Positions 1-41,873 of a DNA stretch of 41,873 bases are shown here, in pieces (position 1 is the stretch's first letter; the number at the start of each line of letters is the position of its first letter). The notes below the pieces were generated by a model. That model ran no database searches and was not told the origin of the DNA. It was given only the letters and a program-made list of their open reading frames with translations. The position numbers and the translations under genes were made by a program. This DNA is from Rhodospirillales bacterium (GTDB lineage Bacteria; Pseudomonadota; Alphaproteobacteria; Rhodospirillales; JAPHRK01): positions 1 through 41,873 of the forward strand of contig JAPHRK010000014.1 in the NCBI GenBank assembly GCA_026196105.1, in the 5' to 3' direction.

Positions 1-481
1 TGGTGTGGTGGGAAGTTTTCGCCATTTTATACACGGCTTTGGCAATGGTAACGCAGCGTTCACCTCTTTGTTTTTCTGAAGATTTTCTCGGCATACCGAT
101 CAGTTGGTTTAGTTCGGCATCGGCAAAATCGTATCCTTTAGGTGTGGTGTATGAACTTTGAATATCCTTACAAGCTTCATAATCTTCAATTCGGAAACCT
201 TCAATCTTGGCGCGTTTTCTGAGCTTGGCGAGTTGGCTTTCAATCCCGGCTTGGATTTTAGCTTCCATGTTTCTCATGCCTTTTTCATCAACGAAATAGG
301 CAACATTGTATGCATACCACAGCAGAAGAGCGATGATAGGGAGACCAAGAATTAAGTATGCCATAATTGCGGGTTTAGAAGTGAAGATACTGCCTTTCTT
401 CTCATGGGCTACTTTGCCCTTGCTGGATTTAGCAGCGGCCTTTTCTTTGGCATTAGTCTTCTCTTGTTTGTCGTCCGACAT
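1..481 (-). CDS. Partial single-pass membrane protein of unknown function
   Basis: An open frame of 160 codons runs off the left edge, so the C-terminus is missing. The start ATG at 481 follows an AGGGA ribosome-binding-like stretch. A second in-frame ATG lies at 505 but has no obvious ribosome-binding site. The first ~30 residues are Lys/Ala/Glu-rich (MSDDKQEKTNAKEK...) and look cytoplasmic. One hydrophobic segment follows at about residues 37-57 (MAYLILGLPIIALLLWYAYN), then a charged, probably periplasmic region with two cysteines. I do not recognise the family. It is transcribed away from the transglutaminase-like gene across a 176-bp divergent gap. Other ORFs in this interval on the plus strand are shadows. 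Confidence 0.6.
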   Translation of the reverse strand, partial: MSDDKQEKTNAKEKAAAKSSKGKVAHEKKGSIFTSKPAIMAYLILGLPIIALLLWYAYNVAYFVDEKGMRNMEAKIQAGIESQLAKLRKRAKIEGFRIEDYEACKDIQSSYTTPKGYDFADAELNQLIGMPRKSSEKQRGERCVTIAKAVYKMAKTSHHT

Positions 482-657
482 AAGTTCCCTATCACGCCTA
501 CTCATTTATTCAGTCTAGTTTGACGTTACAAATTGTAAACATCAAGAAATCTCTGATTGTAAATAAAGGATAGTTCAAAAGTGAACTAATTTCTTGAGTT
601 TTCTCTCAAATCAAGACAAGCTTGTGAATATTCGAGTATTTAAAGGATTCTGTACCA

Positions 658-1335
658 GTGAGTGAAAAATCTAGTCCGTACTTAGAACCAGGAGAGTTCG
701 TTAATAGTGACGCTCCTGAGATTATTGCCTTTGCCAAAAAGACTATTGGTGATGCGGCGGATGAAACAGAAAAAGCCCTGCTCCTCTTTCATGCTATCCG
801 GGACGATATTATTTATGACCCTTACTTGCCAATGGGGAAAAAAGAAAGCTATACAGCCATTGATGCTTTAAAAAGTGGACGCGGGTGGTGCGTGCCAAAG
901 GCTGCTCTTTTAGCGGCCTGTGCCAGGTCAATTGGCATCCAAGCCCGTTGTGGTTACGCTGATGTTCGCAACCACTTAGCCACAAAAAAGCTCCTCGATG
1001 CAGTTGGAACGGATATGTTCTTCTGGCATTCTTACTGTGACCTATTCCTCAAAGGAAAGTGGGTCAAAGCCACCCCAGCATTCAATAAATCTATGTGCGA
1101 TAAGTTTGGCCTTAAGCCTTTAGAATTCGATGGTGAAAATGATTCTTTGTTCCATGAATTTGACGTCACAGGGCGAAAACATATGGAATATGTCAATGAA
1201 CGCGGCACTTATGCAGATGTCCCTTTTCAAGAAATCATAGCGACCTTTGCTGCGGAGTATAAAGGCGTTGCTGAACACTTTGATGATGGTCTTGAGGGAG
1301 ATTTTCAAAAAGATATAGATGCTGAGTTAAACTAG
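658..1335 (+). CDS. Transglutaminase-like domain protein
   Basis: This 225-residue cytoplasmic protein has the transglutaminase-like (papain-fold) core. The catalytic-Cys motif is GRGWCVPKAALLAACARSIG (about residues 74-93), followed by RCGYADVRNHL and a His motif FFWHSYCDLF. The third catalytic position, usually Asp in this fold, falls in WVKATPAFN, where I see no clear Asp. The protein may therefore be a protease-like or non-canonical member. The start is GTG at 658, with AGGA about 10 bases upstream. There is no signal peptide. It converges with rlmE with no spacer: stop at 1335, rlmE end at 1336. Family members are widespread in proteobacteria and mostly uncharacterised, so the substrate is unknown. 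Confidence 0.8.
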   Translation: MSEKSSPYLEPGEFVNSDAPEIIAFAKKTIGDAADETEKALLLFHAIRDDIIYDPYLPMGKKESYTAIDALKSGRGWCVPKAALLAACARSIGIQARCGYADVRNHLATKKLLDAVGTDMFFWHSYCDLFLKGKWVKATPAFNKSMCDKFGLKPLEFDGENDSLFHEFDVTGRKHMEYVNERGTYADVPFQEIIATFAAEYKGVAEHFDDGLEGDFQKDIDAELN

Positions 1336-2064
1336 CTACTCTTCAAGAGCACCTTTAAAGCCTGTTGCAATCACATACATCTCGGCTGAATCTTTGCGGC
1401 TGGCAGGGGGTTTGGCATGCTTAACTGTCGTGAAGCGCTTTTTCATGTCGCTCAAAAGCTGCCTTTCTGTGCCGCCTTGGAAAACCTTTGCAACAAAAAC
1501 ACCTTCAGGTGCAAGAACTTCGTAAGCAAAATCTAGGGCGGCTTCACAGAGCATCATAATCCGTAGATGATCTGTTTGAGGGTGCCCCATCGCAGGGGCG
1601 GCCATGTCACTCATTACGACATCAGCTGGACCGTTAAGAGCATCACGTAATATGTCTGGGGCATCATCTGCCATAAAATCATGGCAAATTACCGTCGCCC
1701 CTGGCATATCTTCCATGGGGTTAATATCTAAAGCGACCACTTTGCCACTACCACTTAGGGATTTGACCCTTTCAACGGCAATTTGCGTCCATCCGCCAGG
1801 GGCAGCACCTAAATCAAGGATGCGTTTACCGGGTTTGAGAAAGCCAAATTTGTCGTCTAGCTCAATGATTTTAAATGCTGCTCTGGATCGAAAGCCCATC
1901 TTTTTGGCTTCAATCACATAGGGGTCATTGAGTTGACGTTGAAGCCAGCGAGTTGAGGAGAGGCGTCGTCCCTTTGCAGATTTTACTTTAACATGCAGAC
2001 CGCGCGAGCCTGTGCCTTTACCTTTTTTTGATTTGCTGCCGGGTCCGCCTCGTCTATCAGCCAT
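1336..2064 (-). CDS. rlmE: 23S rRNA (uridine-2552-2'-O)-methyltransferase RlmE (FtsJ/RrmJ)
   Basis: This enzyme methylates U2552 in the A-loop of 23S rRNA with S-adenosylmethionine during late 50S assembly. The 242-residue protein has a basic, Gly/Lys-rich N-terminal tail of about 45 residues. A Rossmann methyltransferase domain follows: FRSRAAFKIIELDDKF supplies the first catalytic Lys, ILDLGAAPGGW is the SAM-binding loop, DVVMSDMAAP carries the catalytic Asp, and GVFVAKVFQG carries the second Lys. The end, RKDSAEMYVIATGFKG, supplies the catalytic Glu region. The K-D-K-E tetrad expected of RrmJ is therefore present. Its start overlaps the end of the upstream exopolyphosphatase gene by 8 bases, which suggests co-transcription. 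Confidence 0.95.
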   Translation of the reverse strand: MADRRGGPGSKSKKGKGTGSRGLHVKVKSAKGRRLSSTRWLQRQLNDPYVIEAKKMGFRSRAAFKIIELDDKFGFLKPGKRILDLGAAPGGWTQIAVERVKSLSGSGKVVALDINPMEDMPGATVICHDFMADDAPDILRDALNGPADVVMSDMAAPAMGHPQTDHLRIMMLCEAALDFAYEVLAPEGVFVAKVFQGGTERQLLSDMKKRFTTVKHAKPPASRKDSAEMYVIATGFKGALEE

Positions 2065-3139
2065 GTTTCGCCGTATCTCTCTGTTTTGAATATCTCCGCC
2101 GGCGGGCTCTCTGCTTCTGGCGTTTCAATTTGTTCGCGCTGATCAATTCGTGGAGCAAACCTTCGCGGATACCTCGGTCAGCAATCCTTAGTTTTCCGAC
2201 AGGCCAAAGAGTGCAAACAGCATCCAAAATAGCACAGCCAGAGACGACTAAGTCAGCTCGGGTGGGACCAATGCATCCATTGGCTGCTCGGGTTTTGAAA
2301 TCTGTCCCAGCTAACAAGTTACTCACTCTGAAGACATCTGAGAAATCTAATTCCAACCCATCAACCCGAGAGCGGTTGTAAAAAGGCAGTTCAAGGTAAG
2401 CGGCACCCAAGGTGGTAACTGTGCCTGAGGTGCCGAGCATTTGCACTGTGCCTGCGGCAATTTCAGCGTTGATATTATGCTTTTTTTCAAAAGGCTCTAA
2501 CTCAGCACGAATTTCTGCTGACATTGTAGCATAAACTTCAGGCTTAATAAAATCGCCGCCAAAGCGTTCGCAAAATGTGACCACGCCGGAGCAAATAGAG
2601 ATAACGTCTAATACTTCAGGTGAGCCATTTGGATTAACTTTCGTCCAGGCAACTTCTGTGCTGCCTCCTCCAATATCAAAAACGAGAGCGTAAGGTTTTT
2701 GATCATTAAGAAGGGGGGAACATCCAGCCAAGGTCAAACGTGCTTCTTCTTCCGCCGGAATGATTTCAATTTCGATGCCCGTTTTCTCGCGAACTTTGTC
2801 AACAAAGCCATCACAATTTGCTGCACCACGACAAGCCGCTGTTGCAATGTTCCGAGAGTTGACAACTTTGCATCGTTCCATTTTTTCAGCGCAGATGCTT
2901 AAAGCTTCAACAGTGCGATCAACAGCAACGTCACAAAGATTACCACTTTCAGTGACATCTTCTCCTAATCTAACCGTTCGGGAAAAGGAATCGATGACTT
3001 TGAAGCCATGGCGAGTCGGCACCGCAATTAACATACGACAATTATGAGTGCCCAAATCGATGGCCGAAAATGCGGGCGCATTGCCTTCATGCCCTTTCCT
3101 GCCCCACTTACCGGAGCTTCGTCTTCCACCATTATGCAT
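2057..3139 (-). CDS. Exopolyphosphatase / guanosine pentaphosphate phosphohydrolase (Ppx/GppA family)
   Basis: Ppx/GppA enzymes hydrolyse terminal phosphates of polyphosphate or pppGpp. The ASKHA fold is recognisable: the phosphate-1 motif is SAIDLGTHNCRMLIAVP (His where Asn is common), and the phosphate-2 motif is YALVFDIGGGSTEVAW. Both lie in the N-terminal half, followed by TSGTVTTLGA and the DRGIREGLL signature near the C-terminus. The protein is about 360 residues, so it lacks the HD-like C-terminal extension of longer Ppx enzymes. The last ~25 residues are very basic (KRQKQRARRRRYSKQR). The start is uncertain: ATG at 3139 is used here, and an upstream TTG at 3184 would add 15 residues. 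Neither has a clear ribosome-binding site. It overlaps rlmE by 8 bases. Confidence 0.88.
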   Translation of the reverse strand: MHNGGRRSSGKWGRKGHEGNAPAFSAIDLGTHNCRMLIAVPTRHGFKVIDSFSRTVRLGEDVTESGNLCDVAVDRTVEALSICAEKMERCKVVNSRNIATAACRGAANCDGFVDKVREKTGIEIEIIPAEEEARLTLAGCSPLLNDQKPYALVFDIGGGSTEVAWTKVNPNGSPEVLDVISICSGVVTFCERFGGDFIKPEVYATMSAEIRAELEPFEKKHNINAEIAAGTVQMLGTSGTVTTLGAAYLELPFYNRSRVDGLELDFSDVFRVSNLLAGTDFKTRAANGCIGPTRADLVVSGCAILDAVCTLWPVGKLRIADRGIREGLLHELISANKLKRQKQRARRRRYSKQRDTAKHG

Positions 3140-3589
3140 CAATATAATACCAAAGTCGGAACGTGACTTCTCACATTCATTCAATAAATCTATGTCATTG
3201 ATACCCTAAAAAAACCTGCTTGCAAAACGCTTGGTGTGAAAGATCGTAAATGATTCATAATAGATGAAGGTTATTGCCTTGTTATTGGTATTTTTTTTAG
3301 AATATTGAAATAGTTAAATTAGAATCTCAATTTATCACCAAGGGTTGTGGTAGTGTTATCTTCAGAAACCTTCGGTGACATTGTGTGAGAAACACCCAAA
3401 TTGGCTTCAATCAAACCTGAGCTATACCAGCAGCCAGAGTAGGCGATGCTGTCAGGGATCGCTTTTCTCTGACGGTTGGTTTTCATATAACGATAGAGGG
3501 ATTTGCTCGCTTGACAGATGCTCCTTGATTGTCCAGACAGTGGTTCAAGTAAGTCAGAGCCTTTATAGGCCTATCCGGAGTTGTAAATT
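3140..3589. other. Gap of about 450 bp between ppx and glnS, including the glnS leader
   Basis: The divergent interval contains no convincing gene. The left half is AT-rich with T tracts near 3290-3300. An 8-bp stem (one G-T pair, 7-base loop) spans 3451-3473. A perfect 10-bp palindrome ATAGGCCTAT lies at 3565-3574 followed by CCGG, directly before the glnS ribosome-binding site. A 72-codon open frame ends in an ATGA overlap with glnS, but its composition does not look like protein. I found no tRNA-like or T-box-like structure. Confidence 0.5.
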
Positions 3590-5275
3590 ATGAGCGATGT
3601 TGAAACCGCCACTGAAAATGAAATCAGGGATTTTATTCGGGAGATTGTTCGTACGGACTTAAACTCCGGTAAGACGTCATCCTTGGTGACCCGGTTTCCT
3701 CCAGAGCCTAATGGTTATCTTCATATTGGTCATGCTAAGTCTATATGCCTTAATTTTGGATTAGCTCAGGAGTTTGGTGGTCGCTGCCATTTGCGGTTTG
3801 ATGATACCAATCCTGAGAAAGAAGAACTCGAATATATTGATGCCATTAAAACAGATGTAAGTTGGCTCGGTTTTGATTGGGGTGAACACCTTTATTATGC
3901 CTCTGACTATTTTGAGCAGCTTTATGATTGGGCTGTTCATTTGATCAAAGAAGGCAAGGCATATATTTGTGACCTTGATGCTGAGCAAATGCGTGAATAT
4001 CGCGGTACCCTGACGAAACCAGGAACAAATAGCCCTCACAGAGATCGTTCTGTTGAAGAAAACCTCGATCTCTTTGGCCGAATGCGAGCGGGAGAGTTTA
4101 AAGAAGGCGAGCGAGTACTAAGGGCTAAAATCGATATGGCGTCAGGCAATATGAATATGCGTGATCCAGTGATGTACCGTATTCTCCATGCTGATCACCC
4201 CCGCACCGGTGATGCTTGGCATATTTATCCCAATTATGATTTTGCTCATGGACAGTCTGACGCTATTGAGACCATTACCCATTCTATCTGTACGCTGGAG
4301 TTTGAAGACCACCGTCCGCTTTATGAGTGGTTCGTAGAAAACCTTCCAGTTCCTGCTGAACCTCGCCAGTTCGAATTTGCCCGGCTTAATTTGACCTATA
4401 CAGTACTTTCTAAGCGGAAACTCATCCAGTTAGTCGAAGAGGGGCATGTTAATGGATGGGATGACCCGCGCATGCCAACTATTTCTGGTTATCGCCGCCG
4501 GGGTTTCCCTGCAGCTGCGCTTCGTGATTTTTCAAGGCGGATTGGGGTTTCAAAATCTAATAGCACTGTTGAAGTTGCTAACCTTGAAGCTTGTGTTCGG
4601 GAAGACTTAAACAAAACCGCTGAACGACGCATGGCGGTTCTTAAACCCCTTAAGGTCACGATTATCAATTACCCAGAAGGGCAATCTGAAGAGCTGGAAG
4701 CCGTTAATAACCCTGAAGATGAAGGCGCCGGCAAACGCATGGTTCCTTTCTCGCGCGAGCTCTACATTGAACAAGACGACTTTATGGAAGACGCCCCTAA
4801 AAAGTTTTTTAGGCTTTCACAAGGACGGGAAGTTCGTTTGCGCTATGCTTATTTTGTCACCTGTAATGAAGTTATCAAGAATGATGCAGGCGAAGTGATT
4901 GAACTTCTCTGTACCTATGACCCGGAAACAAAAGGTGGCAATTCACCTGATGGCCGCAAGGTCAAGGGGACCTTGCACTGGGTATCTGGAGAGCATGCCG
5001 CCTCAGCAGAAGTCCGGCTCTATAACCATTTGTTCACCAAGGAAAACCCAGGCTCTGATGGCGATTTCCTAGACGATATTAATCCTGATTCCGTTGAAGT
5101 TCTTAACAATTGCCTCTTAGAGCCAAGTCTAGCTCAAATTCCCGTTGGTAAAACGGTCCAGTTCGAACGGTTAGGCTATTTTTGCCATGACATAGATTCA
5201 AGCACAGATAAGCTTATTTATAACCGGACTGTTGCTTTGCGTGACACTTGGGCAAAGGTTAAAGCCAAAGGGTAA
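3590..5275 (+). CDS. glnS: Glutaminyl-tRNA synthetase
   Basis: This cytoplasmic class I aminoacyl-tRNA synthetase charges tRNA-Gln with glutamine. The 561-residue length is typical of bacterial Gln[17 protein letters not shown] (about residues 37-51) holds the HIGH motif. CRLRFDD-type sequence appears as [13 protein letters not shown]. The region [16 protein letters not shown] and the KMSKS-equivalent VLSKRKL complete the active site. The C-terminal beta-barrel anticodon-binding region follows ([14 protein letters not shown] onward). The ATG at 3590 follows GGAG about 9 bases upstream. Its own GlnRS implies direct charging of tRNA-Gln, although many alphaproteobacteria use GatCAB for Gln. The gene stands alone, with a long leader and a convergent small gene 5 bp downstream. 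Confidence 0.97.
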
Positions 5276-5280
5276 AGACT

Positions 5281-5544
5281 TTAAGCGATTGGCTGTCGAT
5301 CCATTAAGCACATTAAACGATAGGAGCGACAACCTAGCCCCTTTACTTTTTTATCTAAGCTTTTAAGGCTTGATTGATAGTCTTTAAATTTTTTTTCTAA
5401 CAGCTGAATTTCATTACGAAGCTGTTGAGTTGATTCTTTGTATTTTCGGGTGCTTTGGGCTTGGTTTTCAGACTCTTTAATTAGACGGTGCATAGCCAGA
5501 GATAGCTGAACTTTTGAATTGATGGGGATTATATTGTTAATCAT
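5281..5544 (-). CDS. Small coiled-coil protein of unknown function
   Basis: This 87-residue protein starts at ATG 5544, preceded by AAAGGGG at good spacing. A TTG at 5550 would add two residues but crowds that ribosome-binding site. The middle, about residues 20-68, is strongly helical with heptad-like spacing of Leu/Ile and many Lys, Glu and Gln (QLRNEIQLLEKKFKDYQSSL), so a coiled coil is likely. No signal peptide or transmembrane segment is visible. The C-terminus has two Cys (GCRSYRLMCLMDRQ). I do not recognise the family. It is convergent with glnS and divergent from msrA. Confidence 0.6.
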   Translation of the reverse strand: MINNIIPINSKVQLSLAMHRLIKESENQAQSTRKYKESTQQLRNEIQLLEKKFKDYQSSLKSLDKKVKGLGCRSYRLMCLMDRQPIA

Positions 5545-5736
5545 AGGCAACCCCTTTCCTAAGTCGTTACATTGCCAGTCGCTATTTCAAAATAATTTCA
5601 TATCTAATCTCATATATTGTGATCCATTCGCTTAATACTAGAGGTAGGTGTTATGGGGTGATTAATCTCAATTTATTACTTGTCATTACTCTCTATGCAT
5701 CCCTATATCCAATAGGTGCACAGATTAGAGGAATGA

Positions 5737-6375
5737 ATGATGTGGTTTTCCCCAAAAAATGAACCTGAGATGCCTGAAGCTGGGGGGGCTCTTCAAGGCC
5801 GCGCCGAGAAGATGCCCATAAGTGGGGTACACTATGTTAATGGGTCGAAGATGATTGCGCCTTTTCCAGAAGGATATGAGGAAGCCCTTTTTGGCTTAGG
5901 TTGTTTTTGGGGGGCAGAACGCAAGTTTTGGCAGGCTGAAGGTGTTTACACAACGGCAGTAGGTTATGCGGCTGGTTATACCCCTAACCCAACCTACGAA
6001 GAAACTTGCACAGGACGTACAGGACATAATGAAGTGGTCCTTGTGGTCTTTGATCCTAAGAAAACCAGCTATGATAACCTTCTAAAACTTTTTTGGGAGG
6101 GGCATAACCCTACACAAGGTATGAAGCAGGGAGCCGATGTAGGAACCCAATATCGTTCCGGTATATATGTCTATTCAACTGCTCAAGAAAAGGCAGCCAA
6201 AGAATCAAAGGTCATGTTTCAGCAGAATTTATCTGATGCAGGGCATAATAAAATAACGACAGAAATAATTTCTGCACCTGAATTCTACTATGCCGAAGAA
6301 TACCACCAACAATATTTGGCGAAAAATCCTAATGGTTACTGTGGCCTTGGTGGTACGGGTGTAAGGTTATTTTGA
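5737..6375 (+). CDS. msrA: Peptide-methionine (S)-S-oxide reductase MsrA
   Basis: MsrA reduces the S epimer of methionine sulfoxide in oxidised proteins. [13 protein letters not shown] (about residues 52-64) contains the catalytic Cys in the GCFWG signature. [31 protein letters not shown] and [24 protein letters not shown] are classic MsrA core segments. The C-terminal [21 protein letters not shown] provides the resolving Cys. At 212 residues it has a roughly 45-residue N-terminal extension typical of the longer MsrA class, with no MsrB fusion. The start is ATG 5737 or the adjacent ATG 5740; AGAGG lies just upstream of both. The 3' end overlaps the convergent regulator gene by 9 bases. Confidence 0.96.
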
Positions 6376-7146
6376 TTTTTGTTGACCCAAGTAGCGCTCT
6401 AAGCGTTGCCTGGAAACAGCCTCCCGTGAATCTTCCTTACCCATGTCACGACATATTTCCTGAACATAGGTAAGGTGGGCAATGGTTGCTTCTCTTGCCG
6501 CAATAGGGTCGCCAGCTATGATAGCTTCATAAACTGCCCGGTGTTGTTTAAGCAGCAAATCTCTGGCACCAGGACGGTTGTAGAGCTGGTTACGATTATA
6601 GAAAACACCATCTTTGAACAGACTAAAGAGCGCGCGCATAATGTGCAGGAGGACAACGTTGTGGGCTGCCTCAGCTATGATGAGATGAAAATCAGCATCA
6701 ATTTCAGCTTCCTCTGTTGGGTCATCTGTTCCATGAGCTGATTCCATAGCATTAAAGCAGGCAGTTAACAGTTCCCGGTCAGCATCTGTTGCTCTTAAGG
6801 CAGCGTAATAAGCAGTACCTGCATCCACTTCCATTCTGAATTCCAGGAAATCAAAAGCGGCGTCTTCGCTGTTCTCTAACAGCTGAGCAAGGGGGTCAGC
6901 TAGTGTCGGAGATAAGAAGTTCTTCACAAAAGTCCCTCCCCCTTGGCGGCTTTCTAGTAGCCCTTTATTCTCTAATTTCTGAATTGCATCACGTAGGGAA
7001 GGTCGAGAAACTTCCATCTGTTTGGCTAGATCTCGCTCAGAAGGAAGTCGTTCTCCTGGAACTAAAACCCCTTGAAGGATATTTTTTTCTAATTCTTCAG
7101 CAATTGCATCTGAGATTTTTCCTGGTTTTATTTGTTTGTATGCCAC
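6367..7146 (-). CDS. GntR-family (FadR/FCD subfamily) regulator, LldR-like
   Basis: This 259-residue regulator has a GntR winged helix-turn-helix at about residues 10-75 ([44 protein letters not shown] read across that span). An all-helical FCD ligand-binding domain follows; residues such as [14 protein letters not shown] and the later [10 protein letters not shown] fit the metal-binding His/Asp positions of that domain. It is divergent from dctPQM-lutABC, and the intergenic region carries repeated TTGGTCA half-sites of the type FadR-family proteins bind. It therefore most likely represses the lactate operon and responds to lactate or a related 2-hydroxy acid, which is inference from context. 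The start codon is GTG at 7146, with GGGGA upstream. Confidence 0.87.
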
Positions 7147-7256
7147 CCTATTATCCCCATTTAAATAAAGGAATCGCTTGAAAACTATGCCTCCTTACCC
7201 GAAGATGGAATCGTTATAGGTGTAAGGGAGGCTCCAACACCTTAAGCAATAAAATT

Positions 7257-7349
7257 AATTGGTCAAATAAATTTACCACTTTACAAAATTGGTCAAATAA
7301 TTTATCCAAAATAGCCAGCACGGGAAGGTTGGTCAACCTTTCTAAGGTT
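7257..7349. promoter_or_regulatory. Operator cluster for the FadR-type regulator upstream of dctP
   Basis: Three copies of TTGGTCAA start at 7259, 7289 and 7329, spaced 30 and 40 bp apart, which places them on the same face of the helix. The first two sit in identical 14-base units AATTGGTCAAATAA (7257-7270 and 7287-7300). The third lies in the interrupted palindrome AAGGTTGGTCAACCTT (7325-7340), followed by another AAGGTT at 7344-7349. TTGGTCA matches the left half of FadR-family operators. A possible -10 (TTTAAT, 7353-7358) lies just downstream, so binding at the third site would block transcription. Confidence 0.65.
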
Positions 7350-7437
7350 AAGTTTAATAAAAACAATAAGTTACTTTAGTTATTTTTTGGAAAACCCTGG
7401 TCATTGATCAGGGAATGTCGATAAGGGAGACACTTAA

Positions 7438-8493
7438 ATGCGTAAATTAGCTGTTTTAGCTGTAGCAGCCAGTGCTTTGGTTGCCACAACTGCTGCCCCC
7501 GCAGCAGCGAAAAAAGTTTTGTTGAAGACTCCGATTGCTTTTGCAACGGTTCTACCTGGTTTGGGTTCAACCATTAAGTGGGTTGGTGATAACATTGGTA
7601 CAAACAGTGGCGGTACCGTGAAAATGAAAGTATATGAGCCCGGAAAGCTCGTTGCTCCATTTGAAATTCTTGATGCCGTTTCTTCCGGTAAAATCAATTC
7701 CGGTTATACCACAGCAGGTTACTGGATCGGTAAAATGAAGGCTGCGCCTTTATTCTCAGCCGTACCTTTTGGACCTGAAGCTGGTGAATATCTTGCCTGG
7801 ATTCATTATGGTAATGGCGGCAAGCTCTACCAAGAAATGTACGATCAAGGCGGCTTCAATGTAAAAGTTATTCCTTGTGGAATTATTGCTCCTGAAACTT
7901 CAGGCTGGTTTGCTAAGCCAATCAATACCCCTGAAGACCTTAAAGGCTTGAAAATGCGTTTCTTTGGTCTTGGTGGTCAAGTTATGCAGAAGCTCGGTGT
8001 GTCTACCACTTTGCTTCCAGGCGGCGAAATTTTCCCAGCTCTTGAGAAAAAAGCAATTGATGCTTCTGAATTCTCAATGCCAGCGATCGATAAACGCCTC
8101 GGCTTCCATAAATTGGTCAAATACAACTACTTCCCGGGCTGGCACCAACAAGCCACCTTGTTTGAACTCCTCATTAACAAGGACGTTTGGAACGGCATGG
8201 ACGCACAGCAAAAAGCTGTGACCAACATGACCTGTATGGCAGCAACTACTAATTCTATTGCCGAAGGTGAAGCAATTCAGTTTGACGTGATGAAAGAAAA
8301 CGTTGAGAAGAATGGTGTTAAGATCATGTACTGGTCTGATGAAATGCTGAACACCTTCCGTTCAGCTTGGGGCGAAGTCGTACAAGAAAACCTTTCTGAC
8401 CCAATGTTTAAGAAAGTATGGGATGATCTTTCTACTTTCCGTGCAGGTTACGACCTGTGGGAGAAAAACGCTTTCTTACCGCGTGAGCGCTAA
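7438..8493 (+). CDS. dctP: TRAP transporter periplasmic substrate-binding protein (DctP/TakP type)
   Basis: This 351-residue protein captures the substrate in the periplasm and delivers it to the DctQM membrane complex. Residues 1-24 are a clear Sec signal peptide ending APAAA before KK. DctP-family features include the central Arg motif LKGLKMRFFGLGGQVMQKLG and LPGGEIFPALEKKAIDASEF. The run FPGWHQQATLFELLINKDVW resembles the TakP subgroup, which binds 2-oxo and 2-hydroxy acids. The start has ATAAGGGAGA upstream. It is the first gene of a six-gene operon ending in lutABC, so lactate or a close analogue is the most likely ligand; that assignment is inference. Confidence 0.93.
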   Translation: MRKLAVLAVAASALVATTAAPAAAKKVLLKTPIAFATVLPGLGSTIKWVGDNIGTNSGGTVKMKVYEPGKLVAPFEILDAVSSGKINSGYTTAGYWIGKMKAAPLFSAVPFGPEAGEYLAWIHYGNGGKLYQEMYDQGGFNVKVIPCGIIAPETSGWFAKPINTPEDLKGLKMRFFGLGGQVMQKLGVSTTLLPGGEIFPALEKKAIDASEFSMPAIDKRLGFHKLVKYNYFPGWHQQATLFELLINKDVWNGMDAQQKAVTNMTCMAATTNSIAEGEAIQFDVMKENVEKNGVKIMYWSDEMLNTFRSAWGEVVQENLSDPMFKKVWDDLSTFRAGYDLWEKNAFLPRER

Positions 8494-8529
8494 GACTAGC
8501 TTTTGAAGTAGAACTTCAATCTTTCGGAG

Positions 8530-8561
8530 TGAGAGATGCGATCTGAAGATCGTGTCTCTCA
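8530..8561 (+). terminator. Intergenic hairpin between dctP and dctQ (attenuator or mRNA stabiliser)
   Basis: A 15-base arm (8530-8544) pairs with 8547-8561 around GA. All positions pair if two G-T wobbles are allowed; in RNA the effective loop would be larger. No U-tract follows immediately, so it is more likely a partial attenuator or a 3'-end stabiliser of dctP mRNA than a full terminator. This would fit the need for more binding protein than membrane subunits. Confidence 0.6.
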
Positions 8562-8596
8562 TTTCAAATATATTCAAAAATATTGAGTAGATAGCC

Positions 8597-9187
8597 ATGA
8601 CTGATAAGCCAGATGACGGCCACATCCATGTGGCAGAAATCGTCGAGCATATGCGCGAACACCCTGATCACACCCATGTGCCTATAGCTGACGCCATTGA
8701 TAATTTTATTCGTTCAATCGGCCACGTCGTTTGCTGGGTAAACGGCCTCCTTATTTTTATTATTATTTTGCAAGTTGTTCTTCGTTACGGGTTCAATAGC
8801 GGCGTTGTCATGATTGAAGAGCTTCAGTGGCACTTTTATGCAATTGGCGTTATGTTTGGCGTAGCTTATGCTCAGGTTAATGACGCACATATCCGCGTTG
8901 ATATTCTTCATATGCGGCTCTCAGATCGCGGTAAAAGAATTGTTGAAATTTTTGGTATCCTCTTTTTCATTTTACCTTTTGTTTTTGTCGTAGTTTATCA
9001 CAGCATTGATTTTGTTTATGAATCATACAGGCTTAACGAGCACTCAGATGCGCCTATTGGGTTACCTTGGCGGTGGTTAATTAAATCCGTTATTCCTATT
9101 AGTTTCAGCCTCTTTGGATTAGCCGCAATTTCCCGGCTGATCAGAGACGGGGTCGTCTTATCTCGCGGTTCTAAGGGGGCTTATTAG
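8597..9187 (+). CDS. dctQ: TRAP transporter small membrane subunit DctQ
   Basis: This is the small integral-membrane subunit of a tripartite ATP-independent periplasmic transporter. The 196 residues begin with a hydrophilic His/Asp-rich stretch of about 35 residues. About four membrane segments follow, near 48-68 (VVCWVNGLLIFIIILQVVLR), 78-98, 118-140 (IFGILFFILPFVFVVVYHSI) and 160-180. The pattern VVLRYGFNSGVVMIEELQWHFYAIGVMFGVAYAQ is the usual DctQ core, with the conserved E-E-x-Q/W region. It lies 103 bp after dctP behind a strong hairpin and only 2 bp before dctM. Confidence 0.93.
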   Translation: MTDKPDDGHIHVAEIVEHMREHPDHTHVPIADAIDNFIRSIGHVVCWVNGLLIFIIILQVVLRYGFNSGVVMIEELQWHFYAIGVMFGVAYAQVNDAHIRVDILHMRLSDRGKRIVEIFGILFFILPFVFVVVYHSIDFVYESYRLNEHSDAPIGLPWRWLIKSVIPISFSLFGLAAISRLIRDGVVLSRGSKGAY

Positions 9188-9189
9188 TT

Positions 9190-10572
9190 ATGGAAGTTAG
9201 TGATTATCTAGTTGTAGCGATGTTCCTGAGCTTCGTGGCGTTCCTGTTTACGGGGATTCCGGTTGCTTTTGTTCTTGGTGGTATTGGCGTTTTGTTTGCT
9301 GGGGTTGGTTATTTTGCTGACCTTTATTTAGATACTGCGACGGGGTTGGATTTCCTGACCTTGGGATTGGTGGTTAACCGAATTTATAAGATCATGGATA
9401 ACTGGGTGCTGGTTGCCCTACCCATGTTCATATTTATGGGGCTTATGCTTGATGAATCTGGTGTTGCTGAACGCTTGATGAAATCTATGCAGGAGTTGTT
9501 CGGTAAAGTGCGCGGTGGTCTGGCAATCACGGTCACTACCATCGGCATTGTTCTCGCCGCCTCTACGGGCATCATTGGCGCCTCTGTTGTGTTGCTTGGT
9601 TTACTTTCACTGCCTGCCATGCTTAATCAAGGATACCACAAACCCTTAGCGCTCGGGACAATTGCGGGTGCCGGGACCTTAGGAATTTTGATTCCACCAT
9701 CCATTATGCTTGTCATTATGGCTGATCAGCTTGGTCTCTCAGTTGGTGACTTGTTCATGGGGGCTGTTTTCCCTGGCTTGTTGCTTGGGCTTCTCTACAT
9801 CTTATACATTCTAGGCATTGGTATATTCAAGCCAAGCCATGCCCCTCTTGACCCCAATCGTCGACCAATCGAATGGCGGATGATAGCGGAGGTTTTAAAA
9901 GCAATTTTGCCAACAGCCGGGCTTATTGTTGCTGTGCTGGGATCAATTTTTGCTGGGATCACGACACCGACTGAAGCCAGTGGTGTTGGTGCCTTAGGGG
10001 CGACAATCCTTGCTGCTATAAACCGCAATCTTAATTTTCATGTATTCTTTGAGGTATTGAAAGCTACTTTCAATACGACGGCCTACATCTTTGCTATTTT
10101 CCTGGGTGCGACATGTTTTGCTCTTGTTCTTCGTGAGCTTGGCGGTGATGAGTTGATTGAAACGGTATTAACAGGACTGCCTTTTGGACCAATTGGGATT
10201 GTCATTTTTATTCTTGGTATCGTCTTCTTGCTTGGCTTCCTCCTTGATTGGATTGAAATCACCTTGATCGTTCTGCCTCTTATCGCTCCTGTTGTCTCTG
10301 CCCTTGGATTGGAAATTGATGGGTATGGTAAAATTGATAGCCCAGAGCTGATATGGTTCGTTATGCTTGTCGCGGTGGCTTTGCAGACGTCGTTCCTCAC
10401 GCCCCCGGTGGGCTTTGCTCTCTTCTATCTGAAGGGGGTCTGTCCACCAGAAGTACGGATGATTGATATTTATAAAGGCGTTGTTCCCTTCATTATTCTG
10501 CAGCTTATCGGCCTCACCATTGTCTTGCTATATCCGCAATTAGTTCTCTGGCTTCCGGCTGTGGCTTATTAG
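9190..10572 (+). CDS. dctM: TRAP transporter large permease subunit DctM
   Basis: The large permease couples Na+ or H+ flow to substrate import. The 460-residue protein is hydrophobic throughout, with roughly 11-13 membrane segments. It carries DctM hallmarks: GIPVAFVLGGIGVLF near the N-terminus, ALPMFIFMGLMLDESGVAERL, ILIPPSIMLVIMADQ, TTPTEASGVGALGA, and LQTSFLTPPVGFALFYLKGV near the C-terminus. The start ATG at 9190 has AAGGGGG upstream, inside the end of dctQ. The stop is 2 bp before lutA, so transporter and catabolic genes form one transcript. Confidence 0.96.
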   Translation: MEVSDYLVVAMFLSFVAFLFTGIPVAFVLGGIGVLFAGVGYFADLYLDTATGLDFLTLGLVVNRIYKIMDNWVLVALPMFIFMGLMLDESGVAERLMKSMQELFGKVRGGLAITVTTIGIVLAASTGIIGASVVLLGLLSLPAMLNQGYHKPLALGTIAGAGTLGILIPPSIMLVIMADQLGLSVGDLFMGAVFPGLLLGLLYILYILGIGIFKPSHAPLDPNRRPIEWRMIAEVLKAILPTAGLIVAVLGSIFAGITTPTEASGVGALGATILAAINRNLNFHVFFEVLKATFNTTAYIFAIFLGATCFALVLRELGGDELIETVLTGLPFGPIGIVIFILGIVFLLGFLLDWIEITLIVLPLIAPVVSALGLEIDGYGKIDSPELIWFVMLVAVALQTSFLTPPVGFALFYLKGVCPPEVRMIDIYKGVVPFIILQLIGLTIVLLYPQLVLWLPAVAY

Positions 10573-10574
10573 CT

Positions 10575-11333
10575 ATGAGAGATCGTAGTTATCCGCACAA
10601 ACCTGAAGCGGTATACTTCTTCGGGACCTGCCTTGTTGATATGTTCTATCCTGAGGCAGGGATGGCAGGTATTCAGTTGCTGCAACGTGAAGGTGTTAGG
10701 GTGATCTACCCCCAAGGCCAGAGTTGTTGTGGTCAACCTGCTTACAATAGTGGGCATAGGGCAGATGCGCTTAAAGTTGCTCGACAGCAAGTTAAGTTGT
10801 TCAAAAAAGATATCCCGATTGTTCTTCCCTCTGGCTCCTGTGCAGGGATGATGTTTAAACATTATTCAGAGCTCTTTGAAGGTGACCCTCTTGAGAAAGA
10901 GGCTACAGAGGTTGCCAATCGAGTCTTTGAGTTAACCGAGTTTCTGGTCCATGTGCTGAAAGTTGATCTCAAAGATAAAGGTGAACCTGTTAAAGTAACT
11001 TGGCATGGTTCCTGCCATTCCCAACGGGAAATGGGAGTTCGTGAAGAACCTAAAGAGTTGCTTCGACAGCTTGAGAGTGTTGAACTTCAGGAGTTGAAGC
11101 GGGAAAAGGAATGTTGTGGTTTTGGCGGCACTTTTGCTGTTCGCCAGCCTGAGGTTTCTGCAGCCATGGTCGAGGATAAAACCAAGGATATCTCTGACAC
11201 AGGGGCTTCTGCCGTTGTTTCTGGTGATTGCGGTTGTCTGATGAATATTACCGGCACATTGGAAGCTAAACAAAGCAGGGTTAAAGGACAGCATATTGCC
11301 GAGTTCTTGTTGGAGCGTACCGATGAAGCCTGA
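10575..11333 (+). CDS. lutA: L-lactate utilisation iron-sulfur protein LutA (LldE/YkgE)
   Basis: LutA works with LutB and LutC in FMN/Fe-S-type oxidation of L-lactate to pyruvate. The 252-residue protein has two Cys-rich CCG domains. The first holds FFGTCLVDMFYP, QSCCGQPAYNSG and SGSCAGM (about residues 16-95). The second holds HGSCHSQREMG, KECCGFGGTFAVRQPEVS and SGDCGCLMN (about 140-230). These Cys clusters bind Fe-S centres. It begins 2 bp after dctM, and its last codons overlap the lutB start at 11323. Relatives act in glycolate oxidase (GlcF) and heterodisulfide reductases, but the A-B-C order makes LutA clear. Confidence 0.95.
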   Translation: MRDRSYPHKPEAVYFFGTCLVDMFYPEAGMAGIQLLQREGVRVIYPQGQSCCGQPAYNSGHRADALKVARQQVKLFKKDIPIVLPSGSCAGMMFKHYSELFEGDPLEKEATEVANRVFELTEFLVHVLKVDLKDKGEPVKVTWHGSCHSQREMGVREEPKELLRQLESVELQELKREKECCGFGGTFAVRQPEVSAAMVEDKTKDISDTGASAVVSGDCGCLMNITGTLEAKQSRVKGQHIAEFLLERTDEA

Positions 11334-12750
11334 AGGAACCTTTCGCCAACGTGCTAAGGAAGCTCTTGCCGATAAAGAACTACGCGGTAACTTCCGCCGA
11401 GCGATGGATAGCTTGATGGTTAAACGGGCTAACCAGTTTTCTGATGTGGATGAATGGACTAGGCTCCGTTCTCTTGGTGAGGCCGTTCGAAAACGAACCT
11501 TAGAAAAACTGCCTGACCTGCTCGAGAAGCTGGAGACCAATTGTAAGAAGAACGGTATTCAAGTTCACTGGGCGGAAACCACTGATGAGGCCAACCAGAT
11601 TATTCTGGCGATCCTTCAGCGTCGTGGGGCCAAGAAGGTCGTTAAAGGAAAATCTATGGTTTCTGAGGAGATGCATCTAAATGCGTTTCTTGGGGAACAC
11701 GGCATTACAGCCTTAGAAGCTGACTTAGGCGAATATATTGTTCAGTTGGCTGAACAGATGCCATCGCATATCATTATGCCCGCCATCCATCTAAACCGTC
11801 GTCAAATTGCTGATTTGTTTAAGAAGAAAATTGACGGATTTGAATACACGGAAAGTGCTGTTGAGATGACGGCAGCAGCGCGTGAAGTGCTACGTCGGGA
11901 GTTTTCTGAAGCTGATGCCGGGCTCTCTGGTGTCAACATGGCCGTTGCTGAAACCGGTACCATTGTCTTAGTTGAGAACGAAGGTAACGGTCGCATGGTG
12001 ACGACAGTACCACCTGTACATATTGCAGTTACAGGTATTGATAAGATCGTTGAGAACCTGGAAGACGTCACCCCTATCTTAAGTCTTTTACCTCGTTCAG
12101 CGACAGGCCAAGATATTACCACTTACGTCAACATGATTTCCTCGCCGCGTAAAGAAGGGGAGAAAGACGGGCCAGAAGAGGTGCACTTGGTTTTACTCGA
12201 TAATGGGCGCACCCGTATCCACGCAGATCCTGAAACCAGGCAGACTTTGCAATGCATTCGTTGCGGTGCCTGTATGAACCATTGTCCGGTTTATACCAAG
12301 GTTGGCGGTCATGCTTATGGCGGCGTTTATCCTGGACCAATTGGCAAGATACTCACCCCGCAAATTGAAGGTATCGAGCCATATGGTGATTTGACCAGCG
12401 CTTCAACTTTATGCAATGCCTGTGTTGAAATTTGCCCCGTGAAAATCCCTATTGCTCAGATGTTGGTGCGTTTGCGTAATGAAGCTGCTACTGGGTGTCC
12501 TGAGTCGTCAGTTAAAGAAGCTGGTGTTAAGAAATCAACTGTCGAGGATATGGTTTGGAAAGGTTGGAGCACGAGCCATTCATCTCCAGCGGCCTATTCT
12601 ATGATGACAGCAGTCCTTGGTATGACAGGCAATATGATGCCTAAGAGCGCACCAATGTTGAAAGAATGGACGAGCGTTCGAGCTAAACCGAAATTTGCCA
12701 AGAAATCCCTCCATAGGATGGTTAAAAAATTGGGAGTGGACGATGAGTAA
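11323..12750 (+). CDS. lutB: L-lactate utilisation iron-sulfur protein LutB (LldF/YkgF)
   Basis: This 475-residue core subunit of the LutABC lactate oxidation complex combines an N-terminal LUD domain with a ferredoxin-type module. The first cluster is CIRCGACMNHCPVY (Cys about 311, 314, 317, 321) and the second is CNACVEICPV (about 364, 367, 371). The VAETGTIVLVENEGNGRMVTTVPPVHI segment is typical of the LUD domain. I chose ATG 11323 because GGAG lies 7 bases upstream and the N-terminus then matches the family. A longer upstream frame exists inside lutA. The gene overlaps lutA at its 5' end and lutC at its 3' end, so the three are translationally coupled. Confidence 0.96.
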   Translation: MKPEGTFRQRAKEALADKELRGNFRRAMDSLMVKRANQFSDVDEWTRLRSLGEAVRKRTLEKLPDLLEKLETNCKKNGIQVHWAETTDEANQIILAILQRRGAKKVVKGKSMVSEEMHLNAFLGEHGITALEADLGEYIVQLAEQMPSHIIMPAIHLNRRQIADLFKKKIDGFEYTESAVEMTAAAREVLRREFSEADAGLSGVNMAVAETGTIVLVENEGNGRMVTTVPPVHIAVTGIDKIVENLEDVTPILSLLPRSATGQDITTYVNMISSPRKEGEKDGPEEVHLVLLDNGRTRIHADPETRQTLQCIRCGACMNHCPVYTKVGGHAYGGVYPGPIGKILTPQIEGIEPYGDLTSASTLCNACVEICPVKIPIAQMLVRLRNEAATGCPESSVKEAGVKKSTVEDMVWKGWSTSHSSPAAYSMMTAVLGMTGNMMPKSAPMLKEWTSVRAKPKFAKKSLHRMVKKLGVDDE

Positions 12751-13393
12751 CGCAGCCCGTGACCGGATTTTAGGGAGATTACGCCAAAGCACTCCTGGCC
12801 CCAAAGCGCCTGTGTCGGATTTTTCAATTATGGAAGAACGGCAGTGGTCGCCCGAAGAGCGAACAAATCGGTTGGTAGAGAAAATGGGCGCGGTGAATAC
12901 AGAAATTCACCAAACGACGGCTGATGACTGGCCTCTCAAGCTCGCGGAAGTCATAAAAGTGAAACAGGCCAAAAACCTGCTCTTTGCTAAAACGACTTGG
13001 GCTGGTGAACGCATCGCCTCTGCCCAACAGGAATTTGACTTTCTTTTCTGTGATGATGCTGATGTAAATATTAAAGACCTTGCCTTTAAAGCGGAAGCCT
13101 CATTGACCACGACATTAGGTGGTGTCGCTGATGCTGCTGCACTGGTTTTATGGCCAACGCCTGTTGAACCTCGTCTGGTTTCTCTCGTTCCTCCCATCCA
13201 TATCGCCCTCCTTGAAGAAGACAAAATTTCTAACTCTTTCGCTGAAGTGATCAAAACAGGTGATTGGAGTAGCAATATGCCAACGAATGCACTTTTAGTT
13301 GCTGGTCCGTCAAAAACGGCGGATATTGAACAGGAACTAACATATGGGGTGCATGGACCAAAGGAGCTAGTGGTGCTCCTTATTAAGAAATAA
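12743..13393 (+). CDS. lutC: L-lactate utilisation protein LutC (LldG/YkgG, LUD domain)
   Basis: LutC is the third component of the lactate-oxidising LutABC set. The 216-residue protein consists mainly of one LUD (DUF162) domain. AEASLTTTLGGVADAAALVLW and PRLVSLVPPIHIALL match the domain core, and GVHGPKELVVLLI is the usual C-terminal end. ATG 12743 overlaps the lutB stop and follows GGGAG, making it the best start. No Fe-S Cys motif is present, as expected for LutC. The stop at 13393 is 20 bp from the convergent response-regulator gene. Confidence 0.94.
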   Translation: MSNAARDRILGRLRQSTPGPKAPVSDFSIMEERQWSPEERTNRLVEKMGAVNTEIHQTTADDWPLKLAEVIKVKQAKNLLFAKTTWAGERIASAQQEFDFLFCDDADVNIKDLAFKAEASLTTTLGGVADAAALVLWPTPVEPRLVSLVPPIHIALLEEDKISNSFAEVIKTGDWSSNMPTNALLVAGPSKTADIEQELTYGVHGPKELVVLLIKK

Positions 13394-13413
13394 TCTGTAA
13401 GTAGATAAATATC

Positions 13414-13803
13414 TTAACTGGCGTTTGTGCTCCAGCAGGCACGGACTTGTTCAGCCAGCGCCATAGGATCAAAAGGTTTCGCTAAAACATCAATAGCGCC
13501 TAGTTGCTTGAAATGTTCAATTTCAGCAGGCATTGCTTTCGCTGTCATGAAGATAACAGGAGTACTTTCCATTCCAGGAAGTTCGCGAAGTTTTGCCATA
13601 GTCGTAGGGCCATCCATTTCAGGCATCATTACATCAAGCAAGATAAGTTGGGGTTGAAACCCTGGTGCTTTTTCGACGGCTTCAGAGCCAGATGAGCATG
13701 TTTCAACATTAAAACCACCCACAGCCTCTAGGGCGAGTTTTGCGACTTCACGGATATCGGCTTCATCATCGACGTGAAGGATTTTTGAGAGCTCATCGGC
13801 CAT
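13414..13803 (-). CDS. Single-domain response regulator (CheY-like receiver)
   Basis: This 129-residue protein consists of one receiver domain with no output domain. The acidic pocket is VDDEAD (residues 11-16). The phosphoacceptor is Asp57 in LILLDVMMPEMDG. The conserved Thr is in VIFMTAKA, and the conserved Lys is in LAKPFDP. Such proteins act through protein-protein contacts, for example on flagellar motors, phosphorelays or diguanylate cyclases. No kinase gene is adjacent, so the partner cannot be named. A CheY-type motor role is possible but not supported by context. The gene is probably monocistronic. Confidence 0.9.
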   Translation of the reverse strand: MADELSKILHVDDEADIREVAKLALEAVGGFNVETCSSGSEAVEKAPGFQPQLILLDVMMPEMDGPTTMAKLRELPGMESTPVIFMTAKAMPAEIEHFKQLGAIDVLAKPFDPMALAEQVRACWSTNAS

Positions 13804-13898
13804 TTTTCTTATACCTTATTTACTGCAGCAAATGTGCGTGTACTTTGGCTGTTTAAGATTGTTTTGTCCACTAAAAACACTGGTAGGTAGTGAGGAAT

Positions 13899-14888
13899 TT
13901 ATCCGCCAGTAACACTCATATGTCGAGCAAGGGATGGTTCAGTATTGCTTTCATCAATGACAAATTCATGACCTTTAGGTTTGTTGTTGATGGCACCATC
14001 AATGGCGTCAAGCAACGGCCCGTCACTTTCACTGTTACGAAGCGGGGCACGCAGATCAACTGAGTCGTCCTGGCCCAAACACATATAAAGCGTACCAGTG
14101 CACGTCAGACGAACCCTGTTACAGGTATCGCAGAAATGTTCGGTTAGCGGGGTGATAAAACCGACTTTCTGGCCTGTTTCAGCCACATCAACATAACGAG
14201 AGGGGCCTCCTGTGTTGAGTGAATTATCACTTAAGGTCCAGCGTTCACCAAGCCGTTCTTTTACTTCTAACAGGGGAAGGTATTGATCACTGCGAGTGCC
14301 GCCAATTTCGCCAAGGGGCATGGTTTCAATAAAGGTTAAATCAAAACCCTGGTCGCCACACCAAGAGATCATTTGATCAAATTCACTGTCGTTAAATCCG
14401 CGAACGGCGACCGTATTAATTTTAATCTTAAGTCCGGCTTCTTTAGCCGCCTGAATACCATCAAGAACTTTTTCAAGAACGCCAAGTCGAGTGATTTGAG
14501 CAAATTTTGCGGGGTCTAAGGTATCGAGGGAAACATTTATACGCTTAACGCCATATTCAACCAGTTCATCAGCATATTTTCTGAGTTGGCTGCCATTGGT
14601 GGTGAGAGTTAATTCTTTTAAAGCGCCAGAATCTAAATGACGGGACAAGGTTTTGATCAAGCTCATAATACCGCGGCGAACCAACGGTTCACCGCCAGTT
14701 AGTCGAAGCTTTTCAACACCCCTTGAGATGAAAGCTGAACATACCCGATCCATCTCTTCTAAAGAGAGCACTTCTTCGCGAGGTAGGAATTCCATTTCCT
14801 CGCTCATGCAGTAGTGACAGCGGAAATCACATTTGTCGGTGACCGATACCCGAAGGTAAGAAATTGTACGGCCAAAGGGATCAAGCAT
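13899..14888 (-). CDS. moaA: GTP 3',8-cyclase MoaA (molybdenum cofactor biosynthesis)
   Basis: MoaA converts GTP to 3',8-cyclo-GTP, the first step of molybdopterin biosynthesis. The 329-residue radical-SAM enzyme has the N-terminal cluster motif CDFRCHYC (about residues 20-27) and [11 protein letters not shown] for SAM binding. A C-terminal 4Fe-4S motif follows ([20 protein letters not shown]), with the essential Gly-Gly end (MSVTGG). It is 92 bp downstream of tupC on the same strand and may be co-transcribed with tupBC. This ties cofactor synthesis to oxyanion uptake and to the nearby fdhD and mobA. Confidence 0.96.
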
Positions 14889-14980
14889 GGTTTGATCTAT
14901 TCTTGTCTAGAATTATTCCAAAATAGGCTACTAGTAACCATATAGTCCTTTTTAACAGGCCTCGCAATAGCACTATGGTT

Positions 14981-15748
14981 CTATGTGGAACCCATGTGAC
15001 CAGGGGATAGTTCTTTCTTTTTCCACCAAAGCAACTCACCCTTTAGAAACGCTTGTGCTAAGTCGTTTTTGGGGTGGTCAAAGAACTCTTTAGCTGGGGC
15101 ATATTCAAGCAATCTCCCTCGGTGAAGAAATAAAACTTCATCAGCTAATCGTTTGGCTTGGCCTAAATCATGGGTGGTCATGATGATTTTTGTGCCGGAG
15201 TCGCGGATTGCCTCTATAGCGCTTTCAATAGAATGGGTCGCAGCTGGGTCGAGGCTGGCAGAAGGTTCATCCAGAAAAAGGACTTGAGGATTAAGGGCCC
15301 AGGCACGCGCTATGGCAAGGCGTTGCTGTTCACCAAAAGAAAGAACCCGAGCCGGGTGGCCATAAAATCTCCCTAAGCCCATTCGCTTGAGCGCATCACG
15401 GGCAATGGGTTCTCTTTGCTCTTTGGGAATATCATGAAGCTTGAGGGCATATTCGATATTTGCCCCTGCTGAGCGGCGCAACATAACTGGGCGCTGGAAA
15501 ACCATAGATTGGAAAAATTTAGGATCATGGTCGTTGGTGGTATTCCATTGAACTTTCCCTTCAGTCGGTTGCAAAAGACCGTGGCAAAGACGTAAAAACA
15601 GGCTTTTTCCTGCACCGTTTGGCCCCAGAATTATCGTGCTTTTATTGGCCTCAAGGGTGATGTTTATATCTTTTATCAGGCGCTTGTCGGTAACTTGAAA
15701 GGAAACATCTTTAAGGGTCAGGGGGAGAATTGAGGCCATATTGTTCAT
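14981..15748 (-). CDS. tupC: Tungstate/molybdate ABC transporter ATP-binding protein (TupC-like)
   Basis: The 255-residue ATPase powers oxyanion import with TupB. It has Walker A ILGPNGAGKSLFLR (about residues 41-54), the ABC signature LSFGEQQRLAIARAWAL, Walker B VLFLDEPSASLD and the switch His in MTTHDLGQAKR. There is no C-terminal Mop (TOBE) domain of the kind seen in ModC. That absence, with the neighbouring TupB- and TupA-like genes, favours tungstate transport. The start overlaps the tupB stop by 4 bases. It could be annotated as a generic phosphate-type ABC ATPase, but the context favours TupC. Confidence 0.85.
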   Translation of the reverse strand: MNNMASILPLTLKDVSFQVTDKRLIKDINITLEANKSTIILGPNGAGKSLFLRLCHGLLQPTEGKVQWNTTNDHDPKFFQSMVFQRPVMLRRSAGANIEYALKLHDIPKEQREPIARDALKRMGLGRFYGHPARVLSFGEQQRLAIARAWALNPQVLFLDEPSASLDPAATHSIESAIEAIRDSGTKIIMTTHDLGQAKRLADEVLFLHRGRLLEYAPAKEFFDHPKNDLAQAFLKGELLWWKKKELSPGHMGST

Positions 15749-16452
15749 GCCCCTTGCCTCTGACGTGCCACGTCCCGAATGATATAGGCTGCTCCATTTA
15801 CAGTAATTGAAAGAGCGACAAGAATGATGCCAAGGCCAAGGGCTAAGGGGAGGTCTCCTTTACTGACTTCTAAGGCGATGGATGTGGTCATAACCCTGGT
15901 TACGTGGTCAATATTGCCTCCGACAATCATTACTGCGCCAACCTCGGCGCTGGCCCGACCAAATCCTGCTAAAACTGTTGTTAAAAGAGAAAACCGCCCA
16001 TCCCAAAGTAATGTCAGGGCCGCTCCATGTTTGGTCACCCCTAAGGACATAAGCTGTTCTTCATACTCTTCCCACATATTCTCAATTAGTTGTCGCGAAA
16101 GAGCTGCGACTATGGGGGTGACGAGGATAACTTGAGCGATGATCATAGCTGAAGGCGTAAAGAGAAGACCAAAAACACCAAAAGGGCCAGAACGTGAGAG
16201 CATGAGATAAACTAAGAGGCCAACTACGACAGGAGGCAGCCCCATCAAAGCATTTACCACGATAATCAAGGGTTTGCGTCCCTTGAAACGATAGAGAGCT
16301 AAGGCGGCGCCTGTCGGGAGGCCGATTAAGGTAGCAATGCCAACAGCCATCAAACTCACTTGCATGGAGAGTCCGACGATTTCTGCTAAATCACTGTCGA
16401 GGCCAATAATCATGGAAAAGGCGGCGCCTAAAGCAGCCCAAATGTCATTCAC
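15745..16452 (-). CDS. tupB: Tungstate/molybdate ABC transporter permease (TupB-like)
   Basis: This 235-residue inner-membrane protein has about five to six transmembrane segments. The BPD-type coupling region includes RQLIENMWEEYEEQLMSLGVTKHGAALTLLWDG, followed by GFGRASAEVGAVMIVGGNID, which is characteristic of TupB. The start is GTG at 16452 with AGGAAG upstream. It is coupled to tupC by a 4-base overlap and faces fdhD across a 160-bp divergent region with a ModE-like palindrome. The matching binding protein, tupA, lies about 5 kb away. Confidence 0.87.
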   Translation of the reverse strand: MNDIWAALGAAFSMIIGLDSDLAEIVGLSMQVSLMAVGIATLIGLPTGAALALYRFKGRKPLIIVVNALMGLPPVVVGLLVYLMLSRSGPFGVFGLLFTPSAMIIAQVILVTPIVAALSRQLIENMWEEYEEQLMSLGVTKHGAALTLLWDGRFSLLTTVLAGFGRASAEVGAVMIVGGNIDHVTRVMTTSIALEVSKGDLPLALGLGIILVALSITVNGAAYIIRDVARQRQGA

Positions 16453-16526
16453 GTTATAGCTTCCTGCTGGTTAACTCTATTATTGATGCCTTCATAGCAT
16501 GAGAAACCCAGAAGAGACAGTAAGAC

Positions 16527-16543
16527 GTTATGCCAATTTTAAC
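16527..16543. promoter_or_regulatory. Predicted ModE-type operator between tupB and fdhD
   Basis: The 17-mer GTTATGCCAATTTTAAC is an imperfect inverted repeat. It matches 13 of 17 positions of the tupA-upstream palindrome at 21477-21493, and changes at positions 2 and 16 compensate each other across the dyad. The surrounding bases (C before; A.A.CG after) are also shared. It lies 75 bp before the tupB start and 70 bp before the fdhD start, so it could serve either gene. Confidence 0.6.
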
Positions 16544-16612
16544 ACAGCGCTTGTTCTTCTGACCAAGAAAGACCATATTCCGCATCATTGAGATGAAAAA
16601 TAGGATAAGTAC

Positions 16613-17449
16613 ATGGCTGGGTCTTCTGTTCCCGAAATTACTCCTAACCCTGATGATGAGCGCCTTACAGCGAGTGTTTCAGGTGTGGACCAAGAAGGTA
16701 AATCAATTGAGATTTCCGTGGTTACGGAACGTCCCCTTACCCTCTATCTAAACAGTCAAGAAATTGTCACTATGATGACGATCGGCGATTTCCCAGAATT
16801 ACTGGCTGTTGGCTATCTGGTTAACCAGAACATGCTAAAGCCTACGGATAAAGTTATGGGCGTGGATGTGGACGAAGAGCTTGATGTGGTTGTCGTTCGC
16901 ACCGAGGAAGAGACTAATTTTGAAGATAAATTACGTAAGAAAACTCTTACCTCAGGTTGCGCGCAGGGAACAGTATTCGGTGATATGATGGAAATGTTTG
17001 AGGAGGCTGATCTATCTGATCACGCAACCTTAAAAACCACCACTTTGACCCGCTTGCTAAAACAAGTGAATACCTTGCCGAGTCTTTATTTAAAAGCCGG
17101 TGCCATACACGGATGCGCTCTGTGGCAAAATGGTGAAACCAAGCTCTATATGGAAGATGTTGGTCGCCATAACGCTGTTGATAAGATCGCTGGATATATG
17201 TTCCTTCATAATGTTGATGGGCATGATACGGCTCTTTTCACCACGGGGCGTTTGACCAGTGAGATGGTGATCAAAACTGTTCAAATGGGTATCCCTATTC
17301 TTGTCTCGCGGTCTGGTTTCACAGCCTGGGGAGTGGAACTTGCTCGCAAAGTTGGTCTCACTTTAATTGGGAGAGCCAAAGGCAAACGCTTCATTGCTTT
17401 GTCGGGGGAAGACCGCATAGAATTCGATGGGTATCAAGGGGAAGATTAA
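16613..17449 (+). CDS. fdhD: Formate dehydrogenase accessory sulfurtransferase FdhD
   Basis: FdhD transfers sulfur from a cysteine desulfurase to the Mo/W-bisPGD cofactor of formate dehydrogenase. The 278-residue protein carries the signature MEDVGRHNAVDKIAGY and the segment FTTGRLTSEMVIKTVQMGIPILVSRS. The active loop is SGCAQGTVFG with a single Cys (residue 116). The C-x-x-C pair of E. coli FdhD is reduced to one Cys here. The ATG at 16613 follows AGGATAAG. It overlaps mobA by one base (TAATG) and is the first gene of fdhD-mobA-nitroreductase. No formate dehydrogenase structural gene is in the window. Confidence 0.95.
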   Translation: MAGSSVPEITPNPDDERLTASVSGVDQEGKSIEISVVTERPLTLYLNSQEIVTMMTIGDFPELLAVGYLVNQNMLKPTDKVMGVDVDEELDVVVVRTEEETNFEDKLRKKTLTSGCAQGTVFGDMMEMFEEADLSDHATLKTTTLTRLLKQVNTLPSLYLKAGAIHGCALWQNGETKLYMEDVGRHNAVDKIAGYMFLHNVDGHDTALFTTGRLTSEMVIKTVQMGIPILVSRSGFTAWGVELARKVGLTLIGRAKGKRFIALSGEDRIEFDGYQGED

Positions 17450-18072
17450 TGGTTGAGATTATTGGGTTAGTGCTGGCAGGGGGATTGTCACGGCGAATGG
17501 GGGGCGGCGATAAATCTCTAAACCAACTAGGTGGACAATCGATCCTTTCGAGGATTATTGATCTTGCCAAACCCCAAGTCTCAGAACTCCTTCTTAATGC
17601 CAATGGTGACCCAGATCGCTTTGAAGAATATGGTCTGCCTGTGGTCCCTGATGTCATTGAAGGTTATGCAGGACCCCTTGCAGGGGTGTTGACGGGTTTG
17701 GAATGGTTAAGCCAAAACCGCCCTCAATGCAAATGGCTGGCAACGTTCCCCTCGGATGCGCCCTTTATGCCAACAGACCTTATCTCCCGGTTGTGGGACG
17801 CTATGGATAAAGAGGGTGCACAATTAGCCTGCGCTATCACAAATGGTCGAACCCATCCTGTCGTTGGTTTATGGCCTGTGGCTTTGAAAGAAGAACTGCG
17901 TAAGGCCATGGTTGAGGAAGAGATGCGCAAGATTGATTTGTGGACGGCGCGTTACAAGCTGGTTGAGGTTGATTTCTCTTGTGATCCTGTCGATCCCTTT
18001 TTCAATGCCAATCGACCAGAAGATTTTGGGAAAGCTGAGGAGTTGTTGGCCTTGTTGGAAGGAAAAAATTGA
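17449..18072 (+). CDS. mobA: Molybdenum cofactor guanylyltransferase MobA
   Basis: MobA attaches GMP to molybdopterin to make the MGD form used by DMSO-reductase-family enzymes such as formate dehydrogenase. The 207-residue protein begins with the nucleotide-binding motif LVLAGGLSRRMGGGDKSL. GYAGPLAGVLTGLEW and FPSDAPFMP (metal-binding Asp) follow, then NGRTHPVVGLWP. C-terminal FFNANRPEDF is typical of MobA. Translation is coupled to fdhD by a one-base overlap and to the next gene by the same arrangement. Confidence 0.95.
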   Translation: MVEIIGLVLAGGLSRRMGGGDKSLNQLGGQSILSRIIDLAKPQVSELLLNANGDPDRFEEYGLPVVPDVIEGYAGPLAGVLTGLEWLSQNRPQCKWLATFPSDAPFMPTDLISRLWDAMDKEGAQLACAITNGRTHPVVGLWPVALKEELRKAMVEEEMRKIDLWTARYKLVEVDFSCDPVDPFFNANRPEDFGKAEELLALLEGKN

Positions 18073-18662
18073 TGAGTGGATCTATCGATAGCACTGCTTT
18101 AGAGCAGTTGTTCAATGAAGCCCGTACCCATAGTAGCTGGCTCAATATGCCTGTAAAAGATGAGCAGCTTAAGCAAGCTTGGGATTTGGCGAAAATGGGA
18201 CCGACAGCAGTCAATTGTAGTCCTACCCGAATTGTTTTTGTTAGATCACCTGAAGCCAAAGAGCGCCTTAAGCCCTGTCTCTCTGAAGGAAATGTAGAAA
18301 AAACCATGGCTGCCCCAGCGACAGCTATTATCGGTCATGATATGGCTTTTTATAACAAGCTTGATAAGCTCACTCTCTCAGATGAAACGAAATTGAGGTT
18401 CATTGGTAAGCCAGCATTGATTGATAGCACTGCTTATCGCAATGGTACCCTTCAAGGTGCTTATTTAATTTTAGCTTGTCGTGCGCTTGGCTTAGATTGC
18501 GGCCCTATGTCGGGCTTTGATCCCATCAAAACAGAATCAGAGTTCTTTCCTGAACAAAGTATAACCCCAAACTTCATGTGCAATATTGGGTATGGGGATT
18601 CAAAAAAACTAAAAGAACGACGGCCACGATTAGATTTTGAGGAAGCCTGTTCGATAGTATGA
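18072..18662 (+). CDS. Nitroreductase-family protein, RutE/HadB type (malonic semialdehyde reductase-like)
   Basis: This 196-residue flavin-dependent reductase belongs to the RutE/YdfN branch. MGPTAVNCSPTRIVFVRS is the FMN-binding N-terminal segment. GAYLILACRALGLDCGPMSGFDP is the hallmark middle segment, and NFMCNIGYGDSKKLKERRPRLDFEEA the C-terminal one. RutE reduces 3-oxopropanoate to 3-hydroxypropanoate, but no other pyrimidine-catabolism (rut) genes are present, so the substrate is unsure. ATG 18072 overlaps the mobA stop by one base and has GGAAGGA upstream. It may have been recruited to the fdhD-mobA operon for a redox role. Confidence 0.87.
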   Translation: MSGSIDSTALEQLFNEARTHSSWLNMPVKDEQLKQAWDLAKMGPTAVNCSPTRIVFVRSPEAKERLKPCLSEGNVEKTMAAPATAIIGHDMAFYNKLDKLTLSDETKLRFIGKPALIDSTAYRNGTLQGAYLILACRALGLDCGPMSGFDPIKTESEFFPEQSITPNFMCNIGYGDSKKLKERRPRLDFEEACSIV

Positions 18663-18724
18663 TCTGCCAAAACCATTTGCATCCACCATTGATCAGCAAT
18701 ACTTTAGTATTATAAAAATTAAAG

Positions 18725-18737
18725 TTGATGCGATCAA
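18725..18737. promoter_or_regulatory. Inverted repeat TTGAT-N3-ATCAA upstream of the chemoreceptor gene
   Basis: A perfect dyad TTGATGCGATCAA lies 112 bp before the chemoreceptor start. It resembles an FNR/CRP-family site but has a 3-base rather than 4-base spacer. It may bind another regulator, or it may be chance in AT-rich DNA. Confidence 0.3.
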
Positions 18738-18784
18738 TATAACTGCATATGTAAGAAAAACGTCTTGGTTTAGTTTAAATAACG

Positions 18785-18825
18785 ACCTTTGTTTTCTGCT
18801 GAGCAAAGGTTAAGGCGCTTAGCGC
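18785..18825 (+). other. Two adjacent hairpins in the leader of the chemoreceptor mRNA
   Basis: ACCTTTG (18785-18791) pairs with CAAAGGT (18804-18810), and GCGC-TTA-GCGC follows at 18815-18825. The second hairpin ends 23 bases before the ATG at 18849. The bases do not match a riboswitch consensus I know. Confidence 0.4.
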
Positions 18826-18848
18826 AAAAAAATATAGTGGACGGGAAA

Positions 18849-20948
18849 ATGAATTTAAAAATTGGAGGGCGTTTAGTCCTTGGATATTCGGTTATGGCCT
18901 TAGTTTTAGCCATTGCGGTAGGTGCTACGCTGTGGAGTGTTTCCAATATCGATAAGGTTACGACTCGTATGGTCGAACTAAGAACACCAACAGCACAAGC
19001 CAGTGCCTCAATAGTGAATAATATTAATGCTTCCCTCGCCGCTCTCCGAGGCTGGATGCTGACTGGAAACCAAACATTCAAAAAAGATCGTGCCGTTGCT
19101 TGGGCTGATATTGCTAAAGTCCAGGGCGAAATGGATGCTTTATCTCAAAGCTGGACTAATCCAGCGAATATAGAGAAATGGACAAAGTTCAAAGCTATTT
19201 TGGCTGAGTTCAAAGTTGCCCAAGCCAAAGTCGAAACTATTTCCCATTCTGCTGATGAACAACCCGCGACGAAAATGCTTGTTACTGAAGCCGCACCTCG
19301 AGCCGCCGTTATGGTTAAGAACATAAGTAAAATGATTGATCTAGAATTATCTGGAGAAGGTGGTACGGATGGTGACCGAGTCGAAGTCTTAGGTATGATG
19401 GCTGACATCCGTGGATCTTTGGGTCTCGGAATCGCCAATATTCGCGCATATTTGTTAACGGGTGATAGTAAATTTGTTGAGAGTTTTAAAAAGCTTTGGG
19501 CCAAGAATGAGAAACGTTTCTGGGACCTTTCAACAGCTTCGTCTTTTTTGTCCGAAGAGCAAAAAACTGCTTTTGATGAATTTGCAGCTAAGCGGGATGA
19601 GTTTAAAGCTTTACCCGCGAAAATGTTTGCGATCCGGGGTTCTGAAAAGTGGAATATGGCTAACTTTACCTTGGTAACTGAAGCCGCTCCTAGAGCTGGT
19701 AAACTGTTGACTACCTTATTGGGGCCCAAAGCCAAAGACGGCTCCCGTTCTGGGGGCATGGTTGACAACCAACGTATGCTTTTAGTTAAAGATGCTAAAT
19801 TTAGTGCATCACAAGTTTCTCAACTTTTTATTACTGAATGGATTTTGCTAGCTGTTGGTCTCATCATCGCTTCCATCGTTGTTGTCGTTTCCATTAAATC
19901 TATTGTTACCCCCGTAACAGAAATGACTGGGGCAATGTCGCAATTGGCTGATGGCGATATTTCCTTTGATCTTTCGCATGTTAAAGAGGGCGATGAGATT
20001 GGTGATATGGCGAAAGCCGTTGAGGTTTTTAAACAGAATAAGATCAAGGGTGATGCTCTGGCAGCAGAACAAAAGGCTGAGCAACGAGCCAAGCAGGAAC
20101 GTGCAGAACGCATTGAGACACGGTCGAAAAAATTTGATGATTCAGTCAATATGATGATCGAAACAGTTGAAACTTCCACTACTCAAATGGGGGGGATTGC
20201 TCAAAGCTTATCTAGATTAGCAACAAGTTCTAGTGAACAGTCGACAACAGTTGCAGCCGCAGCAGAAGAAGCCTCGGCTAATGTACAAACCGTTGCTGCA
20301 GCAGCCGAAGAATTAACGGCCTCAATCGGAGAGATTTCTCAACAGGTCAACCACTCGACCAACGTTACTAATTCGGCAACTCAGGAAGCGGCTCAAGCTA
20401 GTGAAAACGTTCGTGGTCTGGCTGAAGCCGCCCAGAAAATTGGTGAAGTGGTCTCCTTGATTACCGATATTGCTGAACAAACTAACCTGCTTGCCCTTAA
20501 CGCGACGATTGAAGCTGCGCGAGCTGGGGAGGCTGGTAAAGGGTTTGCGGTCGTTGCTTCAGAGGTGAAAAACCTCGCCAATCAAACAGCAAAAGCAACA
20601 GATGAAATTGGTGCCCAAATTAGCAACGTCCAAACAGCAACAGAAGGTGCTGTTAGCTCTATTGAGGGAATTTCAAAAACCATTGATCAAATGAGTGATA
20701 TTGCATCGTCTATTGCCAGTGCTGTTGAAGAGCAAGGGACGGTCACTCAAGAAATCGCTCGTAATGTGGAAGAGGCTGCGGCTGGTACTGCAGATGTTTC
20801 ACAAAATATTGGACAGGTCGCTGCTGCTGCTAGCGAAACGGGCTCCTCTAGCCAAGAAATGCTTGAAGCATCGGATTCAGTTTCAAAGGAAGTTCAAGAG
20901 CTCCAAAGAGAAATCAATTCCTTCCTTTCAGATGTGAAAGCGGGCTAG
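18849..20948 (+). CDS. Methyl-accepting chemotaxis protein with duplicated periplasmic sensor module
   Basis: This is a 699-residue chemoreceptor from ATG 18849, preceded by GGACGGGAAA; an upstream in-frame start at 18789 would run through leader hairpins. A transmembrane segment at about 8-31 is followed by a ~300-residue periplasmic region. That region is built from two repeats 131 residues apart: [19 protein letters not shown] and [21 protein letters not shown]2 lies near 330-350 and a HAMP domain follows. The cytoplasmic signalling hairpin tip is [36 protein letters not shown]. There is no C-terminal CheR/CheB docking pentapeptide. The layout resembles helical-bimodular (HBM) receptors; the ligand is unknown. 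Confidence 0.94.
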
Positions 20949-21009
20949 TCTAACTATGTGAGATTTACTTTGTTGAAGTTGATACATTTAATCCGTTTTG
21001 GATTCTGCT

Positions 21010-21396
21010 TTATGTATCGCCCTTAACTGTGGTTGATGTTTTTTCTGCCTCCAGTTTTAAGTAGGTAGAAAGGTTTGTCGCGTTTGCATTAGCATGTTCT
21101 TCGGCTTCTCTGTAAAGGTCTATAAGTTTGTGGCCGTGCTCTGTGAGTTCCGCTCCACCGCCCTTTTTGCCACCAGGTGTGGCATTGATAACGGGGGATT
21201 TTAGGGCTGCATTTAAAGTGTCGATCAGATGCCAAGCCCGCCGAAAGGACAGGCCCAAAACACGGGCGGCACCAGAGATGGAGCCTTCTGCTTCGATTAG
21301 TTCCAATAGCTTTATTTTCCCCGGGCCGAGAGAGCCATTTGGGAGGCGAACTTTGAGCCTTAGCTTGATCTCGTTTGATGATTTATCTTTTCCCAC
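21010..21396 (-). CDS. ModE-type (LysR-HTH fold) DNA-binding regulator, TupR-like
   Basis: This 128-residue protein corresponds to the N-terminal winged helix of ModE. GPGKIKLLELIEAEGSISGAARVLGLSFRRAWHLIDTLN is the helix-turn-helix and GGKKGGGAELTEHGHKLI the wing. It has no Mop (molybdate-binding) domains, so how it senses the oxyanion is unclear. The start is GTG at 21396. It is divergent from tupA, whose promoter carries a 17-bp palindrome, and a related palindrome lies before tupB. It most likely controls tungstate/molybdate uptake genes; the regulon is inferred. Confidence 0.86.
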   Translation of the reverse strand: MGKDKSSNEIKLRLKVRLPNGSLGPGKIKLLELIEAEGSISGAARVLGLSFRRAWHLIDTLNAALKSPVINATPGGKKGGGAELTEHGHKLIDLYREAEEHANANATNLSTYLKLEAEKTSTTVKGDT

Positions 21397-21441
21397 GACT
21401 ACCCCACTTATAAAAAAATTACCTCTCCTACTTTAGCATTG

Positions 21442-21470
21442 TTGACAAGAAGCCCAAGATTTTCAATTAT
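21442..21470 (+). promoter_or_regulatory. Predicted tupA promoter
   Basis: A consensus -35 TTGACA (21442-21447) is followed after 17 bases by AATTAT (21465-21470), a partial -10. Transcription would begin around 21477, exactly where the palindromic operator starts, which suits repression. Confidence 0.5.
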
Positions 21471-21476
21471 CCTTTC

Positions 21477-21493
21477 GATATGTCAATTATATC
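21477..21493. promoter_or_regulatory. Predicted ModE-type operator at the tupA transcription start
   Basis: GATATGTCAATTATATC is a perfect inverted repeat (GATAT-N7-ATATC), 24 bp before the tupA ATG. It is related to the 17-mer at 16527-16543 (13 of 17 identical). The adjacent divergent ModE-like protein is the obvious candidate binder. Confidence 0.65.
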
Positions 21494-21516
21494 ATAACGG
21501 TTTTAAGGATATTAGG

Positions 21517-22329
21517 ATGCTAAAAAAGTATTGTGCCGGGTTACTCGCTTTAGCCACGGTTTTGTTCGTTTCATCGACTGTGAGTGCCGGGGATAAATAC
21601 ATTACTGTCGCCTCGACTACCTCTACAGCCAACTCAGGAATGTTTGATTATCTACTGCCAAAGTTCACGGCAAAGACCGGGGTTGAGGTGCGCGTTGTTG
21701 CTGTTGGTACCGGAGCTGCGATTCGTTTGGCTCGTGGAGGTGATGCAGATATCCTCTTTGTTCACCACCGCCCTTCAGAAGAAAAATTTGTTGCTGAAGG
21801 TTTCGGCATTAAGCGCTATGACGTGATGTACAATGATTTTGTTATCGTTGGCCCTTCAGCCGATAAAGCTGGAATTAAAGAATGTAAATCCGGTGCTGAA
21901 GCTTTCAAGAAAATTGGTGGTTCAAAAGCTGCTTTTGCCTCACGTGGTGACGATAGTGGAACTCATAAGCGTGAAAAATCCATCTGGAAAGCTGCAGGTG
22001 TTGAAACCTCAGGAAGCTGGTACCGCAGCACTGGTTCAGGCATGGGTGCAACCCTTAATACTGCATCAGCAATGGGTGCTTACGCACTATCTGACCGGGG
22101 AACATGGATCAGCTTTAAGAACAAAGGCGAATTACAAATTTTGTGTGCAGGCGACCCAAATTTGTTTAACCCATACGGCGTGATTTTGGTCAATAAAGTG
22201 AAATTCCCTCATGTTAAAGCAAAAATGGGACAGCAATTTATTGACTGGATCGTAGGCACGGAAGGCCAAAAATCCATTGGTGATTTCCGTTTAGAAGGCA
22301 AAACCCTTTTCTCCCCTAACGCTAAGTAA
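21517..22329 (+). CDS. tupA: Tungstate-binding periplasmic protein TupA
   Basis: TupA captures tungstate for the TupBC transporter. The 270-residue protein starts at ATG 21517 with AAGGA upstream, giving a good signal peptide (residues 1-24, ending STVSA). An upstream frame beginning at 21439 would spoil it. Oxyanion-binding segments are TVASTTSTANSGMFDYLLP at the mature N-terminus, AVGTGAAIRLARGGDADILFVH, and SRGDDSGTHKREKSIW in the middle. DRGTWISF and NPYGVILVN are typical of the C-terminal half. The cognate tupBC genes lie upstream on the other strand, split from tupA by fdhD-mobA and the chemoreceptor. Confidence 0.93.
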   Translation: MLKKYCAGLLALATVLFVSSTVSAGDKYITVASTTSTANSGMFDYLLPKFTAKTGVEVRVVAVGTGAAIRLARGGDADILFVHHRPSEEKFVAEGFGIKRYDVMYNDFVIVGPSADKAGIKECKSGAEAFKKIGGSKAAFASRGDDSGTHKREKSIWKAAGVETSGSWYRSTGSGMGATLNTASAMGAYALSDRGTWISFKNKGELQILCAGDPNLFNPYGVILVNKVKFPHVKAKMGQQFIDWIVGTEGQKSIGDFRLEGKTLFSPNAK

Positions 22330-22343
22330 AGATGAGTTATGGG

Positions 22344-23762
22344 CTACCAGGCAAGCGCTTCAACCAAATCACTAACATGATGAGTTTGAATAAGATTCAT
22401 CAAATTACCCGGCTTGGGGTAGCCTACAGCTGTTACTAAAATTAGGTCATCATCGGTGATTTTGTTGTTGAGCCAAAGTTCTTTAAGGCACCCTACGATG
22501 TGATCAGTGGTATCGCGCTGAAAAGGTATATCTACGTGAAACCCTTCAGTTCCAGGAAATAGATTGAAGCTTCGGGCAGCAAGAGGGTTATCACTAATAG
22601 CTAAAATAGATTGCCTTGGAGCGTGAGTCGCGACCATCCGAGCAGCAAAACCAGTTTTGGTTATAACAACGATTTTAGTGATAGGTAGTTTACGGGCAAG
22701 CAGGATAACCGCTTCCATCGTAGCTTCCTGAATTGTCTCATCTTCTTCATTCCGGCCCATATCCAAGGTTGTTTGCTGATGAGCTTCCGCTGCCGTTAAA
22801 ACGCCACGCATAAGCTTTACGGCTTCAACTGGATGATTTCCCATCGCTGTTTCGCCCGACAGCATAGTCGCAGCACAGCCATCCATTACCGCATTGGTGA
22901 TATCGCTTACTTCTGCTTTGGTCGGGAAAGGATTTTCGATCATGGTATGGAGCATTTCTGTGGCGACAATAACCGGCATACCTTGTTTATTCGCTTCCTT
23001 AAGAATCGTTTTTTGGAAAACAGCCATATTTTCCAAATTGGTTTCAACGGACAAATCCCCACGGTCGATCATGATGGCATCAGCTGCGGTTATCACCTCA
23101 GCCATATTCTCAATACCGCCTTGGTTTTCAATTTTTGCGATAATCTTTGGAAATCCATTAGTTGTCAGTTCTTTGATAGCATCTACGTGTGTTGCCGATT
23201 CAACAAAACTCAAACCAATGAAGTCTACCTGTTTATCAACTGCAAATTTCATCATTTCCCGATCTTTATCGGTAACTAATTCTGTGGGTAGCTTAACGAA
23301 GGGGACATTAATCCCTTTGCGGCTACGTAAGGTCCCGTCGGTTTCCGCTCGCAGATGAATGTCTTGGCCTTCTACTTTAACAACAGTAAATCGAAGAGTG
23401 CCATCATCAGCCAAAACGGTATGTCCTGGCTTAAGACTTTCGTGGAGCTTAAGGTTATTAACCGGGACTTTGGATGAGCCATCATGGTTTTGTTCTGTGG
23501 TGAGGATAATCTCTTCACCTGTTTTGAATGTGGGTTCGTTAGCGAGCTGAATTGTACGAATCTTTTTGCCTGGAATATCAAGAAGAATTGGAGTGCCAGG
23601 AAGAGTGTCTCTGATCAGATCAATGGTCTGATCATGCCAATTAAGGTCTGCATGGGAACCGTTGAGGCGCGCAACATTCATCCCGGCTTCAGCAAGTTCC
23701 GTTAAGGCTTTAGCTGAATTTGTCTTGGGACCAATTGTGGCAAGAATCCGGGTTTTATTCAT
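22344..23762 (-). CDS. Pyruvate kinase-like protein
   Basis: The 472-residue protein has the pyruvate kinase fold throughout: TRILATIGPKTNS at the N-terminus, ARLNGSH, FIGLSFVESA, the catalytic-Lys segment KIIAKIENQGGIENM, and AEVSDITNAVMDGCAATMLSGETAMG. Several normally invariant parts differ. The usual D-x-(K/Q)-G-P-(E/K)-I-R reads DIPGKKIRT, ARGDLGVE reads DRGDLSVE, and TQMLDSM reads TEMLHTM. A C-terminal domain with the fold of the allosteric domain is present. It is the last gene of a cysC-sat operon and overlaps sat by 4 bases. This points to a specialised pyruvate kinase, perhaps regenerating ATP or acting in sulfate activation, rather than the main glycolytic enzyme; that is inference. 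Confidence 0.82.
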   Translation of the reverse strand: MNKTRILATIGPKTNSAKALTELAEAGMNVARLNGSHADLNWHDQTIDLIRDTLPGTPILLDIPGKKIRTIQLANEPTFKTGEEIILTTEQNHDGSSKVPVNNLKLHESLKPGHTVLADDGTLRFTVVKVEGQDIHLRAETDGTLRSRKGINVPFVKLPTELVTDKDREMMKFAVDKQVDFIGLSFVESATHVDAIKELTTNGFPKIIAKIENQGGIENMAEVITAADAIMIDRGDLSVETNLENMAVFQKTILKEANKQGMPVIVATEMLHTMIENPFPTKAEVSDITNAVMDGCAATMLSGETAMGNHPVEAVKLMRGVLTAAEAHQQTTLDMGRNEEDETIQEATMEAVILLARKLPITKIVVITKTGFAARMVATHAPRQSILAISDNPLAARSFNLFPGTEGFHVDIPFQRDTTDHIVGCLKELWLNNKITDDDLILVTAVGYPKPGNLMNLIQTHHVSDLVEALAW

Positions 23763-24841
23763 TCTTCTTCCTCAGTAATAAACAGCGGAGCCCCTTGGAC
23801 ACCGTGGATGATTTCTGGCCGCATCAAATGAGGTTTTGGGTTGGTGCCCTCAAGAAGCATCGCCCGCATGTCAGTTCCGGAGATTTCAGTGGTATATTCT
23901 GGCTCATTTTGATGGTGAGGGCAGGTGTGTTCGGTGGCGATGGTATCGCACTTTGAGCAATAAAAGGGGCCATTTAAGCGAAGAACTGTAATCCCTAATT
24001 CATCATTAAACCGCTTGGTAAGTTCATGGGCCTCGTATTTACCATAGTAGTCGCCAACTCCGGCATGGTCTCGTCCGACAATAAAATGGGTGCAGCCATA
24101 GTTGCGCCGAATTATAGCGTGGAAAATGGCTTCTCGTGGCCCGGCATAGCGCATGAAGGTAGAGAGAACCCCAAGAAGAACATTTTGTTTAGGGAAGAAT
24201 TGGTCAAACATCGTGTTGTAACCCGCCATAATAGCTTGAGGCGTAAAATCTCCAACACGTTTGCGTCCGACAAGGGGCTGGACGAAAAGACCGTCTACAC
24301 CTTCAAGGGCGACACGTTGCAAGTATTCGTGAGCCCGGTGTGGGACATTGCGGGTTTGAAAGCCAACAATTGTTGACCAGTTGCGATTTTTAAAAATATC
24401 TTTGGTTTGCTTTGGGGTTAGCTCGTAATCTGAGAATTCAAAAGTGGCTTGTTGCAATAGGGTGATTGGCCCACCAACAAAAACATCTTCCGTCTTTATA
24501 AAGTGCTCCACTCCTGGATGGGCCATATCGGCGGTTCCGAAAAGCAGAGGAGCCAAGGCTATTTTGTCGCACGTATAAAAACTCTCAGGCTTCAAATGCC
24601 CGACTTCTTCACCTTGAAACAATAAGGAGACTTCTGGTTGGCCTTTGATCTGGTCAGCAACAACTTTAGAAATATCGAGATAAATTGGAAGAGGGAATGG
24701 AGAACCATCGGGCAGACGCATCGAATGCACTGTGCTGAGAAACTCTTCTTCATTCATGAACCCGGTGACGGGTAGAAAGGCGCCAAGAGCGAGTTTTTCT
24801 AACTCCAAATACTGGCGTTGATTAAGGTGAATTTCTGTCAC
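23759..24841 (-). CDS. sat: ATP sulfurylase (sulfate adenylyltransferase, Sat type)
   Basis: Sat makes adenylylsulfate from ATP and sulfate. The 360-residue protein is the monofunctional Sat type, not the CysDN pair. Motifs are VGFQTRNVPHRAHEYLQR (the QxRNP-type substrate motif, about residues 155-172), FIVGRDHAGVGDYYGKYEA, and the C-terminal ISGTDMRAMLLEG. A Cys/His cluster YCSKCDTIATEHTCPHH likely binds zinc, as in bacterial Sat enzymes. The start is GTG at 24841, overlapping the cysC stop (GTGA). The gene is flanked by cysC and the pyruvate kinase-like gene in one transcript. Confidence 0.94.
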   Translation of the reverse strand: MTEIHLNQRQYLELEKLALGAFLPVTGFMNEEEFLSTVHSMRLPDGSPFPLPIYLDISKVVADQIKGQPEVSLLFQGEEVGHLKPESFYTCDKIALAPLLFGTADMAHPGVEHFIKTEDVFVGGPITLLQQATFEFSDYELTPKQTKDIFKNRNWSTIVGFQTRNVPHRAHEYLQRVALEGVDGLFVQPLVGRKRVGDFTPQAIMAGYNTMFDQFFPKQNVLLGVLSTFMRYAGPREAIFHAIIRRNYGCTHFIVGRDHAGVGDYYGKYEAHELTKRFNDELGITVLRLNGPFYCSKCDTIATEHTCPHHQNEPEYTTEISGTDMRAMLLEGTNPKPHLMRPEIIHGVQGAPLFITEEEE

Positions 24842-25359
24842 GATCTTGCTCTTTCTCTTAACTCAGCACCAAGAATAATTTTCTCTGCGATTGTCTCAAC
24901 AGTTTCGCCCTCATTACCGTCAAATACCAAGTGTGGGTTTTTTGGGGCATGCCAAGGAATATCTATCCCTACCACATGGGGCATCTTACCGGCAGCTGCT
25001 TTGGCATAAAGTCCTTTTGGATCACGTTGTTGAACCATCTCAAGAGAAACATCTAAGTAAACCTCATAATATTCTTCAAAGTTTTCGCGGTTCCAATTAA
25101 GAAGGTCTGGGTGGGAATACAAAGCTGCGACAAGCACAATGAAGCCTTGATCATCTAAAAGTTTCGCTATTGATTGAATTCGTTTTATTTGAACGACACG
25201 GTCAACCTCTCGGTGGCCAAGGCTCCCACCAAAAATTTGGCGAACAACATCCCCATCAATAACAGCGAGTTGAGGAAGTTGTGGTTTGATCTTGCTCCAT
25301 ATAGCATCGCAAACGGTCGTCTTGCCAGCGCCTGATATACCCGTCACCCAAATTATCAT
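24838..25359 (-). CDS. cysC: Adenylylsulfate kinase (APS kinase)
   Basis: APS kinase phosphorylates adenylylsulfate to PAPS, the sulfate donor for sulfotransferases or for PAPS reductase. The 173-residue protein starts MIIWVTGISGAGKTTVCDAIW with the Walker A motif (about residues 6-14). It continues with DGDVVRQIFGGSLGHREVDRVVQIKR, whose DGD-x-R core binds APS, and with DPKGLYAKAAAGKMPHVVG, the mobile lid segment. It is first in the cysC-sat-pyruvate kinase operon. The order favours PAPS production over simple APS reduction. No PAPS reductase or sulfotransferase is in the window. Confidence 0.94.
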   Translation of the reverse strand: MIIWVTGISGAGKTTVCDAIWSKIKPQLPQLAVIDGDVVRQIFGGSLGHREVDRVVQIKRIQSIAKLLDDQGFIVLVAALYSHPDLLNWNRENFEEYYEVYLDVSLEMVQQRDPKGLYAKAAAGKMPHVVGIDIPWHAPKNPHLVFDGNEGETVETIAEKIILGAELRERARS

Positions 25360-25431
25360 TGGTCAATTCTGCTCCTTGTTGAGGGGATAAGATAAACCAT
25401 AAGAACCTTAAAAAGACGATAATACAGAGAG

Positions 25432-26319
25432 CTAATTTTCTTTTAAAAATTGCCCGAGTTGGGTGAGCTCTTCACCTCGCCCTGATGTCCTTCGCCATAC
25501 CAAGCCAATTTGCCTAGTTCCGGTCGTTTCAGCGAGAGGACGGGTGACAATATTGAGGCTTTGGAGGAGGTTAGCATTAACCGCCATTTCTGGCAGGAGA
25601 GTAATTCCTAAGCCATTAGCAGCCATCAGGATGAGGGTTGGCAGGCTTGTGCCTTGGAAACTGGGACTAGTCGTTGCTGGGTTCAAATGGCAGGCTGCTA
25701 AAGCATGATCCCGAAGGCAATGACCATCTTCCAGTAAGAGAAGCTCTTCATCAAGGAGAGCCGAGGCTTTAATGGACGTCTCTTTGGCAAAATGATGGCC
25801 GGGGGGGCAAGCAACCAGAAAACCGTCATCGGCAAATACATATGAGCGACAATCGCCAATATCCCAAGGAAGAGCCAAGATCAAAACATCCTGTTCCCCT
25901 TTTGCAAGCCCTTCTAAAAGTTTGTGGGTTTGGTCTTCTCGTAAATAAAGTTGTAAGTCTGGGAACCCTTTTTCCAATTTTGGCAAAAGGGTTGGCAACA
26001 AAAAGGGGGCAATGGTTGGGATGACCCCAAGTTTCAAAGGCCCAGTTAGGGGGGAGCGCCTCGTCTCAATTAGTTCTTCTAAGCTCTCTGCTTCTGCGAG
26101 GGTACGTCGAGCTCGTTCCACCACCTCTAACCCTAAGGGAGTTACGAGGACAGTTCGTTTGGTGCGCTCAATAAGTTGAACGCCAAGGTTGGCTTCAAGC
26201 TCTTGCAGTCCGGCACTAAGGGTGGGTTGGGTGACAAAGCAGTTTTCAGCCGCTCGTCCGAAATGCCCCTCGTCTGCAATGGCGACCAGATAACGGAGTT
26301 GTTTAAGGGTCGTTCTCAT
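25432..26319 (-). CDS. oxyR: LysR-type peroxide sensor OxyR
   Basis: OxyR activates peroxide-defence genes after disulfide formation. The 295-residue protein has the N-terminal LysR helix-turn-helix (LKQLRYLVAIADEGHFGRAAENCFVTQPTLSAGLQELE). The redox pair is present: Cys201 and Cys210 in EDGHCLRDHALAAC, corresponding to Cys199 and Cys208 of E. coli OxyR. The divergent neighbour is a peroxiredoxin, and the intergenic region has a perfect ATAG-N7-CTAT operator half. Both support OxyR rather than a generic LysR member. Confidence 0.95.
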   Translation of the reverse strand: MRTTLKQLRYLVAIADEGHFGRAAENCFVTQPTLSAGLQELEANLGVQLIERTKRTVLVTPLGLEVVERARRTLAEAESLEELIETRRSPLTGPLKLGVIPTIAPFLLPTLLPKLEKGFPDLQLYLREDQTHKLLEGLAKGEQDVLILALPWDIGDCRSYVFADDGFLVACPPGHHFAKETSIKASALLDEELLLLEDGHCLRDHALAACHLNPATTSPSFQGTSLPTLILMAANGLGITLLPEMAVNANLLQSLNIVTRPLAETTGTRQIGLVWRRTSGRGEELTQLGQFLKEN

Positions 26320-26330
26320 AATATTTATTA

Positions 26331-26345
26331 ATAGAGCAAATCTAT
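26331..26345. promoter_or_regulatory. OxyR operator (ATAG-N7-CTAT)
   Basis: ATAGAGCAAATCTAT is an exact ATAG-N7-CTAT element, the core of an OxyR site. A degenerate second element occupies 26353-26367, at the expected 7-base spacing and right against the -35 box of the peroxiredoxin promoter. It lies 12 bp from the oxyR start, so OxyR could both repress itself and activate the divergent gene. Confidence 0.72.
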
Positions 26346-26367
26346 CAAAAGTAAAATAAAAACTGAT

Positions 26368-26396
26368 TTGATCGATTTTATAAATTTAGTTATATT
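26368..26396 (+). promoter_or_regulatory. Predicted peroxiredoxin promoter
   Basis: TTGATC (26368-26373) and TATATT (26391-26396) are separated by 17 bases. The weak -35 next to the OxyR site is the usual layout of an OxyR-activated promoter. Confidence 0.55.
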
Positions 26397-26458
26397 CTCC
26401 TCAGACGAACAAATAACCAATCATTTTAACCAAAATTGAAAATTCGAGGAGACATAGA

Positions 26459-26956
26459 ATGTTAAAAGCAGGCGATAAAGTACCATCAGTTACTTTCCAC
26501 ACCCGTCAAGATGGGGATTGGGTCGATGTGACCACCGACGAGATTTTTAATGGAAAAACTATTGTTGTTTTCGCCCTTCCTGGCGCATTTACTCCAACCT
26601 GTTCATCCACTCACCTCCCTGGTTACGTTGCTATGTCTGAGCAATTTGCCGCTGCTGGTGTTGATGATATTTACTGTCTATCAGTCAACGACTCTTTCGT
26701 CATGAACGCCTGGGCAAAAGACCAGCGTATTGATGATGAAGTTAAACTGATCCCTGATGGGGCTGGTGAGTTCTCAAAAGGCATGGGCCAATTAGTTAAC
26801 AAAGACGTCATCGGCTTCGGCAATCGCTCCTGGCGCTATTCCATGCTGGTTAAAGACGGTGTAATCGACAAAATGTTCATCGAAGATACCAACACCCCAG
26901 GTGATCCGTTTGAAGTTAGCGATGCCCAAACTATGATGGGTTATATTAAAGGGTAA
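26459..26956 (+). CDS. Peroxiredoxin (Prx5/AhpE-like, atypical 2-Cys or 1-Cys)
   Basis: This 165-residue thiol peroxidase reduces H2O2 and organic peroxides. The peroxidatic Cys48 lies in [20 protein letters not shown], the Prx5 hallmark. Another Cys (about 73) is in [10 protein letters not shown]. The body and C-terminus ([21 protein letters not shown]) follow the Prx5 family; there is no glutaredoxin fusion. The start at 26459 is preceded by GAGGAGA. It is transcribed divergently from oxyR under a likely OxyR-controlled promoter and ends at a strong terminator. Confidence 0.96.
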
Positions 26957-26985
26957 GAACGAACGTACCTCTCTTTCCTTCTGCT

Positions 26986-27017
26986 AAAATGGTCGGGCAA
27001 GTCCCGGCCATTTTTTT
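26986..27017 (+). terminator. Rho-independent terminator after the peroxiredoxin gene
   Basis: A 12-bp stem (26986-26997 with 27003-27014, one G-T pair) closes a 5-base loop CAAGT and ends in seven T. It separates the core oxyR/peroxiredoxin locus from the AT-rich insert that follows. Confidence 0.9.
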
Positions 27018-27110
27018 GTGGCATTCATGTTTTCTAAAGATTAAAGGCAATCGGTATCCAAAAAGTGTTAAGTTGTATCGTTGGAAAATAATAGAAGGTG
27101 GTAGGTCGTC

Positions 27111-27533
27111 ATGAGAATTTGTGGAGTGGATATCAAATCGGATGAAGCGCGAATCACTCTCGTGGAATTTGGAGAAGGTGAAGTGCAAATAGTTCAGTCA
27201 CAAGTTAAAAAAATAAAGCTAGGTGACGATACCAATAGAGATAACTTAAGGTCATTTTTACAAACTTTTCAGGGTGTTGTTTCCGACAATGGGATCGACC
27301 GTATAGTTATCAAGAGTAGGCAAAAAAAAGGAAAAATGGCTGGAGGCGCTGTATCCTTTAAAATCGAAACATTAATACAGCTATTGGATGGTTGTGAAGT
27401 CGATTTTATTTCGCCTATCTCCATTTCCTCTTATATTAAAAAAAACCCGATGACGAAACCTATTGAATTGCTTGAGTATCAAAAGGATGCTTATTTTGCC
27501 GCAGTTATAAACTTTCTTCGAAACGGTGTTTAG
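27111..27533 (+). CDS. DUF3010 family protein (RNase H/RuvC-like fold suspected)
   Basis: This 140-residue protein closely fits the DUF3010 pattern: MRICGVDIKSDEARITLVEF at the start, LGDDTNRDNLRSFLQTF, then IDRIVIKSRQKKGKMAGGAVSFKIE, and a late YQKDAYFAAVINFL. The order of strands and helices and the acidic residues at Asp7 and near the end (Asp in KDAYF) suggest an RNase H-like fold, but the motif set is incomplete and catalysis is unproven. AAGGTGG precedes the ATG. The gene is followed 2 bp later by the kinase gene. Base use here is clearly more AT-rich by eye than in the flanking genes, suggesting acquisition. Known DUF3010 genes I recall are mainly gammaproteobacterial and of unknown function. 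Confidence 0.82.
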   Translation: MRICGVDIKSDEARITLVEFGEGEVQIVQSQVKKIKLGDDTNRDNLRSFLQTFQGVVSDNGIDRIVIKSRQKKGKMAGGAVSFKIETLIQLLDGCEVDFISPISISSYIKKNPMTKPIELLEYQKDAYFAAVINFLRNGV

Positions 27534-27535
27534 TT

Positions 27536-28651
27536 GTGATTGATATTGATCTTATTGATGCCGATGACGAAATTAAAAACTCACTTCGATCGTTGTCTTC
27601 AAAAATTAATTTTGAAGTTGAAGAAACCAAAGGGGCTAATGGTCATCTTTTCTTTGGGACGAATACGTTTCTCGGAAAACGTGTTGCTATAAAGTACTAT
27701 TATTGGGGAGAGGATAGGGAGACATATGCCGAACCAAAGCAATTGTCGGATCTTTCTTCCGAGTACATTGTAGAGATATTAGATGCGGGGCCAGTTGATG
27801 AAAATTGGGCGTATTTTATAACAGAGTATTGTGTAAACGGCGACCTAGAGAGTGCCATTGTACGCAATGACATAGGAAATACTCTAGCAATTGATTGGAC
27901 ATCGCAATTATTGAGCGGGTTAATTTATTTACATGCCAAAAATTACCTTCACAGAGATATTAAGCTATCCAATGTATTTTTGAATGGAGACAATGTTGTC
28001 CAAATAGGTGATTTTGGTTCAATAATATGCATTCCAAATGGAAGCAAAGAAATTCCCGCTTCGAATCAAACTTTAATGTATAGGCCTCCTGAGACTATCA
28101 CTGATAAGGTTTATAGTCAGGTTAGTGATGTTTATCAGGTTGGAGTGGTTTTATATCTTTTGTTAGGAGGAAGTTTATCCATTACCCAAACGGACTACCT
28201 AAGTGCAAAGCAATTGCGGGAATACAACGAGATTGGAGATATTGTCGATAGGCAATTATTTGCTGAACAGTGCATTGGTGAGTTAATTGCAAAAGGGAAG
28301 TTTTTGGATTATTCGAGTTTGCCTCCGTGGGTTTCAAATCGAATAAAACAACTGATAAAAAAGGCTACGAACAAAGATAGAAATAAACGATATAAAACGG
28401 CATCTGAGTTTCTCGCAGCATTACATGACTTGAAGCATCGAAATATCATGTGGGACTTTGATGAAGATGGCCTGCTAAGTACTGCAGGGTATAAGAAATT
28501 TAGTGTAGTGGAATGTGGAGATAATTTTAGAGTGAAAAAAAAGTTAAAAATGGCTGGCAGTTTGACAATTCCTTTTCGATGGGGACTCTTCAAGAAGTCA
28601 TCACGGAAGTGGAAGACAGGCTTTCCTAATTGTCAGCAAAGGATTACATAA
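27536..28651 (+). CDS. Ser/Thr protein kinase, C-terminus possibly frameshifted
   Basis: This Hanks-type kinase starts GTG at 27536. Its domain covers about residues 25-300. It has the VAIKYYYWG Lys, the catalytic loop YLHRDIKLSNVFL, the metal-binding GDFGS and an APE-like RPPET segment. The reading frame continues to 371 residues, but after residue 336 the tail (LKMAGSLTIPFRWGLFKKSSR...) is basic and without protein-like pattern. The change follows an A8-G run (28535-28543). Reading -1 from there gives VKNGWQFDNSFSMGTLQEV... to a stop at 28629 (364 residues), which looks much more natural. No transmembrane segment is visible. It is coupled to the DUF3010 gene. Its substrate is unknown; a regulatory or defence role is possible. 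Confidence 0.78.
   Translation: MIDIDLIDADDEIKNSLRSLSSKINFEVEETKGANGHLFFGTNTFLGKRVAIKYYYWGEDRETYAEPKQLSDLSSEYIVEILDAGPVDENWAYFITEYCVNGDLESAIVRNDIGNTLAIDWTSQLLSGLIYLHAKNYLHRDIKLSNVFLNGDNVVQIGDFGSIICIPNGSKEIPASNQTLMYRPPETITDKVYSQVSDVYQVGVVLYLLLGGSLSITQTDYLSAKQLREYNEIGDIVDRQLFAEQCIGELIAKGKFLDYSSLPPWVSNRIKQLIKKATNKDRNKRYKTASEFLAALHDLKHRNIMWDFDEDGLLSTAGYKKFSVVECGDNFRVKKKLKMAGSLTIPFRWGLFKKSSRKWKTGFPNCQQRIT
28537..28543 (+). other. Heptamer A AAA AAG in kinase frame: possible -1 slippery site or frameshift
   Basis: The zero-frame codons here are AAA AAA AAG, so the sequence A AAA AAG is in register for -1 slippage as at dnaX. GGAG lies about 16 bases upstream, farther than usual. I see no strong stem just downstream. 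A homopolymer indel is at least as likely. Confidence 0.5.
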
Positions 28652-28652
28652 T

Positions 28653-29507
28653 TTACTTAGGGTCTTGTGATCCACTCACACAGCGCTCAATACCTGATAA
28701 ATCTTTTTTGATTCCTATTTGGCTGTAGCCATTTTTTTGAAGCAATCCGCTCACATCTAGCGCTTGATGAATGCCAACCTCAAAGACTAACAAGCCGTTT
28801 GGTTTTAAAAACTGTATGGCCTGTTCAGGGATTTCTTTGTAGCAATCTAGCCCATCTTCCCCTCCGAACAATGCCATATGGGGTTCGTGATCGGCGACTT
28901 CGGGTTCTAGGTTTGCTTTATCCGCTTTGGGAATATAGGGGGGGTTGGAGATTATGATGTTGAATTCTCCGGTGGCTCCCTCAAACCAACTTCCTTGCTT
29001 GAATGTAGCACGACCTTCTAGGCCCAAGGATTGGGCATTCTCTATTGCAACAAGTAAGGCTTCTTCACTTAAATCCACGCCGACTCCGCTTGCGTGGGGG
29101 AATTCGCTGAGGAGGGATAGGAGGAGGCAACCGGTGCCGGTACCTAGATCGAGGATGCGAAGTTTTTCGGTTTTGTCCTCGATCCGTTCAAGGACGGCCT
29201 CAATCAGGGTTTCGCTGTCTGGTCGCGGGGTTAGGGTGTGTTTGTTAACTTTGAAAGCCAGACCCCAGAATTCTTTTTCGCCAAAGATATGGGATATGGG
29301 CTCGCGGTTTGCGCGTCGGTGCACAGCTTGATCAAAAGAAGGAATAGTGTCCTTGGGTACTTCTAAATCTGGGCGGCCTAAGACTTTTGCCATATCCACA
29401 TCAAAAAAATGACAGGCTAGAAGTTGAGCTTCACGTCGTGGGTTATCAATATTTGCTTCTTGAAGCTTTGTGGTGGCTTCAGAGATCAATGTGCCTAAGG
29501 CACTCAT
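28653..29507 (-). CDS. prmC: Release factor glutamine methyltransferase PrmC
   Basis: PrmC methylates the GGQ glutamine of release factors with SAM. The 284-residue protein has the SAM-binding motif [16 protein letters not shown] and the catalytic NPPY motif in [14 protein letters not shown]. The helical N-terminal region contains LLACHFFDV, and [25 protein letters not shown] is also present. Its start overlaps the prfA stop by 4 bases, pairing it with its substrate RF1. Its stop is one base from the end of the kinase gene. Confidence 0.96.
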
Positions 29508-30574
29508 GCGATTTCGGCAAGGAGGGCCGCTTGTTCTTCAGCTGTTAGAGCATCAACGATTTCATCGATGTCGCCTTCCATGATCTTGTCGATTTTATAG
29601 AGAGTGAGGTTGATGCGGTGATCTGTTACCCGGCCTTGGGGGAAATTGTAGGTACGGATACGCTCTGAGCGATCCCCAGACCCGACTTGGCTTTTGCGAG
29701 ACTCTGCTCGCTCAGCATCCAATGTGGCGCGTTCATGGTCATAAAGCCTAGCGCGCAGCATCTTCATGGCTTGGTCTTTGTTTTTGTGTTGGGATTTATT
29801 GTCCTGACATTGTGCAACAATGCCTGAGGGCAAGTGAGTGACCCGTACTGCACTGTCCGTGGTGTTAACGTGCTGACCACCTGCACCTTGGGAACGGTAG
29901 GTATCAATGCGCAAATCTTTGGCATCGATTTTAATGTCGACATCTTCGACTTCTGGCAAAACAGCGACGGTAGCAGCAGAGGTGTGAATGCGGCCTCCTG
30001 ATTCAGTTTCAGGGACCCTTTGTACCCGGTGGACACCGGATTCATATTTCAACCGGGCAAACACCCCTTTGCCGGTGATGGAGGCGGTGACCTCTTTCAT
30101 GCCGCCGATGCCTGTGTCGTTACTGTCCAAGATTTCAATTTTCCAGCCTTGGTTATCGGCATAGCGTTGATACATAGAAAACAGGTTGGCTGCAAAAAGG
30201 GCGGCTTCTTCTCCGCCAGTGCCGGCACGAATTTCGAGTATAGCGTTTTTGGTATCGTCTTTGTCTTTGGGCAGTAGGGCGACCTGAATGTCTCGTTCCA
30301 AAGTTGGAAGCTTTTCTTTAAGGTCGCGGAATTCTTGTTCCGCCATTTCCTTCATCTCCCCGTCTCCGTCGGGGTCGGTCATCATCTCGGCAAGGTCTTG
30401 CATTTCGCTTTGGGCGTTACGGAGTTCTTCAATACGCGCCACAATTGGATCAAGATCAGATAATTCGGTGGAGAGTTTTACAATGTCATCGGAGGAAAGG
30501 TCACCAGAGGAGAGAAGGTGTTTTAACTCTTCGGCGCGTACGGTTACGCGGTCCAGTTTTTCGTTGAAACTCAC
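29504..30574 (-). CDS. prfA: Peptide chain release factor 1
   Basis: RF1 terminates translation at UAA and UAG. The 356-residue protein carries the catalytic loop [24 protein letters not shown] (GGQ at about residues 230-232) and the segment [26 protein letters not shown]. The anticodon-like codon-recognition region, [16 protein letters not shown], lies between these. The C-terminal region [30 protein letters not shown] is standard. It overlaps hemA at its 5' end and prmC at its 3' end by 4 bases each. Confidence 0.97.
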
Positions 30575-31875
30575 TTAGTGTCTCCTCCGTCTAGGCGGAA
30601 TAGATGTTTAATAATTTTTTCGGTTTGGTCCCAATCACCTTCAATGCTTGAAGGTTTGTTCCCTTGGTTTTTTTGCGAAGCCATTTGGCGCATGATTTCT
30701 GAAGGGTTGTGGAGTAAACGATTAACCAACAGCCTCGTTGCTTCGTCTGCTTGTCTGTTGCCGTCAACTGAATCTAAAACGGCTTGGCGTTCCATCTCAA
30801 AATAATCACGCAAGCTGGTTAGGGCCGGAATAGCAACCCGAGCGGCACGCCCTTTAACAAAGTTACTGGTCTCAGTCGCTAAAATTTCATTGGCAACTTT
30901 GGCTTCACCCTCACGGGAGGCCCGACCTTCCATAGCAACTTTCTCAAGATCGTTGAGATCATAAAGAAAAGCAGCGTCTAGCTTAACGATAGAAGGATCA
31001 ACATCTCCAGGGATACCAGTATCAACCAGGAAAATCGGTTTGCGTTTTCTCTTTTTAATGGCGTCTTTGATCATCTCAAAGGTTACCACTTGGCGACGCT
31101 TATTAAGCGAGGTCAAAACGATGTCGGCTTCAGCGATAGCTTCGTTGAGATCTTCAAATTCAACTACATGACATTCGAGTTTCCGCGCAAGACTTTCTGC
31201 CCGTGGGAGTGTTGGATGAGTGACTGAGAGCTTGCCAATATTTGCAAGCTTAAGGGCATCGCCGGCCAGTTCGCCCATTTCCCCGCCACCTACGAGAAGG
31301 GCAACGCAGCGGGAGAGGTCACCATGCAGATTTTTAGCAATTTGAATGGTGGCAGAAGCAATCGATACCGGACCTTCGCCAATCTTGGTTTCTGTCCTGA
31401 CCCGCTTGGCTGTGGCGTAGGCTGCTTGGAGAAGGGTTTCCATCTCCGTGCCAATCATATTGTTTTCTTTGGATAGCTTATGACTGTCCTTAACTTGCCC
31501 AAGAACTTGAGGTTCGCCAATGATAAGGCTGTCTAGAGAGGAAGCGACAGCGAATATGTGTCGGATCGCTTCATCACCGTGGAATTGATAAACCTCACCT
31601 GAAAGGTTGGAGGTTGAAACCCCGGCCTGTTCAGCCATCACTTCCATTATTTTTTGTGCAGAATTTTCCCCTGTTGGATCAATCGCCTGGATTTCCACAC
31701 GGTCACAGGTGGAAAGGATTTGAGCTTGCTCGAATCCCTTACCACGCAATTTTTCTAAAAAGCGGGGAACCAAGGGGTCTTCAACAAAAAGAGCATCACG
31801 CAAGGCAAGGGAGCTGGAGCGATGATTTGCGCCAACGACCAGTGGTCTGCCTTTTGCGGGAGCTAAAACACTCAT
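30571..31875 (-). CDS. hemA: Glutamyl-tRNA reductase (C5 pathway of tetrapyrrole synthesis)
   Basis: This enzyme reduces glutamyl-tRNA to glutamate-1-semialdehyde. The 434-residue protein has the catalytic Cys in LSTCDRVEI (Asp where Asn is usual), [21 protein letters not shown], the NADPH-binding Rossmann stretch [17 protein letters not shown], and the C-terminal dimerisation region [15 protein letters not shown]. It sits between hisS and prfA, overlapping prfA by 4 bases. Most alphaproteobacteria instead make 5-aminolevulinate with a single ALA synthase, so a hemA of this type is uncommon for the class. The neighbours are otherwise the alphaproteobacterial hisS-prfA-prmC set. Confidence 0.95.
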
Positions 31876-31886
31876 CTATGGATTAC

Positions 31887-33134
31887 CTAACGATATACTG
31901 CCAAGTGGTCTGCTAACTTTTCTAGCGGAATTTCCACCTGTTCACCAGACACCATATCACGAACCGTCGCTGCATTGCGTGCCAGTTCGTCGTCACCCAA
32001 AATAATTGCGGCTTTTGTGTTGAGTTTATTGGCTCTTTGCAGGCGTTTTTTCAGATTACCTGTGAAGCCGTAATCAACGATATATCCTTCTTTGCGCAAA
32101 GCATGAGCAATTGACGGAGCCTGCTTTTTGCCTTCATCGCCTTGAGGGATAACGGAGATAGGTTGAGGTTTTTCTGCGGCATCCTCTGCAATCATCATCG
32201 CTAGGCGCTCAACACCGGCGGCCCAGCCAATCCCAGAAGTTTGTGGCCCACCCATTTGTTTGATCAAGCCATCATAACGCCCACCAGCAAGCACAGTTCC
32301 CTGAGCGCCAAGTGTCGTCGTGGTGAATTCAAAAGCGGTATGGCAGTAGTAATCCAAGCCACGAACCAAGCAGGGGCTGATTTCATAGGCAACGCCTAAT
32401 TGCTCTAAGCCAGCTTTAAGTTCCTCAAAGAAAATACGAGAAGATTCGTTTAGACTGTCCCCAAGCAAAGGTGCATTAGCGATGATCTCACGGTCTCCTT
32501 CATCTTTAGAATCCAAAATCCGCATGGGATTTCTGTCTAGTCGATTGAGACTGTCTTCAGAAAGTTTATCTTTGTAAGCCGAAAGATATTCTACCAGCGT
32601 ATTGTGATAGGCATCTCGGCTTTCTCTGTCACCTAAAGAATTGAGTTCAAGTTTGATGTCGTTACCAAGGCCGAGCTCTTCAAGGAAATGAGCACCAAGT
32701 GCAATGACTTCAATATCTGCTTGAACTGTATCAATACCGAGTATTTCTGCCCCAACTTGGTGGAACTGACGCTGGCGCCCTTTCTGGGGGCGCTCATAAC
32801 GGAACATAGGGCCACGATAGAATAGTTTGAGGGGGAGACTTTGGCTGAGGCCGTTAGAAATGAAAGCCCGAGCGACACCTGCGGTTCCTTCTGGACGCAA
32901 AGTCAGGAGGTTTTCGCTGCGGTCCTCAAAGGTGTACATCTCTTTTGTGACAATATCCGATGTTTCACCCAAGGTGCGAGCAAAGACATTGGTGAATTCA
33001 AAGATCGGTGTCGCGATTTCGCCAAAGCCGTAACGGGCAGAAATCTCCTGTGCTTTGTCTTGGACAAAACGATGACGGATCATTTCTTCCGGTAAAATAT
33101 CATGGGTTCCGCGAACCGGCTTCAAAGCTGACAT
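31887..33134 (-). CDS. hisS: Histidyl-tRNA synthetase
   Basis: This class II synthetase charges tRNA-His. The 415-residue length is normal. Motif 2 appears in LKLFYRGPMFRYERPQKGRQRQFHQVGAEILG. The histidine-specific GLDYYCHTAFEF lies further on, with the active-site segment LAGGRYDGLIKQMGG and motif 3 in GWAAGVERLAM. The C-terminal anticodon-binding domain (DEGKKQAPSIAHALRKEGYIVDYG) is present. The gene lies 34 bp after ispG and 11 bp before hemA. Confidence 0.97.
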   Translation of the reverse strand: MSALKPVRGTHDILPEEMIRHRFVQDKAQEISARYGFGEIATPIFEFTNVFARTLGETSDIVTKEMYTFEDRSENLLTLRPEGTAGVARAFISNGLSQSLPLKLFYRGPMFRYERPQKGRQRQFHQVGAEILGIDTVQADIEVIALGAHFLEELGLGNDIKLELNSLGDRESRDAYHNTLVEYLSAYKDKLSEDSLNRLDRNPMRILDSKDEGDREIIANAPLLGDSLNESSRIFFEELKAGLEQLGVAYEISPCLVRGLDYYCHTAFEFTTTTLGAQGTVLAGGRYDGLIKQMGGPQTSGIGWAAGVERLAMMIAEDAAEKPQPISVIPQGDEGKKQAPSIAHALRKEGYIVDYGFTGNLKKRLQRANKLNTKAAIILGDDELARNAATVRDMVSGEQVEIPLEKLADHLAVYR

Positions 33135-33168
33135 TCTCTAATTCTCTTTCTACCAAATTTTTCTTTAA

Positions 33169-34284
33169 TCAGTTTTCGCTTTTTACAGCCGCAGCGTCAA
33201 TTTCTGCAGCTTTTTTTTCTACTTCTGCAACGATATGGTCCACTAACTTATCGTTATCCACGTTATGGTCTGCAATGCCATTAATGTAAACCTTATGATT
33301 ACCCCCGCCGCCACCTGTCAGACCAACATCACTCTCTTTTGCTTCTCCTGGCCCATTGACCACACAGCCAATGATCGAAAGGGTCATAGGGGTGCGGATG
33401 TGAGCCATGCGATCTTCAAGTACAGCAACGGTTTTAACCACGTCAAATCCCTGTCGGGCACATGAAGGACATGAAACAACGCGTACGCCGCGGTGACGTA
33501 AATCGAGTGCTTTTAAGATATCAAAGCCGACTTTGATTTCTTCGACCGGATCAGCAGAGAGGGAAACCCTTAAAGTGTCTCCGATGCCATCCATCAATAA
33601 GGCGCCAAGCCCAATGGACGAGACCACTGTGCCGCTGCGCACCCCTCCGGCTTCTGTAATACCTAAGTGAAGCGGATAATCACAAATTTTTGCGAGTTGG
33701 CGGTAGGCCTCAATGGCCATGAAGACGTCAGAGGCTTTCACACTGATTTTGAAGTTGGTGAAGTTATTGTCTTCAAGGATTTTCGCATGATTTAGAGCAC
33801 TCTCGACCATCGCTTCCGGGCAAGGTTCAGGGTATTTTTCTAACAGTTCACGCTCAAGACTGCCGGCGTTAACGCCGATGCGGATGGAACAATTATGATC
33901 GACTGCAGCTTTAACGACTTCCGCAACTCGTTCTGAAGAGCCAATATTGCCAGGGTTAATGCGCAAGCAGGCTGCGCCTGCTTCAGCTGCTTCAATTGCC
34001 CGTTTATAGTGGAAATGAATGTCGGCGATGATTGGAACGCTTACTTGATCAATAATATGCTTGAGAGCTTCTGTTGATTCTTCATCAGGGCAGGAGATTC
34101 GCACCATATCCGCGCCAGCTTCTTCCAAAGCGTGCACCTGGGCAACGGTGGCGGCAACGTCAGTCGTCAATGTGTTGGTCATGGACTGAACGCTAATTTG
34201 TGCATCGCCTCCGACTGGCACATCCCCAACAAAAATTTGCTGGCTTTTTCGACGGTTTATTTGACGATAGGGTCTTGCTGTCAT
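33169..34284 (-). CDS. ispG: 4-Hydroxy-3-methylbut-2-enyl diphosphate synthase IspG (GcpE)
   Basis: IspG carries out the penultimate step of the MEP isoprenoid pathway. The 371-residue protein has the GcpE start [19 protein letters not shown]. The TIM-barrel segment [30 protein letters not shown] follows. The Fe-S binding cysteines are in [11 protein letters not shown] and [17 protein letters not shown]. It is downstream of rodZ in the usual alphaproteobacterial order. Confidence 0.97.
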
Positions 34285-34377
34285 GGGTTATCAACCACCT
34301 TTAAACGAACTTTACGCGTGGAGGCGGGTTATAAAGCAAAACCTTCGGTCTTAGAAGTCACGTTTTAGCTATTTGGA

Positions 34378-35721
34378 TTATTCCCCAACAGCACTTCCGT
34401 CTAAGAGTTTAACAGGGTCTAAAACAACACTTCGCCGAACAGCGCCAAAGTCACCAATTGAGGGGACAGATTTGCCATCTACTATAATATCTAGGGCTCC
34501 AGCGTTGCTGGTCAATAAGACCAACCCTTTTTTATTTGGAACCCGGTAGCTATCACCCGGGCGAAGAAGGCGGGTTAAGAGCATTTTATTTTCTTCATCA
34601 TCGCGAATTTGAATCCAACTGGCAGTCTTAGCCTTGACTAAAATACGTGACCCATCCGTTGAAAGGGGTTCTTCTTTCGGCTTGGCAGGAGGTTCTATGA
34701 CGGGTTCTTGCTTTTTCTCTACAGGTTCTTTTTTAACTTCAACTGGAGCTGGGGCGGGAGTTTCAGCAACTTCCTCTTCAACCTCCTCAGTTTCTGGCTC
34801 TGGAACTGCTTCTTGTACTGGAGCCGTTTCCACAACTTCAGGTTTTTTAACAGGTTCAGGCGTTTTTTCGGGAGATGCAACAGGTTCAACAGGTTCTAGT
34901 TTTTTTGCTAGTTCTTCAGGCGGGGTGTCTTGGAGTTGGCTGGAGGCAGTATTTTCAGTAGGAGTAGGTTGTTCAGCAACAGGTTCAGATTCAACCTCCA
35001 CTTTTTCAACTTCAGGCTCAACTTTATCCTTTTCAGCTTCAGTAGGCTCTGTGGTTTCTATAACTTCTTCTTTTTCTTCAGTAGAAATAGTCTCAGATAC
35101 GGTTTCTTGTGTTTCAGTTGCTTCAGTGCCTTCGTCAGCTGTTTCAGCGTTGCTTTCTTCAGAGGCTTTCGTGGTTTCCTCTTCTACTTTTTCCTCGGTA
35201 ACTGCAGTTTGTTCGGCAATTTTATCACCTTTGCTTGGTAGCAAAGAAGCCAATCGTTCAGGAAGAGAAGGAACTTTTTCTGCAGAAGTGTTGCCTCCTT
35301 CTGTTATGAAATACCAGCCCCCATACGCCATAAGAGCGGCAATTGTGCTAAGGAGAAGAATTGCCCCGCCTGGAACGCTCCGCTCGGTAACGGGAACAGG
35401 AAAAACCAAGTCTGGGCGGTTTTCTATGTCGGCATATTCATCTTTAAACCGGCGGACCACCTCACCACTATCAAGCCCGAGATATTCTGAGTAAGCACGA
35501 ACAAACCCAACGGCATAAGCCGTACCAGGCAAATCTTCGTACCTAGTTGCTTCAATAGCTTCTAGATAAACTCGACGAATCCTTAAGTTATGAGAAACAT
35601 CTCGCAGGTCTTCCCCGATCCGCAAACGTGACGCTCTTAATAAGGCACCGACGCCTTGCTTCTCACTTTGACTATTGTCTTTGCTTTCAATTGCCACGGT
35701 TGGCTTTCCCCTATGGCTCAT
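34378..35721 (-). CDS. rodZ: RodZ-like cytoskeletal protein (HTH, one membrane segment, DUF4115)
   Basis: RodZ links MreB to the cell-wall machinery. The 447-residue protein has an N-terminal cytoplasmic HTH_25 domain (LLRASRLRIGEDLRDVSHNLRIRRVYLEAIEATRYEDLPG, about residues 27-66) continuing to ~90. One membrane segment is near 114-134 (AILLLSTIAALMAYGGWYFI). A very long acidic and Pro/Thr/Ser-rich periplasmic linker spans about 145-335. The C-terminal DUF4115 domain (TASWIQIRDDEENKMLLTRLLRPGDSYRVPNKKG) follows. The linker's repeated Glu/Val/Pro codons generate a large antisense shadow frame that is not a gene. It is first in the operon leading to ispG. Confidence 0.9.
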   Translation of the reverse strand: MSHRGKPTVAIESKDNSQSEKQGVGALLRASRLRIGEDLRDVSHNLRIRRVYLEAIEATRYEDLPGTAYAVGFVRAYSEYLGLDSGEVVRRFKDEYADIENRPDLVFPVPVTERSVPGGAILLLSTIAALMAYGGWYFITEGGNTSAEKVPSLPERLASLLPSKGDKIAEQTAVTEEKVEEETTKASEESNAETADEGTEATETQETVSETISTEEKEEVIETTEPTEAEKDKVEPEVEKVEVESEPVAEQPTPTENTASSQLQDTPPEELAKKLEPVEPVASPEKTPEPVKKPEVVETAPVQEAVPEPETEEVEEEVAETPAPAPVEVKKEPVEKKQEPVIEPPAKPKEEPLSTDGSRILVKAKTASWIQIRDDEENKMLLTRLLRPGDSYRVPNKKGLVLLTSNAGALDIIVDGKSVPSIGDFGAVRRSVVLDPVKLLDGSAVGE

Positions 35722-35754
35722 TAAAGAGCCGTGATATCCGCCCCCAAATAGCCG

Positions 35755-35768
35755 GAATAGGCCTATTC
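35755..35768. promoter_or_regulatory. 14-bp palindrome in the rodZ leader
   Basis: GAATAGGCCTATTC is a perfect palindrome about 34 bp before the rodZ start. Its core ATAGGCCTAT, followed by (T)CCGG in the direction of the gene, recurs in the glnS leader at 3565. Confidence 0.45.
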
Positions 35769-35835
35769 AACCTCTTTTTTGTTTCGTAATCGTTACCGCA
35801 AACAAAAAAAAGGGCAAAAGGCTCCTCATTCTCCT

Positions 35836-35858
35836 CAAAAAAGCTTTTTTTTCAAGCT
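35836..35858 (-). terminator. Weak terminator-like hairpin downstream of the 47-codon ORF
   Basis: On the minus strand AGCTT and AAGCT pair around a 7-base A-rich loop and are followed by a T run. The stem is only 5 bp, so it may be inactive. Confidence 0.3.
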
Positions 35859-35947
35859 GGAATGATAGGGAGAGGCGTCTTGGCCGTAGAAAATTTGATT
35901 TAAGGAATTTGGTGGGAAGGATTTGGCGGTGGGTGTTTGTATTCTTT

Positions 35948-36091
35948 TTACCGAGAATGATTACGAGGAAGGCCCAGTTTACCCTGACGTTTTTCAGCGT
36001 CAACCATTGCAAGGAGGCTATCAATCTCAGAAAGAAGTTGCTCCAAAGATTTTGGTTGGGGTGTCTTATCTGTACTGGTTTTTAAGGGCAT
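35948..36091 (-). CDS. Possible small protein of 47 residues, unknown function
   Basis: The frame begins MPLKTSTDKTPQPKSLEQL and ends GKLGLPRNHSR. The middle (SLEQLLSEIDSLLAMVDAEK) forms a plausible amphipathic helix, and the residue mix is protein-like. The ribosome-binding site is weak (TAGAGATCACG before the ATG). It is upstream of rodZ on the same strand. It is reported because the interval is otherwise empty and the helix is convincing. It resembles no family I can name. Confidence 0.4.
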   Translation of the reverse strand: MPLKTSTDKTPQPKSLEQLLSEIDSLLAMVDAEKRQGKLGLPRNHSR

Positions 36092-36212
36092 CGTGATCTC
36101 TATATCGTTGTTTGAACGTTAAGTGCACCATAAGCGGTACAAATTCATCTGACAGTGATGGTAATCACAGGGGGGAGAAAAAGAAAATCAACTGTTTTCA
36201 CGATGGAGTGTT

Positions 36213-37145
36213 TTAAGGGTGAGGGAAGAACTCTTCGCCGGAGGTTGCGAGGAAGTCCCATAGGGTTGAGGCTGAAGGGAGAAGGCGTTTTTCTGCGCGT
36301 TTGACGACAAACCATTGGCGCATAATAGGGAGAGATTTAACGTGGAGAGGAGCCAAGCGATTTTCGTGAATTTCGGGTGCAACGGTATGGGCTGAAAGAA
36401 GAGCTACGCCTAAACCTGCCATAACAGCTTGTTTAATCGTTTCGTTTGAGCCCATCTCCATGCCGATTCTGGGGCTGACTTTGGACTCGGTAAATAGGTT
36501 TTCCATCAGCATTCGTGTGCCAGACCCTTGTTCTCGAAGGAGAAAGGTTTCATCAGCCAGTTTAGCGATAGGAATATTGTTGCGTTCTACTAAAGGATGA
36601 TCAGGTGGCCCAATAATGATATGGGGATGGTCACCAATTGTTGCATGGTCTACAGCAAAATCCTTTGGGGGACGACCCATGATGGCGAAATCTAGTTCAT
36701 AGTTTCTGAGTGCTTCAATGGTTTCATGACGATTTCCCACTTGCAGACGGATGTCCACATTGGGATGGGTTTTGGCATAAGCAGCCAAGGCACGTGGGGC
36801 AAAATATTTAGCTGTACTGACAATCCCTACTGTCACTCTTCCCCCATTGACACCGTTTAAAGTTTCTAATCCTTCAGCGCATTCAGATAGGATCACCTCT
36901 ATACGCGTGATGGCAGAGAGAAATTCTTTACCTGCATCGGTGGCTCGAACGCCCTCACTGGTGCGTTCAACAATGGGCACTCCTGCGGCATCCTCCAGTA
37001 ATTGCATTTGCAGCGTAATGGCTGGTGGGGTCACGTTCAGGGTTTTGGCGGCACCTGAGTTGGTCCCTTCGCGCAAGACTGCAGCGAAGGCACGAAGCTG
37101 TTTCAAGGTAACGGCGCGAAGATCTACATTAAGTTTTTCTTTCAT
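36213..37145 (-). CDS. cbbR: LysR-type Calvin-cycle regulator CbbR
   Basis: This 310-residue LysR-type regulator begins with an N-terminal winged helix (LKQLRAFAAVLREGTNSGAAKTLNVTPPAITLQMQLLEDAAG). A periplasmic-binding-protein-like effector domain follows, including GRVTVGIVSTAKYFAPRALAAY and LREQGSGTRMLMENLF, the usual CbbR motifs. It is divergent from cbbF-cbbP-cbbM, exactly the classic arrangement, with an 87-bp intergenic operator region. It probably activates the operon in response to a Calvin-cycle metabolite or NADPH. Confidence 0.92.
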   Translation of the reverse strand: MKEKLNVDLRAVTLKQLRAFAAVLREGTNSGAAKTLNVTPPAITLQMQLLEDAAGVPIVERTSEGVRATDAGKEFLSAITRIEVILSECAEGLETLNGVNGGRVTVGIVSTAKYFAPRALAAYAKTHPNVDIRLQVGNRHETIEALRNYELDFAIMGRPPKDFAVDHATIGDHPHIIIGPPDHPLVERNNIPIAKLADETFLLREQGSGTRMLMENLFTESKVSPRIGMEMGSNETIKQAVMAGLGVALLSAHTVAPEIHENRLAPLHVKSLPIMRQWFVVKRAEKRLLPSASTLWDFLATSGEEFFPHP

Positions 37146-37160
37146 AAGGGTAAATATTAT

Positions 37161-37183
37161 TCAAATTTACTTGATATGCAAGT
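37161..37183. promoter_or_regulatory. Candidate CbbR operator between cbbR and cbbF
   Basis: ACTTGATATGCAAGT (37169-37183) is a perfect 5-bp dyad around N5. It overlaps a second dyad TCAA-N6-TTGA (37161-37174). Overlapping dyads of this sort suit a LysR-type regulator; an exact T-N11-A core is not present. Confidence 0.5.
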
Positions 37184-37232
37184 TAATACATTCTCCCTCC
37201 TGACAGGGAAACGCCAATCAGAGAGAGAATAG

Positions 37233-38276
37233 ATGAAAAAGCCCGACACATTAGAGCATTACCTTCAGGAGTGGGCAGGCAAAGACGAATTGCGCCAGCT
37301 TGTTGCCTATACGGTTGCTAAAGTTTGTGCCGGGACGGGAGAAATTGCTGAACTTGTTGCTCAAGGAGATATTGCGGGCATGCTTGGGCAGGTGCATGGT
37401 GACAATGCTGATGGCGATGCCCAAAAAGAATTAGATATTCGCGCTAATGATCTTCTGATTGAGGGACTTAACGACGCTCCGGTTGCCTATATTGCTTCAG
37501 AAGAGCTGGAAGAGGCCCTTGAACTTAATAAAGGCGCGCCCCTCTCTATTGCCTTTGATCCTCTCGATGGGTCATCAAATATTGATACGAATGTTTCTGT
37601 AGGGACAATTTTTTCTATTTTTGAAACAGGTTTGGGTAACGGCACCACGGCTTCCTATGTTTTGCAGCCAGGCAATAAACAATTAGCTGCTGGCTACGTT
37701 ATTTATGGCCCACAAACTGCCTTGGTTTTGACCGTTGGTGAAGGAACACATGTTTTTACACTCGATCCAAAATCGGGTGAGTATTTGCAGACAAAAGAGA
37801 GCGCGCAGATTTCTCTGTCGACCCGTGAGTTTGCCATAAACGTATCCAACTTCCGCCATTGGGACAGCCATGTCCGCACTTATATCGACGATTGTCTTGA
37901 TGGAAAAGAAGGCGTGCGGGGAGAAAGTTTTAATATGCGGTGGGTAGCCTCTCTCGTCGCTGAATGTCACCGGATTTTATCACGTGGAGGTATCTTCCTT
38001 TATCCCGGAGATCAACGCAAAGGCTACAGCGAAGGACGCCTTCGGTTAGTTTACGAAGCAAACCCTATCGCTTGGCTGGTTGAGCAGGCTGGAGGGGAAG
38101 CTTCTACGGGACATATGCGGATTATGGATATCCAACCAACGGATATTCACCAACGCACCCCCTTCATTTTTGGCTCTAAAGAAGAGGTCGATCGCCTGGC
38201 TCTTTCCTATGAAGATGATCATGCCGTTAATGACACATCACCTTTATTTGCCACTCGCGGATTATTTAGAGCTTAA
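37233..38276 (+). CDS. cbbF: Fructose-1,6-bisphosphatase class I (CbbF)
   Basis: FBPase hydrolyses fructose-1,6-bisphosphate (and often sedoheptulose-1,7-bisphosphate) in the Calvin cycle. The 347-residue protein has the metal-binding segment SIAFDPLDGSSNIDTNVSVGTIFSIF, YIASEELEEA, and the C-terminal NPIAWLVEQAGGEAS characteristic of class I. AGAGAGAATAG precedes the ATG. It is first of the cbb operon, 14 bp before cbbP. Confidence 0.96.
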   Translation: MKKPDTLEHYLQEWAGKDELRQLVAYTVAKVCAGTGEIAELVAQGDIAGMLGQVHGDNADGDAQKELDIRANDLLIEGLNDAPVAYIASEELEEALELNKGAPLSIAFDPLDGSSNIDTNVSVGTIFSIFETGLGNGTTASYVLQPGNKQLAAGYVIYGPQTALVLTVGEGTHVFTLDPKSGEYLQTKESAQISLSTREFAINVSNFRHWDSHVRTYIDDCLDGKEGVRGESFNMRWVASLVAECHRILSRGGIFLYPGDQRKGYSEGRLRLVYEANPIAWLVEQAGGEASTGHMRIMDIQPTDIHQRTPFIFGSKEEVDRLALSYEDDHAVNDTSPLFATRGLFRA

Positions 38277-38290
38277 GAGGGAATACGCCT

Positions 38291-39166
38291 ATGTCTATCA
38301 AACACCCAATCATTTCCGTGACAGGTTCTTCTGGGGCTGGAACGTCTTCAGTCAAAACAACTTTTGATAATATTTTCCGCCGTGAACAGGTTAATGCTGC
38401 CTTCATCGAAGGAGATGCCTTCCATCGTTATGATCGTGCAGATATGAAGCGAGTCATGGCTGAGGAGACGGCTAAAGGAAATAATAACTTTAGCCATTTT
38501 GGGCCAGATGCCAATCTGCTTGAAGACTTAGAAGCTGTGTTTAAGCAATATGGCGAAACTGGCACAGGCCGCACCCGTCATTATATCCATAATGAAGAAG
38601 AGGCTGAGGCCTACGGAATGGCTCAAGGGAAGTTTTCTGAGTGGGAAGATTTCTCTGAGAAAACCGATGTGCTTTTCTATGAAGGTCTTCACGGAGCTGT
38701 TCGAAATGACAAAGTCAATGTGTCTCAGTATCCAGATTTAAAAATCGGGGTGGTTCCGGTGGTTAACCTGGAATGGATTCAAAAAATTCATCGCGATACA
38801 GAGACACGTGGTTACTCAACGGAAGCGGTGATGGATACCATGCTTCGGCGCATGCCAGACTATGTTCACTACATTTGTCCACAGTTTTCTGAGACCGATA
38901 TTAATTTCCAACGGGTGCCAACTGTAGACACCTCAAACCCCTTCATTGCCCGCTGGATTCCAACGGCTGATGAATCCATGGTGGTCATCCGTTTCAAAAA
39001 TCCTCGTGGAATCGATTTTCCCTATCTGGTGTCAATGATCCACGACAGCTTCATGTCACGAGCCAACTCCATCGTTATTCCTGGAGGAAAACTCGATATT
39101 GCCATGCAGCTCATTCTGACACCAATGATTATGCAACTTGTCGACCGCAAAAAGCGGGCCGCTTAA
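38291..39166 (+). CDS. cbbP: Phosphoribulokinase (CbbP, proteobacterial type)
   Basis: This enzyme makes ribulose-1,5-bisphosphate from ribulose-5-phosphate. The 291-residue length is that of the octameric proteobacterial type. The P-loop SVTGSSGAGTSSVKTTFDNIF is at the N-terminus. EGDAFHRYDRADMK and FSHFGPDANLLEDLE follow, then VLFYEGLHGAV and the basic patch DTETRGYSTEAVMDTMLRRMPDYV. The ATG follows a weak GAGGG. It lies between cbbF and cbbM. Confidence 0.97.
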   Translation: MSIKHPIISVTGSSGAGTSSVKTTFDNIFRREQVNAAFIEGDAFHRYDRADMKRVMAEETAKGNNNFSHFGPDANLLEDLEAVFKQYGETGTGRTRHYIHNEEEAEAYGMAQGKFSEWEDFSEKTDVLFYEGLHGAVRNDKVNVSQYPDLKIGVVPVVNLEWIQKIHRDTETRGYSTEAVMDTMLRRMPDYVHYICPQFSETDINFQRVPTVDTSNPFIARWIPTADESMVVIRFKNPRGIDFPYLVSMIHDSFMSRANSIVIPGGKLDIAMQLILTPMIMQLVDRKKRAA

Positions 39167-39191
39167 GAAACTTAGCTGAGGAGTTAAAACA

Positions 39192-40574
39192 ATGGACCAA
39201 TCTAACCGTTATACAAATTTGAGCCTTAAAGAAGAAGACCTTATCGCAGGTGGCAAACACGTCCTTTGCGCCTACATCATGAAACCTAAAGCAGGATATG
39301 GAGGCTATTTGGAAATCGCGGCTCACTTTGCTGCGGAATCTTCTACAGGTACGAATGTTGAAGTTTCTACGACGGATGATTTTACCCGTGGTGTCGATGC
39401 TTTGGTTTATGAAGTCGACGAAACTAAGGAATTGATGAAAATTGCTTATCCAACTGATTTATTCGATCGTAACATTATTGATGGTCGTGCCATGATCGCT
39501 TCATTCCTCACTCTTGCCATTGGCAATAACCAAGGGATGGGTGATGTGGAATATGCCAAGATGCATGATTTTTATGTTCCACCTGCTTTCCTTCGTTTGT
39601 TCGACGGCCCCTCCATAAATATTGAAAGCATGTGGCGGGTTTTGGGCCGGACTCAAGAAAATGGTGGAATGATCGTTGGGACTATTATCAAACCTAAGTT
39701 AGGTCTTCGTCCTAAACCTTTTGCAGATGCTTGTTATGAGTTCTGGATGGGGGGCGATTTTATTAAAAATGATGAACCGCAAGGCAACCAAGTTTTTGCC
39801 CCGTTAAAAGAAACCATCGCGTTAGTCGCAGACTCGATGAAAAGAGCTCAGGATGACACCGGAGATGCTAAGTTATTTTCAGCCAATATAACCGCAGATG
39901 ATCCTGCTGAAATGATCGCTCGCGGTAATTATATACTGGAAACTTTTGGACCTGACGCAGACCATGTTGCTTTCCTAGTTGATGGCTATGTGGCTGGGGC
40001 AACGGCGGTTACAACGGCTCGGAGGAATTTCCCGAATCAATTTATCCATTATCACCGGGCTGGTCATGGTGCGGTGACATCACCTCAGTCTATGCGCGGT
40101 TATACGGCCTTTGTTCATTGTAAAATGGCTAGGCTCTCTGGCGCATCGGGTATCCACACCGGAACCATGGGTTATGGTAAGATGGAAGGTGAAGCCGATG
40201 ATAGAGGTATCGCCTATATGCTTGAGCGCGATAGTGCCGATGGTCCTTACTTCCATCAAGAATGGGGTGGGATGAAAGCAACCACGCCTATTATCTCTGG
40301 CGGTATGAATTCTCTCCGTTTACCTGGTTTCTTTGACAACCTGGGCCACTCTAATGTTATTCAAACATCAGGTGGTGGCGCGTTCGGTCATGTTGATGGC
40401 GGGACTGCTGGGGCTAAATCCTTGCGCCAAGCACATGATGCTTGGATGAAGGGCATCGACTTGGTGACCTATGCTCAGGACCACCAGGAACTGGCCCGTG
40501 CCTTTGAGAGTTTTCCTGCCGATGCAGACAGGCTTTTCCCTAACTGGCGCAATGCTTTAAGCATTGCTGCTTAA
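39192..40574 (+). CDS. cbbM: Form II ribulose-1,5-bisphosphate carboxylase/oxygenase (CbbM)
   Basis: This is a form II RuBisCO, a large-subunit-only enzyme that fixes CO2. The 460-residue protein carries all active-site residues at positions close to R. rubrum RuBisCO: Lys167 in [13 protein letters not shown], the carbamylated Lys192 with Asp194 and Glu195 in [23 protein letters not shown], the loop-6 Lys in GYGKMEGE, and [18 protein letters not shown] precedes the start. No small-subunit gene is nearby, as expected for form II. Form II enzymes suit high-CO2 or low-O2 settings. The stop overlaps the following ATG by one base (TAATG). Confidence 0.98.
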
Positions 40575-40606
40575 TGTCTCTCTCCCCCCGAAGTGGTGAA
40601 TGTCTG

Positions 40607-41365
40607 ATGTCTTTGCAAGCTCTTATCTTCGATGTAGATGGTACCCTGGCAGAAACAGAGGATGTTCACCGTCGGGCGTTTAATGAAGCGTTTAAAGCAG
40701 CTGGACTTGGGTGGTGTTGGGACCCTCAACTCTATCGTGAGCTGCTATCGGTGATGGGTGGAAAAGAAAGGCTCTCCCATTTTCTTTCTATGGCTGATCC
40801 GACTTTTATGGAGAGCAAGGATGCTCAACAACGTATCCGGGCTCTCCATAAATCTAAAACAGATTACTATGTGGAGTTTCTCAATAATGGGTCCCTTTCT
40901 TTTCGTCCTGGTATAGTGCGTTTATTGTTTGAAGCTCAAGAGCAAGGGATACTTCTTGCTATTGCAACAACGACTAGTCCTGAGAATGTAACCGCTTTGC
41001 TAAAAGGGGGGCTTGGGCCAAGCGGCCCAGAGCTTTTTCAGTCAATTGTGGCCGGGGATGCAGTGCCCAAAAAGAAGCCAGCTCCAGATGTTTATCTCCA
41101 GGTATTGCAGGAGTTGAATTGTTCTCCCAAACAATGTGTTGCTTTTGAAGACTCCCAGTCAGGTTTGGCTTCGGCGACAGCTGCAGGAATTCCGACCTTT
41201 GTTACCTTAAGTGAATTTACCACCTGTTCGGACCACAGTGATGCAAAGGCGGTTCTTTCCCATCTGGGTGAACCTCATAATCCTTGCGAAGTAATTTCAG
41301 GAAATATAGGAACGACCCCATATGTAAGTTTAGAATATCTAGGGAGCTCACTTAAAGCTGCTTAG
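40607..41365 (+). CDS. cbbY: HAD-family phosphatase CbbY (xylulose-1,5-bisphosphate phosphatase type)
   Basis: CbbY-type enzymes remove xylulose-1,5-bisphosphate, a misfire product and inhibitor of RuBisCO. The product carries the HAD motif ALIFDVDGTLAETEDVHRRAFNEAF at the N-terminus, ATTTSPENV (motif II), and KKKPAPDVYLQ with FEDSQSGLASATAAG (motifs III/IV). The ATG at 40607 puts DVDGT close to the terminus, as in relatives. An ATG at 40574 overlapping the cbbM stop would add 11 residues and cannot be excluded. It ends the cbb operon. Confidence 0.92.
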   Translation: MSLQALIFDVDGTLAETEDVHRRAFNEAFKAAGLGWCWDPQLYRELLSVMGGKERLSHFLSMADPTFMESKDAQQRIRALHKSKTDYYVEFLNNGSLSFRPGIVRLLFEAQEQGILLAIATTTSPENVTALLKGGLGPSGPELFQSIVAGDAVPKKKPAPDVYLQVLQELNCSPKQCVAFEDSQSGLASATAAGIPTFVTLSEFTTCSDHSDAKAVLSHLGEPHNPCEVISGNIGTTPYVSLEYLGSSLKAA

Positions 41366-41447
41366 GTGCTCGCCGACTAGACATCTCGTAAATCTCCATG
41401 TTACGCTCCCTTATTGGTTAGTAACTATTATAAATAAGGGGTAAAAA

Positions 41448-41627
41448 ATGGCTTTCCTAAGAAAATTATCATTGAGCTTGGCACTTGGATTTGTAGCCGT
41501 CGTTGGTCTTTCCGCCTGTTCCGCTGAAGTCGGCAGTAAAGAGTGGTGTGAAGAAATGAAGAAGAAAGACAAAGGCGACTGGACAGCGACTCAAGCAACA
41601 GATTTTGCTAAGCACTGCATTCTTTAA
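41448..41627 (+). CDS. DUF3012-family small lipoprotein
   Basis: This 59-residue protein is a predicted outer- or inner-membrane lipoprotein. The signal peptide ends at the lipobox LSAC (lipidated Cys24). The mature part EVGSKEWCEEMKKKDKGDWT and DFAKHCIL carries the two conserved Cys and the GDWT core of DUF3012. ATG follows AAGGGG about 9 bases upstream. The function of the family is unknown. It is 82 bp after cbbY with its own ribosome-binding site and ends at a strong terminator. Confidence 0.88.
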   Translation: MAFLRKLSLSLALGFVAVVGLSACSAEVGSKEWCEEMKKKDKGDWTATQATDFAKHCIL

Positions 41628-41640
41628 CCTTTTTTCAGAA

Positions 41641-41687
41641 CAATAAAAACACCCCTGGAGCTTTTATATCCAGGGGTGTTTTTATTG
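41641..41687. terminator. Strong bidirectional terminator between the lipoprotein gene and etfA
   Basis: An 18-bp perfect stem (41641-41658 with 41670-41687, 11-base loop) has a GC-rich core and A/T ends in both directions. It can terminate the plus-strand lipoprotein gene and the minus-strand etfA gene that converge here. Confidence 0.93.
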
Positions 41688-41767
41688 TTTTGTGGCGTCG
41701 CCCGAGACCGGGAGAATACACGGGGAGTGTTGGTCCTAGACGACGCCTTCCTCGGGGGAGGAACTCT

Positions 41768-41873
41768 TTATAAGTTTTCCGACAATTCTGGCACGGCCTT
41801 GAAGAGGTCGGCGACGAGACCGTAGTCGGCGACTTGGAAGATTGGTGCTTCCTCGTCTTTGTTGATGGCCACA
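41768..41873 (-). CDS. etfA: Electron transfer flavoprotein alpha subunit, C-terminal fragment
   Basis: Only the last 34 residues are inside the window: [20 protein letters not shown] followed by [14 protein letters not shown] and a stop at 41768. This is the conserved FAD-binding C-terminus of EtfA, which passes electrons from dehydrogenases to ETF-ubiquinone oxidoreductase. The rest lies beyond the right edge. Codons here favour C at the third position more than in most neighbours, suggesting strong expression. Confidence 0.9.

Follow-up and report, generated by a model that had tools for sequence, protein, structure and literature searches.

A kinase gene in the window (the whole stretch of DNA analysed, 41,873 nucleotides) changes frame close to its 3′ end: the kinase domain lies in one frame, here called the 0 frame, the C-terminus of its family lies in the −1 frame, and the transition between the two sits at a run of eight A's or a few bases from it. 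This frame change exceeds chance. It is very likely the result of a one-base change in the length of the A run, whether genuine or introduced by the assembly, and programmed −1 frameshifting at the site is unsupported.

The kinase ORF occupies positions 27536-28651 of the forward strand, starts with a GTG at 27536 and encodes 371 amino acids. Its 0 frame passes through the A run for 336 codons (27536-28543), as delimited from PF00069 and the homologue alignments, and residues 32-289 match Pkinase PF00069 with an E value of 6.2e-36 and 124.6 bits, against a gathering cut-off of 31.7. K53, H139-R140-D141 and D159-F160-G161, which we take to be the kinase lysine and the HRD and DFG motifs, are invariant in a four-row alignment of the kinase with three homologues. 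The A8-G run at 28535-28543 (forward strand) is in phase with the GTG start, which places the heptamer A_AAA_AAG at 28537-28543; coordinates and register are as an earlier reading of the DNA, made from the sequence only, had given them. Past the run, the 0 frame continues for 35 codons and a stop codon at 28649-28651 (28544-28651), the −1 frame for 28 codons and a stop codon at 28627-28629 (28543-28629), in agreement with the tail lengths and the −1 end point of that reading, and the +1 frame stops immediately. The sequence of the −1 tail is VKNGWQFDNSFSMGTLQEVITEVEDRLS, and NGWQFDNSFSMGTLQEVITEVEDR is a peptide of this frame.

Directly upstream, with two bases between its end and the kinase start, a gene at 27111-27533 of the forward strand encodes a 140-residue protein that matches DUF3010 (PF11215) over profile positions 1-134 of 137, with an E value of 3.4e-41 and 141.2 bits against a cut-off of 25. 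PMC3985635 assigns DUF3010 to the RNase H-like superfamily. The unit formed by the two genes (27111-28629) has a G+C content of 37.3%, compared with 45.8% in the rest of the window. It is flanked by ordinary genes, namely an ORF at 26459-26956 that is presumably peroxiredoxin-like and a convergent prmC-type gene on the reverse strand (28653-29507; PF17827 PrmC_N, E 2.7e-17) that bounds it downstream. An AT-rich unit set between ordinary genes is a pattern such as an acquired insert would produce.

Five distinct full-length homologues were used: L010, from a genome of the same class and 37% identical; L042, on a plasmid of Rhizobium sp. BG6, to which L044 of R. grahamii BG7 is identical; L043, on pHG1 of Cupriavidus necator H16; and L129 and L130, from genomes of the same phylum. 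Among the 181 loci checked, eight frames reach position 345 of the homologue profile or beyond. Seven of these are the five homologues themselves, with scores of at least 535 bits (L047 is the L010 gene again, and L044 duplicates L042), and the eighth, L013 (89 bits, 608 aa), was left out. Eighty of the loci checked for position 345, and for that purpose only, came from a contig scan with alignment A1, in which general kinases dominate and the best segments of the loci kept are 23-31% identical. A contig scan with the kinase alone gave 18 stretches with a pattern match, none of them a relative by tblastn; a scan of viral contigs found no kinase relative, and none of 15 phage records covers 80% of the kinase query.

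Closer to the window, relatives are scarce. A DNA search of 40 close relatives matched the genome's own copy only, and its family is represented by this one genome. Across 150 genomes of the order, matches were confined to the own genome and to G481 and G482, where they end at query residue 312 or earlier and do not extend to profile position 345. In the class, 55 of 385 genomes have a match at E 0.001, and the own genome and G295 are the only ones with a match better than 1e-12 that covers the C-terminal half; G295 is also the sole match (E 1e-40) among 18 genomes of its order. Pfam has no family above cut-off for the C-terminal part of L042, that of L129 or the −1 tail of the window; one match to L042, at E 0.076, falls below its cut-off.

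The profile used for scoring was built from the five homologues with the window excluded and has a length of 365. The window's kinase scores 337.8 bits up to the A run; the 0-frame tail adds 1.0 bit to this (338.8 bits), whereas the −1 tail raises it to 362.5 bits and carries the alignment to profile position 362. Shuffling either tail 300 times gave a maximum of 354.5 bits (mean 340.8) for the −1 tail and of 345.8 bits for the 0 tail, so the family's C-terminus lies in the −1 frame. Codon usage, scored over 28543-28627 after training on 402 kb of the genome, weakly prefers the same frame (+3.3 vs −3.0). On these comparisons, the genuine end of the protein, as its family has it, is the −1 tail. 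The earlier reading had suggested as much and had proposed a comparison with the C-termini of homologues, which we ran and which gives a match to the −1 frame and none to the 0-frame tail. Moving the frame change to an A5 run at 28546-28550 lowers the score to 360.5 bits; this cost of 2 bits favours the A8 run as the site of the change without proving it.

The sequence-only reading had offered an indel or a sequencing error as the alternative to programmed slippage, and had held that homologues with an uninterrupted frame would reduce the matter to a simple indel. All five homologues are read in a single uninterrupted frame and none of their genes contains A_AAA_AAG in phase at any point, so that by this standard the case is one of a simple indel. 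Within this explanation, a real and recent indel by replication slippage has a little better than an even chance. An assembly or sequencing error, by which the true run has another length and the kinase is intact, is distinctly less probable, though a serious contender. In favour of an error, all five homologues are intact, and frame breaks in unclustered genes that are confirmed by homology are expected to be mostly errors (PMC3711429). The same paper also states that breaks near the 3′ end of such genes reflect real indels more often than those at other positions do.

Run lengths in the genome bear on the same choice. A 402-kb sample holds 36 A/T runs of eight and a single run of nine, a ratio below that of the whole genome and in the direction expected of an error. 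Genome-wide, however, 308 A8 and 26 A9 runs give an A9/A8 ratio of 0.084, within the range of 0.076-0.183 found in 24 other genomes of the order (those with at least 150 A8 counts, out of 99), nine of which lie lower; a global undercalling of A runs was rejected on this ground. Frames were also followed across A/T runs of at least seven, each read on both strands with flanks of 120 bases. Of 370 readings, 75 are flanked on either side by coding-like sequence; the frame is kept in 70 of them, which led us to discard a general frame problem at such runs, and no break inside a gene is seen in any of the 75. Judged from their translations, four of the five exceptions look to us like junctions between adjacent genes, and the fifth is probably non-coding. 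The kinase site itself could not enter the set of 75, as its −1 tail falls short of the flank length. Since the assembly has no general problem at runs of this kind, a real one-base change is somewhat likelier than an error.

Programmed ribosomal −1 frameshifting of the dnaX type, by which A_AAA_AAG would direct the synthesis of two C-termini, is highly improbable here. The phase of the heptamer is right and the family's C-terminus is encoded in the −1 frame, as such a mechanism would require. The heptamer by itself is unremarkable, since in-phase A_AAA_AAG or A_AAA_AAA (47 sites) is present in 42 of the 247 ORFs that reach 200 aa in a genome sample and since the same kinase gene has a second in-phase A_AAA_AAG at 28357-28363 of the forward strand. 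This second copy serves as an internal control: it is read without a frame change, the 0 frame continuing to match the family beyond it. Shine-Dalgarno stimulators of −1 frameshifting are spaced about 10-14 nt upstream of the slippery site. The nearest GGAG (28517-28520, forward strand) ends 16 nt before the heptamer, outside this spacing, and the sequence-only reading had called its distance unusual. That reading had also seen no strong downstream stem, and indeed the RNA downstream of the heptamer is of ordinary stability: the 77 nt that follow, folded without pseudoknots, give a z of 0.16, and 103 of 200 shuffled versions fold at least as stably. In mobile elements, some proven A-run frameshift sites have no established stimulator, according to PMC4066793, so the missing stem is no proof.

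The tRNA complement argues in the same direction as the homologues. The E. coli site is described in PMC5009743 as highly shift-prone because the sole tRNA-Lys pairs weakly with AAG. The present genome differs from E. coli, in which AAG is decoded by tRNA-Lys(UUU) alone: it encodes tRNA-Lys genes with both CTT and TTT anticodons (L180, L181), and by the argument of that paper the presence of tRNA-Lys(CUU) should make AAG less shift-prone. The paper adds that the possession of two lysine tRNAs may explain why Thermus relies on RNA polymerase slippage instead. The searches of close relatives, having returned only the genome's own copy, leave room for a recoding site restricted to this lineage. 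Programmed −1 slippage, the first option in the title of the sequence-only reading, has the heptamer itself in its favour and nothing further.

Slippage of RNA polymerase, which would add an A to a share of the transcripts and so yield a set proportion of family-type kinase, is very unlikely as a used mechanism. Insertions by slippage on A/T runs increase with run length and go in the direction needed (PMC5574713), such slippage reaches about 20-25% on the 11 A's of tssM1 in Citrobacter rodentium (PMC4256274), and an 8A repeat has been bypassed under laboratory drift (PMC3812077). Against this, the critical length in many genomes is nine, eight A's being called non-slippery in PMC1088944, and the kinase run, with eight, is below that length. 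Nor is an A run with an in-phase heptamer conserved in the five homologues.

As in the window, a DUF3010 gene lies directly 5′ of the kinase gene at L010, L042, L129 and L130, four of the five homologues; the annotated genes around L043 include no DUF3010. Neighbouring genes were scanned at L129, L130 and L043, and these three of the five homologues have a defence-type neighbourhood: an McrBC-type gene near L129 (PF10117, E 2.9e-102), a YhcG-type nuclease near L130 (PF06250, E 5.9e-64; PADLOC PDC-S02, E 2.4e-150) and, near L043, an IetA-type ATPase (PADLOC, E 9.5e-76) with an S8 peptidase annotated after it. On plasmids, DUF3010 matches occur in ten records, and two of these, both from Rhizobium, also hold the kinase among the 20 of 27 kinase records listed; the DUF3010 gene of a Roseobacter plasmid has no annotated kinase adjoining. 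A fixed pairing is disfavoured, since DUF3010 is also found without this kinase. Among the papers searched, none gave an account of a two-gene anti-phage system of an RNase H-like protein and a serine/threonine kinase; DUF3010 is mentioned in PMC3985635 and PMC10441182. From gene order and neighbourhood, the DUF3010-kinase pair may be a candidate for an undescribed two-gene defence module.

Another rival is phase variation, in which the length of the A run would switch within a population and toggle the C-terminus. On/off switching occurs among defence-type genes, and at three of the five homologues the related unit has such genes nearby. The sense strand of the unit in the window carries A8 runs at three places (27322-27329, 27438-27445 and 28535-28542). 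At least three such runs are, however, reached in 7.5% of 5000 synonymous-codon shuffles of the unit, so that the excess is unconvincing, and the first two runs sit in the uninterrupted frame of the DUF3010 gene. Phase variation is accordingly a very poor prospect, hardly to be expected. Selection for A8 runs in the unit was set aside as an explanation, as composition nearly accounts for three. The broader proposal, of a DUF3010-kinase module that lies close to established or candidate defence genes in other bacteria and whose activity would be set by alternating the kinase C-terminus through a change in length of the A8 run or slippage on it, is itself improbable.

A one-base change in the run thus remains the preferred explanation, and the history it suggests can be outlined as follows. 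The kinase is the second gene of a two-gene unit with DUF3010, and its A run (28535-28542) is offset by one base from the frame that the homologues keep, probably following a change in run length that arose by replication slippage or else as an error of assembly or sequencing. Provided that the run is real, the main product would consist of the whole kinase domain followed by 35 unrelated residues in place of the conserved 28, and a minority of chains may gain the family's end through an A added by the polymerase or a slip of the ribosome. A small leak of this kind is plausible, the run being at most slightly leaky; transcriptional slippage fits in direction because it adds an A (PMC5574713). 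Such a leak would be incidental rather than programmed.

Taken by itself, the finding is another frame break in an A run and chiefly a warning for annotation: the predicted kinase very probably departs from the family's sequence in its final 35 residues. Should the A8 run prove both real and leaky, the gene would allow a clean measurement of the amount of correct C-terminus that slippage on eight A's yields in a bacterial cell where both lysine tRNAs are present. The pair of tRNA-Lys genes, CTT and TTT, bears on any claim of A_AAA_AAG frameshifting in this genome.

Several known systems resemble the case in part. The best PADLOC matches of the kinase domain are mad6 (E 2.5e-44) and PD-T4-6 (E 1.9e-29), so that the kinases of MAD6 (MADS) and PD-T4-6 are its nearest counterparts there. 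Compared by kinase alone, it differs from MAD6, scoring 67.6 bits on the NCBIfam MAD6 model against a cut-off of 460, and membership in MADS was not assigned. With dnaX-type frameshifting, it has an in-phase A_AAA_AAG in common; it is unlike that type in its lack of an unusual stem, the 16-nt distance of the GGAG, the second lysine tRNA and the unconserved site. The remaining group comprises frame breaks in A runs that are bypassed by slippage, as described for pseudo pseudogenes (PMC1088944), the 8A repeat of M.HaeIII (PMC3812077) and tssM1 (PMC4256274). The run in the kinase is eight, compared with nine in PMC1088944 and 11 in tssM1 (PMC4256274), and bypass is putative in the kinase; with this group it shares a conserved C-terminal part that lies out of frame past an A run in a gene whose relatives are uninterrupted.
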